DNA of 64,000 bases, from contig JAJTEN010000002.1 of the NCBI GenBank assembly GCA_021298155.1, positions 36,376-100,375 on the forward strand. Reading direction: 5' to 3'. Source of the stretch: Sphingobacteriales bacterium. Lineage in GTDB: Bacteria; Bacteroidota; Bacteroidia; UKL13-3. Shown one piece after another: positions 1 to 64,000 of this stretch. The position numbers were made by a program, and so were the translations under genes. The notes under the pieces are model-generated. The model was not told the DNA's origin, did not search any database, and saw only the letters and a list, made by a program, of their open reading frames with translations. Every line of letters begins with the position of its first letter. The first letter of the stretch is position 1.

Positions 1-60
1 CGCATATACCCCACAAGTGAATAAAAGAAAGAGAAAACAAATTACTAGCACTTGTTTCAT
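1..60 (-). CDS. N-terminus of a gene running off the left edge; signal peptide MKQVLVICFLFLLFTCGVYA
   Basis: Minus-strand ATG at 58-60, 4 nt after the GH16 stop; translation is a hydrophobic signal peptide. Confidence 0.6.
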   Translation of the reverse strand, partial: MKQVLVICFLFLLFTCGVYA

Positions 61-64
61 AAAC

Positions 65-1879
65 CTATTGTGTTTTTACTAATTTAACTCGCCCTTGTGT
101 AATGCCATTTCCTACTTGCAACCAATATATGCCGCTTGAAATGCCTGGTAATTGCTTGTTTAAATCTGTTAAATTACCAACAGAAATGATAGATTTTCCA
201 TGAATATCAAATAACTCAAAGGCATTGGGTACAAATGGTAAATCCAATTGTAGTTCATCCAAAATCGGATTGGGATAAACCTTAATCCCCCAGTTACTTT
301 GCTCTAAATCTAGTAAGGCACTTTGAATATCCTTACATGGCTTTTCTTCAATGGCAAAATCATCAAAAAAATACACATCATTTGTATTTGTATTTGGTGC
401 CAACAACATCACCAATTGATCTATGCTGCCGTCTAAAGTATTTGGATCGGGCCTAAGAATTAATTTAAAGGTAAGCTCTTCCCACGACCTAGATTTGGTG
501 GTTTTAGCCTGCAAAACACAACGCCTTCCAATAGGATAATCTTGCCCAGCACGGAGCCTGTTTTCAAAATTGATATTTATCTCTGTACCTACAGGAGCAG
601 TAGTATATAACTTCATTTTTAAAATCAAATTTCCACGCTCAAAATCACTCGCATTTTTTATTGGCATCGCCTTTAACCACAATGCATCATAGGAAACAGC
701 CGAATTTCTATAATACCTATTTACACCGTTACTAGCGTTTACACTGTCTTTTGCCGGATTGGTTATACTCCCAGCAAAGGTTCCTGTGCTACCCACCCAA
801 TATATACTTCTTTGTTTTTCCAAATTATCTATTACTCCTTCGCAGGTATCTGGAAGGGCCCGAACCCATTTTGCTATCTTCTTAGATTTTCCATTATGGG
901 TTATCGTAACAAAAATAGAATCACTTTTTAATCCCCAATCTATTTTAGCCTGATCCAAACTAGCGCCGCTTCTAATACTTGCGCCTGCAGGCACCTCCCA
1001 TAAATAAGTGGCGCCTGGCAATTTTTGTGTGTAAAATATTTGGTTGGTGTCTTTTCGTAAAATAGCATCCGGACCACTAATAAAAATATGTGAAAGATCT
1101 TGATATACGCGAATATAATCTACCTGTAAAGTAGCCGTATCAGGAGTAGTAGCATCAGGATAACCTAAAAAATTACCACCAACTGCTAAGTTCATAATAA
1201 CATGAAAATTTCTATCAAAAGGCCACCAAAAAGGATTGGTATTCACGCGCGTTTTAGTGCTATACAAAATAGTATCTACGTACCACTCAATGGTATTTTC
1301 ATTCCATTGTAAAGTATACACATGAAAATCATTTGCAAAACTTCCATTGCTCAGGGTATAGGTAGTACCCGTGTATCTATTGTTAGGCACATAGGCGCCA
1401 TAATGAATCGTCCCATGCGTTGTTTGCGGTTCTTGACCCTTCGCTTCCATTAAATCTATTTCTCCACTTAATGGCCAAATACCATAATGATTCTCCGAAG
1501 GTAGAAACCACACCGCTGGCCAATATCCTCGTCCAACAGGAATGCGTGCACGTACTTCAATTCTACCAGAGGCAAAATCAACTTTATTTAATGTTCTAAT
1601 GCGGGCAGAGGTATAGGTGTTTGAACCCACCGTTTCTTTTTTAGCAGAAATAGTCAACATACCATTCTGAACCTTCACATTTTCTTGCTTGTAAAATTGG
1701 AGTTCATTATTACCCCAACCGCATAAGTTAGGACATCCATTCCCTATTTGGTAACTCCAAAAATTGGTATCTAAGTTGTTCCCATTAAACTCATCACTCC
1801 AACGCAAAAACGCTTGTGCTTGGCTAAAAATTGGGTTCAAACCAACTATTAAAAATATATATGCTTTTAGGTATTTCAT
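65..1879 (-). CDS. Glycoside hydrolase family 16 (laminarinase/beta-glucanase-like), secreted, with T9SS C-terminal sorting domain
   Basis: GH16 catalytic motif GEIDLMEA, signal peptide, C-terminal VYPNPILDELQLDLP...GIYWLQV...GRVKLVK sorting domain. Confidence 0.93.
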   Translation of the reverse strand: MKYLKAYIFLIVGLNPIFSQAQAFLRWSDEFNGNNLDTNFWSYQIGNGCPNLCGWGNNELQFYKQENVKVQNGMLTISAKKETVGSNTYTSARIRTLNKVDFASGRIEVRARIPVGRGYWPAVWFLPSENHYGIWPLSGEIDLMEAKGQEPQTTHGTIHYGAYVPNNRYTGTTYTLSNGSFANDFHVYTLQWNENTIEWYVDTILYSTKTRVNTNPFWWPFDRNFHVIMNLAVGGNFLGYPDATTPDTATLQVDYIRVYQDLSHIFISGPDAILRKDTNQIFYTQKLPGATYLWEVPAGASIRSGASLDQAKIDWGLKSDSIFVTITHNGKSKKIAKWVRALPDTCEGVIDNLEKQRSIYWVGSTGTFAGSITNPAKDSVNASNGVNRYYRNSAVSYDALWLKAMPIKNASDFERGNLILKMKLYTTAPVGTEININFENRLRAGQDYPIGRRCVLQAKTTKSRSWEELTFKLILRPDPNTLDGSIDQLVMLLAPNTNTNDVYFFDDFAIEEKPCKDIQSALLDLEQSNWGIKVYPNPILDELQLDLPFVPNAFELFDIHGKSIISVGNLTDLNKQLPGISSGIYWLQVGNGITQGRVKLVKTQ

Positions 1880-4161
1880 TGGTTTGTAATAGTTATGTTT
1901 TGACTTAAGGTATCTACTGAAAGTTTAAATGAACCGGGTTCAACGCCCCATTTGTTTGATAGTCCAACAAATGCTAAATGTTGCACAGGTAATTCTATTG
2001 AAACAATTTCACTTGCTCCCGGCCTCAAAAAAATCTTTCGAAATGCCCGCAATTTTTTTACCGAAGGTGTAATACTTGCCACCTCATCTTTACTGTAAAA
2101 CAATGCGGTATGCAAACCCTCCATGTTACCTATATTGCTTATGGTAACATTCATTTTAATGGTATCTGAAAGTGTATAACTTTCTTTATCACAAGTAAAA
2201 TTGCTGTAAACATACCCTGTATAACTAAGGCCTGAACCAAACTCAAACAATGGATTAAAGCCCAATGGTTTAAAATCTTTGTTCAACACCTCCGTATATT
2301 TACAATCGTATGTTAGATGAAAACTCGAATATCTTGGATAGGTAAAGGGTAATTTACCTGAAGGATTAGATAAGCCACATAATACATTTGCTATAGCAGT
2401 TCCACCGGCATCTCCAGGTAAACCTGCAAAAATAATAGCATCACATAAAGACTCGGTGTTAGCAAAGGTTCTAGGCCTTCCTTCCAATAAAACTACAATC
2501 ACCTTTTTCCCTGCTTGCTTATATACTTTAATCAGGTGTTGTTGAGCTGCAGAAAGTTCTAAATCCAATATATCTCCAGGTTTTTCTGTGTAGGTATCTT
2601 CGCCTAAAAATAATACCACTGAAGCTATATTTTTTGCCGCTGCAAGTAATGCTTCATCAGACAAATTGGTATCATAAGTATTACCCGGCAAATAAACCAC
2701 TTTATCCATCCCATGTATGTTTTGCAATGCCTCCAAACATGTTGGAACCTCAGAATTATAAGTGGTATCTCTACCTTGCCAAGTATGTGTCCAACCTCCA
2801 TTTAACGCATTTATATAATGCGCATTGGCACCTGTAACTAAAATCTTTTCAGTTGGAGATAATGGTAAAGCTTGATTTGAATTCTTTAATAAAACTAAAC
2901 TTTGTGTAGCCAATGCCAAGGATAACTCTTTACTTTGGTCTGAACCAATTGAATCATATTTACTGCTATTTGCAGGTGAGTGTTCAAATAAACCAAGTTT
3001 AAATTTAAGGGTTAATATCCGCAAAACAGATTGATTTATGCGCGTCATTGAAATGTTTCCTTCCTTTACATTTTCAATTAGGTAATGCGTAAATAAAGTA
3101 TCTAAGGGAACCATAGCCATATCAATTCCAGCATTAATAGCCACGGCTACCGCTTCTTTATAGGTGGATACTATTTTATGTCGCTCATACAAATTTTTGA
3201 TGTCTTCCCAGTCTGTTACCGTTATCCCTTTAAACTTTAATTCTTCGCGCAAAATAGTTTGTAATAAAAACTTACTGGCATGAACAGGCTCGCCATTTAC
3301 TTCACCAGAGTTTATCATGATAGTTTGTGCGCCAGCCTCAATAGCTTGAGCAAAGGGCGGTAAAAAAATTTCACGCAATTGCCTTTCTGGGATATAAGCA
3401 GGAGTTCTATCCATTCCACTGCGGGCATCTCCATAACCAACATAGTGTTTTAAACAAGCTGCTACTCCAGGTAGTCCATTTTTTGAAGGCATTTGATAGG
3501 CTTTAACCATACTCGAACCTAAGCATGAGGCCACCATTGGATCTTCACCAAATGTTTCCCAGAACCTAGGCCATCTTGGATTTCTAGCTACATCTAAAAC
3601 TGGAGAAAAATTCCAAGCCAAACCACTTGCACGTACATCATTGGCAGTATTGGTAGCCATATCTGCTATCATATCTGTATTAAAACTAGCTGCTAAATTG
3701 ATTTGCTGCGGGTACAGGGTTGCACCTACAGTATAGTTGGCGCCATGTATCGCATCTATCCCATACAAAACGGGTATTTGAAGTCGCGTTTGCATCCGAT
3801 ACGCATGCAAAGCTTCGCTCACTTCTTTCCACTGAGCCAATGTAAAAGTATTACCAGGTACATTTAATATAGAACCTACACCCATTTCTACCAATACTTT
3901 TCTGAGCCTAACAGTATCTAAAGCATGCGGCTTTGTTAAATTAAATTGGTCTTTACCCTGCAAAATCATCTCAATACTAAGCTGTGTCATTTGCCCTGCT
4001 TTCTCTTCCAAACTCATCTCATTTAGAATAGCTTGGGCGCGCTCCTCTGGCAATTTATCTTTGGCCGACTTACACGATGAGATAGCCAATAATAAAGTAA
4101 ATACACCCCAAATAATTTGGTTCGAACCTAATTTTTTTCTAATTGTATATGATCTATCCAT
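1876..4161 (-). CDS. Glycoside hydrolase family 3 beta-glucosidase, lipoprotein
   Basis: GH3 motifs (KHYVGYGDARSGMD, GITVTDWEDI nucleophile region, C-terminal Fn3-like); LLAISSC lipobox; 4-nt overlap with the GH16 gene. Confidence 0.92.
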   Translation of the reverse strand: MDRSYTIRKKLGSNQIIWGVFTLLLAISSCKSAKDKLPEERAQAILNEMSLEEKAGQMTQLSIEMILQGKDQFNLTKPHALDTVRLRKVLVEMGVGSILNVPGNTFTLAQWKEVSEALHAYRMQTRLQIPVLYGIDAIHGANYTVGATLYPQQINLAASFNTDMIADMATNTANDVRASGLAWNFSPVLDVARNPRWPRFWETFGEDPMVASCLGSSMVKAYQMPSKNGLPGVAACLKHYVGYGDARSGMDRTPAYIPERQLREIFLPPFAQAIEAGAQTIMINSGEVNGEPVHASKFLLQTILREELKFKGITVTDWEDIKNLYERHKIVSTYKEAVAVAINAGIDMAMVPLDTLFTHYLIENVKEGNISMTRINQSVLRILTLKFKLGLFEHSPANSSKYDSIGSDQSKELSLALATQSLVLLKNSNQALPLSPTEKILVTGANAHYINALNGGWTHTWQGRDTTYNSEVPTCLEALQNIHGMDKVVYLPGNTYDTNLSDEALLAAAKNIASVVLFLGEDTYTEKPGDILDLELSAAQQHLIKVYKQAGKKVIVVLLEGRPRTFANTESLCDAIIFAGLPGDAGGTAIANVLCGLSNPSGKLPFTYPRYSSFHLTYDCKYTEVLNKDFKPLGFNPLFEFGSGLSYTGYVYSNFTCDKESYTLSDTIKMNVTISNIGNMEGLHTALFYSKDEVASITPSVKKLRAFRKIFLRPGASEIVSIELPVQHLAFVGLSNKWGVEPGSFKLSVDTLSQNITITNQ

Positions 4162-5315
4162 AATTCTCCTTCTTGCAAAAATGTTATCAATAGTTGTTTA
4201 AAATTCTGGGTATTAAATTTAGCCTTATTCCAGTCGAATGCCGACAATGGAATCCGCACTTTTTGCCATTTTTTACCTTGCCTATCTATTTGTTGTAGTT
4301 CACTTAAAAACGACTGATTTAATCCAATATTTACCTGCTCACCTGAATACGATTCAAAACCAATTTGTATCTTATTGAGCTCAGATAAATTAGGCGTATA
4401 AACAAAAAAACTTAGGCTATACGCATCTATAGAATCTGGCAAAGCAATGGCTTGCCAACGTTCCCAATTAAAGCCTATTTGGTTATTAACATGGCTATTT
4501 TTTATAAGATCCCATGATAGGTGTAAGGCAGAAGTCCCCATTAAATAAATTTGGGAATCTAGCTGTATTGTTCTGCCTAAATATGTGCCCAATCCCCATG
4601 CATATTGCATATTGTCTTCAAAAATCAATGCCGGAAATGTTTGGGTAGTGGTTTGGCCAAATTTTTGATTCTTTTTAGCCTTCGCTTTATTTCCTTCTTC
4701 AATAAATATTTCATCTATCAAAATAGCTCCCTCACCCTGACACTCTATATTTAAACTCTTAATATTGCTAAAATCACTTTTTGGTCCAGCAGCCTCTAAA
4801 AACGCAGATAATGGAATAATTACTTTTTGCCATGCTTCATCTATTGGATATCGCTCTAAGTATTTCGCTTTAAACAAGGCAGCAGTTTGTATGCCACTAT
4901 AATCTTCTAATAAAAATATTAAAGTAGGCACAAATTGAGTGCCTTTAATAGCTCGGATATAAAAAGTAATATTTCCATTTTGCATTACCGGTGTAAGGTC
5001 TTTCGCAGCATACCCATTCCACCCAATTCCAAATCCTAACCAGGCACATGATCCAGTTTTATTCCATTGCAATTTAATGCTCGATTTACCTTTATAGGCA
5101 AGCGTATCAATCCTACTAAAATGTTTGCAATCTGTTTTTTCTAAGCCCCAAATATCTGCTGTTTGGTTACTAAAAATTTCCTTATCCGTAAATACTTGTT
5201 GCTTCTCTAGATCATAGGTATTTCCCCACTCATCCACTAAGTTTTGTGTTTGCATATGGATACCACATGCAGACAGAAAAATTAAACACCAAGTGAGATA
5301 ACTGATCCGCTTCAT
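4128..5315 (-). CDS. Lipoprotein with two carbohydrate-binding-like jelly-roll domains
   Basis: Lipobox FLSAC; two similar halves with ...LSFFVYTP.../...ITFYIRA... and WQKVRIPLSAF/WQKVIIPLSAF. Confidence 0.6.
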   Translation of the reverse strand: MKRISYLTWCLIFLSACGIHMQTQNLVDEWGNTYDLEKQQVFTDKEIFSNQTADIWGLEKTDCKHFSRIDTLAYKGKSSIKLQWNKTGSCAWLGFGIGWNGYAAKDLTPVMQNGNITFYIRAIKGTQFVPTLIFLLEDYSGIQTAALFKAKYLERYPIDEAWQKVIIPLSAFLEAAGPKSDFSNIKSLNIECQGEGAILIDEIFIEEGNKAKAKKNQKFGQTTTQTFPALIFEDNMQYAWGLGTYLGRTIQLDSQIYLMGTSALHLSWDLIKNSHVNNQIGFNWERWQAIALPDSIDAYSLSFFVYTPNLSELNKIQIGFESYSGEQVNIGLNQSFLSELQQIDRQGKKWQKVRIPLSAFDWNKAKFNTQNFKQLLITFLQEGELWIDHIQLEKN

Positions 5316-6349
5316 TAGGGTTGAAAGGGTTTATAATAGGTGAAATTTGCAAAATCAATGCCCACTCGCGTAATACCACTTGTACCCGGCTGAGATAATA
5401 ACAAGAATTGAGTAGCAATAATTCTGTCGGGATCCTTCTTGCCTGTTCTATCTACATTACCAAAGCCGCCAGAAGTAGAAATTCGGGTATCTCCGTAAGA
5501 GAAGCTAACCAATTTCCAACCTTGCCAATTAACAGGTAAGCGAAAGTTATACGCGCCCTCTTCCGCAGGCTGATAAATACCATCTTTATTGTCGTCTTCT
5601 TGAAACTCAATACTCAACTCCGCCTTATTATCGCCCCAACCATACACATATGCATTAAAAAAAATATTATTCGGATTTTCAGTGGCAAATGAAAAATAAT
5701 TAGATCCTAAACCCTGACTTACGCGCGCACTCAAGTTCATACCGCATAAAAATAAACTGGCCGTTGGACCTCTATTACCCGCTAATACATAGAATCTTGT
5801 TTTTTCTGTTGGCGAAACTCCTTGGTAATTTACCGATGTTCCATTAAAGGTTTGCTGACCTTCAGTAAAAGTATTGTAAGGCCTTTGCGGACTCTCAAAA
5901 TCGTCTATTAATATATCTACTTTAGGTGTTGGCCGAACATCTGTAATCGTTAGCGTATCAGAATAAATGGTATCGGGATAATTCTCAAATCGCAAGCGAG
6001 CAACACAGGGTTCATTTTTTCTAAAAAAAGGGGCAAAAGTAATGGTACCATCCCAACTAATGGGAAAGGCATTAAAGTCTTTTTCATTGCCAGTAAACGT
6101 TTTTTTAGCACCGCTATTTAAGCCTATTACCTCCATTGTCCATTGTGTTCGAATACTTAATTTACCCTTAAATAGCACCTGTTCTTGGTTCGCAAAATTC
6201 ACCGTTTTTACAGAGGCACGAATAGGTTCAAGCAAAGCAAATTGGCCAAATAAATCAACTAATTCTGGCCCTTCAATTGCTGTATCTTTTTTGCAGCCCA
6301 TGAAAAGAATTAAATAAACCCCAATAAAAATTAACAAAAGCTTTTTCAT
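5315..6349 (-). CDS. Lipoprotein of unknown function, C-terminal jelly-roll-like domain
   Basis: Signal with lipobox LILFMGC; ILIDDFES...WQGWKLVSFSYGD pattern typical of beta-sandwich glycan-binding folds. Confidence 0.5.
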   Translation of the reverse strand: MKKLLLIFIGVYLILFMGCKKDTAIEGPELVDLFGQFALLEPIRASVKTVNFANQEQVLFKGKLSIRTQWTMEVIGLNSGAKKTFTGNEKDFNAFPISWDGTITFAPFFRKNEPCVARLRFENYPDTIYSDTLTITDVRPTPKVDILIDDFESPQRPYNTFTEGQQTFNGTSVNYQGVSPTEKTRFYVLAGNRGPTASLFLCGMNLSARVSQGLGSNYFSFATENPNNIFFNAYVYGWGDNKAELSIEFQEDDNKDGIYQPAEEGAYNFRLPVNWQGWKLVSFSYGDTRISTSGGFGNVDRTGKKDPDRIIATQFLLLSQPGTSGITRVGIDFANFTYYKPFQP

Positions 6350-6353
6350 AGTT

Positions 6354-8075
6354 CTAGAAAAATAAATTATAAAGTACCGAAAGCCTATTTATTCCATATT
6401 GGTTTTGTGGCATTAGCTCATTGTTCCAATTTACCTGTTGCCACTGAATTTTAAGGCAATTATGCTTACTAAATTGATAGTTTAATCCACTTAAAAATAG
6501 GGTTTCTTTTAAATCGTAATTACTTCTTTCATAAAATACAATTTGATTAAACGCATTTCTAGTAGGCATAAATTCATTCCCTTTTGCTTGAACCAATAAC
6601 AAGCCCATTTGTAAATGTAATTTTGGAACTAATTCATAAGATACACCAAGCTTTATCTGACTTGCATTCAATTCTATTTCCTCAATATTTTTTATTCCCT
6701 CACGTTGGGTATTTTGAAGGCGATAAAACACGCTTAGGTTCAGCCTACGTTTGCCATTGTAAAAATGGTTGATATTGCTGTTTGCATCCCATTGAATCTC
6801 TGAAAAATTTCGCAAATTTAGCGTGCCTTGTCCGCTTATTTCATTATAGCGCGCCACACGGATATTGCTTACAAATAAACCTAGTTGTACTTTAGATCTA
6901 AATCCAATTTCTCCTTGTATACCTTGTCTATTTGGCGTTGCATGGCCATAAGGCAAAATATTTTCATAAACAGGATTAAACCCTTGAAGATTGGGAGTTA
7001 AAAATAGGTTATAATAATTTCCATCTGTTAGTATATCTAACATATTGGCAGGTCGCACACTTTCTCTATTGGTATAATATGCGTATTCACTGGCAACTGC
7101 ATTAAAATCTACCCTTCTACTTTGTGCACCCATACTTCTAAAATGGGTTTCTACTCTATTGGCATGCAACTTTACATGCCATACTTTAGACGGATTAAAC
7201 GTTAAACTTGCAGTGGCAAAATTGCCCCTTGGAATATTGGGAGCAGCTAGCATATTTTCATAAGCCACTTTGGAAAAACCAGCCTCGCCACTCAATTTAA
7301 ATTGAAATTGTTTGATAGAAAAACTTTCTGTAAGTCCGAAACTATGCACCGTATTACTAAACCTAGCATCAGAAAACATCGCAGATTCTCTAACATCAAA
7401 AATATGGGCCAAATTATACTGTAATCCCAGATTCTTAAACAGCGTGATGTCGGCACTAGCGCCAGAAAATAGCCGATCTGGCGTACTAAAATAATCGGTT
7501 TGGCGATTTTTGGCAATCATTCCTTTTATTTTCATGGAATTAAATACCTCATTAAACTTAAATCCAAAATCTATCTGCGCACCTTGCTGTCGCCAAGAAT
7601 TTTCTCCATAAAATTTATCATAGGCAATCACTTCCGAAAAAGTGTTTAATGCCTCTGGATTGTGATGCGATAATTCACCTTCAGAATTGTACAAGGTAAA
7701 AGGTGTCATACGGGTATTTAAATCTCCAACTTGGTATTTAAACTTTTTTAACAACAAGCCACGTAAATACAATTCACGCACATTCATTACAATACCTCCT
7801 CCCCAAAACCCATTAATATCATTGGTAACACGCGTTATGGCCTTAATTTCAGTTTCGGCGCTAGGCTTAATATGAAAACCCAAATCAAACAGGGTACTGC
7901 CGCGCATCTGCTTTCTTGGTGTAACCGAATCGGTGTTTAATAAGGCTCCATGTATACTGCCATTATTTAAAGCAAAACGGCCCGATCCAAAAAAATCTAT
8001 TTTCTTTTCTTGGGCCACCAATAGATTGGGTAGCATAAGAAGTATATAGATAAAATAGGTAATGTGTCTTTTCAT
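6354..8075 (-). CDS. Putative outer-membrane beta-barrel protein
   Basis: Signal peptide, alternating amphipathic strands, C-terminal ...RLSVLYNLFF with terminal Phe. Confidence 0.55.
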   Translation of the reverse strand: MKRHITYFIYILLMLPNLLVAQEKKIDFFGSGRFALNNGSIHGALLNTDSVTPRKQMRGSTLFDLGFHIKPSAETEIKAITRVTNDINGFWGGGIVMNVRELYLRGLLLKKFKYQVGDLNTRMTPFTLYNSEGELSHHNPEALNTFSEVIAYDKFYGENSWRQQGAQIDFGFKFNEVFNSMKIKGMIAKNRQTDYFSTPDRLFSGASADITLFKNLGLQYNLAHIFDVRESAMFSDARFSNTVHSFGLTESFSIKQFQFKLSGEAGFSKVAYENMLAAPNIPRGNFATASLTFNPSKVWHVKLHANRVETHFRSMGAQSRRVDFNAVASEYAYYTNRESVRPANMLDILTDGNYYNLFLTPNLQGFNPVYENILPYGHATPNRQGIQGEIGFRSKVQLGLFVSNIRVARYNEISGQGTLNLRNFSEIQWDANSNINHFYNGKRRLNLSVFYRLQNTQREGIKNIEEIELNASQIKLGVSYELVPKLHLQMGLLLVQAKGNEFMPTRNAFNQIVFYERSNYDLKETLFLSGLNYQFSKHNCLKIQWQQVNWNNELMPQNQYGINRLSVLYNLFF

Positions 8076-8076
8076 A

Positions 8077-10002
8077 CTAAAAAAATACTTTAAGTTCTAT
8101 GGTGGTTTCTGTTCCCTTTATCTGGTCTTTTACAAAGCTCTTATCTTGCTGATTAAACCACCTTCTTCGAGCATATAAATAGGTATTGTTGCTTATTCTA
8201 TAATCCATTCCCAATCCAAATAAAGTTCCTTCTTGATTAACCGGATCATTAGCCAAACTCCCCAATATTCCATCCACATTATCACCTCTATTTAGCTGAT
8301 TATTTCCTTTAATATATTCTTTACCATAAGTACTTACCAAACTTAAAGAATTACTCAGTTTAAATATAGCATCTAACTCATGATAATGCGTTCTTAATAG
8401 CGCTTTATTTCCATTTATAGGTATCAGGCTAAAGCCTTCCTGAGCCGAACCAAATGAACCCACGTAGAGCAAATAAAACGGAAGAAATGAATTGTTAATA
8501 TACTGCTTTATTTGAACCTGAAGCATGGTAAAGCCTAATAAAGATTTTGGTAATCCTATACTGTTGGTATCAGTAATAAACATACTTTGAGAGAATCCTC
8601 TGAAATAACTAGTCCAATTGCCATAAGCACCAATATTATTGGTAAACGGACTAAACCTAGAAAAGGGTAAAGCATTTATTTTATGCCCAAACGCAAGCTC
8701 ATTTCCCAAACTTCGTATTTCGGTTGCACACATGTTACCAATGTTTATTTTGCTGGTTTTTGTTATATCAAACCATGCATTTACACTAAATCCTTTTCGA
8801 TTACTACTAACCTGTCCAACGTCGGTAATAGAACCCGCAAAGTTGCTGATACCGCCGCTTCCTCCTAAGGTAGAACCGCTTTGGTTCACGGCAGCAGAAC
8901 TTACAATATTGGTATTGCCGCTTAAAAAATTGCCATAATAATTTATAAACTCCGGACTCACATAAAATCCTTCAAGCTCTATCGGAACAAAGGTATACTT
9001 CTTAGGTGAACGAATACTTAATCGCGCTGCATTCCCCCATCCAGCCTCTTGTACCTCAGAATATAACCTTCCCCTTCCAAATTCTGTAGTTATTTTAAAA
9101 TCCTTAATGGTGCCATCATAGCTTAAGGTGTGCAACTGTATTCCAGCTTCCTCTTTTGCTATAGAATCTGGATACAACCTGTAATCTATAAATTGTGCGC
9201 CAAAAGTATGGTCTCCTAGCTTTTTCCTGATTCTACCTCCCATTGTATAAGAAGGAATTTGATTGGTAAGAAAGGCTTGAGCTGGAGTGGTTCCATATAA
9301 CAAGCGAAGTTCAATATTCCCCGGCAATTCCTGACCATCTACCATCAAACCTCTGAACGGCTGCATACCAAATCGCATGTCTCTGCTAATGTTGCCGTAG
9401 TTATAATAGTTAGAGGCTCGGTCAAATGAAACTTCATTACCTTCCCAAGGCCAACGTTCATAAATACTAAATCTTTGATAGCCAACAAAACTACTAAATA
9501 CCATTCCGCTTAATTCAATCCAATTAATACCGCCCATGTGCGCAGTAAACTTCCCAATATCTGTTTGTATGCTGCCCGTAAGGTTTATTCCCAAATTCAA
9601 ATTCATTGGACTCTCACCTGGCCTACCCGAAAAATTATGGTAGAGGGCGTAATCCATACCAATGTATGTTTTTGAAGTTGGCTGAACCGAAACATTAAGT
9701 AACATCAGCGGAGGATCACGGTATACGTCGCCTGTGCCCAACACAAAAGCTGGCGCACTTGCGTAGGGATTTCCCGGAATAACGATAAACGCTTGTTCTA
9801 AACTTCGATTAATTCCGAAAAAGCGATAGTAGCCCCCAACGCTTAATTTTTTCAATGGTAATATATCTGCCTTGCCCGAGGAAATTGGGCGGTCTTGCAT
9901 ACTCGTATCTTGCTCCTGTGCAGCTACAAAACATGGACCCATCAGGCAAAAAATCACCTGAATGATGTAAAAATAAATGCGCAGCCTGGCTTTCAATGAC
10001 AT
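8077..10002 (-). CDS. Putative outer-membrane beta-barrel protein
   Basis: Signal peptide, amphipathic strand pattern, C-terminal ...TTIELKVFF. Confidence 0.55.
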   Translation of the reverse strand: MSLKARLRIYFYIIQVIFCLMGPCFVAAQEQDTSMQDRPISSGKADILPLKKLSVGGYYRFFGINRSLEQAFIVIPGNPYASAPAFVLGTGDVYRDPPLMLLNVSVQPTSKTYIGMDYALYHNFSGRPGESPMNLNLGINLTGSIQTDIGKFTAHMGGINWIELSGMVFSSFVGYQRFSIYERWPWEGNEVSFDRASNYYNYGNISRDMRFGMQPFRGLMVDGQELPGNIELRLLYGTTPAQAFLTNQIPSYTMGGRIRKKLGDHTFGAQFIDYRLYPDSIAKEEAGIQLHTLSYDGTIKDFKITTEFGRGRLYSEVQEAGWGNAARLSIRSPKKYTFVPIELEGFYVSPEFINYYGNFLSGNTNIVSSAAVNQSGSTLGGSGGISNFAGSITDVGQVSSNRKGFSVNAWFDITKTSKINIGNMCATEIRSLGNELAFGHKINALPFSRFSPFTNNIGAYGNWTSYFRGFSQSMFITDTNSIGLPKSLLGFTMLQVQIKQYINNSFLPFYLLYVGSFGSAQEGFSLIPINGNKALLRTHYHELDAIFKLSNSLSLVSTYGKEYIKGNNQLNRGDNVDGILGSLANDPVNQEGTLFGLGMDYRISNNTYLYARRRWFNQQDKSFVKDQIKGTETTIELKVFF

Positions 10003-10085
10003 TGAATTATGCTGCTAACTTCATCATAATAATTCGAAAAACATTTTTTTTAAACCCTACTCACTTACATCAATCAAATATTATT

Positions 10086-10104
10086 CTACTACATTGCTAC
10101 TACA
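10086..10104. promoter_or_regulatory. Candidate operator CTACTACA-ttg-CTACTACA (direct repeat, 11-nt period)
   Basis: Exact tandem octamer upstream of the 8077..10002 gene; same arrangement at 15972-15990. Confidence 0.6.
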
Positions 10105-10194
10105 AAATTTGCCAAATTACTGATTGTAAAATATTTATTACTTGACAAGGACGCTCAATTTTCATACCTTATGCCACTAATTGATCACCACCAA

Positions 10195-13053
10195 ATGCCA
10201 AAAAAAGGGATATATTTACTATTTTATTGTTTCGTGCTTGGCATACTAAAACTGGCATCACAACCCATCAATACAGCTCCCTTGGTTAAAAACTATACCA
10301 AACAAATGTATCAAGGTGGAACACAAACTTGGGACATTTGTGAAGATCATAAAGGGCTAGTTTTCTTTGCAAATAATAATGGACTACTCCTTTTCGATGG
10401 ACGAGCATTTACTAATTTTCCATTACCCGGTAAAACCATTCTTCGTTCTATTTTATATGATTCTATCTCTCACAGAATTTATGCTGGTGGGCAAAATGAA
10501 ATAGGATATTATGGATATACCGAAAGTGGCAACTTACATTTCGTTTCCCTCGCTCATTTACTCCCCAAAGAATATAAAGGTTTTGAAGATGTTTGGACCA
10601 TTTTACAGAAAAATGGAATCATCTACTTTCAAACCAGTAAAACCATTTTTGCATTTCAAAATAATAAAATGAGTTTGCTAAAACCTAGCGAACAATCGCT
10701 AGAAAAAATGCAAATAGCCAATCAAAAACTATACGTTTATGATGCTGCTGGCGCCGTTTTTGAACTTGAAAATATCGCTTTTAAACAAATTATTCCAGCT
10801 AGCAACTTAGACATATCCGCAATCGTTGATTTAAATAGCCAAACCCTACTTATTTGTACCTATAAAAATGGCTTGTTTGTTTACAAAAACAATATCCTGA
10901 GTAAAGCACCTTTCAATGATGAAGAATTGAAAAATTTTAGGATATATAGGGCCTGTAAATATGGTAATAAAATTGTAATCGGAACAAGCAGATCTGGTAT
11001 TTTCTTTCTAGATGAAAATGGCAACATAATCTCTAAAATGAATATTCAAACCGGACTCCAAAACAACAATGTGCTGAGTTTATTCGCAGATAAAAATAAT
11101 AATCTTTGGCTCGGCCTAGATAATGGAATTGATTTACTACGACTTAATTATCCTTTTGCATACATTTACCCCGACGGCATTTTAAAGGGTACTGGCTACT
11201 CTATGACCAATTTCCAAGGTAAAGATTACTTTGGAACAAATAACGGACTATATGAACACCTGGCAGGCGAAAATTTTAAACTGATAAAAAATACAGAAGG
11301 TCAAGTCTGGAGCGTTCAACAAATTCAACAAAAACTATTTGTTTCACACCATGAAGGCTTGTTTGAAGTAATCGCAAATGAAGCCATCAAAATTGCAGAC
11401 ATTAGGGGCTGTTGGAAAATTTTAGAATTAAAAAATAAGCCTGGCTACTTTATAGTTGGTACCTATAATGGTATTAGTGTCTACAAATGGACTAACAATA
11501 GCTTATCATTTGTAGCTAAGCCTTCAAACTTCAAAGAATCTAGCCGCTTTATTGAGGAAGATGAAAACGGAAATATTTGGGTAGGTCACCCCTATAAAGG
11601 CCTCTACAAACTAACATTAAATTCAAATTTTACGCAAATTCTAGAAGCTAAGCGGTATGGAAAAGCCCAAAAACTACCGGCTGAAACAGAGAATTTAGTA
11701 TTTAACTTAGGTAATGGCATTTGCTTTACCAGTAATGAGGGTGTATTTCAATACAATTCGGCTTTAGATGGCTTTGAACCCATTAAAATATTTGGGGGGA
11801 TATTTAATAAAAATCAAAACTATAAGCGAATCATTCCGGGTAAAAACGGCAAGTTATGGGTTATTCAAAATCAAGAAATTTCATTTATTAAACAATCCTA
11901 CAATGGGGTAGATTATTCTTATGAGAAAAAAGCTATCCCAAAAATGGATCAAAATTTAGTTGGTGGTTTCGAATTCTTGCAAGAATGCGAAGGAGATAAT
12001 CTTTTTCTTGGAGTAGAAACTGGTTTTATGAAACTCAATTTGAAGCAAATGGAAACATTTGTCTTAGACCCGCCAAAGGTTATTATAACTCAAATAAACG
12101 GACTCACCTTGGCAGATAGTTCGTACTTTAAATGGATTGATAATACAACACCAAAATATAGCATTCCAGATCGGTCTATCGAATTTTGGTTCAGCTCAAC
12201 GAATGGAAACTTTTATAATGATTTAAGCTTTTCAACCTATTTAGCCGGATGGGATAAAACCTGGACGCCTTATAAAACAAGCAACAGCAGAGAGTTTAGC
12301 AGGCTATCATACGGAGATTATACGCTTCATGTAAAAGCGAAATGTATGGGTGTAGAGGGCCCGCCATTATTGCTAAAATTTAGTATTCCCGCTCCTTGGT
12401 ATTGGAGCACTATAGCGAAAGTATTTTATGCTCTTTTTGCTATTCTTAGTATTTTACTGATTGGTTTTTACCCGCAGCGACTTGTTCGAAAAAAAGCTAG
12501 CCGAATTATAGCCGAGAAGCAAGACCAATTTAACAAACAACGTGCAGATTTATTGCTGGAAAAAGAACATAAAGAAAAAGAATTAATTGCCCTCAAAAAC
12601 CAACAATTGCAAATTGAATTGGAACATCAAGGCAGAGAATTGGCTTCTTCCACTATGCACATCGTTCAAAAGAGTGAAATGCTCTTGAGCATCAAGGAAA
12701 AACTCAAAAAAATCAATAACCTCAGCAACGACCCAAAGATAAAACCAGAAATGAGTGAGCTCATTAAAACCATTGAGAAAGACACCCTCATTGATAAAGA
12801 CTGGGAAAAGTTTGAACTCTACTTTAATCAAGTTCATAATAGTTTTACCCAAAGTTTAAAATTACGTTTCCCGAGTTTATCTGCAAACGACATCAAAATG
12901 TGCTCTTATTTGCGGATGAATTTATCTACCAAAGAAATCGCGTCTATACTCAATATTACCACGCGAGGGGTAGAAGTAAGCAGATATCGCCTGAGAAAGA
13001 AAATGGGCTTAGAAAATGGGGCAAATATTGGCGACTTTCTGAGCCAATTATAA
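10195..13053 (+). CDS. Membrane-anchored transcriptional regulator: beta-propeller sensor, Y_Y_Y domain, TM helix, coiled coil, LuxR-type HTH
   Basis: Repeated propeller blades (NNNLWLGLDNGIDLL, NGNIWVGHPYKGLYKL), WDKTWTPYKTSNSREFSRLSYGDYTLHVKA, TM near 12400-12470, terminal HTH LSTKEIASILNITTRGVEVSRYRLRKKMGL. ORF opens at 10171; the Met at 10195 precedes the signal sequence. Confidence 0.85.
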   Translation: MPKKGIYLLFYCFVLGILKLASQPINTAPLVKNYTKQMYQGGTQTWDICEDHKGLVFFANNNGLLLFDGRAFTNFPLPGKTILRSILYDSISHRIYAGGQNEIGYYGYTESGNLHFVSLAHLLPKEYKGFEDVWTILQKNGIIYFQTSKTIFAFQNNKMSLLKPSEQSLEKMQIANQKLYVYDAAGAVFELENIAFKQIIPASNLDISAIVDLNSQTLLICTYKNGLFVYKNNILSKAPFNDEELKNFRIYRACKYGNKIVIGTSRSGIFFLDENGNIISKMNIQTGLQNNNVLSLFADKNNNLWLGLDNGIDLLRLNYPFAYIYPDGILKGTGYSMTNFQGKDYFGTNNGLYEHLAGENFKLIKNTEGQVWSVQQIQQKLFVSHHEGLFEVIANEAIKIADIRGCWKILELKNKPGYFIVGTYNGISVYKWTNNSLSFVAKPSNFKESSRFIEEDENGNIWVGHPYKGLYKLTLNSNFTQILEAKRYGKAQKLPAETENLVFNLGNGICFTSNEGVFQYNSALDGFEPIKIFGGIFNKNQNYKRIIPGKNGKLWVIQNQEISFIKQSYNGVDYSYEKKAIPKMDQNLVGGFEFLQECEGDNLFLGVETGFMKLNLKQMETFVLDPPKVIITQINGLTLADSSYFKWIDNTTPKYSIPDRSIEFWFSSTNGNFYNDLSFSTYLAGWDKTWTPYKTSNSREFSRLSYGDYTLHVKAKCMGVEGPPLLLKFSIPAPWYWSTIAKVFYALFAILSILLIGFYPQRLVRKKASRIIAEKQDQFNKQRADLLLEKEHKEKELIALKNQQLQIELEHQGRELASSTMHIVQKSEMLLSIKEKLKKINNLSNDPKIKPEMSELIKTIEKDTLIDKDWEKFELYFNQVHNSFTQSLKLRFPSLSANDIKMCSYLRMNLSTKEIASILNITTRGVEVSRYRLRKKMGLENGANIGDFLSQL

Positions 13054-13060
13054 AAAACAA

Positions 13061-13088
13061 TGCGGCCACCTTTTTCAAGATGGCCGCA
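13061..13088. terminator. Hairpin between convergent genes
   Basis: tgcggcca...tggccgca inverted repeat just after the 13053 stop. Confidence 0.6.
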
Positions 13089-13122
13089 CGTTTTACAATT
13101 ACCAAAACAAATTTTAGTTCTG

Positions 13123-15870
13123 TTATTCTACTACCAATTTTACTGTTTTAACAGATTGGTTCATAGAAACCTTAACAAGGTAAATTCCTTTTTCTAAGCC
13201 TTCAATTGGCAATGCATATTCAAGTTTACCCGCAGCTAAATTACTTTGCTTAGTTACACTTGATCCAAGTAAATTGAAAATTTCAATGCTTAACGGCATG
13301 TTAGATTCTTTTGGTAAACTCAATGTAAACATGCCAGAAGCTGGATTTGGATAAATAGACAATCCACCCAATACTTGCTCTTCCATACCAATTACCTCAC
13401 AAATTGTACAGGTATTCCAGCAATACGCACCCACCTTTACAGCAGAAGAATCACTGATTCTAACAAAACGATTGGTAAATGTGCCTGTAGTTCTTGTACA
13501 TGGATCGCCAGGGTTGAACTTCTCATCATCCACCCAATTGCCTATCGTATATTTAAACTCATAGCTACCAGTATCTAATCTTAATTTTACTTCATAAATA
13601 TTATTCCCTACCAATGTCATTGGCGTGCAATCTCCACACCAGCCATTAAATGAGCCATTTAGTGTTACACCTTTGCTCAAATCTCCCACGTAATCTTTCA
13701 TGTTAACCCTGAAAGTTACCATTGATCTTGGTGCGGTCTTATCACAAGTTACACAGCTTTCCCAACAAACAAGTGGTAAGGTATCCTGCGGCTTGTTAGC
13801 TACTTTAAAAGTACGATTGGTGAAACCAAAAGCAGTTCTTGTACATGAACTTCCCTCAACTAAAATTTCTTGTGCCTTCCAGTTGCCAATTGCATATTTA
13901 AAATCATAGCTAGAATCTTTGTCTAATAATACTGTAGCCATCCAAATATTGCTTGATCCTTGCTTTGTCATTGGTGTACAATTGCCACACCAGCCATTAA
14001 AGGTTCCATTAAGCGTTACGGTATCTGTTGCAGATAAATTATATTTAGACATATCTACTTGGAAACTTACATTAGATTTAGTAACAGCGCCACCCGAACA
14101 AGCAGAACAAGATTCCCAACAAACTGGTGCTAAATTGATATCACTATTCAAAGTATTTAAAACCCTGTTGGTATTAACTCCTGTAGTTTTTGTACATGGT
14201 AATGTGGTAGCCAAAGATTCCTGACTTACCCAATTGCCAATCGTATACTTGTATTCATACTCGGTGTTTTTATCCAAAGGAATGGTAATCGTCCATGATG
14301 AGGTGCCTGGTATTTTTGTCATTTTTGCACATGCACCACACCAGCCATTAAAAGTTCCGTTTATAGTAACTGTATCGCTTGCTGTTAAGGGTAGGTTCTT
14401 AACATCTACCGTAAAGGTTACATTTACTTTAACAGGCGGTGGCGGTGTAATGCCTGAACCAAACTTCACGTCGTCAAAATAATAAGTCTTCTCTCCAGCT
14501 GTTTGGCCAGTTGTTCCGAAATTAAAGAAGATAGACAACATCTTGTAGGTATAGGTAAAATTGATAGGTGCAGTAGCTGTAACTTGATTTGCAAAATCAA
14601 AATCTAAAACTTCCCAAGAACCAGCTGTCTTAGTTCTAGCCTCTGTTTCTACACTTTTTGTTGGATCAGTAGGATCTTCTGCCTTCAATCTCACTGCAAT
14701 TCCACTGTCTGGCGACCAAACTCTAACATTTAATTTAGTAGACCCACTTACAAATGGAATAGCTTCTGCCAAACCAGTACTTGGGTTCATAGTAGTTCCT
14801 GCCCATAACTGAGCAGTATTGGTTTTTATTACTTTAACTACTTTGTTCAGACTATTGGTTGGATCAGTAACAATACTGCTTGCATTGCCTCCAAAATCAG
14901 CCAATACGTAATTCACATTACTTGAATCAAAGGTAATCGGTAATTTAACAGTTTGAAGCACAGGTGCACTCGGTGGCAACATTCTTACATTATCAAAATA
15001 ATATGTTTTTTCACCCGCAATGGCACCGGTTGTACCAAAATTAAAAAATACAGACAATTTGTTGTAAGCAAAAGTAAAGTTAATAGCAGGAGTTCCACTT
15101 GATTGATTTGTAAAGTCAAACTCTAAATCTTGCCAAACATTTGCCGCTGTTGTGCGTGTATCTGTTTCTACACTTTTGTTGGCATCGCTCGACATTTCAG
15201 CCTTAAGCTTCACCACTATTCCGCTATCTGGCGACCAAACACGAATTTTCATCTTGGTGGCATTACTTGCAAAAGGAATTGAGTTGTTAAACCCTGAACC
15301 TAAGCTTGTTCCAGCCCACGCTTGGGCAGAATTGGTTTTAATAACCTTGGCAACTTTGTTGCTTGAATCAGTTGGATCAACCACAACTGAACTTGCATTA
15401 CCTCCAAAATCCAACAAATTGTAATTTACATTACTGCTATCAAAATTAATGGGTAAGGTCATAGCCTGCAAGGTTGGACAAGCTGAACAAGAGTTCCAAC
15501 ATACCAATGACATGGTTGTATCTGCAGTAACAGTAACTTTACGGTTAGTAAATGTGCCTGAAGTTACTGTACAAGGAGAGCCACTTGCGAGCGACTCTTG
15601 TGCATTCCAACCGCCAATTGTGTATTTAAATTCATGATTTCCAGAAGGAATTGAAAAGGTGCCCTGCCAAACATTGGTAGTCCCTTGCTTTACCAAAGGA
15701 TTACATCTTCCACACCACGAATTCCAAGTTCCATTCACATAAACTGTATCATTTAAGTTTTGATACTGAGACATGTCTACCCTAAAGGTAACATTGAAGC
15801 TTTGTGCTTTTACTGCCCCGTAGGTTAGCAATAAAAGCATAAACATCGTCCATTTTGTAAAATTTCGCAT
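13123..15870 (-). CDS. Secreted multi-module protein: four six-cysteine glycogen-binding-like modules, two DFGGN modules, T9SS C-terminal domain
   Basis: Signal peptide MRNFTKWTMFMLLLLTYGAVKAQ (the start at 15870 is preferred over the ORF start at 15930); repeated FNVTFRVDMS..NGTFNGWCGxC..FKYTIGNW..CW.SC..C modules; C-terminal YPNPASGMFTLSLP...GIYLVKVS sorting domain. Confidence 0.85.
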   Translation of the reverse strand: MRNFTKWTMFMLLLLTYGAVKAQSFNVTFRVDMSQYQNLNDTVYVNGTWNSWCGRCNPLVKQGTTNVWQGTFSIPSGNHEFKYTIGGWNAQESLASGSPCTVTSGTFTNRKVTVTADTTMSLVCWNSCSACPTLQAMTLPINFDSSNVNYNLLDFGGNASSVVVDPTDSSNKVAKVIKTNSAQAWAGTSLGSGFNNSIPFASNATKMKIRVWSPDSGIVVKLKAEMSSDANKSVETDTRTTAANVWQDLEFDFTNQSSGTPAINFTFAYNKLSVFFNFGTTGAIAGEKTYYFDNVRMLPPSAPVLQTVKLPITFDSSNVNYVLADFGGNASSIVTDPTNSLNKVVKVIKTNTAQLWAGTTMNPSTGLAEAIPFVSGSTKLNVRVWSPDSGIAVRLKAEDPTDPTKSVETEARTKTAGSWEVLDFDFANQVTATAPINFTYTYKMLSIFFNFGTTGQTAGEKTYYFDDVKFGSGITPPPPVKVNVTFTVDVKNLPLTASDTVTINGTFNGWCGACAKMTKIPGTSSWTITIPLDKNTEYEYKYTIGNWVSQESLATTLPCTKTTGVNTNRVLNTLNSDINLAPVCWESCSACSGGAVTKSNVSFQVDMSKYNLSATDTVTLNGTFNGWCGNCTPMTKQGSSNIWMATVLLDKDSSYDFKYAIGNWKAQEILVEGSSCTRTAFGFTNRTFKVANKPQDTLPLVCWESCVTCDKTAPRSMVTFRVNMKDYVGDLSKGVTLNGSFNGWCGDCTPMTLVGNNIYEVKLRLDTGSYEFKYTIGNWVDDEKFNPGDPCTRTTGTFTNRFVRISDSSAVKVGAYCWNTCTICEVIGMEEQVLGGLSIYPNPASGMFTLSLPKESNMPLSIEIFNLLGSSVTKQSNLAAGKLEYALPIEGLEKGIYLVKVSMNQSVKTVKLVVE
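13399..13725 (-). repeat. Six-cysteine module copy 4
   Basis: SMVTFRVNMKDY...GSFNGWCGDCTPM...CWNTCTIC. Confidence 0.7.
13744..14079 (-). repeat. Six-cysteine module copy 3
   Basis: SNVSFQVDMSKY...GTFNGWCGNCTPM...CWESCVTC. Confidence 0.7.
14098..14433 (-). repeat. Six-cysteine module copy 2
   Basis: VKVNVTFTVDVKN...GTFNGWCGACAKM...CWESCSAC. Confidence 0.7.
14461..14952 (-). repeat. DFGGN module copy 2
   Basis: LPITFDSSNVNYVLADFGGNASSIV...EKTYYFDDVKF. Confidence 0.75.
14983..15465 (-). repeat. DFGGN module copy 1
   Basis: INFDSSNVNYNLLDFGGNASSVV...EKTYYFDNVR. Confidence 0.75.
15478..15801 (-). repeat. Six-cysteine module copy 1
   Basis: SFNVTFRVDMSQY...GTWNSWCGRCNPL...CWNSCSAC. Confidence 0.7.
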
Positions 15871-15971
15871 AGTTTTTTTAATTATTGGTGTAAAAATAAC
15901 CCCGAACCAAGCCTCACACAAATTTACCAACCCTACAATACTTTCACTTAATAACTATACGAAAAAACAAA

Positions 15972-15990
15972 CTACTACAATACTACTACA
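15972..15990. promoter_or_regulatory. Candidate operator CTACTACA-ata-CTACTACA (direct repeat, 11-nt period)
   Basis: Same tandem octamer and spacing as at 10086-10104, about 100 nt upstream of the start at 15870. Confidence 0.6.
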
Positions 15991-16135
15991 TGTTTATGCA
16001 AAATATTGATTGATTGAGTTTTAGATTAAAATAATTGGGACAAAAAAATGGGCCAAAAGAATAGAAAAAGATGTCAAAATTAGTAACAAAATCAAAAAGA
16101 TGGATTAAAAGTAATCCCAAATTGATCTGTAAACT

Positions 16136-16627
16136 TTAATAGGCTTGTACCTCATTATGAAAAAATTCCAAACTTACGCCAGCTATTTTAAGCATTTCTT
16201 CGCTTTCTCCACCTGCATGGTATTTTCTTTCACAAACTACGCGCTTAATTCCGCAGTTAATAATCAGCATGGCACAAACCCTGCATGGTGTCATCCTACA
16301 ATATAAAGTAGAGCCTTCTAAAGCTACTCCATTTTTTGCAGCTTGACATATCGCATTCTGCTCTGCATGAACAGTTCTCACACAATGTTGGGTAATACTG
16401 TCGTCTTCGTGAATCATTTTTTTCATTTGATGACCTACCTCATCACAATGAGGCAAACCAATTGGCGAACCAACATAACCTGTTACCAATAATTGGTTGT
16501 CTTTGGCTATTACACAGCCACTTCTTCCTCTTCCACAGGTGGCTCTTTTGCTTATTGCCTCCATCACCTCCATAAAATATTCATCCCAAGTTGGACGAAT
16601 ATATTTTTCATCAATGCTTTTTTCCAT
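16136..16627 (-). CDS. dCMP/cytidine deaminase family protein (ComEB-like)
   Basis: Zn motifs HAEQNAICQAA and PCRVCAMLIINCGIKRVVC. Confidence 0.88.
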   Translation of the reverse strand: MEKSIDEKYIRPTWDEYFMEVMEAISKRATCGRGRSGCVIAKDNQLLVTGYVGSPIGLPHCDEVGHQMKKMIHEDDSITQHCVRTVHAEQNAICQAAKNGVALEGSTLYCRMTPCRVCAMLIINCGIKRVVCERKYHAGGESEEMLKIAGVSLEFFHNEVQAY

Positions 16628-16631
16628 TCTA

Positions 16632-17183
16632 CTAAAATGTATGTATAATTTGATCTATTTGATGGTATAAATCTTGAAATGTACCATTGTTTAAAAAATG
16701 AAAATCTGCTAAGGCCATGCACCCGGAGAGATTCTGCTTGTTTGGATCTGCAGATTGTAGCTCCCTATCTTCATTATTAGAAAAGGTTTCAAAGGATACC
16801 TGATCCGTTTCTGAACCCCTAAGTAAAATACGCTCGTATCGTATACGCCTGTCTGTATCTACCGAAAATAAGGTGAAATTTCCTTTCGATTTGAGCGCTT
16901 GTACCTCGCCAATTGTTCTAATACTTTCAATAATGCAATCAGATCCACTCAATTGCGCTTGTTTCCACAACTGTTCTGCAATATAACTCGGACCAAATTC
17001 TGCCCGCAACGCATTAGCCGTGAATGTCAAAGAATCACGATTAACCACTTCTCCCCGCTGTTCAATTTGTTCTTTCAAAAAACCACGAACAGAAAAATGC
17101 TGAAACCCATGATTTTTGGTGAGGTAATCAACAATTGTTCCTTTGCCCGCACCTAAGGTACCTGTAATGCCAATAATTTTCAC
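16632..17183 (-). CDS. P-loop nucleotide kinase-like protein (dephospho-CoA/dNMP kinase-like)
   Basis: Walker A GTLGAGKGT, IIESIRTIGEVQALK; 4 nt upstream of the deaminase. Confidence 0.75.
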   Translation of the reverse strand: MKIIGITGTLGAGKGTIVDYLTKNHGFQHFSVRGFLKEQIEQRGEVVNRDSLTFTANALRAEFGPSYIAEQLWKQAQLSGSDCIIESIRTIGEVQALKSKGNFTLFSVDTDRRIRYERILLRGSETDQVSFETFSNNEDRELQSADPNKQNLSGCMALADFHFLNNGTFQDLYHQIDQIIHTF

Positions 17184-17258
17184 TGATTTATTTTTTATGA
17201 AAGTAATAAATCAAAGGTAAAAATACTAATTCAATAATTTTTTTATTTATTGAATCTA

Positions 17259-18218
17259 TTAAAACTTATAGGAAAAGCCTACATATGGAATTACTACATT
17301 GATTAGAGCAAAATCAAAATTAACCTTCTCACCAAATACCCGGCAACCAAAACCAACAAGTGGTATACCTTCTAAATCAAGAATTTCGTTGCTTTCCAAA
17401 AACCAATTTTCAGAAATTAACGCAACGTTCTTATTTAACTTAAGATACCCAGATACATTCAAAGAAAAGCTGGAACCAGCATTTATTCCCGACCCTAAAT
17501 TTACAGAAATATTTTTGTTATTGTTCCCCCAAGTAAGTGTTCCATATAAGGCATTAATTATGGTATTATCCGTGTTCACTATTGCGCCATAAAAATATCC
17601 GCCACCCAAATAAAGTTGATCACCCACTGGCACGCCAATATGAGGTGAAAACAAAAGGATAGGTTGTCCCATTAATGAAGTAATAAGCTCAGCTCCACCA
17701 GTTAAACTTAAATAATCGGAAGCGCTATAACTTAATGAATTAATAAAACCATATGAATTATCATACACAAAGGTTCCCTTTTTGTGCTTTATGGCTGAAG
17801 GCGCAAATAAATATCGTGAAAATATCGCTGAGTTCTCTTTGGCCTTTTCGGATGCCGCAATCCTTGCAGCGTATGACGAACTGCTTTGTTGATTGGCGCT
17901 ACTATACTCCGTTTTCTTTTTGTTCTCTGTTCCGTTTTCAGATGCATATTTTTTCTTTCCAGCAGGTGCAGAGAGAACGGTTATTTCAGCTATTCTATTA
18001 GTATAAAATAAACTTGACGTTTTTTGGTTCTCTACAAAAACCAATAGGCTAGTATCAGTTTTGAATTGAAATATGCCATAATTATATAGTCCGCTTTTTG
18101 TAATAATTCTTACAGAATCACCTCGGGTAAGACCTGATATAACATCAGGTACTTGCCCATAGGATAGTGTTGCCGTTAGCAATAGGCTTGCCAAGGCCAA
18201 TAATTTCAGGTATTTCAT
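17259..18218 (-). CDS. Secreted/outer-membrane protein of unknown function
   Basis: Signal peptide; beta-strand-rich C-terminus ending VVIPYVGFSYKF. Confidence 0.5.
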   Translation of the reverse strand: MKYLKLLALASLLLTATLSYGQVPDVISGLTRGDSVRIITKSGLYNYGIFQFKTDTSLLVFVENQKTSSLFYTNRIAEITVLSAPAGKKKYASENGTENKKKTEYSSANQQSSSSYAARIAASEKAKENSAIFSRYLFAPSAIKHKKGTFVYDNSYGFINSLSYSASDYLSLTGGAELITSLMGQPILLFSPHIGVPVGDQLYLGGGYFYGAIVNTDNTIINALYGTLTWGNNNKNISVNLGSGINAGSSFSLNVSGYLKLNKNVALISENWFLESNEILDLEGIPLVGFGCRVFGEKVNFDFALINVVIPYVGFSYKF

Positions 18219-18229
18219 CTGATAATTAT

Positions 18230-19360
18230 TTAGCGCTTGGCATTGTATCCCAAGGATACTCCTACTCTAAAACCATCTTTGGTTGGGATGGTTGTCCAAA
18301 CATTTAGGGGTATGTTTAATTTGCCAGACTTAAAGGATTTTCCAAAAGCAATAACTAAGGCCGTTGCAATAGATGTTTCTCCATCTCTATCCATCACTTC
18401 TTGATATTTCAAATTTTCAGCAGTAACTCTATTCGACAAAATGGTGCTCTTTTTTATTTGTTCCTCAGAGTAAAAATTACCATCAATATTTACTCTACTT
18501 GCCATTCTTGAAAACCCAAAACTTGGCCCAATAGCAATTTCCCAACCAGAAACGTTATTCCTAAAACCATTTAAAAAGGTAAAACTCGGAATAAACATCT
18601 CTTGCTCTATCCCACTAATCATAGGAAGAAACTCAAACAAAGCCTGAAATTTGCCTTCATTTAAATACTGTTTTTCAAATTGATAGCCAAATTGAAATAA
18701 GGTTGGATTTGCCTCATAACCTCCAAATTCAGAGCTAGCTCTCATGCGTTCTGCCATATGCCCAACCACAACAGCATAACCAAACCTCGCACCTTGCAAG
18801 TTCAAATACGTCTTATTGGGGTTATTGATGCTATTCTCATAATCAAATTTCTTGGTTAAACGGGTTAGCAACTCTTGATTAACCGGTTTTTTAAACATTT
18901 TGAAAATGGTACTCTCTGTCATGGCCGGAAGCTCTAGAGGTAAATTTAAAAACTCCATTACCTCTGTTAATTCAACCGCATCTGTTTGAACGTTTATTAA
19001 TTTAAATGTAAGCAAAATGGTTTGGCCAATTAATTCAGCACTTCCCGTGTACATGTAATCTGCTTTTAAAGATTTACCCAACTCTACCAAACAAGATTTA
19101 CCATAACAGTTGGCCACATTCAAATTAGATTTTTCAATGATATTAATCACCTCATATCTATCCATTACCTCAAAACGATCAAGCTTTTCTAAAGAAACAC
19201 GAACCAAATTACTCATTTGGTTTGGATCTAAAGGCAAACCTTTAGTATCTATATTTAAAACCGCAATAGATGGCTTTTTTGTTGGGTTCTGCGCACTCAA
19301 ATTACTAGTGATACAAACTGAAATGTAAAATACGAGCGCTAAAATGATTGCTTTTTTCAT
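18230..19360 (-). CDS. CsgG/LpoB-like N-terminal domain with C-terminal barrel-like region
   Basis: KPSIAVLNIDTKGLPLDPNQMSNLVRVSLEKLDRFEVMDRYEVINIIEK...CLVELGKSLKADYMYTGSAELIGQ pattern of CsgG-type proteins. Confidence 0.55.
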   Translation of the reverse strand: MKKAIILALVFYISVCITSNLSAQNPTKKPSIAVLNIDTKGLPLDPNQMSNLVRVSLEKLDRFEVMDRYEVINIIEKSNLNVANCYGKSCLVELGKSLKADYMYTGSAELIGQTILLTFKLINVQTDAVELTEVMEFLNLPLELPAMTESTIFKMFKKPVNQELLTRLTKKFDYENSINNPNKTYLNLQGARFGYAVVVGHMAERMRASSEFGGYEANPTLFQFGYQFEKQYLNEGKFQALFEFLPMISGIEQEMFIPSFTFLNGFRNNVSGWEIAIGPSFGFSRMASRVNIDGNFYSEEQIKKSTILSNRVTAENLKYQEVMDRDGETSIATALVIAFGKSFKSGKLNIPLNVWTTIPTKDGFRVGVSLGYNAKR

Positions 19361-19613
19361 GTGAATAAATTTTGATACAATAGTATGGTTAATGTTACAC
19401 GATTATAAGACTATTTTTCTACTATTCAGACAAAAATCTAATTATTTATACTAATCCTCACCTGAAAATTTGCAAAAAATACAAAACCTGAGAAAAATCA
19501 GTTTAAATACTGCAAATTATTGCATTTTGTCATAATCCAGTAAAATGGCTAATACAAGTGTAAAGAGAATATAACTCTGCTGTTTCTTTGTGCCAACAAA
19601 ACAATATTTCAGT

Positions 19614-21902
19614 ATGAAGAAATTTTTATTAATCGTATCATTAACTTGGATGTATGCCATAAGCGTGGCTCAAACTGTGGTAAAAGACTCTATTTCTTTA
19701 GGAGCACCTATTACCCAGCAAAATGCCCGACCATTTATCTCAGATACAATCTCTCTTGGAGCACCAGCAGCAGGATTCTCCTATCCTAATGATGTATTTT
19801 ACAATATGCAAAATGGAAGTAAAACTGCTGTAATTGGTTATAACTGGCATATCGCTTTTGCGATAAGAAAAGCAACGCCACCTAGTAATTTCCTTCAATC
19901 TGCCACAATTCTTGCCAATGAAGGTAGAGGTGTTAGTGTATACCAAAGTAATTTAAGTTGGGAAGGTTTTGATACAACGGGCTATACCTCTTGGGCAAAC
20001 CCACACAACAGCGATAGCTCATGGGATATTGGCGCTTTAAACGCAAATAGAAGTTTAAGTAATCCGCTAGATTTTGGTTGGGGAACCTATGATATGGTAA
20101 GCCATAATATCACTGGCAATAAAGTTTATTTGGTCAGAGTAACTATTGGTAGCGGACAAACAGCCGTTCAGCATTTTAAAAAATTATGGGTTAGAGAACT
20201 AATGAAAGACTCTATCTATACATTCACCTACGCCAATATTAACAATACAGACAGTGTAACTCTTCAAATTAATAAGGCCAATTACCCAAATAAATTGTTT
20301 GCTTACCACAATTTATTAAACGACACCACATACAACAGAGAGCCTAATGGGAAATGGGACCTCGTTTTTACGCGTTACGGAGCTTTTGCAACGCAATTTA
20401 ACCAAACGATATTCTCAAGCAATACTGGGGTTTTATCGCATCCATCTATATTGTCATCTATGGTTTCAAAAACCCCCGTTGAATCATCCACTCCAGGATT
20501 TTATACCAACAAAATTACAGGAATAGGAACAGATTGGAAGAAAAACCCAGGTCCGGGTCAACCCAATTTCTTAATCATAGATTCACTCAGCTACTTTACC
20601 AAAGACGCAAACAACCTTGAACATAAATTAATTTTTACTGGTTTTACAGGTTCATCTACGGGTTTAATTAGTTTCAAGAGAGCAAATACAGCGCCTTTAG
20701 TGGTAACCTTAGAAACCTATCCAAATGATGTTTTTTATAATATGGAAAAGGGAACAGTAAGTTCAGTACGAGGTTCAAATTGGCACTTGGCATTTGCTAT
20801 TAGAAATGCTGCACCTCCGCTCAATGTGATGCGCAGCACAAGCATATTAGCAAATGAAGGAAGGGGCGTAAGTGTTTTTGTTTCGCCTAATGATCTAAAA
20901 GATTTTGGCACTTTTGATACCACCGGATATAGGTCGTGGATAAACCCACATAATAGCGAAAATAGCTGGGATGTTGGTGCACTCAATGCCTACAGAGATT
21001 CAACCAATGCCTTTGATTTTGGTTGGGGTGAATATTCACAGGTAACGCATGATCTAGAGGCAACTAAAATGTTCCTAGTAAGAATAACTCAAGGCAGCGG
21101 ACAAAACATGACTACAAGTTTTAAAAAGTTGAAAATAGATAAATTGGCTTTTGATACTTCATGGATATTTACTTACGCTAATATTGATGGAAGCAATAGC
21201 AAAACAATTATCATCAATAAACCAAGATATGCAGGCAAACTTTTTGCATACCATAACTTATTAAACGATAGCACCATAGACAGAGAACCTGCCGCTAAAT
21301 GGGATTTATTATTTACCCGATATGGCGCCTTTTACACCCAGTTCGGACAAACCATTTTTTCAACCAATACAGGAGTATTATCACATCCGCTTACCCTCAC
21401 ATCACGCGTACAAGGTGTTGATACCAGCGTATCAGTTCCTGGAATATACACAAATAACCTGACCGGTATTGGTACAGATTGGAAACAAAATCCAGGACCA
21501 GGACAACCCAATTTTAGGGTTTATGATTCACTCAGTTTTTTCACAAAAACAGCTAGTTTAAGAGAAGATAAATTGGTGTTTGTAGCTTTTCAAGGTTCTA
21601 GCACTGGCCGAATTATTTTTAATAAAACCAATATTAAATTAGGCACAGGATTAGCTAAAATAAAAGACCAAAGTGTGATAGAAATGTACCCAAATCCAGC
21701 ATTTGATAACATTTATTTTCACGTTCAAAAAAATCAATCTTACCAAGTACACATTTTTGATTTAAATGGTAAACAATTGGTTCAGCAAGAAATAAATGAA
21801 CAGCTAAACAGTGTCCCTGTTTCAGAACTTCAAAAAGGCATTTATCTGGTTCAAATTAAAAATGATGACATCCAAAAAACTGTAAGACTGGTAATAGAAT
21901 AG
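19614..21902 (+). CDS. Secreted HmuY-like protein with two tandem domains and T9SS C-terminal domain
   Basis: Signal MKKFLLIVSLTWMYAISVAQ; duplicated YPNDVFYNM...NWHxAFAIR...DWKxNPGPGQPNF unit; YPNPAFDNIYFHV...GIYLVQIKN. Confidence 0.7.
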   Translation: MKKFLLIVSLTWMYAISVAQTVVKDSISLGAPITQQNARPFISDTISLGAPAAGFSYPNDVFYNMQNGSKTAVIGYNWHIAFAIRKATPPSNFLQSATILANEGRGVSVYQSNLSWEGFDTTGYTSWANPHNSDSSWDIGALNANRSLSNPLDFGWGTYDMVSHNITGNKVYLVRVTIGSGQTAVQHFKKLWVRELMKDSIYTFTYANINNTDSVTLQINKANYPNKLFAYHNLLNDTTYNREPNGKWDLVFTRYGAFATQFNQTIFSSNTGVLSHPSILSSMVSKTPVESSTPGFYTNKITGIGTDWKKNPGPGQPNFLIIDSLSYFTKDANNLEHKLIFTGFTGSSTGLISFKRANTAPLVVTLETYPNDVFYNMEKGTVSSVRGSNWHLAFAIRNAAPPLNVMRSTSILANEGRGVSVFVSPNDLKDFGTFDTTGYRSWINPHNSENSWDVGALNAYRDSTNAFDFGWGEYSQVTHDLEATKMFLVRITQGSGQNMTTSFKKLKIDKLAFDTSWIFTYANIDGSNSKTIIINKPRYAGKLFAYHNLLNDSTIDREPAAKWDLLFTRYGAFYTQFGQTIFSTNTGVLSHPLTLTSRVQGVDTSVSVPGIYTNNLTGIGTDWKQNPGPGQPNFRVYDSLSFFTKTASLREDKLVFVAFQGSSTGRIIFNKTNIKLGTGLAKIKDQSVIEMYPNPAFDNIYFHVQKNQSYQVHIFDLNGKQLVQQEINEQLNSVPVSELQKGIYLVQIKNDDIQKTVRLVIE
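19782..20678 (+). repeat. HmuY-like domain copy 1
   Basis: SYPNDVFYNMQNGSKTAVIGYNWHIAFAIR... to TGLISFK. Confidence 0.75.
20718..21629 (+). repeat. HmuY-like domain copy 2
   Basis: YPNDVFYNMEKGTVSSVRGSNWHLAFAIR... to TGRIIFNK. Confidence 0.75.
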
Positions 21903-21918
21903 AAATGCAACAGTACAT

Positions 21919-21954
21919 AAAAAAAGCAGCCTCTTAACCGAGGCTGCTTTTTTT
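21919..21954 (+). terminator. Intrinsic terminator
   Basis: aaaaagcagcctc-ttaacc-gaggctgcttttttt. Confidence 0.85.
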
Positions 21955-22022
21955 ATGCGCTAGGGGTAATGGAAACAAAGTGTATTATTTATTTCCAATT
22001 TACAGCTAGAGCTAGCACTAAA

Positions 22023-22047
22023 AATGTAAATTGATTCCCTTTACATT
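22023..22047. promoter_or_regulatory. Perfect inverted repeat AATGTAAA-N9-TTTACATT upstream of the Crp/Fnr gene
   Basis: Read directly; TGTAA half-sites recur upstream of the next two genes. Confidence 0.45.
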
Positions 22048-22213
22048 CAAATAAATACGGAAATGATTGGGGGTTTTTGAAATACCTTGGCAATTTTCAC
22101 AGTCATTCCCTATTTAAAAAAAGCTTTAAAACCAACTAACATAGCATATAAAAAGAATTGCCTCGTTAAATCTTTTATAAGAAATTTTTTTTATTTATAT
22201 ATGTAGGTAAAAT

Positions 22214-22846
22214 ATGGAACTTATAAAGCAAAATTTAAATACTTATTACCCGCAATTCGACGAAGATCTTAAGCATATAATTGCCACAAATGGGCGAATC
22301 CAAAAATTCAAAGTTGGAGAAACAATTATGCAGCAGGGTCAATTTCTAAAGCATACCATGCTTATAACAAGGGGTCGTGTAAAGCTACTTTCTGAAGGCG
22401 AGGATGGAGAAGAATTCTTCATGTATTATTTGGAAGCAGGACAAGCTTGCGCGTTAAGCTTTGTTTGTGCTCAAAAAAATAAAAAAAGCGATTTAGATGC
22501 AACTATCATTGAGGATACAGAAGCAATATTAATTCCTATTGAACTTATGGATGAATTAATGATTAAAAATAAATCTTGGTATTATTTTGTTTTGGATACT
22601 TACAGATCAAGATTTAGAGAGCTTTTAGATGTTATAAAAAGTGTTGCATTTCACAGCATGGACGAAAGACTATCATACTATTTAGTAAAGCAAAAAAATG
22701 CATATAAAAGTAATCTCATTACCCTAACTCATGAACAAATTGCAAACGACTTAAACTCATCACGTGTTGTTATTTCAAGATTGCTAAAACAAATGGAAAC
22801 ACAGAAAAAGGTTAAACTACATCGAAATGCAGTAGAAATACTTTAA
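22214..22846 (+). CDS. Crp/Fnr family transcriptional regulator
   Basis: cNMP-binding fold (KVGETIMQQGQFLKHTMLITRGRVKLL) and C-terminal HTH (LTHEQIANDLNSSRVVISRLLKQME). Confidence 0.92.
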   Translation: MELIKQNLNTYYPQFDEDLKHIIATNGRIQKFKVGETIMQQGQFLKHTMLITRGRVKLLSEGEDGEEFFMYYLEAGQACALSFVCAQKNKKSDLDATIIEDTEAILIPIELMDELMIKNKSWYYFVLDTYRSRFRELLDVIKSVAFHSMDERLSYYLVKQKNAYKSNLITLTHEQIANDLNSSRVVISRLLKQMETQKKVKLHRNAVEIL

Positions 22847-22855
22847 TAAAAGGTA

Positions 22856-22870
22856 TGTAACATTTGTAAC
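22856..22870. promoter_or_regulatory. Candidate site TGTAAC-att-TGTAAC upstream of the TauE gene
   Basis: Direct repeat with 9-nt period; cognate copy at 23724-23738. Confidence 0.4.
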
Positions 22871-22922
22871 GCAATGAATTATTCAACAATTATACATTTG
22901 TACAAAAGTTAATATTGTACTT

Positions 22923-23717
22923 ATGGAAATTATTGGATATTTAGCCTCTGCTCTAATAGGAATATCTCTTGGGTTAATTGGTGGTGGTGGCTCAATTTTA
23001 ACCGTACCTGTTTTGGTTTATTTATTGGATGTAAATGCCGTTGAAGCCACCGCATATTCCCTTTTCATAGTTGGTTCAACAGCTCTAGTTGGTGCCTACC
23101 CGAAATATAAACAAGGCCTTGTTAATATTAAAACGGCAATTATTTTTGGTATACCATCTATCATCGCGGTATACATAACCAGAAAATTTTTAGTTCCAGC
23201 CATTCCTTCCGATCTAATTACAATAGATGGGTTCATAATAACAAAAAGTATCTTAATGATGCTCATTTTTGCAGCACTAATGGTATTTGCATCTGCAAGT
23301 ATGATTAAAGACCAAAAAGTTGTTTCGAATCCAAAAAATACTGAACAAAAATTTAACTATCCTATGATTTTATTAGAAGGGACAATAGTTGGCATGTTAA
23401 CTGGTTTAGTTGGTGCAGGAGGTGGATTTTTAATTATTCCCGCACTTGTAATTTTTACAGGGCTACCCATGAAAGAAGCAGTAGGCACTTCCTTATTGAT
23501 AATCGCAGCAAAATCACTTATCGGGTTTACTGGTGATTTAGGGCATTTCAACATGAATTGGAAGCTATTACTAATCGTTTCAAGTATTGCAATTGCTGGA
23601 ATTTTTATTGGTAATTACCTGTCGTTGAAAATTGATGGTGCAAAACTCAAAAAAGGATTTGGCTGGTTCGTACTAATAATGGGGCTATATATTATCGTTA
23701 AAGAACTATTTTTATAA
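22923..23717 (+). CDS. TauE/SafE family sulfite/organosulfur exporter
   Basis: Polytopic; GLIGGGGSILTVPVLVYLLDV and GLVGAGGGFLIIPALVIFTGLPMKEAVGTSLLII repeats. Confidence 0.92.
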   Translation: MEIIGYLASALIGISLGLIGGGGSILTVPVLVYLLDVNAVEATAYSLFIVGSTALVGAYPKYKQGLVNIKTAIIFGIPSIIAVYITRKFLVPAIPSDLITIDGFIITKSILMMLIFAALMVFASASMIKDQKVVSNPKNTEQKFNYPMILLEGTIVGMLTGLVGAGGGFLIIPALVIFTGLPMKEAVGTSLLIIAAKSLIGFTGDLGHFNMNWKLLLIVSSIAIAGIFIGNYLSLKIDGAKLKKGFGWFVLIMGLYIIVKELFL

Positions 23718-23723
23718 GGCCTT

Positions 23724-23738
23724 TGTAATAAATGTAAC
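23724..23738. promoter_or_regulatory. Candidate site TGTAAT-aaa-TGTAAC upstream of the MBL-rhodanese gene
   Basis: Same 9-nt-period direct repeat as at 22856-22870. Confidence 0.4.
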
Positions 23739-23798
23739 ACAGGTTTTAAAATTAAAACCTCAATATTGTAATCAACATAACAATACATATTTCATCAA

Positions 23799-25223
23799 AT
23801 GAAAATAGAACAAATTTATACAGGATGTTTGGCACAAGGTGCCTATTACATCGAATCAAATGGCGAAGCAGTAGTGATAGATCCACTGCGAGAAACCACG
23901 CCATACATAGAGCGAGCAGCTGCAAGCGGAGCAAAAATTAAATACGTTTTCGAAACACATTTCCATGCAGATTTTGTTTCAGGTCACATAGATTTAGCAA
24001 AAGCCACTGGTGCTCAAATTGTATACGGACCCACAGAAATGAAATTAGGTTTTGATGCCATTATTGCTTCCGATAAACAAGAATTTAAGGTTGGCAATAT
24101 TACTTTTACCTTATTACATACACCCGGTCATACGCTTGAAAGCTCATGCTATTTACTAAGCGATGAAAATGGTAAACAAATCGCCATTTTTACAGGAGAT
24201 ACCTTGTTTATAGGTGATGTTGGAAGACCAGATTTGGCCCAAAAAGTAGTGGCAAATTTAACCCAAGACATGCTTGCTTCTTATTTATTTGATTCTTTGC
24301 GCAATAAAATTATGCCTTTAAACAATGACTTAATTGTTTATCCTGCCCATGGCGCAGGTTCTGCTTGCGGGAAAAATATGAGTAAAGAAACTTTTGATAC
24401 CCTTGGCAACCAAAAAGAAACAAATTATGCCTTGCGTGCCAACATGACTAAAGAAGAATTCATTAAAGAAGTGATTACTGGTTTAATGCCACCACCTGCC
24501 TATTTCCCTAAAAATGTTTTAATGAATATTGAAGGGTACGATAACATTGAAGAAGTATTGTCTAGAGGAACCCAAGCCTTAACACCAAACGGATTTGAAG
24601 CAGCTGCTAACGAAACAGGAGCGCTAATTTTAGATACACGCAAACCTCAAGATTTTGCCAAAGGTTTTATCCCAAACGCTATTAATATTGGTATTGATGG
24701 AGGTTTTGCTCCTTGGGTTGGAACTTTAATTCCAGATATTAAACAAAACATACTTATTGTAGCAGAGCTTGGAAGAGAAATGGAAATTGTAACGCGTTTG
24801 GCACGTGTAGGTTACGACCACGCTATTGGCTATTTAGCAGGTGGTTTTGAAGCTTGGGCAAATGCTGGCAAAGAAATAGATAACATCACATCTATAAGTG
24901 TAGAAGAATTTGCAGCGGCAGAACAAGCCGATCCAACAATCCATATTTTAGATGTTAGAAAAATCAGCGAATACCAATCAGAACACCTAATTAACGCCAT
25001 AAACGCTCCTTTAGATTACATAAATGAGAGCATGCTTAAAGTGGATAAATCTAAAACTTATTTTGTGCATTGCGCAGGTGGTTACCGCTCTATGATTTTT
25101 GCTTCTATATTAAAAGCAAGAGGATACACAAATTTAATTGACGTAGCTGGTGGGTTTAAAGCCATAAAAGATTCCCAAAAGTTTAAGGTTTCAGAATACG
25201 TTTGTCCTTCCACTTTATTGTAA
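23799..25223 (+). CDS. MBL-fold hydrolase (persulfide dioxygenase-like) fused to two rhodanese domains
   Basis: ETHFHADFVSGH Zn motif; C-terminal rhodanese with VHCAGGYRS active-site loop. Confidence 0.93.
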   Translation: MKIEQIYTGCLAQGAYYIESNGEAVVIDPLRETTPYIERAAASGAKIKYVFETHFHADFVSGHIDLAKATGAQIVYGPTEMKLGFDAIIASDKQEFKVGNITFTLLHTPGHTLESSCYLLSDENGKQIAIFTGDTLFIGDVGRPDLAQKVVANLTQDMLASYLFDSLRNKIMPLNNDLIVYPAHGAGSACGKNMSKETFDTLGNQKETNYALRANMTKEEFIKEVITGLMPPPAYFPKNVLMNIEGYDNIEEVLSRGTQALTPNGFEAAANETGALILDTRKPQDFAKGFIPNAINIGIDGGFAPWVGTLIPDIKQNILIVAELGREMEIVTRLARVGYDHAIGYLAGGFEAWANAGKEIDNITSISVEEFAAAEQADPTIHILDVRKISEYQSEHLINAINAPLDYINESMLKVDKSKTYFVHCAGGYRSMIFASILKARGYTNLIDVAGGFKAIKDSQKFKVSEYVCPSTLL

Positions 25224-25258
25224 AATATTTCAGTAAAAAAATAAATGTGATAAATAAT

Positions 25259-25822
25259 ATGTTAGAACTTTTAAAACAACCATGGCCATGGTATATAAGT
25301 GGTCCAATCATCGGAATTTCTATTCCACTATTATTGATATTTGGAAACAAAATACTGGGCATTTCTTCCTCCTTTAGGCATACCTGTGCAGCCGTAGCTC
25401 CATTTAATATCCAATTTTTGAAATATAATTGGAAATCTGAAATATGGAATATGTTTTTTGTGCTTGGAATTTTTATTGGCGGTTTTGTTGGCGGAGTATT
25501 ACTAAATAATGGCGAAGCAGTTAAGATATCAGAAGCAACTATTTCAGATATAAAAAGTTTAGGCATAAACTCATTTGATGGACTAATTCCTTCCGATGTA
25601 TTCAATTGGAATACTTTACTATCTGTCAAAGGAGTATTTATAATGGTATTTGGTGGGATAATGATAGGTTTTGGATCTCGCTATGCAGGAGGTTGTACTT
25701 CCGGACACGCAATTATGGGTATTTCTAATCTTCAATGGCCTTCATTAATTGCAGTCATATTCTTCTTTATCGGTGGTCTTCTCATGACACATTTTATTGC
25801 TCCATTTATTTATCAACTATAA
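25259..25822 (+). CDS. YeeE/YedE family transporter half (first subunit)
   Basis: SRYAGGCTSGHAIMG motif; start at Met 25259 rather than the ORF start. Confidence 0.85.
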   Translation: MLELLKQPWPWYISGPIIGISIPLLLIFGNKILGISSSFRHTCAAVAPFNIQFLKYNWKSEIWNMFFVLGIFIGGFVGGVLLNNGEAVKISEATISDIKSLGINSFDGLIPSDVFNWNTLLSVKGVFIMVFGGIMIGFGSRYAGGCTSGHAIMGISNLQWPSLIAVIFFFIGGLLMTHFIAPFIYQL

Positions 25823-25836
25823 TTATCCTGAAACAA

Positions 25837-26247
25837 ATGAAAAATATTAGATTTTTATTAATAGGTATTCTTTTTGGAACTGTACTTACAAAATCAGAGG
25901 CTGTTTCATGGTTTAGAATTCAAGAAATGTTTCGCTTTCAAAGTTTTCATATGTATGGTATCATTGGGTCAGCCATTGCTGTAGGTATGCTATCTATTTG
26001 GCTCATAAAAAAGTTCAAAATAAAGGCTGTTAATGGAGAAGAAATTAAAATAGCAGATAAAGAATTTAATAAAGGACAAATAATTGGTGGAACAATATTT
26101 GGAATGGGCTGGGCCTTATCTGGGGCATGTCCAGGACCACTCTATTCCTTAGTTGGATCAGGATATTATTTAATATTTGTTGTTATTATAAGTGCCATTT
26201 TTGGTACTTGGTTATATAGTTATTTTAAACCAAAACTGCCACATTAA
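25837..26247 (+). CDS. YeeE/YedE family transporter half (second subunit)
   Basis: GMGWALSGACPGPLYSLVGSG motif; start at Met 25837. Confidence 0.85.
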   Translation: MKNIRFLLIGILFGTVLTKSEAVSWFRIQEMFRFQSFHMYGIIGSAIAVGMLSIWLIKKFKIKAVNGEEIKIADKEFNKGQIIGGTIFGMGWALSGACPGPLYSLVGSGYYLIFVVIISAIFGTWLYSYFKPKLPH

Positions 26248-26282
26248 TTCAAATTTATTTTTAGTACCTAACTCAAATTATA

Positions 26283-27284
26283 ATGCGCTCTTTAAAGATA
26301 TTTTTGCTCATTGTTCTTGGCGTTGCAATGGCTATCGTATTACTCTTTAATCGCCAATTTAACTCCAAAAATATAGAAGAAAAATCTGGTAGAACTGAAA
26401 CAATAACGTCTAATACATTATGGCAGGCGCCTGTTGAATCTCTATTACACAAGGAGCCTAATGCTGAAGAAATTTTATATGGTAAAGAGCTTATCAAAAA
26501 CACCTCCTTATATCTAGGTAAAAAGGGAAGTGTTAAAGCCATTAGCAATGGCATGAATTGTCAAAATTGCCATTTAGAGGCAGGAACTAAAGCCTGGGGC
26601 AATAATTATGCAGCAGTTTATAGTACTTATCCAAAATTTAGAGAACGCTCTGGCGCCATAGAAACAATCTCTAAAAGAGTAAACGACTGCATTGAACGCA
26701 GCCTAAATGGTGAAGCCTTAGATACAAACAGCAAGGAAATGCTGGCCATAATAAGTTATATCAAATGGCTCGGCTCAGGACTAAAAAAGGGTGAAAAGCC
26801 CAATGGAAGTGGTATTATAGAATTACCCTTTTTAGACCGGGAAGCCAGCCCCAAAAAAGGAAAAATTGTGTACGAATCTAAATGCCAAAGTTGTCACCAA
26901 CCCAATGGCGAAGGCATACTCAATTCCGACCAAAAGAGTTATACATTTCCACCTTTATGGGGCGCTCATAGTTATAATTCTGGTGCTGGATTATATAGGT
27001 TATCTAGGTTTGCTGGATATGTAAAAGCAAATATGCCTTTAGGTGCAAGTTATAGCGCGCCTCTACTAACAGATGAAGAAGCTTGGGATGTAGCCGCATT
27101 TGTTAATACACAGAAAAGACCGAGCAAAAATATAAATAAAGACTGGCCAAATCTTGCTGGCAAGCCAATTGATCACCCTTTCGGACCTTTTACAGATGGT
27201 TTCTCAGAAAAACAACACAAGCTTGGTCCGTTTGAACCCATTAAAATCAAAAGAGCTGAAATGAAAAAAAATAAAACAACGTGA
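26283..27284 (+). CDS. Dihaem c-type cytochrome, TsdA-like (thiosulfate dehydrogenase family)
   Basis: Two CxxCH (CQNCH, CQSCH); NCHLEAGTK..YPKFRERSGAIETISKRVNDCIERSLNG resembles TsdA. Confidence 0.75.
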   Translation: MRSLKIFLLIVLGVAMAIVLLFNRQFNSKNIEEKSGRTETITSNTLWQAPVESLLHKEPNAEEILYGKELIKNTSLYLGKKGSVKAISNGMNCQNCHLEAGTKAWGNNYAAVYSTYPKFRERSGAIETISKRVNDCIERSLNGEALDTNSKEMLAIISYIKWLGSGLKKGEKPNGSGIIELPFLDREASPKKGKIVYESKCQSCHQPNGEGILNSDQKSYTFPPLWGAHSYNSGAGLYRLSRFAGYVKANMPLGASYSAPLLTDEEAWDVAAFVNTQKRPSKNINKDWPNLAGKPIDHPFGPFTDGFSEKQHKLGPFEPIKIKRAEMKKNKTT

Positions 27285-28699
27285 AAAATCTATTAATTCT
27301 CATTTCATTTTTATTAATTGGTTTCTCTAAATTAAAAGCCCAAGTTGCCCAACCATATATTCATCATACAGAGCGCGATAAGAATAAAAAAGATACAAAT
27401 ACACTGCAAGCATTCTTTAGAAATGGAGAGTTTTACGGACATGCCAGATACTACTTTATGGCAACAGATAACGACCATGATTTAAAGGATTTTTATGCCA
27501 ATGCTTTTGGAATGGGAATTGGATACGAAACTGGAAAATTTAAAGGTTTTCAAATTGGCATAAGTGGTTTTTTTATTTATAATCTATTTTCATCAGATTT
27601 CAGTATAACAGACGCAAAAACAGGAGTAGGTAGTCGATACGAACTTGGGCAATTTGATATGACAAATCCGCGAAATAAAACGGATATGGACAGATTGGAA
27701 GATTTGTATTTGAAATATTCCTCCAACAACTCATATCTTAAATTTGGGAAACAACATATTAGAAGTCCTTTTATAAACCCTCAAGATGGACGCATGCGAC
27801 CAACTTTAATAGAAGGTGCACTTTTTGAATGTAATGAAGTGAAAAACTTAAAACTAGAGGGCGGATGGATTTTTGGAATATCACCGCGCAGCACGGTGAG
27901 TTATTTTGGCATTGGCGAGTCTATGTCAATTTTCCCACCAGGGATAGGGTTAGATGGTAAGAAATCTCAATATCCAGGAAATATAAGCAGTAATGCGATT
28001 TATTTAGGCAGTGCAACCTTTCAACTTCCAATCAACGCCAAATTACAACTATTAAATCAACACATTGATCAAGTTTTAAATAGCTCTTTTGCCCAATTAA
28101 ATGGAGATTTTAAATGGAAAAAAAATAAAAATATCTTTTATGGCGCCCAATATATTCAGCAACATGCGATTGGAAATGGGGGCAATGTTAACCAAAACCT
28201 AAGTTATGTTAGAAAAGGAAATGTAGCTCGAACCTTTGGTTTTAGGTTAGGCATAGAAGAAAAAAAGAACTGGCAAATACTGCTAAATTATAATCGCATT
28301 ACGAAAGATGGAAGGTATCTCATGCCACGCGAATGGGGGAGAGATCCTTTCTTTACCTTTATGGCCAGAGAGCGGAATGAGGGGTATGCAGATGTACATG
28401 CAATAAATGTTGTAGCAAATAAAATTTTAGGCTCAAGTGGTTTTAAAATTGAAGCTGCTTATGGGCACTTTTATCTCCCAGATATAAACAATGTTGCATT
28501 AAACAAATATGCTATGCCATCCTATTTTCAAGGGAATGTAGATTTACGATATACCTTCAGAGGATTCTATAGTGGTTTAGAAGCCCAATTTTTATATGTT
28601 TATAAAGGTCAATTAGGCAATGTATACGAAAATGATAAAAATGTTATTAATAAAGTAAATATGTCTTTGTACAACTTTATATTGAATTACCATTTTTAA
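27281..28699 (+). CDS. Outer-membrane porin (OprD-like)
   Basis: Signal peptide; GHARYYFMATDN, GFQIGISGFFIYNLFSSD, LYLKYSSNNSYLKFGKQHIRSPFINPQDGRM. Confidence 0.65.
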   Translation: MKNLLILISFLLIGFSKLKAQVAQPYIHHTERDKNKKDTNTLQAFFRNGEFYGHARYYFMATDNDHDLKDFYANAFGMGIGYETGKFKGFQIGISGFFIYNLFSSDFSITDAKTGVGSRYELGQFDMTNPRNKTDMDRLEDLYLKYSSNNSYLKFGKQHIRSPFINPQDGRMRPTLIEGALFECNEVKNLKLEGGWIFGISPRSTVSYFGIGESMSIFPPGIGLDGKKSQYPGNISSNAIYLGSATFQLPINAKLQLLNQHIDQVLNSSFAQLNGDFKWKKNKNIFYGAQYIQQHAIGNGGNVNQNLSYVRKGNVARTFGFRLGIEEKKNWQILLNYNRITKDGRYLMPREWGRDPFFTFMARERNEGYADVHAINVVANKILGSSGFKIEAAYGHFYLPDINNVALNKYAMPSYFQGNVDLRYTFRGFYSGLEAQFLYVYKGQLGNVYENDKNVINKVNMSLYNFILNYHF

Positions 28700-28717
28700 T
28701 GGCTAAAATTACAGATT

Positions 28718-30430
28718 ATGAATAAGGATAATAAATCGACCGAAAAAAGTAGAAGAACTTTTTTAAAAAAATTAGGGATCCTAGGCGCAGGTAGCAGCCT
28801 TTTAGCTGGCTCAGGAGAATTGGCTCAAGCTAAAACGCCACATTCATTTGAAAGCAATAAGACTAAAAATAATACGCCACAGACGGTTTCTATCATACAG
28901 TCTACCGATGTTCATTGTCAAGTGCATCCTCATGACGAATTATTCTGGGAAAATGATAAGGCAGTTTTCAGAAAAACTGGAGGATATGCACAATTAGCAA
29001 GCTATATTAAGAATCAGAGAAAAAAGAACCCAAATACCTTTTTTATAGATACAGGCGATATGTTTCAAGGGAGTGAGCTTTCAGTTAAAACTACAGGAAA
29101 AGCAATAGTACCAATATTAAATGAACTTACTTATGACCTTTACCTTCCTGGGAATTGGGAAGTGATTTATTACAAGAAAGCAATGCAAACATTATTAGGC
29201 TCACTAAATGCACCTAAAGTTTGCGCTAATATGTATCACGATTTAGGCGATGGTAAAAAGGGTGAACTTATCTTTCATCCCTATCATATTTGGCATGTAG
29301 CTGGCATTAAAATTGGTTTCCTTGGGTACACAGACCCTTTAGTTCCTTTAAGGCAATCACCTAATTACAGTAAAGGAATTATCTATACCAAACCAGAGGA
29401 AAATATAGAACATTATGTAGATGTATTGCGCAATGACGAAAAATGTGCATTTGTTATAGTACTATCACACCTAGGTTTATCGCAACAAATTGCTTTAGCT
29501 AATTCGCCAGAATGCAATGGTGTAGACTTTATATTGGGTGGTGATACCCACGAAAGAGTGCGCGTACCCATAGAATGTAAATACGCTAAAGTAGTTGAAC
29601 CTGGTGCTTTTGGCTCATTCGTAGGCAGACTAGACTTAACCGTAAACAATGGTAAAATTACTGAAGTTAATTATCACTTAGATGAAATTGATGCATCCAA
29701 AATAAAAGCTGATAAGGAAATGCTTGCTTTAATTGCCGAAAACGAAAAGCCATTTGCAGATGATATATATAAAGTTATTGGATATAGCACTGTGCCATTA
29801 TATCGCTATTTTGTAGTTGAAAATACAATAGATACACTTGTACTAGATGCATTAAAATGGCAAATGAAAGATATTGATATTGTACTTAGCAACGGATTCA
29901 GATTTTGCCCACCTAGAACTACTCCAGACCAAAGTGGAAATATTCCTATTACCAATGGTTACCTTTTTGATATGTTACCTGTAGATAGTACAGTTAGAAT
30001 TGGAAAAGTAAGCGGAAAACAAATACATGATTGGCTAGAAAAAGAATTAAACAATGTTTTTGCCAAAGATGCCTCTAAACGTTTTGGTGGTTGGGTCATT
30101 AAATTCAAAGGTATGAAAATTACTTTTAAAGCATATGAAGAAATGGGTAAACGGATTCAAAGTGTTGAAGTAGCAGGAAAGGCGCTAGAGTTAGATAGAC
30201 AGTATAGCATTTGTGCTTGCGAACGCGATGGAGATCCTTCAGACATGCTTTGCAGAATGCGCAATGTAAATGAAGCCAAAAATACGGAACATACGCTGCA
30301 TTCTGTGATGCTAAATTATTTAAAATCTAACTCACCTGTTAGTCCAATTTTACCTAATGCAGCAATCATTTTAGATGCACCACAAACTTTATTAACTCAA
30401 GTTTATGGTGTTAACTATGAATTTAAGTGA
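28718..30430 (+). CDS. Tat-exported metallophosphatase/5'-nucleotidase family protein, SoxB-like
   Basis: SRRTFLKKLG Tat motif; STDVHCQ, DTGDMFQGS, GNWEV, LSHLGLSQQ, GGDTHE metal motifs. Confidence 0.8.
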   Translation: MNKDNKSTEKSRRTFLKKLGILGAGSSLLAGSGELAQAKTPHSFESNKTKNNTPQTVSIIQSTDVHCQVHPHDELFWENDKAVFRKTGGYAQLASYIKNQRKKNPNTFFIDTGDMFQGSELSVKTTGKAIVPILNELTYDLYLPGNWEVIYYKKAMQTLLGSLNAPKVCANMYHDLGDGKKGELIFHPYHIWHVAGIKIGFLGYTDPLVPLRQSPNYSKGIIYTKPEENIEHYVDVLRNDEKCAFVIVLSHLGLSQQIALANSPECNGVDFILGGDTHERVRVPIECKYAKVVEPGAFGSFVGRLDLTVNNGKITEVNYHLDEIDASKIKADKEMLALIAENEKPFADDIYKVIGYSTVPLYRYFVVENTIDTLVLDALKWQMKDIDIVLSNGFRFCPPRTTPDQSGNIPITNGYLFDMLPVDSTVRIGKVSGKQIHDWLEKELNNVFAKDASKRFGGWVIKFKGMKITFKAYEEMGKRIQSVEVAGKALELDRQYSICACERDGDPSDMLCRMRNVNEAKNTEHTLHSVMLNYLKSNSPVSPILPNAAIILDAPQTLLTQVYGVNYEFK

Positions 30431-30452
30431 AAAAGAGGTTTCTCCATACAGT

Positions 30453-30484
30453 AAAACCCGCTCTAGACAGAGCGGGTTTTTTGT
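30453..30484 (+). terminator. Intrinsic terminator closing the sulfur operon
   Basis: aaaacccgctct-agac-agagcgggttttttg. Confidence 0.9.
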
Positions 30485-30539
30485 TTAGGTGAAGTTTAAT
30501 AATATTGCACAACTCAAAGGAAAATTAACTTAACTCATT

Positions 30540-31187
30540 ATGAAAACTAAACCCTCAAAATCGTACGATAAACTCATTGAAAATAATAAAGAATGGGCCG
30601 CTTCAGTAGTTAAAGACGATCCTGAATTTTTTTCTCGCTTGTCTAATGTACAAAAACCCGAATTTTTATGGATTGGTTGCAGCGATAGCAGAGTTCCGGC
30701 AGATAGAATTACGGGAACCCAACCTGGAGAAATTTTTGTTCATAGAAATATTGCCAATATGGTTATTCATACCGACATGAATTTACTTGCGGTATTAGAA
30801 TATGCCGTTGATCACTTAGAAGTAAGTCATATTCTGGTTTGCGGCCATTATGGTTGCGGAGGTGTTAAGGCTGCCATGTCGCGCCACAACTTTGATTTAA
30901 TTAATAAATGGATCAGAAATATCAAAGATGTATACAGAATGCACAGAGAAACCATAGATTTTCAAACTAAACCTGAGGAGAGGCTGAATAAATTAATTGA
31001 ACTTAATGTAGAGGAACAGGTGATGAACCTTGCCAAAACAAGTATCATTCAAAAGTCTTGGAAAAATAAAAAAAGCCCCGAAATACATGGTTGGGTTTAT
31101 AGTTTAGAAGACGGACTAATTAAAGAAGTTTGCCGAATGACCTATCAAGATCATTTAGATCCATTATATGAATTTGATGATTTATAG
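30540..31187 (+). CDS. Beta-class carbonic anhydrase
   Basis: GCSDSRVPADRI, HRNIANMV, VCGHYGCGGV. Confidence 0.93.
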   Translation: MKTKPSKSYDKLIENNKEWAASVVKDDPEFFSRLSNVQKPEFLWIGCSDSRVPADRITGTQPGEIFVHRNIANMVIHTDMNLLAVLEYAVDHLEVSHILVCGHYGCGGVKAAMSRHNFDLINKWIRNIKDVYRMHRETIDFQTKPEERLNKLIELNVEEQVMNLAKTSIIQKSWKNKKSPEIHGWVYSLEDGLIKEVCRMTYQDHLDPLYEFDDL

Positions 31188-31217
31188 TTAACAAAAAATC
31201 ATTTTATTTGCTAAGCT

Positions 31218-31832
31218 ATGGTATACGAAAAATTATATGCATTAATTGGCAACTTTAATGCAAATCTTATGGCAGATGAGCGAAAAGAAACGCTTCAACC
31301 TCTCATACAATATATTCAAGAAAAACAAAATAAGGGAGCACCAACGAATTTAAATTTTATTTGCACACACAATTCTCGAAGAAGTCATTTGTCTCAAATA
31401 TGGGCGCAAACCATGGCATATCATTTTGGTATAAAAAATATATATTGTTATTCTGGCGGAACCGAAGCTACTGCAATGTTTCCAAAAGTTGTAGAAACCT
31501 TGTCTGGTCAGGGATTTCAAGTGCATATGCTCTCTGAATCAGAAAACCCCATATATGCGGTAAAGTTTGCACAAAACGAACAGCCAATTATTTGCTTTTC
31601 TAAAGTATATCAACACGATTTTAATCCTAAAAATAATTTTGGTGCGGTGGTAACCTGCAATAACGCTGATGAAGCTTGCCCAATGGTTTTAGGTGCAGAA
31701 GCAAGGTTTCCTGTGAAATACAGCGACCCAAAAGCATTTGATAATACGCCACAACAAACAGAAAAATACTTGGAACGAAGCTTAGAAATTGCGCAAGAAA
31801 TGTGGTGGTTATTTTCGCATATTAACCATTAG
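31218..31832 (+). CDS. Low-molecular-weight tyrosine phosphatase / arsenate-reductase-like protein
   Basis: CTHNSRRS P-loop (CX5R); VTCNNADEACP. Confidence 0.75.
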   Translation: MVYEKLYALIGNFNANLMADERKETLQPLIQYIQEKQNKGAPTNLNFICTHNSRRSHLSQIWAQTMAYHFGIKNIYCYSGGTEATAMFPKVVETLSGQGFQVHMLSESENPIYAVKFAQNEQPIICFSKVYQHDFNPKNNFGAVVTCNNADEACPMVLGAEARFPVKYSDPKAFDNTPQQTEKYLERSLEIAQEMWWLFSHINH

Positions 31833-31844
31833 TTATTTTAACTG

Positions 31845-31863
31845 CAGCTTAAGCTGTTTTTTT
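31845..31863 (+). terminator. Short hairpin plus T-tract
   Basis: cagcttaagctgttttttt after the 31832 stop. Confidence 0.4.
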
Positions 31864-31882
31864 ATTTTTATATCGTCTACGG

Positions 31883-34687
31883 TTAACTTTTAGGCGATGC
31901 TTTAAACTTCCTAATATTATAGGTAAAGGTTAACATATAATATCTGTTTAATACATTGGAGCGGGTATCTTCAATATAGGTCTCCGTTACCGTTCTATTG
32001 ATATTATTGTTTTGGTTCAGTAAATCGAATACAGACAATTTTACCTCTGCCATACGCTTCATAAACTTATAGGCTATGCCTGCATTCCACAAGAAAAAGT
32101 TTTGGTTAAAATCGCTTCCTAAACCAGAAAAATTAGTATAGTTGATATCCGATTGAATTACCCAAGATGAAGTAGGCATCACATTCAATTTTACATTACT
32201 GGTATTAATAAAGAAATTACTGTTTTGGGCAGACAAAACGGTGTTTTCTACAAAGTTAATATTGCTGGTATGACTAATCGTAAAATCTACCTGCTCACTT
32301 ATATTACTGCCTATCACAATGCCTGTATTAATATTAAATGTATTGGCAAAGTTTTGCAATTGATTTACCAAACCAGGAACCTTACTGTAATTCACACCTA
32401 GGTTCATGTTAACATTGCTTTTTAAGGCCTTAACTGGAATACCATAGGTAATAAAGCTACGCGCATTTACATTGCCATTTAAGTTAACAGGGCGGGCAAT
32501 TTGAGAGCCTCTGCTCAATAACATACCATTGTCTAATACAGAATCTCGGGTAGCGGTAAATGTACTATTGGCAATATAATCATCTGTAAAAGTAACCATA
32601 GCAAAAACAAAAAAGCTTTGAGAGTTATGCCAATTATTACTTCCGTATCTGCTTAGTAAGGTCTGAGAAAACTCTTGCCTCAAATTTGGATTACCCGCAG
32701 ATAACATAACCGGGTTAGTATTGTCTATTACATTTTGTAATTGAGTTACGCCCGGATTATTGGTATTGGTTCGATAAAAAAATCTAAATGTATTGGCATT
32801 ACTAAAATTGTAAGTGAAATTAAGATTTGGCAAAAGATTTTGAAAACTCTTTTCAAAAGTTCTATTTTCTGGAAAGGTTTGTAAACTAGCAATCGTTAAG
32901 AATTGTTGAGTTACACCCGCACTAAACTTCCACTTATTTTTGTTTATATTAATGCTTACATTAGCCCTGTGCGTGGTAATCGTATTATCAAAATTATTAC
33001 TCAATAAGGTATCTATTCTACTATACGCTCCATTGGCGGTATCAAATCTATTGGTGGCGCGCTCTGCCAAGTTGTGATTGAGAATTGGATTATAACTCAA
33101 TTGTAACTGCGTGCTATCTGTAAGGTTCTCTGTATAGGTAAGATTTGCATTGTAATTATTGCTATTACTATTACTTAAACTCTGCTGCCTTAGCAGGGTA
33201 TTAACGTAACTTCCAGTTTTAACTAATGCCGTAATATCTGAAATCTGTTTGGTATCATTATTCCTTCTGTTTAAATCATGAATTAGGTTTAAACTTATTG
33301 TTCTTCCTGGCTTTTCAAACTTATATCTATACAATACATTATTATTTACATTAAACCCTGTATTAATAGGTTTCTTATAGGTAGAGTTACTATTTAAAAG
33401 GGTATCATTTACTGTATTTAATGCCAATTGGTTACTCGTATTTTCATTGCTTTGAAAACTAAATTTTGGCGTGTAAATAATAGCATGTGAAGAATCAAAA
33501 GTATGTTCTAATCTTAGGTTAAACCTATTGTTGTAATTATTAGTCTCACTTCCTGTGCTATCCACATAAAACTGTTTTGTTTCTTGGTCTATTAAATACG
33601 TTCTATTCGATAGCTGATTAGTAATAGTACTGCTATTGTTAAAAAAATAACTACCACTCACATTGGTTTTAATTCCCCATTTATCAGAATAATTTAATCC
33701 AATAGACTGGGTAGTACTTACCCCATTTTGCTGCCCCACCATAAAATCACTCATGGGTCCACCCATGCCACCACCACCTCTTGGTCCACCTCTACCACCC
33801 ATTGGCATTCTTCCGGCACTACCCGAACCACCAAATAAATCCTGCATCGAAAAATTTTGTTGATTTACATTATTCGATAAACCCAATACAGTAATTCTTC
33901 TATCACCCTTAAAAAAATTCATATTACCACCTGCTTGGTACCTATCATTGGTTCCATAGCCTGCATACAACTTACCAAAAGTTCCGTTATTTCTACCCGA
34001 TTTAGTTGTAATATTCATGGTTTTATCTGTATTCCCATCATTAAAACCAGTAAACTGAGCCTGATCGCTTGCCCTATTAAAAATCTGCACCTTATCAATT
34101 ATTTCGGCCGGTAAATTTTTGAGCGCCATATTGGCATCGTCGCCAAAAAACTCTTTGCCATCTACCAATATTTTCTTTACATCTTCCCCTTGTGCTTTTA
34201 CTGTTCCATTTTCAATGGTAATTCCTGGCATTTTTTTCACTAAATCTTCTGCCGTGGCATCTTGGTTTACCTTATAGGCAGCCGCATTAATACTGGTAGT
34301 ATCCCCTTTTTGCTCTACCCTAATTTGCGTGGCTTCAATCTTTAATTCTTCTAAGGCATTGGTGTTTTTCTCTAATACCACCGCACCCATATATCGGTCT
34401 GAACCAACTATCACCTGCTGGGTTTTTGTTTTAAGTCCAACATAGCTAAAACTTATCTGATAGGTATCTGCGGGAAGCCTCTTTACTTGGAAAAAACCTT
34501 TTTCATCACTGGCCGAACCAGCTAGTATTTTTCCATCTTTTTTAACAGCTATACTAGCCCCAATAATTGGTTGAAGATTCTCTTTCTCAAAAACTTTTCC
34601 TGAAAGGTCAAAAGTTTGGGCCGAACCCAAATAGGGTAGAAAAAGGAATAAGCCAATGGCAAAAGAAAATATCGTTTTCAAATTCAT
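31883..34687 (-). CDS. TonB-dependent receptor / outer-membrane beta-barrel with CarboxypepD_reg-like N-terminus
   Basis: FDLSGKVFEKENLQPIIGASIAV, plug VKKMPGITIENGTVKAQGEDVKKILVDGKEFFGDD. Confidence 0.88.
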   Translation of the reverse strand: MNLKTIFSFAIGLFLFLPYLGSAQTFDLSGKVFEKENLQPIIGASIAVKKDGKILAGSASDEKGFFQVKRLPADTYQISFSYVGLKTKTQQVIVGSDRYMGAVVLEKNTNALEELKIEATQIRVEQKGDTTSINAAAYKVNQDATAEDLVKKMPGITIENGTVKAQGEDVKKILVDGKEFFGDDANMALKNLPAEIIDKVQIFNRASDQAQFTGFNDGNTDKTMNITTKSGRNNGTFGKLYAGYGTNDRYQAGGNMNFFKGDRRITVLGLSNNVNQQNFSMQDLFGGSGSAGRMPMGGRGGPRGGGGMGGPMSDFMVGQQNGVSTTQSIGLNYSDKWGIKTNVSGSYFFNNSSTITNQLSNRTYLIDQETKQFYVDSTGSETNNYNNRFNLRLEHTFDSSHAIIYTPKFSFQSNENTSNQLALNTVNDTLLNSNSTYKKPINTGFNVNNNVLYRYKFEKPGRTISLNLIHDLNRRNNDTKQISDITALVKTGSYVNTLLRQQSLSNSNSNNYNANLTYTENLTDSTQLQLSYNPILNHNLAERATNRFDTANGAYSRIDTLLSNNFDNTITTHRANVSININKNKWKFSAGVTQQFLTIASLQTFPENRTFEKSFQNLLPNLNFTYNFSNANTFRFFYRTNTNNPGVTQLQNVIDNTNPVMLSAGNPNLRQEFSQTLLSRYGSNNWHNSQSFFVFAMVTFTDDYIANSTFTATRDSVLDNGMLLSRGSQIARPVNLNGNVNARSFITYGIPVKALKSNVNMNLGVNYSKVPGLVNQLQNFANTFNINTGIVIGSNISEQVDFTISHTSNINFVENTVLSAQNSNFFINTSNVKLNVMPTSSWVIQSDINYTNFSGLGSDFNQNFFLWNAGIAYKFMKRMAEVKLSVFDLLNQNNNINRTVTETYIEDTRSNVLNRYYMLTFTYNIRKFKASPKS

Positions 34688-34795
34688 GTAAATAAATAGC
34701 GTTCAAAGGTGCAATTTGTTTCGATGATTTCTATACAAAAAGGTTTAAGGATGAAATTTGACCTTGCATTTCAAAAAACTTCTTTAAGTTTGCAA

Positions 34796-34890
34796 TGTCT
34801 TTAGGGGTGCCTACTTTGTAAAAACAAAGAAAGCTGAGATCAAACCCTCGGAACCTGAACAGGATAATGCCTGCGAAGGAAAAAGAAAGC
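34796..34890 (+). ncRNA. TPP riboswitch (THI element)
   Basis: ggggtgcc...gctgagatcaaaccctcggaacctgaacaggataatgcctgcgaaggaa matches the conserved THI-box core. Confidence 0.95.
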
Positions 34891-34978
34891 TACTTTAGCT
34901 AAACAGCGCTGTCACTTTACAAAGGGCTTTAGTAGCACATTTTTGGGTGTATGCCTTTCCGGGTAAAACAACATTGAT

Positions 34979-35010
34979 CAACAAGCCACCTCTGCTTGTT
35001 GTTTTTGTTT
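34979..35010 (+). terminator. Intrinsic terminator between TPP riboswitch and start codon
   Basis: caacaagc-cacctct-gcttgttg-tttttgttt, 8-bp perfect stem plus T-tract. Confidence 0.85.
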
Positions 35011-35027
35011 AACATTATCCGAAAAAA

Positions 35028-37238
35028 ATGAAAAAACACTTTTTAGTATTAGCCTCTTTTGCTTGTCTCTCAAGCATTACTTGGGCTCAAACCGACACCA
35101 TTTCTAGTAAAAGAAATTTACAAGATGTAGTAATTTCTGCTATTCAGGCTAAACAAAGTACGCCAGTTACTTTTACTACGCTCGATAAAAAGCGTATCCA
35201 ACAGTTGTATTATGGTGCAGATATGCCCACACTTCTGCAAGTTACACCTTCTGTAAATGCCTACAGCGATAACGGAACTGGTATTGGATACAGTTTCTTT
35301 CGCCTCCGTGGTATGGATCAAACTCGTATCAACACAACCATAAATGGTATTCCAGTAAACGATCCCGAAAACCAAGGGGTATTCTTTAATAACTTTGCCG
35401 ATTTGGCCAGTAGCGCAGAGCAAATACAAGTTCAACGTGGTATTGGTACTTCTACCAACGGAACCTCAGCTTTTGGCGGTAGCATAAACATCCAAACCAA
35501 ACACTTATCTGCCAAGCCAAGCGCACAGGTTTCTTTAGGCATGGGTTCTTTTGGTTCAAGCCGATTAACAGCCGAAGTGCAAACCGGATTATTAGGTAAA
35601 CATTGGATGTTCTACGGTAGAATTGGCCAGGTAAAAACCAATGGGTTCAGGCAGAATTCGGGTGCGCAAGTGCAATCGTATCATTTTAGTTTGGGATACG
35701 TTAAAAATAGGTCGGTACTCAAATTTAATTTCTTTGGCGGCAACGCGCAAAGCCAATTGGCATACCTGGGATTAAATAAAAAAATCTTTGACGAAAATCC
35801 AGTTGCCAATACTTTTACCCACGGAGAAAGCGATGCTTTCAACCAATACTTTAACCAAATACAATACAGCTACGATTTGGGTCGCGGTCAAACCCTTAGT
35901 GCTTCCGCCTATTTAGTAAATGGTGCGGCACCTAAATTTCAATTTTTGGCCGAAGGTTGGTATACCTTTAATACCCTAAACATGGCCAATACAACATACT
36001 ATGTTAATGCACCCGGAGACACAATATTTAGTCCAGGAAATGTGATGACTTCTTACCGTTTAAAACAACAGTTTATGGGTGCTTTTGCCAATTACCAGCT
36101 TACTCGTGGTAAATTAGATTTGGTTGCGGGCGTTCACGTAAACCAGTTTCAAGCCGACCATTTTATGGAAGTAAATTGGGCAACCACGATTCCTGCAGCT
36201 TTTAAACAAAACCATCAAGTTTATTTTAATACGGGTTTCAAAAACGAGTTAAGTGTTTTTGCTAAACTTAATTATGCCTTCACAGACAGGCTATCTGTTT
36301 TTTCTGATGTGCAAGTGAGGCAAACAAGCTTTACATATAAGGGTAAAGACATGGAATTTAGAAAAGAATATGGCAAGGTGGAAGACATGCAGTGGCAATT
36401 CGTTAACCCTAGAGCGGGCGCTAGGTTCGGCCTGAACCGATATGTTTCTTTATATGCCATGGCAGGTATGAGCATGCGTGAACCTACGCGTTTTGATTAC
36501 TTTCAAGACGATTTTGCGCCACGTGATATCAAGCAAAACGAAATTAAACCAGAGCAAGTTGTAAATGTTGAGTTTGGGACCGAGTTAAGTGGATTTGTTA
36601 ACGGTAAAATTAACGTGTATGCTATGGAGTTTCAAAACCAAATTGTAGGTACAGGTGCAGTAAATAATTTTGGATATAATATAACCGGAAATGTAGGCAG
36701 AAGTTATCGCCGTGGAGTAGAAATTGACCTCAGAAAACAAGTTACCAGTTTTTTGACTATTTGGATGAGCTCTGCATTAAGTAGTAATAAAATTGAGCAA
36801 TTTACACAAACCTATACAGATGAAATTAGCGGCACACCAATTACCCAAACCTATGCAAACACAAACCTAGCTTTTAGTCCGAATCAAATACACAATATTG
36901 GCCTAGAAAGCGCTGTTTGGAAAAAACGAATTAACGCTGGTTTATCTTTTAGGCACGTAGGCATGCAGTATCTAGACAATACCAGTAACAAAGATTTGTC
37001 GCTGCCATCGTTTAATGTATTAGACTTTCAGCTTGGCTTAAATCCATCATCATTTAGAATAAAAGGCTTGCCACAGGTAAGTCTTCGTGTAAATAATTTG
37101 CTAAATGCTAAGTACGCACCATCTGGCAGTTTGGGTGGATTTAATACCATAAGCAGTGAAGGAATTAGAGGCCAATTCCCTCTGTTTTTACCCAACGCTG
37201 GTGTAAATTATTTTTGCACGGCAACTTGGGTATTTTAG
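35028..37238 (+). CDS. TonB-dependent receptor, probable thiamin(-precursor) uptake
   Basis: Plug domain (LLQVTPSVNAYSDNGTGIGYSFFRLRGMDQTRINTTINGIPVNDPENQGVFFNN); located behind the TPP riboswitch. Confidence 0.9.
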   Translation: MKKHFLVLASFACLSSITWAQTDTISSKRNLQDVVISAIQAKQSTPVTFTTLDKKRIQQLYYGADMPTLLQVTPSVNAYSDNGTGIGYSFFRLRGMDQTRINTTINGIPVNDPENQGVFFNNFADLASSAEQIQVQRGIGTSTNGTSAFGGSINIQTKHLSAKPSAQVSLGMGSFGSSRLTAEVQTGLLGKHWMFYGRIGQVKTNGFRQNSGAQVQSYHFSLGYVKNRSVLKFNFFGGNAQSQLAYLGLNKKIFDENPVANTFTHGESDAFNQYFNQIQYSYDLGRGQTLSASAYLVNGAAPKFQFLAEGWYTFNTLNMANTTYYVNAPGDTIFSPGNVMTSYRLKQQFMGAFANYQLTRGKLDLVAGVHVNQFQADHFMEVNWATTIPAAFKQNHQVYFNTGFKNELSVFAKLNYAFTDRLSVFSDVQVRQTSFTYKGKDMEFRKEYGKVEDMQWQFVNPRAGARFGLNRYVSLYAMAGMSMREPTRFDYFQDDFAPRDIKQNEIKPEQVVNVEFGTELSGFVNGKINVYAMEFQNQIVGTGAVNNFGYNITGNVGRSYRRGVEIDLRKQVTSFLTIWMSSALSSNKIEQFTQTYTDEISGTPITQTYANTNLAFSPNQIHNIGLESAVWKKRINAGLSFRHVGMQYLDNTSNKDLSLPSFNVLDFQLGLNPSSFRIKGLPQVSLRVNNLLNAKYAPSGSLGGFNTISSEGIRGQFPLFLPNAGVNYFCTATWVF

Positions 37239-37246
37239 TATGACTA

Positions 37247-37286
37247 ATTTTAAGAGACAAGTAATAAAACTTGTCTCTTAAAATTT
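37247..37286. terminator. Long bidirectional hairpin between convergent genes
   Basis: attttaagagacaagt-aataaa-acttgtctcttaaaat, near-perfect stem of about 16 bp. Confidence 0.8.
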
Positions 37287-37294
37287 TAAATAAA

Positions 37295-37858
37295 TTATAA
37301 CCCCAACAATAATTGTAAACTCTTGATCGGATTATTTGAAACATCAATTTGTTTCAGAATATCAATAGCCGCATATCGCTGCGGTGCATTGATCTCAATT
37401 ATACCTTTTAGCGTTTGAACGGCATTTTCTTTGTCGCCTTTATTCAAATAAGCCATAGCCAAATACCACCTACTCAGTTGAATCAAATCAAACTTTTTAA
37501 ATGTATTTGCTGATTCTTCAAAATGCAAAATTGCCAAATTTGTAAATCCCGTTTTTAAATAACTATAACCTAGGTACAAATTGTACATCGCCTCATCCTT
37601 TTCTTGCGGCTCAAAATGTTGAAATGCTTCAATAGCCAGGTTATAATCGCCCTTATTAAATAATTGCATAGCCTGCGCCTCTAAACTAATGGTGTCTTTG
37701 AACGCAGTATCCGTGGTCCAATAATCCATGCAGGGTTTAGCATGCGCATTACATAGTTCTATCATCTCATCTTCTGGAGATTTCACAGATTCTGTAATAA
37801 TCCATGACCCCAAAAAGGAGGTAATAACCATTGTTAATATGCTAATTATTTTGATCAA
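37295..37858 (-). CDS. TPR-like protein
   Basis: Helical repeats ALQLFNKGDYNLAIEAFQHF / AMYNLYLGYSYLKTGFTNLAILHFEES. Confidence 0.6.
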   Translation of the reverse strand: MIKIISILTMVITSFLGSWIITESVKSPEDEMIELCNAHAKPCMDYWTTDTAFKDTISLEAQAMQLFNKGDYNLAIEAFQHFEPQEKDEAMYNLYLGYSYLKTGFTNLAILHFEESANTFKKFDLIQLSRWYLAMAYLNKGDKENAVQTLKGIIEINAPQRYAAIDILKQIDVSNNPIKSLQLLLGL

Positions 37859-38081
37859 GTGTCAATTTTTGGAACATCGAAAATAAGCTACTAAAAAATA
37901 GTGTTCTTGAAAATTACACCAATTAACCCATTTTCAAGTTTAATGGAGGATTTAGCATGTTTTGCGACAAATAAGCGCTTAAATGCGACATTTTTGTAAA
38001 AACGCTACTTGAACAGCAAAAACCGCCATCGATTTTAAATTAAATTTATTCACAAATTTACGTATCTGTTAAATCAACTTG

Positions 38082-38110
38082 TTTGATAGGTGTAAATGCA
38101 CCTACATTTG
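38082..38110 (+). promoter_or_regulatory. Bacteroidota-type promoter (TTTG-N17-TACATTTG) with an inverted repeat in the spacer
   Basis: TTTG 38082-38085, TAnnTTTG 38103-38110, TAGGTG-N6-CACCTA 38087-38104. Confidence 0.5.
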
Positions 38111-38139
38111 CATAATTTATACCAACAACAAATAATCTC

Positions 38140-40959
38140 ATGCCAAAAGATAGTAGCATTCACTCGGTTCTCATCATTGGGAGCGGCCCAATTGTAATTG
38201 GTCAAGCCTGCGAATTTGATTACAGCGGAAGTCAAGCCGCCCGTTCTCTAAAAGAAGAGGGAATTAAAGTTATTCTAATTAATAGCAATCCTGCTACTAT
38301 CATGACCGACCCTGTTACAGCTGATCATGTGTATTTGCTGCCATTGGTTCCTGATTCCATCGAGAAAATTTTAAAAGAACACCAAATAGATGCTGTACTA
38401 CCAACTATGGGCGGACAAACGGCCCTAAACCTAGCCATTGAATGCGATGAAAGGGGTTTATGGAAAGAATACAATGTGCGCATGATTGGTGTAGATATTG
38501 CAGCCATCGATACCACAGAAAATAGAGAAAAATTCCGCCAAAAAATGATTGATATTGGCGTTCCAGTAGCCGATTCAAAAGTGGCAAACTCCTTCTTAGA
38601 GGGTAAAGAAATTGCACAAAAAATTGGTTTTCCATTAGTTATTCGCCCAAGTTACACGCTAGGTGGTTCAGGTGGTGGTTTTGTATGGGTAAAAGAAGAA
38701 TTAGATGCCGCCCTCCAACGCGGATTATCTGCATCACCTACACATGAGGTTTTAGTTGAAAAAGCTGTATTTGGATGGAAAGAATATGAATTAGAATTGC
38801 TGCGCGACCAAAACGACAGTGTGGCTATAATTTGTACCATAGAAAACTTCGACCCAATGGGAATTCATACGGGCGATTCCATAACGGTCGCGCCTGCTAT
38901 GACACTCAGCGATACGGTTTTTCAACGCATGCGCACCATGGCAATTCACATGATGCGCTCTATTGGTAATTTCGCCGGTGGTTGTAATGTGCAATTTGCG
39001 GTTAATCCTGAAGATGAAGCCATTATTTCTGTAGAAATTAACCCACGCGTTTCTCGATCGTCTGCCTTAGCCAGTAAAGCTACTGGATATCCAATTGCAA
39101 AAATTGCCGCCAAATTAGCCATTGGATACCACTTAGATGAACTTAAAAACCCAGTAACAAAGACCACTTCGGCTTATTTTGAACCTGCCATTGATTATGT
39201 AATAGTAAAAATCCCACGCTGGAATTTTGATAAATTTAAAGGCGCAAACAAAACCCTTGGCCTGCAAATGAAATCTGTTGGGGAAGTAATGGGCATTGGA
39301 AGAACTTTTATTGAAGCATTACAAAAAGCCACACAAAGTTTAGAAATTAAACGCAATGGATTAGGTGCAGATGGCTACCAACAAAGAAGACTAGAAGACA
39401 TTGTAGAAAAGCTTAAAAACCCTAGCTGGGATAGAATTTTTGCCGTAAAAGATGCCCTAAGTTTAGGTATGCCCATTTCGTCGCTAGAAAAAATTACCCG
39501 CATAGATCGTTGGTTCCTGACACAAATTAATGATATGGTGCGCCTAGAAAGCGATACCAAACGTTTTAACCTGCAAACTTTACCTAAAGAATTGATGGTA
39601 GAACTAAAACAAAAAGGGTATAGTGATATTCAAATAGCCTACTTACTGGGAGGAGATACTACAGAAGATGAAGTTTGGGATCTACGAAAATCTATGGGAA
39701 TCCACCGAATCTATAAAATGGTAGATACTTGTGCCGCCGAATTTCCTTCACCAACAAACTATTTCTACTCAAGCTTCGATGGAGAAAATGAAAGCATCCC
39801 TAGCAATCGCAAAAAAGTAATTGTTCTTGGATCGGGTCCGAACCGAATTGGACAAGGAATTGAATTTGACTATAGCTGCGTGCACGGACTTCTAGCCTCG
39901 AAAGAATCGGGTTTTGAAGCGATCATGATTAACTGTAACCCCGAAACAGTAAGTACCGATTTTGACATGGCAGATAAATTATATTTTGAGCCTGTATTCT
40001 GGGAAGCCTTGCGTGAAATTGTAGAGCTTGAAAAACCTGTTGGGGTTATTGTGCAGCTGGGTGGACAAACAGCTTTAAAGTTGGCTAGAAAACTAGAAGC
40101 AATGGGGGTTAAAATTATTGGTACCAGCTTCGCAAATATGGATATTTCTGAAGACCGCGGTAGCTTCTCAGATTTATTGAAAGAACTAAACATCCCATAC
40201 CCAGATTATGGCGTTGCCGAAGATGCAGACGAAGCCATTGTTGTGGCCAATCGAGTAGGTTACCCAGTATTGGTTCGACCAAGTTATGTGTTGGGCGGAC
40301 AAGGCATGAAGATTGTAATTAATGACGATGAATTAGAGCAAGCAGTTATAGAATTACTGGGAGATTTACCGGGTAACCGCGTTTTAATCGACCATTTTTT
40401 AGATAGGGCAGAAGAAGCCGAGATTGATTTAATTTGTGATGGTCAAGATGCTCACGTTATTGGCATGATGGAACACATAGAGCCAGCAGGTATTCATAGT
40501 GGAGATAGTAGCGCAGTTTTACCACCTTTCGGACTGAGCCAAAAAGTACAGGATACCATGGAAGAATACGCCAGGAAATTAGCAATTAAAATGAATATTT
40601 CTGGTTTATTAAATATTCAATTCGCCATAAAAAATGAAAAGGTTTATGTAATTGAAGCCAATCCAAGAGCCAGTAGAACCGTGCCTTTTATAGCCAAAGC
40701 ATACCAAATACCATATATTAATATTGCTACTAAAATTATGTTGGGCGTAAATAAACTGAGCGACTTTACCTTCGAGCGTAAATTGGTTGGATATGCCATT
40801 AAAGAACCCGTGTTTTCATATGAAAAATTCCCAGAGGTTAAAAAGGAGCTCGGACCAGAAATGAAATCAACAGGTGAAGCAATTAGGTTCATAAAAGACC
40901 TTCAAGACCCATACTTCAGACAATTGTACAAAGAAAAGAGTATGTACCTAAGCAAATAA
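38140..40959 (+). CDS. carB: Carbamoyl-phosphate synthase large subunit
   Basis: Duplicated ATP-grasp halves; SVLIIGSGPIVIGQACEFDYSGSQA and KKVIVLGSGPNRIGQGIEFDYSCVH. Confidence 0.97.
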   Translation: MPKDSSIHSVLIIGSGPIVIGQACEFDYSGSQAARSLKEEGIKVILINSNPATIMTDPVTADHVYLLPLVPDSIEKILKEHQIDAVLPTMGGQTALNLAIECDERGLWKEYNVRMIGVDIAAIDTTENREKFRQKMIDIGVPVADSKVANSFLEGKEIAQKIGFPLVIRPSYTLGGSGGGFVWVKEELDAALQRGLSASPTHEVLVEKAVFGWKEYELELLRDQNDSVAIICTIENFDPMGIHTGDSITVAPAMTLSDTVFQRMRTMAIHMMRSIGNFAGGCNVQFAVNPEDEAIISVEINPRVSRSSALASKATGYPIAKIAAKLAIGYHLDELKNPVTKTTSAYFEPAIDYVIVKIPRWNFDKFKGANKTLGLQMKSVGEVMGIGRTFIEALQKATQSLEIKRNGLGADGYQQRRLEDIVEKLKNPSWDRIFAVKDALSLGMPISSLEKITRIDRWFLTQINDMVRLESDTKRFNLQTLPKELMVELKQKGYSDIQIAYLLGGDTTEDEVWDLRKSMGIHRIYKMVDTCAAEFPSPTNYFYSSFDGENESIPSNRKKVIVLGSGPNRIGQGIEFDYSCVHGLLASKESGFEAIMINCNPETVSTDFDMADKLYFEPVFWEALREIVELEKPVGVIVQLGGQTALKLARKLEAMGVKIIGTSFANMDISEDRGSFSDLLKELNIPYPDYGVAEDADEAIVVANRVGYPVLVRPSYVLGGQGMKIVINDDELEQAVIELLGDLPGNRVLIDHFLDRAEEAEIDLICDGQDAHVIGMMEHIEPAGIHSGDSSAVLPPFGLSQKVQDTMEEYARKLAIKMNISGLLNIQFAIKNEKVYVIEANPRASRTVPFIAKAYQIPYINIATKIMLGVNKLSDFTFERKLVGYAIKEPVFSYEKFPEVKKELGPEMKSTGEAIRFIKDLQDPYFRQLYKEKSMYLSK

Positions 40960-40971
40960 TTGCCTGGGTAT

Positions 40972-41490
40972 TTACTCAAATAAACGATCTGGTTCTGGAA
41001 CTTTAAAAACCAATTTGTTGGTTCCAAAAAAGTTTAAAAAAATATTAATGAAAATGGCCAAGATGTTCGATACCAAAGGGCCATTCTCCGTTAAATAAGT
41101 AGCAATAAAATCAAATTCCATTTGGGTGGCCATGCTAGCAAACCATTGGTTGGGGTGCAAAATATGATCGAATACAAAATTTACAAGCAAGTAAACCACA
41201 AAGGTAATACCGTATACCATTATATATTTAAGTAGGTACTTTTCGTCTTCTTCGGTTTGGTCTATATAGGTCCAAAATTTGTTTAAGGTAAAGCCTACAA
41301 AGAAACCCATGATATATCCTATGGCCTTAGACACCAAGTTTAAGGCAGGATATTGAAGAGAAATAAGCCAAAAAACACCTAAACTAACTCCCGCACTCGT
41401 AGCCCCAACTATCCCAAATTTTAAAAATTTGCGTATGGTGGGATATTGGCGCAGCCACATCCTAAACTTTTGTATTTGGTGCATCAACAT
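40972..41490 (-). CDS. GtrA family membrane protein
   Basis: FLKFGIVGATSAGVSLGVFWLI...NKFWTY. Confidence 0.85.
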   Translation of the reverse strand: MLMHQIQKFRMWLRQYPTIRKFLKFGIVGATSAGVSLGVFWLISLQYPALNLVSKAIGYIMGFFVGFTLNKFWTYIDQTEEDEKYLLKYIMVYGITFVVYLLVNFVFDHILHPNQWFASMATQMEFDFIATYLTENGPLVSNILAIFINIFLNFFGTNKLVFKVPEPDRLFE

Positions 41491-41560
41491 AAAGTGTCAA
41501 AAATAGTTGTTTTTGCCTGCATACTATTATGCCAAACAAAAAATTATTCTTTAAATTTAC

Positions 41561-42271
41561 TTAATTTGAAATCAAGCCTTTATCGGCAAAACTGAAATAC
41601 GCTTTGTTTCCAATAATAATGTGGTCGCTGATAATAATATCTAAAAATCGAGCGCCTTCTCTTAACTTTTTAGTAATGTTAATGTCTTGCTGACTAGGCT
41701 GCAAGTTGCCAGAAGGATGATTATGACATAATATAATGCTGCTGGCTAATTGGTCTAAAGCCAGTTTAAAAATTACTTTTGGATCAACCACAGTGCCTGC
41801 AACACCTCCAACACTTACGCGCTTTTTACCAAGCACCATATTATTGCGATTAAGGAGCAGAATCCAAAATTCTTCATGCCTGTAATCTTCCATAAATGGT
41901 TCAAAATAATTATAAGCATCTCTGCTGCACAAAATTTTGGTAATCTTCTTCGCTTCTTCCTCACGCTTTCTTCTACCCAACTCTAAAGCAGCATTCAGAA
42001 TAATTGCCTTCGCAGTTCCAATACCATGAACAGTTGTTAGCTCTGCAAGTGTCATGCGACTCAATTCACTCAAATTTTGATTGGCACGATTGAAAACTTC
42101 ATAACCAAGTTGTAAGGCTGAAGCCTGCTTATTTCCACTTCCTATTAATATGGCAAGTAACTCGGCAATATGTAAACTTGAAGCGCCATGTGCATACATT
42201 TTCTCTCTAGGCCTCTCATCCTCTGCTAATTGCTTAATTCCGAATGATGGGGTATTTTTTGATTGTTCCAT
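41561..42271 (-). CDS. radC: RadC family JAB/JAMM-domain protein
   Basis: HNHPSGNLQPSQQD motif; N-terminal HhH ELTTVHGIGTAKA. Confidence 0.93.
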   Translation of the reverse strand: MEQSKNTPSFGIKQLAEDERPREKMYAHGASSLHIAELLAILIGSGNKQASALQLGYEVFNRANQNLSELSRMTLAELTTVHGIGTAKAIILNAALELGRRKREEEAKKITKILCSRDAYNYFEPFMEDYRHEEFWILLLNRNNMVLGKKRVSVGGVAGTVVDPKVIFKLALDQLASSIILCHNHPSGNLQPSQQDINITKKLREGARFLDIIISDHIIIGNKAYFSFADKGLISN

Positions 42272-42343
42272 GATTCAAATGTATTTGCCTTTTTACTCAG
42301 TCACAAGCGCAAGCATAAATGAAATCAGGAAATTAGGATAAAC

Positions 42344-42371
42344 GAAAAAAGCCGCCCATGGGGCAGCTTTC
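42344..42371 (-). terminator. Intrinsic terminator of rpsT
   Basis: Minus strand aaagctgcccc-atg-ggcggcttttttcg. Confidence 0.75.
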
Positions 42372-42394
42372 TACTATTTTGATAGAACGAATTA

Positions 42395-42715
42395 CTAGTT
42401 TTTCTTGCTAGCTTTCTTAGCAGCAGCTTTTGGTGCAGCCTTCTTCTTAGCTTCAACAGCAGTTCCAACTTTAGCAACCACCTTAGCTAACTTAGATTTT
42501 TGGTTAGCAGCTTTATTCTTATGGATAATGCTACGCTTTGCCAATTTATCTAACATAGAACTTACTTCTCTAAGTAAAGTTTCTGCCTCACTTTTAACAG
42601 TGCTCTCGCGTAAGCGCTTAGCTAAAGTACGTGTAGTTTTAGCTTGGTAACGGTTACGTAAACGCTTTGTAGCGCTATTTCTAATTCTCTTTTTTGCTGA
42701 ACTATGGTTTGCCAT
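42395..42715 (-). CDS. rpsT: 30S ribosomal protein S20
   Basis: MANHSSAKKRIRNSATKRLRNRYQAKTTRT, basic. Confidence 0.95.
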   Translation of the reverse strand: MANHSSAKKRIRNSATKRLRNRYQAKTTRTLAKRLRESTVKSEAETLLREVSSMLDKLAKRSIIHKNKAANQKSKLAKVVAKVGTAVEAKKKAAPKAAAKKASKKN

Positions 42716-42817
42716 TTTCTAATTACTTTTCTTTTTCAATACCCTTTTTACTCGCTTAAAGGGAGGGCAAATATAGGCTTTTGTAAATAAAATCAAAAGC
42801 CCAAATAAAAATTATCC

Positions 42818-43144
42818 TCAAACTGAGAAACTTTCACCGCAACTACATGTACGTGAGGCATTTGGATTGTTGAAAGTAAATCCTTTCCCATTTAGTCCAT
42901 CTGTGAAGTCTAATTCGGTTCCAAACAAATAAAGTACTGAACGCTTGTCTGTTACAACTTTTACGCCGTTGTCATCAAATATTTCATCTCCAGTTTTTGC
43001 TTGGTTATCGAAGTCTAATTTATAAGATAATCCCGAACATCCTCCGCTTTCAACGCCTACTCTCAAAAAATAAGAATTGTCGTACTGTTGTTCGCTCATT
43101 AATTGCGCTATTCTGTTTTTTGCTTTTTCACTTACGGTAATCAT
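42818..43144 (-). CDS. HesB/IscA-type Fe-S cluster assembly protein
   Basis: GGCSGLSYKLDF...CSCGESFSV. Confidence 0.95.
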   Translation of the reverse strand: MITVSEKAKNRIAQLMSEQQYDNSYFLRVGVESGGCSGLSYKLDFDNQAKTGDEIFDDNGVKVVTDKRSVLYLFGTELDFTDGLNGKGFTFNNPNASRTCSCGESFSV

Positions 43145-43241
43145 ATGGTCTGCATTTTGATTTACAAAAATACAAGTTTATTTAATAAGCCATGCTAATG
43201 GCTAAATTGTTTTTGATTAAATTTGACACAAATAATTCATT

Positions 43242-44096
43242 ATGGTAACTAACATACGTACAATAGCTATCGCTGGTGCTGGAACGATGGGAAGTGGAAT
43301 TGCGCAAGTTACTGCTACAGCAGGCTACAAAACCATTTTATTTGATATTGAACCAAAGATGCTTCAACAGGCAGAAACAAATATCAAGAAATCTTTAGCT
43401 TTTCTATCCAGTAAAGGCAAAATTTCTGCAGCCGAAGAGGAAACGATTTTAACCAATATTACATACACAAATCAATTATCAGATTTAAAAGCCGATTTAA
43501 TCATTGAAGCAATCCTAGAAAAATTGGAAATTAAACATCAATTTTTTCAACAAGTTGCCGAACTAAATGGATCAAATTGCATCTTAGCCAGCAATACTTC
43601 TTCCATTCCAATAACTCAAATTGCAGCTAAAGTGCCCAATCCTGAGCGCTTTTTAGGCATACATTTTTTTAATCCTGCGCCAATTATGAAGCTAGTAGAA
43701 ATCATTAGTGGGGTTCAAACTGATCCTACCATTGCTACTAGCTGTAAAAAATTAATTGAAGATATGGGTAAAACATGTGTAATGGCCAAAGATGCACCAG
43801 GTTTTATTGTAAATCGCGTGGCACGCCATTATTATGTTGAAGGCTTAAAAACCCTCGAGGAAAATGTTGCCGATTTTGAAACCATTGATGCCCTTATGGA
43901 GAGTTCTGGCTTTAAAATGGGGCCGTTCAAACTCATGGATTTAATTGGTGTTGATACTAATTTTTCTGTTACCAGTAGCATGTATCAACTCTTTCACCAA
44001 GATGCGAAATTTAGACCAAGCCGCATACAGCAACAACTGGTAGATGCAGGTTTTCATGGTAAAAAAACCAAACGGGGTTTCTATGTATATCCTTAA
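43242..44096 (+). CDS. 3-hydroxybutyryl-CoA dehydrogenase
   Basis: GAGTMGSGIAQVTATAGY; HFFNPAPIMKLVEI; DAPGFIVNRV. Confidence 0.94.
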   Translation: MVTNIRTIAIAGAGTMGSGIAQVTATAGYKTILFDIEPKMLQQAETNIKKSLAFLSSKGKISAAEEETILTNITYTNQLSDLKADLIIEAILEKLEIKHQFFQQVAELNGSNCILASNTSSIPITQIAAKVPNPERFLGIHFFNPAPIMKLVEIISGVQTDPTIATSCKKLIEDMGKTCVMAKDAPGFIVNRVARHYYVEGLKTLEENVADFETIDALMESSGFKMGPFKLMDLIGVDTNFSVTSSMYQLFHQDAKFRPSRIQQQLVDAGFHGKKTKRGFYVYP

Positions 44097-44601
44097 ATCA
44101 GAAATTACAATTCGCCTTGCCTCACTTACTGATATCCCTGCCATTACAGAGATATACAATGAGGCTATTTTAAACGGAACTGCCACCTTTGATACAGAGA
44201 TTAAAACCATTGCCGATCGAACAACTTGGCTCAACCAACACATAGGAAAATACCCAGTTTGGGTTGCTTATTATCAAAATGTATTAGTAGCCTGGTGCTC
44301 TTTAACTCAATACAGCGATAGGGCCGCTTATGCCGCTACTGCCGAAGTTTCAGTCTATGTTCATTATCAATATAGGGGTCGTGGACTTGGCAACCTATTA
44401 GTTGAACATTTGGTAAATCAAGCGAAATACTTACAATTACATTGTTTACTTGCTCGAATTACTGAAGGAAATGATACAAGCATACGTTTGCATCAAAAAT
44501 ATGGGTTCAAAGTGGTAGGCGTGATGCGTGAAGTGGGATTCAAATTTGGAAAGTTCTTAGACGTAACGCTAATGCAATGGGTTTTCGATAAAAAAGAATA
44601 A
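44083..44601 (+). CDS. GNAT N-acetyltransferase (phosphinothricin acetyltransferase-like)
   Basis: EVSVYVHYQYRGRGLGNLLVEHLV; start at 44083 overlaps the previous gene by 14 nt. Confidence 0.88.
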   Translation: MYILKSEITIRLASLTDIPAITEIYNEAILNGTATFDTEIKTIADRTTWLNQHIGKYPVWVAYYQNVLVAWCSLTQYSDRAAYAATAEVSVYVHYQYRGRGLGNLLVEHLVNQAKYLQLHCLLARITEGNDTSIRLHQKYGFKVVGVMREVGFKFGKFLDVTLMQWVFDKKE

Positions 44602-44607
44602 GGAAGT

Positions 44608-45114
44608 ATGAATAAAAAAAATATCTTACTAAAAATAGTATGCCTATTCCTCATCATAGGTATGGCCTGTAAAAAAGATAAAAGACAAATCTCTAATCAA
44701 GATTTCTTTCCGGCAGTAAATGTAGACTTTTACATAAACCTCGACCTGCCCTTGTACTCCGATTTAAACTTCCCCAATAATTATGTGTACGAACCAAATT
44801 ATGGATACAGACAACGTGGCGTTATTGTATACAATACAGGCTTCAGTGGTCCAGACCAATTCGTAGCATTCGATAGATCTTGCCCCTTTAAGGTAGATAG
44901 TTCTTGCAGCTTTGTAAGCATGGATAGCACTAATTTATATTACAGATGCGGACAATACACGGGCAGTAAAGGGAGTTTTATTCCTTGTTGTAATTCTAAA
45001 TTTTTTGCGAGTAATGGGAGCCAAGCGCAAGGTCCAGCCGATAGACCTTTACGGCAATATTATGTTACCATGAGCGGCAGAATGCTCCATGTAACCAATA
45101 CCCCAAATTTTTAA
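44608..45114 (+). CDS. Lipoprotein with degenerate Rieske-like fold
   Basis: Lipobox IIGMAC; FDRSCPFKVD...PCCNSKFFASNGSQAQGPADRPLRQYYV. Confidence 0.55.
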   Translation: MNKKNILLKIVCLFLIIGMACKKDKRQISNQDFFPAVNVDFYINLDLPLYSDLNFPNNYVYEPNYGYRQRGVIVYNTGFSGPDQFVAFDRSCPFKVDSSCSFVSMDSTNLYYRCGQYTGSKGSFIPCCNSKFFASNGSQAQGPADRPLRQYYVTMSGRMLHVTNTPNF

Positions 45115-47744
45115 AATTTACCAAATTCCATTTCGCCTACATCATCCATTTCTTTCAATCGCATGATTTGATCCAAGGCATCTGGAACAACATCACTACA
45201 AATGGTAATAAAACTATTTTTAGTGGCGTTTTTAATAGCAAAATCAATAGCTTCAGATTCTTTTTTGATGATGGTAACTTTTTTGTTGGAATCAATTTCG
45301 GTTATACCCTTCATCATTAAATCTATAATCTCTTGCTCGGTTCTGCCTCTTAAATTTTTATCTTGTCGGATAATAATTTCATCAAACATTTTTGCAGCCA
45401 GTTTTCCTAATGCTATCGTGTCTTCATCTCTTCTATCTCCTACTCCTGCAATAATTCCTACATGTTTAGCATCTACCTTTTGCAACATATCTGCTATGGC
45501 TTGAAAGCCAGCAGCATTATGTGCATAATCTACCATCACTTCAAAATTCTTGAACCTAAAAATATTCATCCTGCCTGGGGTTTGTGCCGGACCAGGAATA
45601 AAGGTTTGCAGGGCAATGCGCATATCCTCTATTTTAAAGTTTCTAATAAATCCTGCCAACAGTGTAGGTAAGATATTTTGAATATTATAACTAGCCCTAC
45701 CACCAAAGGTAAGCGGAATATTCACCGCTTTTTCAACCCTAATTTTCCATGTTCCTTTACAAATAGTAACATACCCGTTTTCAAAAATCGCTGCTAAACC
45801 TCCTGCTTTCATATGGGCCTGAACCAATTCATTGTGCTCATCCATAGTGAAAAAAGCAAGCTTACAATTGAGGCCTTTTGCCATTGCTGCTGTATACTTA
45901 TTATCTGCATTTAATATGGCATAACCATTAGGCAAAACACTATTGGGAACAACTGCTTTAACGCGCGCCAACTGGTCAATCGTATCTATATCTTGGAGTC
46001 CTAGATGATCTTCTGCAATATTCGTTACAATAGCCATATCACAATTATGAAAACCTAATCCCGATCGCAAAATACCACCACGTGCACATTCTAATACAGC
46101 AAAATCTACGGTTGGATCTTTCAATACAAATTCGGCACTAACCGGACCCGTGCAATCTCCTCGCATCATCAATTGATTTTGTATATACACCCCATCGGTT
46201 GTTGTATACCCAACCTTATATCCCATGGTTTTTACCATATGCGCCATTAAGCGAGTAGTAGTGGTTTTTCCGTTGGTTCCAGTTACAGCAATAATAGGTA
46301 TGCGTGCACTTGACCCCGGAGGATACAACATATCTATAACAGGCTCTGCCACATTTCTTGGCAAGCCATCAGCAGGGTCTATATGCATTCTAAATCCAGG
46401 AGCTGCGTTTACTTCTAACACTGCACCTCCATTTTCAGCAATGGGCACGCTTAAACTTTCGGCCATTATATCTATACCACATATATCCAAACCAATAATA
46501 CGGGCAATACGCTCACACATAAATATATTGTCTGGATGTACAAAGTCTGTAACGTCTGTAGCCGTTCCACCTGTGCTTAAATTGGCTGTTGGCTTCAGCC
46601 ATAATTCTTTACCACTTGGTAAAATGCTCTCTAAGCTTAACTCGTTTTGTTTTAAAATATCTAAAGTAAACGCATCAACTTTAATACTGGTAAGCGTTTT
46701 TTCATGTCCATACCCGCGGCGTGGGTCACGGTTGGTGATGTCTATAAGCTCTTGTATGCTGTGCACACCATCGCCCAACACAGCAGCGGGCTTGCGAATA
46801 GCAGCAGCCACAAATTTATAATTTACCACCAAAACCCGGTGGTCTAAGCCAGTAATAAATCGTTCTACAATAATGGCTCTGCCATATTTTTTTGCGGCTT
46901 CCATGCCTTTTACAGCATCTTCCCAATTGTTGATATTGGTAGTTGCTCCCTTACCATGGTTACCATCTACTGGCTTAGTAACAATGGGATATTTAATACT
47001 TTCAATGGCTGCCTGTAAACCCTCTTCGGTATATATAATTCTACCCTTTGGCACAGGTATTTCTGCTGCTTCAAGTAAATTTTTTGTTTCTTCTTTGTCG
47101 CATGCAATATCAACGGCAATGCTGCCTGTGGTGCTGGCAATGGTAGCCCTAATGCGTCTTTGGTTTACGCCATAGCCAAGCTGAACCAAAGAATGTTTAT
47201 TTAATCGTATAAACGGAATCCCTCTTGCTGCCGCCTCATCTACAATGCATCCCGTACTCGGACCCAAGCGTTCGTCTTCTCTAATCTCTCTGAGGTTTTG
47301 TATATCTTCTGATAAATCATACGCTTCACCCGCAATAAGGGCTTCTGCAATTCGCACCGAAGCTTTGGCCGTATATATACCGGCCTTTTCTTCCATATAA
47401 CTAAATACTACATTGTATATGCCATGCTTACCCGTAGAACGGGTTCTTCCAAAACCACATTCCATTCCCGCCAAAGTTTGTAGCTCCAATGCAATATGCT
47501 CTATCACATGCCCCATCCAGGTACCTTCTTTTACCCTAATAAAAAAACCGCCCGCAGTACCCACAGAACACCTATGCGAAAACATACTTGGAAACAAAGC
47601 AGCTAAGCGCGTATCAAAACCATCAATTTTATGGGTTGGCCTTTCTTCCATTTCCTCCAAATCTAATCGCATTTGAATAAGTTTATGCCTACGTATGCTC
47701 CAGTAATTTGGGCCACGCATAACTTTAATATCTAATATTTTCAT
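45111..47744 (-). CDS. cphA: Cyanophycin synthetase
   Basis: N-terminal CphA domain, ATP-grasp, Mur-ligase-like VTGTNGKTTTTRL; full-length 877 aa. Confidence 0.96.
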   Translation of the reverse strand: MKILDIKVMRGPNYWSIRRHKLIQMRLDLEEMEERPTHKIDGFDTRLAALFPSMFSHRCSVGTAGGFFIRVKEGTWMGHVIEHIALELQTLAGMECGFGRTRSTGKHGIYNVVFSYMEEKAGIYTAKASVRIAEALIAGEAYDLSEDIQNLREIREDERLGPSTGCIVDEAAARGIPFIRLNKHSLVQLGYGVNQRRIRATIASTTGSIAVDIACDKEETKNLLEAAEIPVPKGRIIYTEEGLQAAIESIKYPIVTKPVDGNHGKGATTNINNWEDAVKGMEAAKKYGRAIIVERFITGLDHRVLVVNYKFVAAAIRKPAAVLGDGVHSIQELIDITNRDPRRGYGHEKTLTSIKVDAFTLDILKQNELSLESILPSGKELWLKPTANLSTGGTATDVTDFVHPDNIFMCERIARIIGLDICGIDIMAESLSVPIAENGGAVLEVNAAPGFRMHIDPADGLPRNVAEPVIDMLYPPGSSARIPIIAVTGTNGKTTTTRLMAHMVKTMGYKVGYTTTDGVYIQNQLMMRGDCTGPVSAEFVLKDPTVDFAVLECARGGILRSGLGFHNCDMAIVTNIAEDHLGLQDIDTIDQLARVKAVVPNSVLPNGYAILNADNKYTAAMAKGLNCKLAFFTMDEHNELVQAHMKAGGLAAIFENGYVTICKGTWKIRVEKAVNIPLTFGGRASYNIQNILPTLLAGFIRNFKIEDMRIALQTFIPGPAQTPGRMNIFRFKNFEVMVDYAHNAAGFQAIADMLQKVDAKHVGIIAGVGDRRDEDTIALGKLAAKMFDEIIIRQDKNLRGRTEQEIIDLMMKGITEIDSNKKVTIIKKESEAIDFAIKNATKNSFITICSDVVPDALDQIMRLKEMDDVGEMEFGKF

Positions 47745-47806
47745 TTTGTAGGATTGGTAATTTTATCACAATATACTTCATCAATTTATATTTCAAAATT
47801 AAGGCA

Positions 47807-47843
47807 TAAAAAAAGCAGCTATTTTTTGAAATAGCTGCTTTTT
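47807..47843 (-). terminator. Intrinsic terminator
   Basis: aaaaaagcagctatttt-ttga-aatagctgctttttt. Confidence 0.8.
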
Positions 47844-47863
47844 AATTATTTGGTTAATATGGA

Positions 47864-48253
47864 TTAAAACTCATCTATTAAAATATTAACTAAATCTATT
47901 AGAAGCCAGATTCCATAACCACCAATAGTTAAAATAAAAAGAATATTCCATATAATTGGTTTCCTCTTATACCACCTATGAGCGGCTATAGGCCACAAGC
48001 AAATCAATAATAAAACAAGAATTAACTTTTCATCTATATCCTCAAATTGGATTGATTTAGGAGTATCTTCTTTATCATTCTCATTTAAAACAACATTACT
48101 CTGAATTTGTGGTGCTCCTAATTTCTCTCTACCAAATCCAATTGATTGCTCTTTTTTGCTTTCATTTTTAACAGGAAATGAGGCATAAACCTTACTACCA
48201 AAAATTAAAAAGGCAGCTAAAAAGTAAATGAATAGTTTGTTGGTGTTTTTCAT
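47864..48253 (-). CDS. Small membrane protein, TM2-like, with signal peptide
   Basis: LICLWPIAAHRWYKRKPIIWNILFILTIGGYGIWLLIDLVNIL. Confidence 0.6.
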   Translation of the reverse strand: MKNTNKLFIYFLAAFLIFGSKVYASFPVKNESKKEQSIGFGREKLGAPQIQSNVVLNENDKEDTPKSIQFEDIDEKLILVLLLICLWPIAAHRWYKRKPIIWNILFILTIGGYGIWLLIDLVNILIDEF

Positions 48254-48302
48254 GGATAATATTGTTAATTTGTTTGTCAAACAATAATACGAAAGACTGG
48301 AA

Positions 48303-49190
48303 ATGAAATTAATTTTAATCATACTATTTTTTTTTATTTTTATTCAAAATTCTAATAGTCAGCATTCTAAAGATTATGAAATGATTGGCACGTTGCAATT
48401 AGCTACACAAGAAATCATTAGTTTTAAACTTACGTTTAAAGCAGATGAAGATGGAAAAATTGAGGGAACCAGCCTAACAGATATATTGGGTTCAGACCGA
48501 ACCGAAAGCACCATAAAGGGAAATATAAATTGGGAAAAGAAAATACTCTCCTTTCACGAGATAGAAAATATTAACACAAAATCACAAGCCGATAAGGCAA
48601 GCTTTTGCTACTTACAGGTAACCAACGCCAATATAAAAATGGTGAAAGGAAAAACCATTATCCAGGGAAAATTTACAGGAAAATACAGTGATGGAAAAAA
48701 TTGCGTAAACGGACAATTGTATTTAATTGGATCAGACTATATTAATGCATTGGCGAAAAAGCATTTGCATTCAGACTATGGTAAAAACAAAGATTCGCTG
48801 CTAAAAATGCAGCAGCAATTTGCAGATATTAGCGCTAAAGTAGGCAACAATTATTTACGCAGCAATGAAGCTTTGAGTCTTACTTGGAAGAGTGATGATA
48901 TCCTTATTGAAGTATGGGATGCTAGGCAGGCAGACAGTGATGAAATTGCTATTTATGTAAATGAGAAAAAAGTGATCGATTCGTTTATTATTAAAGCAGA
49001 AAAGAAAACCTTGGTTATTCCATTTCCTGAAAAAAGCGATGCGATTGTTCGGATACATGGATTGAGCGAGGGTAAATTTAGGCTATGTACTGCCAATCTT
49101 ACACTCCGAGATGGCCAAAATACTACCGATGTAGTTGCCATTATGAAGCAGGGAGAAAATGTTATTGTTAAACTTAAAAGAAATTTATAA
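48303..49190 (+). CDS. Secreted protein of unknown function
   Basis: Signal peptide, long ORF, coding-like composition. Confidence 0.5.
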   Translation: MKLILIILFFFIFIQNSNSQHSKDYEMIGTLQLATQEIISFKLTFKADEDGKIEGTSLTDILGSDRTESTIKGNINWEKKILSFHEIENINTKSQADKASFCYLQVTNANIKMVKGKTIIQGKFTGKYSDGKNCVNGQLYLIGSDYINALAKKHLHSDYGKNKDSLLKMQQQFADISAKVGNNYLRSNEALSLTWKSDDILIEVWDARQADSDEIAIYVNEKKVIDSFIIKAEKKTLVIPFPEKSDAIVRIHGLSEGKFRLCTANLTLRDGQNTTDVVAIMKQGENVIVKLKRNL

Positions 49191-49249
49191 TACTGTATTT
49201 ATTTAAAACTATTTATCGTTTTTACCCACTCGTATCTTACTTTAGCGCT

Positions 49250-49939
49250 ATGAAAAAACTTCATTTACTTGCACTTTTAGCCATAAGTGCCATGTTTCTT
49301 TTACCTGCTTGTACCTTTCAAAAACGTGTGCATAATCGAGGGTTTCATATAGATTGGAACGCAACTAAAAGTAGCACAAGAACAAAAGATATCGTTCAAT
49401 TACCAAAACTAAAGAAGCCTGCAATAAGCAAAGAATCAGAACTATCTATGCTTGATTCTATCCCAAAAGTAGTTGGCAATACAACGCCTGAACCCATACC
49501 ACAAACAATAATTGAAGCAGGTATAGGCGAACCCATACTATTGCCCCAAGCAAAAGAAGATTTTTTTAAAAAGGAATGGAATGTAAAGCAGGAAAAATAT
49601 AAAAAAATAGTTGCGCCTTTGGCCAAACAGGTAGAAAAAGAAATTAATATCTTGGCTATTTTCGGACTCCTATTCGGATTAATTAGTATTGGTTTAATCT
49701 TTGGAATATTCCTTTTCAGTACAGAATTATTTGCACTCTTCTCTATATTCCTAGGTGTTTTTTCTATCGTTTTAAGCGCCATTTCGCTACGCCAGTTTAG
49801 CACCAATCCAGAGCGCTGGGCGGGCAAAGGTATTGCCATTGCGGGTTTAATTTTAGGTATTACGGCTATTCTATTTTGGCTTTTAGTGTTTATGTTTTTA
49901 CTCATTTATATTTTATCCTTCGGTGGAGGAATCATATAA
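49250..49939 (+). CDS. Lipoprotein/membrane protein of unknown function (DUF4190-like C-terminus)
   Basis: Lipobox FLLPAC; terminal hydrophobic hairpins with ERWAGKGIAIAGLILGITAILFWLL. Confidence 0.5.
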   Translation: MKKLHLLALLAISAMFLLPACTFQKRVHNRGFHIDWNATKSSTRTKDIVQLPKLKKPAISKESELSMLDSIPKVVGNTTPEPIPQTIIEAGIGEPILLPQAKEDFFKKEWNVKQEKYKKIVAPLAKQVEKEINILAIFGLLFGLISIGLIFGIFLFSTELFALFSIFLGVFSIVLSAISLRQFSTNPERWAGKGIAIAGLILGITAILFWLLVFMFLLIYILSFGGGII

Positions 49940-50054
49940 CCCTATCGCATCTCAAACTTGGTTCAAACAGGGTAAATTATGCATAAAAACATAACTATAA
50001 TTTGCCTAATTAGCGGCTAAACTTATCTTCGCAAACCATTAATTAAATTAGGTA

Positions 50055-50930
50055 TTGGAAAAGCAAAAAGGAAAACTCATCTCTATTGGCGGAGCTGAAG
50101 ATAAAGGAACTGATTTAGAGCACGGTTTTGTGCAACGAAATCGCTTAAATTTTTTTGAACTAGGTATTCTAAAACGCATTGTGAATGAGGTTGGCGGAAC
50201 AGATAAACGCATTGAGGTAATTACCACCGCGTCTTCTATTCCTGACGAAGTTGGTGATAATTATTTAGATGCTTTTGGGAAAATTGGTTGCAATAATATT
50301 GGTATTCTATCTATCAGAAACCGCCAAGATGCTGCAAATGAAGAATACATTAACCGAATTAAAAACTGCGATGGGGTTATGTTTAGCGGTGGCGACCAAC
50401 TTCGCTTAACGTCTATCTTCGGTGGCACAGAAATTTATCAAATCTTACACGACCGACTTCAAACAGAAAGCTCTTTTATCATTGCCGGTACCAGCGCTGG
50501 TGCCATGGCCATGAGCAATACCATGATTTACCAAGGTAAAAGCGATTTAGCCCACTTAAAAGGTGAGGTTAAAATTACTACTGGATTAGCCTTTGTTGCA
50601 AACGTTATTATCGATTCTCATTTTGATAAACGTGGCAGGTTTAATCGTTTGGCTCAGGCGGTTGCCAGCAATCCACAATGCACGGGTATCGGACTCGGAG
50701 AAGACACGGGTGTTGTTATTACCAATGATAATGAATTAGAGGTAGTGGGCAGCGGAGCTGTAGTTATTGTTGATGGCAAAGATATTCAACACTCCAATAT
50801 CACAGATATTTCTGAGGGCGCTCCAATATCTATTGAAGGACTCAAGGTAAATATTTTGGTAAAAGGAAACGGCTACTTGCTTAAACAAAGGAAGTTCCAA
50901 CAAATAGCCGCTTCAGCAATAACAGAATAA
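50055..50930 (+). CDS. cphB: Cyanophycinase (TTG start)
   Basis: GKLISIGGAEDKG, SGGDQLRLTS, AGTSAGAMAMS catalytic Ser motif. Confidence 0.94.
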   Translation: MEKQKGKLISIGGAEDKGTDLEHGFVQRNRLNFFELGILKRIVNEVGGTDKRIEVITTASSIPDEVGDNYLDAFGKIGCNNIGILSIRNRQDAANEEYINRIKNCDGVMFSGGDQLRLTSIFGGTEIYQILHDRLQTESSFIIAGTSAGAMAMSNTMIYQGKSDLAHLKGEVKITTGLAFVANVIIDSHFDKRGRFNRLAQAVASNPQCTGIGLGEDTGVVITNDNELEVVGSGAVVIVDGKDIQHSNITDISEGAPISIEGLKVNILVKGNGYLLKQRKFQQIAASAITE

Positions 50931-50932
50931 AT

Positions 50933-52390
50933 TTATTTCCAGCCTCCACCCAAAGCTTTGTATACATTTACACGTGTTTGTAATTGTTTCTTGCGCACTT
51001 CAACCAATTCTATTCGCGCTTTTAAAGAGCTGTTTTGGGCAATAAGAACCTCTAAGTAATTCGCAGAACCTGTCATATATAAGTCTTTAGCAATCTCTGT
51101 AGCCTGAACCAATGCATTTACCTCGTTGCTTTTATGTTGGTGAATTTCTGCCAAATTTTTAATGGCAGCTAGTTCATTATTTACCTCTACATATGCATCC
51201 AAAATAGCTTTTTGATAATTATACAAGGCCTCTAATTGATTCGCATTAGCTATTTTAAACTGCGATTTAATGGCACTTCTATTAATAAGTGGTGCAGTTA
51301 AATTACCAATAAGTGCGTAGGCAAATGAAGCTGGATTTAAAAATAAATATTGGGTAGAAAATGCCTGAAAGCCAACAGTGCCATTGATGGCAAAAGAAGG
51401 ATAAAAAGCAGCGTTAGCAGCTTTTACATTGAGCTTTGCCGCTTCCACTTGTAAGGCGGCCTCCCGTAAATCTGGTCGGTTCTTGAGCAAATCTGATGGT
51501 ACCCCACTAATTAATAATTGCTCTTTATTATTTAAAAACAAAGCCTTATCGCGCGGCATTTCTTGCGGATATCTACCCAATAAGGCGTGTATAAAATTTT
51601 CTTGAACAATAATTTGCTGCTTTACTTCTACTTCTAAAGCAAGAGAGTTCAAATATTGCGCCTCAAATTGCTTTACAGCCAATTCCGTTGCAGCAGCAGC
51701 CTCTTTTTGAATCTTAATAATTTCATACGCCTCTTTCTGAATGCTGCTGGCAGTTCGCACAATGTCTAATTCAGTATCGAGCGCCAATAGGCCATAATAA
51801 GCATTAGCCACCTCTGCAATGAGTTGGGTATTTAATAGGTTCAAACCGTCTTTACTTGCCATGTATTTCAGCACAGATGCTTTTTTTCTATTCCGTAATT
51901 TCCCCCAAACATCTGCCTCCCAACTTGTCTGAAAACCCATAAAAAAGTCGGGTAAGTGCGTTGGAACAATTTGTCCAGGTGTCATAAATGTAGAGGCATT
52001 TCCTGCACCATCCATGGTATACAAGCCAAATTTTCTTTGCGCAGGCATTATAGACGCACTTATGTTTGGGAAAAGCAAACCTTTATTTAAATGAAGTTCT
52101 GCTTGTGCAATCTCAATTTTTTGCGCTCCAGATAAGAGTCTGTAATTATTTTTTAATGCCGTTTCTATTAGATTTACTAGCACGCTATCTTCAAAAAATG
52201 TTCGCCAATTTACCAAGTTCACGGCACTGCTGTCGTTAACCTGGTTAAAGTGCTTTGGCAAGTCTTGTATGGCTCTGTTTGATCCTAATTCTAGGGGTTT
52301 ACAAGCCAGTAAAAAACTGCCTAGTAAAAAGATTAGAACAAGGTTAAATATGCTATTTCTATACATGGTATTTCTCTCTTGATTTAACAA
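50933..52390 (-). CDS. Outer-membrane efflux lipoprotein (NodT/TolC family)
   Basis: Lipobox; DLLKNRPDLREAALQVEAAKLNVKAANAAFYPSF. Confidence 0.92.
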   Translation of the reverse strand: MLNQERNTMYRNSIFNLVLIFLLGSFLLACKPLELGSNRAIQDLPKHFNQVNDSSAVNLVNWRTFFEDSVLVNLIETALKNNYRLLSGAQKIEIAQAELHLNKGLLFPNISASIMPAQRKFGLYTMDGAGNASTFMTPGQIVPTHLPDFFMGFQTSWEADVWGKLRNRKKASVLKYMASKDGLNLLNTQLIAEVANAYYGLLALDTELDIVRTASSIQKEAYEIIKIQKEAAAATELAVKQFEAQYLNSLALEVEVKQQIIVQENFIHALLGRYPQEMPRDKALFLNNKEQLLISGVPSDLLKNRPDLREAALQVEAAKLNVKAANAAFYPSFAINGTVGFQAFSTQYLFLNPASFAYALIGNLTAPLINRSAIKSQFKIANANQLEALYNYQKAILDAYVEVNNELAAIKNLAEIHQHKSNEVNALVQATEIAKDLYMTGSANYLEVLIAQNSSLKARIELVEVRKKQLQTRVNVYKALGGGWK

Positions 52391-52391
52391 T

Positions 52392-55300
52392 TTATTTTAT
52401 TGCACTTCTGTTTACTATACGTTCAGAAATGCTGGCAAAAATGTAATACAAACCTGGAATGATAATTACACCAAACACAGTTCCAAAAAGCATTCCTCCT
52501 GCCGCTGCAGTTCCTATGGTTCTGTTGCCAATGGCTCCAGCGCCGCTGGCTAACATCAGCGGAATGAGTCCAGCAATAAAGGCAAAGGAGGTCATTAAAA
52601 TTGGCCTTAACCTAGATTTAGATCCCTCAATTGCCGCTTCAAATGGACTTAATCCTTCTTTCTGCTTAAGAATAGCAAACTCAACAATTAAAATGGCATT
52701 TTTACCCAATAATCCTATGAGCATAACCAATGCCACTTGCGCATAAATATTATTCTCTAAACCAAGAACATACAACAAGAAAAACGAGCCAAAAATGCCA
52801 GTTGGCAGAGATAAGATTACAGGAAGTGGAAGCAGAAAACTCTCGTACTGGGCAGATAATAGTAGGTAAACAAAAATTAAACAAATAATAAAAATAAATA
52901 TAGCCTGATTTCCAGCTAAAATCTCATCGCGGGTCATGCCACTCCAAGCATAGGCAAAACCTCTTGGTAATTTTTCATCACCAACTCTTTTTATGGCTTC
53001 AATTGCTTCGCTGCTGCTATAGCCTGGTGCAGGTTCGCCATTTACCATTGCAGAGGTATACATATTGTAGCGGGTAAGTTGTTCCGGACCATAAACTCTT
53101 TCCATTCTTACAAAGGCAGAATAGGGAACCATCTCTCCAGATTTATTCTTGGCATATAACTTCAATATGTCCTGAGCTTGCGCCCTGTAATTTGGTTCAG
53201 CCTGAACCATTACTTTGTACATTTGCCCAAATTTAATAAAGTTAGTGGCGTAAAAACTACCTATTAGCGATTGTAAATTATCCATTGCCTCCTCAATTGA
53301 AATGCCTTTTTGGGCAGCCATCTCTCGATCTACGTGAATAATGTATTGCGGAAAAGTAGCATCAAACGAAGAGAATGCCGATTTAATTTCTTTTTGAGTA
53401 TTAAGTTCCTTTAAAAAATCATTAGCCACTTTTTGCGTGTATTGTAAATCGCCTTTGCCGGTTTTATCTTGTATCCTAAACTCAAAACCACTCGCATTTC
53501 CATAACCTGGCACAGCAGGTGGTGGGAAGTATTGAATGCTGGCATCGGTAATATGTTTGGTTTTTTCTTCAACCAATTGAATTACTTCTTTAACGGTTTC
53601 TTTTCTATCGCTCCATGGTTTTAAGCTTATAGTACCCATACCAAATGAAGCTCCCGAACCATCCGTTAACAAACTAAATCCAGCCAAAGCAGATACCGAT
53701 TCTATAGCTGGAATATCTTTTATAGAACGCTGAATTTCATCCATAACTTGTTCAGTTCTTTCAATGGTAGAACCCGCAGGAGTTGTAACATTGGCATAAA
53801 TAGTGCCTTGGTCTTCAGTTGGAATAAAGCCAGATGGGAGAATGTTAACCAAGCCAATAGTTCCAATTGAAAATGCCAATAACATTAAAACAGTAATAAT
53901 TCTTCTATTTATTATTTGAGTTAATAGCTTAATATACTTATTCGACAATTTTTCATATTGAATATTAAAAAGTGTAAAAAAATTATTGAGCCAATTTTTC
54001 TTTTTTCGAATGGTATGTGTGTTTTTTAGCATAATAGAACATAAGGCTGGAGTTAGTGTTAAGGCATTAACTCCAGAAATTACAATGGCAATAGCCATAG
54101 TAATAGAAAACTGTCGATAAAAAACACCTACAGGTCCATTCATAAAGGCAACGGGAACAAACACTGCCGACATTACCAAGGTAATAGCCACAATAGCCCC
54201 GCTTATCTCCTTCATAGATTTTATGGTAGCTGTTTTGGCGTCTACATGATATTCTTCCATTTTAGCATGCACAGCCTCAACAACTACAATAGAATCATCT
54301 ACCACAATTCCAATGGCCAAAACCAAGGCAAAAAGGGTTAACAAATTAATAGAGAAGCCAAAGAGTTGCATAAAGAAAAAAGTACCTATCAAAGATACGG
54401 GTACTGCAATAGCTGGAATTAAGGTTGATCGCCAATCTTGTAAGAAAATAAACACAACCAATGCCACCAAAAGGAATGCTTCTAATAAGGTTTTTATAAC
54501 CTCATGAATAGAGGCATCTAAAAAGCGAGAAACATCATAACTAATGGTATAATCCATGTTTGGCGGAAAAGTGGTTCTTTTGAGTTCGGCCAACTTACTT
54601 TTTACATTGGCAATTACTTCACTAGCGTTTGAACCAGGTCTCTGTTTTAAAATAATAGCAGCAGATGGTTTACCATTTTCTTTAGAAAGCACATCGTAAT
54701 CGAGCGATCCAAATTCAATTTCTGCTACATCTTTTAAGCGAAGAAATTCCCCACTGGCATTCGCTTTTAAAATGATGTTTTCATAATCAATTTTCTCAGT
54801 GTATTTACCAGTATATTTAATTACATATTGCAATGATTGCGCCTTTCTGCCAGAACTCTCACCTACCTTACCCGGAGCAGCCTCTACATTCTGACTTCGC
54901 AAGGCTGCAATAACATCGGCTGCAGAAATTTCGTAGGTAGCTAATCTATCCGGTTTGAGCCAAACGCGCATAGAATATTCTCTTTGTCCCATGATATCCG
55001 CAAATCCAACTCCGTTTATCCTTTTGAGTTCAGCCAATACGTTGATATCAGCAAAATTGTAAATAAACTTTTCATCTAGTGTTGAATCTGTACTTACCAA
55101 GTTTAAGTATAACAACATGCTGTTCACTTCTTTCTCTGTTACTACCCCAGCTTTAATAACCTCTTCTGGCATTTCATCGAGCACTGTAGTTACTCTGTTT
55201 TGTACATTAACCGCAGCTACATCTGGATTTGTTCCTACTTCAAAATACACCTGAATAATACTCGTGCCATCGTTACCCGATACAGAGGTCATGTATGTCA

Positions 55301-55523
55301 TACCAGGAACACCATTTATCGCTCTTTCTATGGGTGTAACTACTGCCTTAGCACATACCTCTGCATTGGCTCCAGTATATTTAGTGGTAACAGTAACCGC
55401 AGGTGGAGCAATATCTGGATACTGCGTAACGGGCAACTGAGTGAGCGATAATAAACCCATTAATAAAATTATAACCGACACCACAATAGATAATACCGGT
55501 CTATGAATAAATTTTTCTACCAT
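52392..55523 (-). CDS. RND efflux permease (HAE1/AcrB type)
   Basis: VEKFIHRPVLSIVVSVIILLMG; GIVVDDSIVVVEAV; PVAFMNGPVGVFYRQF. Confidence 0.95.
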   Translation of the reverse strand: MVEKFIHRPVLSIVVSVIILLMGLLSLTQLPVTQYPDIAPPAVTVTTKYTGANAEVCAKAVVTPIERAINGVPGMTYMTSVSGNDGTSIIQVYFEVGTNPDVAAVNVQNRVTTVLDEMPEEVIKAGVVTEKEVNSMLLYLNLVSTDSTLDEKFIYNFADINVLAELKRINGVGFADIMGQREYSMRVWLKPDRLATYEISAADVIAALRSQNVEAAPGKVGESSGRKAQSLQYVIKYTGKYTEKIDYENIILKANASGEFLRLKDVAEIEFGSLDYDVLSKENGKPSAAIILKQRPGSNASEVIANVKSKLAELKRTTFPPNMDYTISYDVSRFLDASIHEVIKTLLEAFLLVALVVFIFLQDWRSTLIPAIAVPVSLIGTFFFMQLFGFSINLLTLFALVLAIGIVVDDSIVVVEAVHAKMEEYHVDAKTATIKSMKEISGAIVAITLVMSAVFVPVAFMNGPVGVFYRQFSITMAIAIVISGVNALTLTPALCSIMLKNTHTIRKKKNWLNNFFTLFNIQYEKLSNKYIKLLTQIINRRIITVLMLLAFSIGTIGLVNILPSGFIPTEDQGTIYANVTTPAGSTIERTEQVMDEIQRSIKDIPAIESVSALAGFSLLTDGSGASFGMGTISLKPWSDRKETVKEVIQLVEEKTKHITDASIQYFPPPAVPGYGNASGFEFRIQDKTGKGDLQYTQKVANDFLKELNTQKEIKSAFSSFDATFPQYIIHVDREMAAQKGISIEEAMDNLQSLIGSFYATNFIKFGQMYKVMVQAEPNYRAQAQDILKLYAKNKSGEMVPYSAFVRMERVYGPEQLTRYNMYTSAMVNGEPAPGYSSSEAIEAIKRVGDEKLPRGFAYAWSGMTRDEILAGNQAIFIFIICLIFVYLLLSAQYESFLLPLPVILSLPTGIFGSFFLLYVLGLENNIYAQVALVMLIGLLGKNAILIVEFAILKQKEGLSPFEAAIEGSKSRLRPILMTSFAFIAGLIPLMLASGAGAIGNRTIGTAAAGGMLFGTVFGVIIIPGLYYIFASISERIVNRSAIK

Positions 55524-55533
55524 ACTAATACGC

Positions 55534-56643
55534 CTATTTTGCCTGTAATGCTTTAATGATAGTTATTGGGTTAATCATTTCAGGTATTATCTCATCTCCT
55601 TCTTTCACATTCTGAATACCTTCATATAAAATAATATCATCTACACTTAAACCTGCATCAATGAGATATAAATGAGGTAAACGCATGCCAATATGAATAT
55701 TTCGTGTTCTAATTTTATTGTCTTTGTCTACCACAAACACATAAAATTTATCCTGAATTTCGAAGGTGGCCTTTTGTGGAATAAGCAGGACTTTCTTCAG
55801 CTCATTTTTGATAAGTACTTTGGCAGAGGCCCCGTGTTTTAATACCATTTCTGGATTAGGAAATATGGCTCTAAATGCAATAGTACCGGTGTTTCTGTCA
55901 AATTCACCTTCTATGGTTTGAATTTTTCCAGGATATTTATGTCTGCTATTATCTGCCAATTGCAATAAAATATCTTGCTCGCTAAGCTTCCGCTCCATAT
56001 ACTTCAGATATTCTTTTTCTGATACATTAAAATAGGCATAAACCTCCTTATTATTAGATAAAGTTGTCAGTAAGGTTCCTTCGTCTATTAAACTGCCAAC
56101 CTTATATGGAATCCTATGTATTGTTCCCGAAAAGGGGGCTTTTATTTGTGTGTGCGATAAATGTAACTTAGCAGTAGCTTCATGAGATTTCGCTTCTTCT
56201 ACCTTGGCCTCCAAAGCTTCTAAATTGGCTTCAGCCTTTTCTAATTCAGTTTTAGAAACAATTTTTTTTCCAAACAATAGTCTTTTGTTTTGCAACTCTA
56301 ATTGCGCCGTTCGCATTTCGGCAATGGCAGATTTTACAAGGGCTTTTGCTTTAATCAATTCTTCCTTATAAAATGAACTACTTAAACTAAACATCAACTG
56401 TCCTTCTTGTACAGTTTTACCTTCGTCTAAATGATTTTTCTCTATATAGCCTTTAACTCGGGTTCTAATTTCAATGTTTTGAACCGAGTGTATTTCTGCT
56501 ATGTATTCGCTGTAATAGCTAGTATCTCTATATACTGGCTTAGTAACAGGATATTTGTTCGATTGTATAGTATTGTTATCGCTTTCATTACAAGCCAATA
56601 AAAGCAAGCTCGCACACAATGCAAGGATTGAATTTTTTTTCAT
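55534..56643 (-). CDS. RND efflux periplasmic adaptor (MFP)
   Basis: Lipobox; IEIRTRVKGYIEKNHLDEGKTVQEGQLMF...IKAPFSGTIHR. Confidence 0.93.
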   Translation of the reverse strand: MKKNSILALCASLLLLACNESDNNTIQSNKYPVTKPVYRDTSYYSEYIAEIHSVQNIEIRTRVKGYIEKNHLDEGKTVQEGQLMFSLSSSFYKEELIKAKALVKSAIAEMRTAQLELQNKRLLFGKKIVSKTELEKAEANLEALEAKVEEAKSHEATAKLHLSHTQIKAPFSGTIHRIPYKVGSLIDEGTLLTTLSNNKEVYAYFNVSEKEYLKYMERKLSEQDILLQLADNSRHKYPGKIQTIEGEFDRNTGTIAFRAIFPNPEMVLKHGASAKVLIKNELKKVLLIPQKATFEIQDKFYVFVVDKDNKIRTRNIHIGMRLPHLYLIDAGLSVDDIILYEGIQNVKEGDEIIPEMINPITIIKALQAK

Positions 56644-56701
56644 TAATCTATTAAAATGCTGTGAAAATTTGGGGTAAAAAGGCTTTGGGGAAAATCAACA
56701 A

Positions 56702-57055
56702 TTAGTGCTTGGGAGGCGGACTAACAATTCCAATTGGAATCTTATTTTGATTTGTTTGTTTATCAGATAAATTTAAAATGCAGTTATTCAAATGCGATTG
56801 AACCAGAATAGGCGTGATATCAGACAAAACCTCTTTTTCATCTAAATTCTCCATAAGAAATTGAGCGCTTGTAGCATGGTGATGCAATAAAACAGCACTT
56901 TCTGAATGGCTTTGAAATTGATTAAATGCTGTTTCATGCACCTCATTAATACACTTTGTTAATTCAATATGTGAAATTCGTGCTTGTACGTCACCCGTTT
57001 TTGCAACAATGCAGGTGAAAATAGTGAAAACAATATGTTTTAAGATGCGACTCAA
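56702..57055 (-). CDS. Small secreted protein of unknown function
   Basis: Hydrophobic N-terminus; 58 nt upstream of the adaptor gene, same strand. Confidence 0.45.
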   Translation of the reverse strand: MSRILKHIVFTIFTCIVAKTGDVQARISHIELTKCINEVHETAFNQFQSHSESAVLLHHHATSAQFLMENLDEKEVLSDITPILVQSHLNNCILNLSDKQTNQNKIPIGIVSPPPKH

Positions 57056-57126
57056 TGCTATTCTTTTCTGCAGTTAAACTGCAAATGTATAGCATTTAAC
57101 CAAATTTTAATGGGATTGTTTGCTTG

Positions 57127-58065
57127 CTACTTATAAATTTCGGTAACTATAGGTTTACCAGCAAATTGAAATGCCCTATACATGCCTTCCGAATTAAAAG
57201 TGAGTGATAAATTCCCAAAGGAATCAACAGCAATTAAACCTCCTTCTCCTCCCATTTTAACCAACTTATCTTGCACTACCACTTGGCAAGCTTCACTTAA
57301 ACTTAGCCCTTTGTATTCCATTAAGCAAGATACATCATACGCTACTACGGCACGTATAAAATATTCTCCATGCCCGGTGCAAGAAACTGCACAGGTTCTA
57401 TTGTTGGCATAAGTACCCGCTCCAATAATGGGTGTGTCGCCAACTCTGCCAAATTTCTTATTAGTCATCCCGCCCGTGCTGGTAGCTGCCGCTAAATTTC
57501 CGTGTTGATCTAATGCTACAGCCCCAACCGTCCCAAATTTTTTCTCGCCTTGTTCTGTTTTATCTGTATGATCCAACTGATAGGTGTCGCTATCTTTTAC
57601 ACCTTGCCATTGCTTATAACGTTCATCAGTAAAAAAATAGGCATCCTCCTCCATCTGTAAACCTTGGTTTCTCGCAAAATACTCAGCCTCTTTACCACTC
57701 AAATATACATGGCCCGATTTTTCCATCACCAATCTTGCCAATGCAATAGGATTTTTTACGTTTGATATGCCACTTACCGCACCCGCATTTAGGTTCAAAC
57801 CGCACATAATTGAAGCATCCATTTCATGACACCCTTTATTGGTAAAAACTGCGCCTTTACCTGCATTAAAAAGCGGGAAATTTTCAAGTGAAATTACAGC
57901 AGCTTCCACAGCAGCTAAGCTGCTTCCGCCTTTTTCTAAAATAGCAGAACCTTGCTGAATGGCCTCGGTTAAAGCAGCTCGATAAACCAATTCTTTTTGA
58001 GGTGTCATCAGCGCAGGGAGAATAGTGCCTGCACCTCCGTGTATGGCTATAGAGAATTTTTTCAT
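57127..58065 (-). CDS. Isoaspartyl peptidase / L-asparaginase (plant-type, Ntn hydrolase)
   Basis: SIAIHGGAGT; autocleavage/catalytic FGTVGAVALD; TSTGGMTNKKFGRVGDTPIIGAGTYA. Confidence 0.94.
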   Translation of the reverse strand: MKKFSIAIHGGAGTILPALMTPQKELVYRAALTEAIQQGSAILEKGGSSLAAVEAAVISLENFPLFNAGKGAVFTNKGCHEMDASIMCGLNLNAGAVSGISNVKNPIALARLVMEKSGHVYLSGKEAEYFARNQGLQMEEDAYFFTDERYKQWQGVKDSDTYQLDHTDKTEQGEKKFGTVGAVALDQHGNLAAATSTGGMTNKKFGRVGDTPIIGAGTYANNRTCAVSCTGHGEYFIRAVVAYDVSCLMEYKGLSLSEACQVVVQDKLVKMGGEGGLIAVDSFGNLSLTFNSEGMYRAFQFAGKPIVTEIYK

Positions 58066-58080
58066 GGCTCTAGTTGGTGC

Positions 58081-58836
58081 TTACCATTCAGCCGTAGGAT
58101 CATACCTAAATACTTCGCTCATTTCTTCAACCAATGGCGCCAAATGCTCCGTATGCATGCCTTTTCTACCTCCAAAAACAGGATTCCAAGTATCACTTGT
58201 TGGTATACTTAAACCCGCTTTCATCAAAATAGGTGTAATATTAGCTAACCATCTTTCTTGTAAACTTTCTTCTCCAATAAATACATTTTCTGCCACTAAA
58301 ATATCCTCATGTGCGCTTGGTTCAAACATACCTAATGCATAATTCCAGGCATAGTTTAGGGCATTTTGCATTTTAGCATGACTCTCTTCATTGGCTGAAC
58401 CCAATTTTACAACCCATGTATTGGCATGAAAAACGTGATATTTTAACTCGCCTTTTACCTTACGTGCAACCTTAGCAAGTGGCTCATAAGATGAATTGGC
58501 TAATGTTTCAAATCGCAATTGATCTGCATGGTCATATAAAAAATGACGCATTAAACTAAAATCGTATTCTCCATTTGGTAATTCAAGCAATTGCGCATTG
58601 TGAAACTGATTGGCATTTCTGGTAAAAGCAACTGTATCTGGTTCCTGCTCTCCCAAATCATTTAACAATACATACAAGGCTTGTGCCTGCCCTATTTTGT
58701 CTTGTGCCATACTACTAAATGAAATATCTTCTTCCAATATCGGACCAAGACCCGTCCATTCACTGTTTCTATGTCCAATTATTAGCAAGTCGTCTGCCAT
58801 TTTATAAAGGAGTTCTTTAATCGCTTCTGTATTCAT
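58081..58836 (-). CDS. paaC: 1,2-phenylacetyl-CoA epoxidase subunit PaaC
   Basis: LLYKMADDLLIIGHRNSEWTGLGPILEEDISFSSMAQDKIGQA. Confidence 0.94.
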   Translation of the reverse strand: MNTEAIKELLYKMADDLLIIGHRNSEWTGLGPILEEDISFSSMAQDKIGQAQALYVLLNDLGEQEPDTVAFTRNANQFHNAQLLELPNGEYDFSLMRHFLYDHADQLRFETLANSSYEPLAKVARKVKGELKYHVFHANTWVVKLGSANEESHAKMQNALNYAWNYALGMFEPSAHEDILVAENVFIGEESLQERWLANITPILMKAGLSIPTSDTWNPVFGGRKGMHTEHLAPLVEEMSEVFRYDPTAEW

Positions 58837-58847
58837 ACCTGTAAATA

Positions 58848-59213
58848 TTATAGCCCTTTTTTGAACTTATTGATTTTGTCCATAACCTTGTATCCGCCTG
58901 CTTCACGGTATTGTTTTTCAGGTACGGTTTCAAAAATATCTGAGTCTTCATAATCTGTTGTAAATACATCTCGGGTTTTAACTACCCAAATATTTACACT
59001 TAAACCTCTTCTTCCAAATTGTTCTTTACCAAAAATAAGGGCCATTTCTGCATTGGGTGCATGCACAATACCTACATGCATGTGTTGGTCGCCACGGCGT
59101 TTTTGATGAAATACTTCATAGGTTTCCCATTGGTCTAAATCCTTTAATGGCTCTATGGTATTCTCTTCTGCAATAGCAGCCCTGTTAACGCGCGGGTCAA
59201 GTGATTTAATCAT
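58848..59213 (-). CDS. paaB: 1,2-phenylacetyl-CoA epoxidase subunit PaaB
   Basis: QWETYEVFHQKRRGDQHMHVGIVHAPNAEMAL. Confidence 0.94.
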   Translation of the reverse strand: MIKSLDPRVNRAAIAEENTIEPLKDLDQWETYEVFHQKRRGDQHMHVGIVHAPNAEMALIFGKEQFGRRGLSVNIWVVKTRDVFTTDYEDSDIFETVPEKQYREAGGYKVMDKINKFKKGL

Positions 59214-59225
59214 AATTTTGCGGGT

Positions 59226-60212
59226 TTAAGCCAATGGAACAATATATTTAGCATCTGCCGTGTTCAAGGCTTCTCTCACCCATCTTCCACGTTCCTCCGC
59301 ATTTCTTCTAACAGCGAGTCTTTCAGCGTTGCACGGACCACCGCCATTAATTACGCGCTTAAACTCTTCCCAATCTGGCTCAGTATACTCCCACTTTCCT
59401 TCATCATTTTTCTTCAAATTAGGATCAGGAATAACCAAACCTAAATCCCAGATTTTAGGTACGTACATGTTTAAAAATTGCTGACGCATATCATCGTTAG
59501 TTGCCATCTTTACTTTCCATTTCATCAAAATTTCTGTGTGGTTAGAAATTTTATCTGATGGTCCGAAAAAGTGCATAATAGGAGGCCACCAACGGGTTAA
59601 AGCTGCTTGAACCAACTCGCGCTGTTTAGGCGTTCCTGTAGCAAGCGTAACCACATTATCATGACCATATTTTAAGTGGAATGATTCTTCCGTACAAATT
59701 CTGTCTAATGCCCTACAATACGGACCATAACTTCCTTTCGCATTGGCAACTTGATTAATAATTGCACCTGCATCAATTAACCAGGCAATGATACAAGCAT
59801 CTGCCCAAGTGTATGCTGGATAATTAAAAACATTAGAATATTTAGACTTGCCAGTAATTAAATCATTAATCATTGCTTCTCTACTTTTACCTAAGGTTTC
59901 TGCGGCACTGTATAAAAGTTGAGCGTGACCCACTTCATCTTGCACTTTGGCCATCAAAGCTAATTTGCGCTTGAATCCAGGTGCACGCGTAATCCAAGTT
60001 CCTTCCGGTAAAGCACCAATAATTTCACTGTGTCCGTGCTGCTCTATCATACGAACAAGTTGTTTTCGATACTCTTTTGGCATCCAATCTTTAGGTTCAA
60101 TTTTCTCACCACGTGCAATACGGGCTTCAAATTCTGCTAATTTTTGTGGGTCTTCACCAGCAGTCATCATTGCTGCTTTGTCGTTAGGATCAATGTAAGC
60201 GTTTCCGTACAT
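59226..60212 (-). CDS. paaA: 1,2-phenylacetyl-CoA epoxidase subunit PaaA
   Basis: [43 protein letters not shown] di-iron motifs. Confidence 0.95.
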
Positions 60213-60241
60213 AATGTATTAATTAAATTTCTTATTCTAGT

Positions 60242-60853
60242 TTAGGGTCTATAATGAATATCTGTAACTAATTTTTTTCTAAGTCCACCCATCACAAAAT
60301 CACTAATCCGTTCTGCAATTTCATTGGGCCTCATCTTTCCTTCTGTTTGATACCACTCATTTATCCAATTTACACTGCTCAATATACTCAGCACCGCAAA
60401 TTTTTTATCCGTAGTTTCAAATAAATCCTCCTCAATTCCATTCTCAATTATCCGCGTAAAATCAGATTCATATTGATTTCTTAATCTCAAAAAATCTTGC
60501 AGAAAAGTATCTGGCAAACTTCTCCATTCTCTCAGGAAAACAGCGCTTTTATCTATGTCTTCAGTAATTATTTCAACGTGAAATAATATGGCCTTCCTGA
60601 GCTTTTCTTCTGCATTAAAATAAATATCATTAACTTCTGCTATTGCATCCAAAAAACGCTTCGCCATACTGAAACAAATGATTTCCAATATTTCTTCCTT
60701 GTTTTTTATATGGTGATATAAACTCGCCGCTTCTATATGCAAGGAGGAAGCAATATCACGCATCGAACTAGACGCATAGCCTTTTTGCCTAAATAGCTTA
60801 GCTGCTGCTGATATAATCTGCTCTTTACTAATATTTTTTATGGTTTCTCCCAT
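60242..60853 (-). CDS. TetR family regulator
   Basis: AAKLFRQKGYASSSMRDIASSLHIEAASLYHHIKNKEEIL. Confidence 0.92.
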   Translation of the reverse strand: MGETIKNISKEQIISAAAKLFRQKGYASSSMRDIASSLHIEAASLYHHIKNKEEILEIICFSMAKRFLDAIAEVNDIYFNAEEKLRKAILFHVEIITEDIDKSAVFLREWRSLPDTFLQDFLRLRNQYESDFTRIIENGIEEDLFETTDKKFAVLSILSSVNWINEWYQTEGKMRPNEIAERISDFVMGGLRKKLVTDIHYRP

Positions 60854-60859
60854 GTTTGC

Positions 60860-60873
60860 CTAACAATCGTTAG
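60860..60873. promoter_or_regulatory. Candidate TetR operator CTAACAATCGTTAG
   Basis: CTAAC-N4-GTTAG inverted repeat 6 nt upstream of the TetR start codon. Confidence 0.6.
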
Positions 60874-61043
60874 ACAAAAATAATAATTCCCTGCAATAAA
60901 GCAAATTAATTGGCAAACATTGTTTTCTTAGCAACTAGGCCAACCACCAAATTTTGTCAGGAAATAGAAATATAAAAGGTAAATATAAGAATTCTTGTTT
61001 TGGTTCGAACCAAAATCTTAATATTGTGCAAGAAGAAAAAAAT

Positions 61044-62363
61044 ATGCTTGCACAATTTCTGTTTTTAGCCTTAAGTGGCGTTGCCACCTATTTTTTTGCC
61101 AAAAATTTGGGTAAAATTAGAAGAAATATCTTATTAGGAAGAGATGTTGACCTCAGCGATAATAAGGCCTTACGCTGGAAAACGATGCTAAAAGTGGCCT
61201 TTGGTCAAACCAAAATGGCCGCTAGGCCAGTACCTTTTATCCTACACTTTATTGTATATGCCGGATTCATACTCATCAATATCGAGGTATTAGAAATTCT
61301 AATCGATGGTATTTTTGGAACCCACAGAGCGCTTTCTTTTTTAGGAAGTATATATAACATGGCTATCGGTTTCTTCGAAATTTTAGCATTCGGCGTGCTT
61401 TTGGCTTGTGTTGTTTTCTTAGCTAGAAGATATGTGCTCAAATTAGCGCGTTTTCAAAGTCCAGAATTAAAGGGTTTTGCTAACCAAGATGCCGCAACCA
61501 TTTTGTTTGTAGAAATAATTTTAATGGCCGCTTTACTTAAAATGAATGCCGCTGATCAAATACTGCAAGCACATGGAAACGAGCATTATTTAAAGGCGGG
61601 CTCATTCCCCATAAGCTCTTGGTTAATCGTGCCTATTTTTGAGGGATTGAACCTAAGTGATGCAACACTTATTTTAATTGAAAGAACAGCTTGGTGGTTT
61701 CATATCATTGGAATTTTTATCTTTATGAATTACCTCCCCTTTAGCAAACATTTTCATGTAATTCTAGCTTTCCCAAATACTTATTATTCTAACCTAAAAG
61801 CGAAGGGCGAACTAAACAACATGGCAAGCGTTACGCAAGAGGTTAAACTCATGCTTGATCCAAGTGCTACAACACCAGAAGGCTATCAAGCGCCCACTAG
61901 TTTTGGTGTTAAAGAGGTAACAGATCTTACTTGGAAAAATCTAATGGATGCCTATAGCTGCACAGAATGTGGTAGGTGCACCAGTAGTTGTCCGCAAAAC
62001 CAAACAGGTAAATTACTGTCTCCGCGCAAAATTATGATGGATACGCGTGATAGATTAGAGGAAGTAGGCAAAAATATAGATGCCAATGGAGGTACATTTG
62101 TGCCTGATAATAAAAATCTTCATAGTTATATTTCTGAGGAAGAGCTCTGGGCCTGTAACACATGCAATGCCTGCGTTGAAGCTTGTCCAATTAATATTAA
62201 TCCAATGGAGATTATTGTTGAAATGCGTCGCTATAAAGTTATGGAGGAAAGCGCAGCCCCATCTTCTATCAACAACATGTTTAGCAATATGGAAAATAAT
62301 CAAGCCCCTTGGCAATTTAGTCCTATGGATAGGGCCAACTGGACCCAAGATTTAAACAGCTAA
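61044..62363 (+). CDS. Membrane-bound (4Fe-4S)2 protein, HdrC/NarI-like fusion
   Basis: N-terminal TM helices; CTECGRCTSSCPQ and CNTCNACVEACPI; start taken at Met 61044. Confidence 0.88.
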   Translation: MLAQFLFLALSGVATYFFAKNLGKIRRNILLGRDVDLSDNKALRWKTMLKVAFGQTKMAARPVPFILHFIVYAGFILINIEVLEILIDGIFGTHRALSFLGSIYNMAIGFFEILAFGVLLACVVFLARRYVLKLARFQSPELKGFANQDAATILFVEIILMAALLKMNAADQILQAHGNEHYLKAGSFPISSWLIVPIFEGLNLSDATLILIERTAWWFHIIGIFIFMNYLPFSKHFHVILAFPNTYYSNLKAKGELNNMASVTQEVKLMLDPSATTPEGYQAPTSFGVKEVTDLTWKNLMDAYSCTECGRCTSSCPQNQTGKLLSPRKIMMDTRDRLEEVGKNIDANGGTFVPDNKNLHSYISEEELWACNTCNACVEACPININPMEIIVEMRRYKVMEESAAPSSINNMFSNMENNQAPWQFSPMDRANWTQDLNS

Positions 62364-62408
62364 GTGTCCCAAAATTACCAAATGTAAAAACAAAGAAAGA
62401 TCTTTATT

Positions 62409-63197
62409 ATGAGTGAATTTAGAGTACGTACCATGGCCGATATGATGGCGGCAGGAGAACAAGCAGATATATTATTTTGGGTAGGATGTGCCGGAAGTTT
62501 TGATGAAAGAGCCCAAAAAATTACGAAAGCAGTAGCAAAAATTTTACATGCTGCAGGTTTAAAATTTGCCATATTAGGCACAGAAGAATCTTGCACAGGC
62601 GACCCAGCTAAACGCGCTGGTAATGAGTTTCTATTTCAAATGTTGGCCATGCAAAATATTGCCACATTGCAAGCCTATGAGGTTAAAAAAATTGTAACAG
62701 CTTGCCCACATTGCTTCAATACCCTAAAAAACGAATACCCAGAATTGGGCGGCAATTTTGAAGTGCTTCACCATACTACTTTAATCAATCAGTTATTGCA
62801 AGAAGGAAAAATTAGTATTCAAGGGGGAGCATTCAAGGGGCAACGCATTACCTACCACGATAGCTGCTACTTGGGTAGATCAAACAATATTTATGAAGCA
62901 CCAAGAGATATCATTCTAAAATTAGATGCTGCATTGGTAGAAATGAAGCGCAGCAAAGCCAATGGTTTATGCTGCGGCGCAGGTGGCGCACAAATGTTTA
63001 AGGAGGCAGAAACTGGCAAAAAAGAAGTAAACATAGAACGGGCAGATGACATGATGGAAAGCAATGCAAATATTGTAGCTGCAGCTTGTCCGTTTTGTAT
63101 GACCATGCTACGCGATGGTGTTAAACACCATAACAAGGAGCAAGACATGGAAGTAAAAGATATCGCAGAACTTGTAGCTAACGCTATCGATTTATAA
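62409..63197 (+). CDS. (Fe-S)-binding protein, HdrB/CCG-domain
   Basis: Two CCG-type modules: CPHCFNTLKNEYP and YHDSCYLGRSN...NGLCCGAGGAQMF...ACPFCMTML. Confidence 0.92.
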   Translation: MSEFRVRTMADMMAAGEQADILFWVGCAGSFDERAQKITKAVAKILHAAGLKFAILGTEESCTGDPAKRAGNEFLFQMLAMQNIATLQAYEVKKIVTACPHCFNTLKNEYPELGGNFEVLHHTTLINQLLQEGKISIQGGAFKGQRITYHDSCYLGRSNNIYEAPRDIILKLDAALVEMKRSKANGLCCGAGGAQMFKEAETGKKEVNIERADDMMESNANIVAAACPFCMTMLRDGVKHHNKEQDMEVKDIAELVANAIDL

Positions 63198-63257
63198 GAT
63201 TTTTTGCCATTATTGGGTGAATATTGTTCAGGCAGACGCATAAACCATTCAATATAA

Positions 63258-63785
63258 CTAAACAGCAAGCATAACAATTTCTTGCAACAACGATAGCGTG
63301 AGTTGTAGCATATCAATTAGTGGAATAATATCATCCACAATATAACTCAACTTTTCCAATATTAACAGTAAATCTGATAAGGCACTGCTTAGGTCTTTTG
63401 CAACGGAACAACTGCTGTAATCGCAATATTCTTGATCCAAACGCAGTAAATGAATATTGAGTAATTGTAATTTTAATTGCAATGCACTTCCTGTTAAAGC
63501 ATACTTCTCTAATGAGGTATAATCAAGTTCCATTAAGTGTTTAAAGACACGGTGTTTTGATTTAACACAAGCATCTACAGCCGCTGCAAACTGCTTATCT
63601 AATATGCCATTTAAGTGCTTGTTAGTAGGAGAATTTTGAAGTAAGTTCCTAAAATTATTCTTGAACCCATTCGCCAAAGTTTCAATACCCAAATACGCTT
63701 TTTGTGTTAATTCATATAGCTGCGCTTGTTCACTCTTGTCTTCATAAAAATGTAAGGGTATCATGAACAAAAACATCATACGCAA
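63258..63785 (-). CDS. Helical protein of unknown function
   Basis: All-helical composition; no recognised motif. Confidence 0.4.
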   Translation of the reverse strand: MRMMFLFMIPLHFYEDKSEQAQLYELTQKAYLGIETLANGFKNNFRNLLQNSPTNKHLNGILDKQFAAAVDACVKSKHRVFKHLMELDYTSLEKYALTGSALQLKLQLLNIHLLRLDQEYCDYSSCSVAKDLSSALSDLLLILEKLSYIVDDIIPLIDMLQLTLSLLQEIVMLAV

Positions 63786-63917
63786 TTAAAATTTTAGCAT
63801 TTTATACCATCAAATATATCAAAACCTATTGTTAATTTACATTTTGTAATAAAAAACTTCAAAATGTTATCATTTATAGCATAACGTAAAAAATATTAAG
63901 TAAACCTTGCAATCTCA

Positions 63918-64000
63918 ATGCACAAAGGTTTAAAAATTAAACTCGCCAGAATTAGTAAAGGACTCACACAGGAGGAGTTGGCGGAAAAAATAGATAAAAC
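63918..64000 (+). CDS. N-terminus of an XRE-family HTH protein, truncated by window end
   Basis: MHKGLKIKLARISKGLTQEELAEKIDK. Confidence 0.75.
   Translation, partial: MHKGLKIKLARISKGLTQEELAEKIDK

Follow-up and report, generated by a model that had tools for sequence, protein, structure and literature searches.

A phased tandem-repeat operator predicted for a membrane-anchored LuxR-type regulator at a glucan locus of a Sphingobacteriales bacterium

Introduction

Which protein, if any, reads a short tandem repeat that stands in the same form upstream of a glucan operon and of a gene for a secreted CBM48 protein? The question is raised by a stretch of 64,000 nucleotides from contig JAJTEN010000002.1 of a Sphingobacteriales bacterium (assembly GCA_021298155.1; the whole stretch is hereafter called the window), in which a gene for a sensor-like regulator sits between the operon and the CBM48 gene (Table 1). 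In a preliminary description, the repeat was proposed to be a candidate operator and was linked, by inference, to this regulator with a LuxR-type helix-turn-helix (HTH) domain. The present analysis supports both the proposal and the link, the sites being rare, located upstream of glycan genes and placed beside relatives of the regulator throughout the class.

Results

Both exact copies of CTACTACA-N3-CTACTACA are observed where the preliminary description had placed them, at 10086-10104 and 15972-15990, and the distance of 84 nt between position 10086 and the start codon of the first glucan-operon gene (10002) was also reproduced. On the gene strand, the two copies read TGTAGTAG-N3-TGTAGTAG, each in the same orientation toward its downstream minus-strand gene. 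The second copy lies 102 nt upstream of the ATG at 15870, most likely the true start of the CBM48 gene, the TTG at 15930 of the listed open reading frame (13123..15930) being probably wrong; the proximal pair of this promoter (O2, below) coincides with that false start. The preliminary description would have been refuted by a motif common at random positions, but a scan of the 2.50-Mb genome (71 contigs) with up to 2 mismatches returned these two sites only, flanking the regulator gene. From base composition, 0.003 exact sites and 3.0 sites at ≤2 mismatches are expected per genome; within the 64-kb window, 2 matches at ≤3 mismatches are found versus 0.24 expected from shuffles.

Each exact copy (O1) is the distal member of a two-pair array, in which a weaker second pair (O2) lies nearer the promoter. 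The O2 pairs of the window are weak by profile score (2.8 and −8.9), that of the CBM48 gene failing on score alone, and both remain putative, resting on orthologue alignment and geometry. Because an automatic rescan of the CBM48 promoters mostly settled on a register shifted by 3 bp (39 rather than 42), the assignment of the CBM48 O2 rests on the aligned footprint. The candidate −7 box of the glucan operon was placed by analogy with TAnnTTTR elements found at 31-32 nt in other loci. The preliminary description mentions neither the proximal pair nor the helical phasing, and it covers neither the constant distance to the promoter nor the conservation throughout the family.

Table 1. Genes, predicted operator pairs and candidate −7 boxes in the window.
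Feature	Position	Strand	Remarks
Operon gene, GH16 glucanase	65..1879	−	Weak match to type IX sorting tail
Operon gene, GH3 glycosidase	1876..4161	−	Pfam
Operon gene, CBM30-domain protein	4128..5315	−	Pfam
Operon gene, 344-aa protein	5315..6349	−	No Pfam family
Operon gene, 573-aa protein	6354..8075	−	No Pfam family
Operon gene 1, 641-aa protein	8077..10002	−	No Pfam family
Candidate −7 box, glucan operon	10015..10022	−	GAAGTTAG, poor match to TAnnTTTG; 31 nt past O2
O2, proximal pair, glucan operon	10054..10072	−	TGATGTAA-GTG-AGTAGGGT on gene strand; 32 bp from O1; footprint and spacing conserved in orthologues; weak by profile score alone
O1, distal operator pair, glucan operon	10086..10104	−	TGTAGTAG-N3-TGTAGTAG on gene strand
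Membrane-anchored regulator	10195..13053	+	N-terminal hydrophobic segment, beta-propeller sensor, Y_Y_Y, transmembrane helix, coiled coil, LuxR-type HTH
Secreted protein, repeated CBM48/AMPK1_CBM modules and type IX sorting tail	13123..15870	−	Likely start ATG 15870
Candidate −7 box, CBM48 gene	15891..15898	−	TATTTTTA (TAnnTTTR); 31 nt past O2
O2, proximal pair, CBM48 gene	15930..15948	−	Degenerate; 42 bp from O1; footprint conserved in orthologues
O1, distal operator pair, CBM48 gene	15972..15990	−	Exact copy

In the regulator protein, the GerE domain (PF00196; 28.6 bits against a cut-off of 23.5) and Reg_prop are above the Pfam cut-offs, the Y_Y_Y match is just under its cut-off, and a signal-like N-terminal segment and a single transmembrane helix are present, while no histidine kinase, receiver or AraC domain is among the Pfam matches. 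In the structure model (mean pLDDT 81.5), propellers and a beta domain at the position of Y_Y_Y are followed by the membrane helix, then by a coiled coil and, at the C-terminus, a helical DNA-binding part. The sensor portion of the model has the fold of HTCS sensors, BT4663 (4a2l) for example being matched with a TM-score of 0.71 on the target. The recognition helix NISVRGVEISRYRLRKKL is near-invariant among the homologues having the site, and helices without RG(V/I)E are found in 4 of 53 homologues with the site versus 9 of 24 without it (Fisher 0.002). This pattern would fit direct recognition of the site, with a contribution from shared descent.

Conservation of the sites was observed in close relatives. 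Within the genus, the motif (≤1 mismatch) is present in 11 of 19 genomes, with no reversed-pattern matches; within the taxonomic family, it is present in 23 of 66 genomes, and a relative of the regulator in 29. Both occur together in 22 of the 66 family genomes, the regulator alone in 7, the site alone in 1 and neither in 36 (Fisher 1.7e-10, uncorrected for kinship), and most of the regulator-only genomes have weaker copies at the same positions. Nearly all relatives that retain the adjacent Reg_prop/Y_Y_Y/LuxR-HTH regulator keep the site at both promoters, some matches being weaker, and the motif persists in relatives whose regulator shares only 53-60% identity and whose spacer sequence around the motif has diverged. 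In two relatives, a gene for a secreted glucanase with GH81 and CBM6 domains (L044 6559-9849; L049 9932-13219) has its own exact operator copy upstream, which points to beta-1,3-glucan; the L049 gene adjoins a further cluster of GH16-like genes. At L066 and L067, a regulator with 33% identity has the same arrays beside an ECF-sigma-like gene, not glucan genes. More distant paralogues of the same family (HTH mostly 33-47% identical) have no site at ≤2 mismatches. The family sites L038 and L051 fall within coding regions and were discounted as chance matches.

The element is not specific to one clade, and recurs beside this type of sensor across many Bacteroidota. A regulator scan of named genomes gave 77 homologue loci, nearly all with 31-35% identity. 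When CTACWWCA-N3-CTACWWCA was sought within 400 nt upstream at 75 homologue loci, 19, 23 and 32 matches (0, 1 and 2 mismatches, respectively) were found on the regulator strand versus 0, 0 and 1 on the opposite strand; N3 is the only enriched spacing, period-3 self-overlap aside, and the half-site consensus of 84 copies is C T A C A/T T/A C A. No site was found at 24 of the 77 loci. Matches to the reversed pattern and to N0/N6, which at first resembled a failed control, were reread as self-overlap of the motif with a shift of 2 bp (reversed) or 3 bp (N0/N6).

The strongest test of the linkage to the regulator family is a site search made without use of the regulator. About 100 random genomes of the same class contain 20 exact sites, of which 19 adjoin a regulator gene of the same family; nine of these 19 are orthologous loci of one genus, so that about ten genera are independent. 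None of the six exact sites in about 300 genomes of other classes adjoins such a regulator. The 22 named genomes contain 15 sites, 13 of them adjoining such a regulator, including paralogues not used for the choice of genomes; in Dyadobacter and Parapedobacter, the additional sites stand next to other paralogues. One site of the class sample (L193) has no regulator nearby, and two Paraflavitalea sites stand away from any detected regulator. At the Paraflavitalea loci L161 and L174, two-pair arrays with a distance of 55 bp precede, by about 90-120 nt, the gene for a protein of about 430 aa with a signal-like N-terminus, and these arrays without a nearby regulator suggest action in trans.

The alternative that survives best, though we consider it improbable, is that the element is the operator of a different regulator, e.g., a response regulator of the OmpR/PhoB type controlling glycan loci generally. 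Such proteins usually target an 11-bp direct repeat, and tandem repeats with this period are unusual for a LuxR-type HTH. However, the sites track the Reg_prop/Y_Y_Y/LuxR family in the random genomes of the class, as described above, and they remain next to the regulator even at loci with another target operon (L065-L067, SusC-type targets). The membrane-anchored regulator encoded beside the sites is the reading that we prefer.

The spacing within the arrays and the distance to the promoter are likewise observed to follow a pattern. Pair-to-pair distances cluster at 32-33, 42-43, 52-55 and 64 bp, mostly corresponding to 3, 4, 5 or 6 helical turns, with a few loci off this pattern (49, 61 and 72 bp). 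The phase concentration is 0.93 at a 10.5-bp period (35 loci, many of them related; three misfits left out); the 12 loci that remain when the 52-55 class is dropped also give 0.93, at a period of 10.6 bp. At 23 of 42 loci, the distance from the proximal pair to the start of a TAnnTTTR element downstream is exactly 31 nt; among 23 loci kept out of the derivation of this rule, 8 have the element at 31-32 nt. The known −7 consensus is TAnnTTTG (PMC7366714). At 17 loci among L071-L147, the interval between the proximal pair and the −7 box holds a single extra half-site, TGNNGTAG, at 13 or 16 nt from the pair.

A different arrangement is found at L181-L192 (probably Flavobacteriaceae), where the distal pair is inverted and 95 or 101 bp from the proximal pair; at these probably Flavobacteriaceae loci, the proximal pair points at SusC wherever one was found. 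Four of the class-level exact sites point away from SusC. Three of the four have a second, promoter-nearer pair that points at SusC, indicating that the exact site there is the distal arm of an inverted array; the fourth (L180) is not accounted for in this way.

These geometrical data bear on another possibility, namely that the repeat serves glycan operons at large as a promoter or RNA element, independently of any one regulator. The closeness of the element to start codons and to the −7 box would suit such a role, yet we hold it to be very unlikely, since the 22 named genomes (4-9 Mb) contain only 0-3 exact sites each, far below the number of glycan operons expected, the site precedes the −7 box and is therefore not part of the transcript, and the copies keep a helical phase not needed by an RNA element. 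A chance repeat, or retention by recent common descent, may practically be dismissed in spite of the AT-rich, low-complexity sequence (CTA repeats), as the exact sites far exceed the number expected per genome, persist next to considerably diverged regulators and spacers, and are linked to one regulator family.

Discussion

The results described above make it very probable, as far as genome comparison allows, that the repeat is the operator of the regulator encoded at 10195..13053, which would be a one-component, membrane-anchored activator acting on the two-pair arrays of the glucan operon and the CBM48 gene, although its binding is inferred. In the predicted mechanism, a periplasmic propeller sensor is connected by one transmembrane helix and a coiled coil to the cytoplasmic LuxR-type HTH, and two HTH domains, spaced by one helical turn, would bind TGWWGTAG-N3-TGWWGTAG in head-to-tail orientation. 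At each target promoter, the proximal O2 would be occupied about 31 nt upstream of the −7 box and the distal O1 whole helical turns above O2, bringing the subunits to the same side of the DNA; the stoichiometry of two HTH dimers per promoter is inferred. Upon binding of a beta-glucan oligosaccharide, likewise an inferred ligand, by the sensor, the array may recruit polymerase to both target promoters. Activation rather than repression is also inferred, the fixed promoter distance and the integral number of turns being the geometry needed by a DNA-bound activator that contacts polymerase. The lack of binding or expression data, the inverted distal pairs, the homologue loci without a site, the sites without a regulator nearby (L193 and the two in Paraflavitalea), the weak O2 pairs of the window and the usual preference of LuxR-type domains for inverted repeats count against this interpretation.

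It is worth comparing the predicted system with those already known. LuxR-type domains usually bind inverted repeats. The window regulator has the GerE domain in common with LuxR/GerE-type HTH regulators, but an inverted-repeat operator, common in this family though not strictly defining it, is not met; the half-sites are direct repeats at N3, for which head-to-tail binding is predicted. We found no published operator for this Reg_prop/Y_Y_Y/LuxR-HTH class in the literature, SusR box sequences not having been compared.

The SusR-like regulators of Bacteroides (SusR BT3705 and SusR2 BT3091) are membrane-anchored activators of glycan loci; for their operators, Ravcheev et al. 2013 (PMC3878776) predicted two direct-repeat boxes that face the same side of the DNA at a distance of 67 or 77 bp, equal to six or seven turns. 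The window system is alike in comprising a putative membrane-anchored glycan-locus activator and two direct-repeat boxes, whereas each box is itself a TGWWGTAG pair at an 11-bp period, the boxes are 3-6 turns apart, and the spacing of 67 or 77 bp is not met by any of the distance clusters. The window operator may be regarded as being of the same style as the SusR-like predictions with a different number of turns, its relation to SusR remaining undecided.

The window sensor resembles those of HTCS regulators, whereas SusR-like and HTCS regulators have been called structurally unrelated (PMC6874557). The periplasmic sensor fold is common to the window regulator and HTCS with Reg_prop/Y_Y_Y sensors (e.g., BT4663), but the HTCS chain has a histidine kinase, a receiver and an AraC domain, in place of which the window regulator has a LuxR-type HTH. 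The spacing of HTCS operators is 21 bp on average (PMC3878776).

A far more tentative extension, which we regard as possible but doubtful, is that the whole class-wide sensor family, even the paralogues within one Dyadobacter genome, uses one near-invariant recognition helix and one operator made of two phased TGWWGTAG-N3-TGWWGTAG pairs. If so, the specificity of the paralogues would not come from the DNA sequence and might be achieved, for example, by action limited to the neighborhood of the membrane-tethered regulator's own gene; the operator code opens to experiment the question of how cross-talk is prevented between paralogues that share a DNA site. It also comes with a rule of promoter layout, namely about 31 nt to the −7 box and whole helical turns between the pairs. 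With such a code, regulons would become readable from genome sequence, and the glycan genes under each sensor, including the distant GH81 gene, may be predicted.
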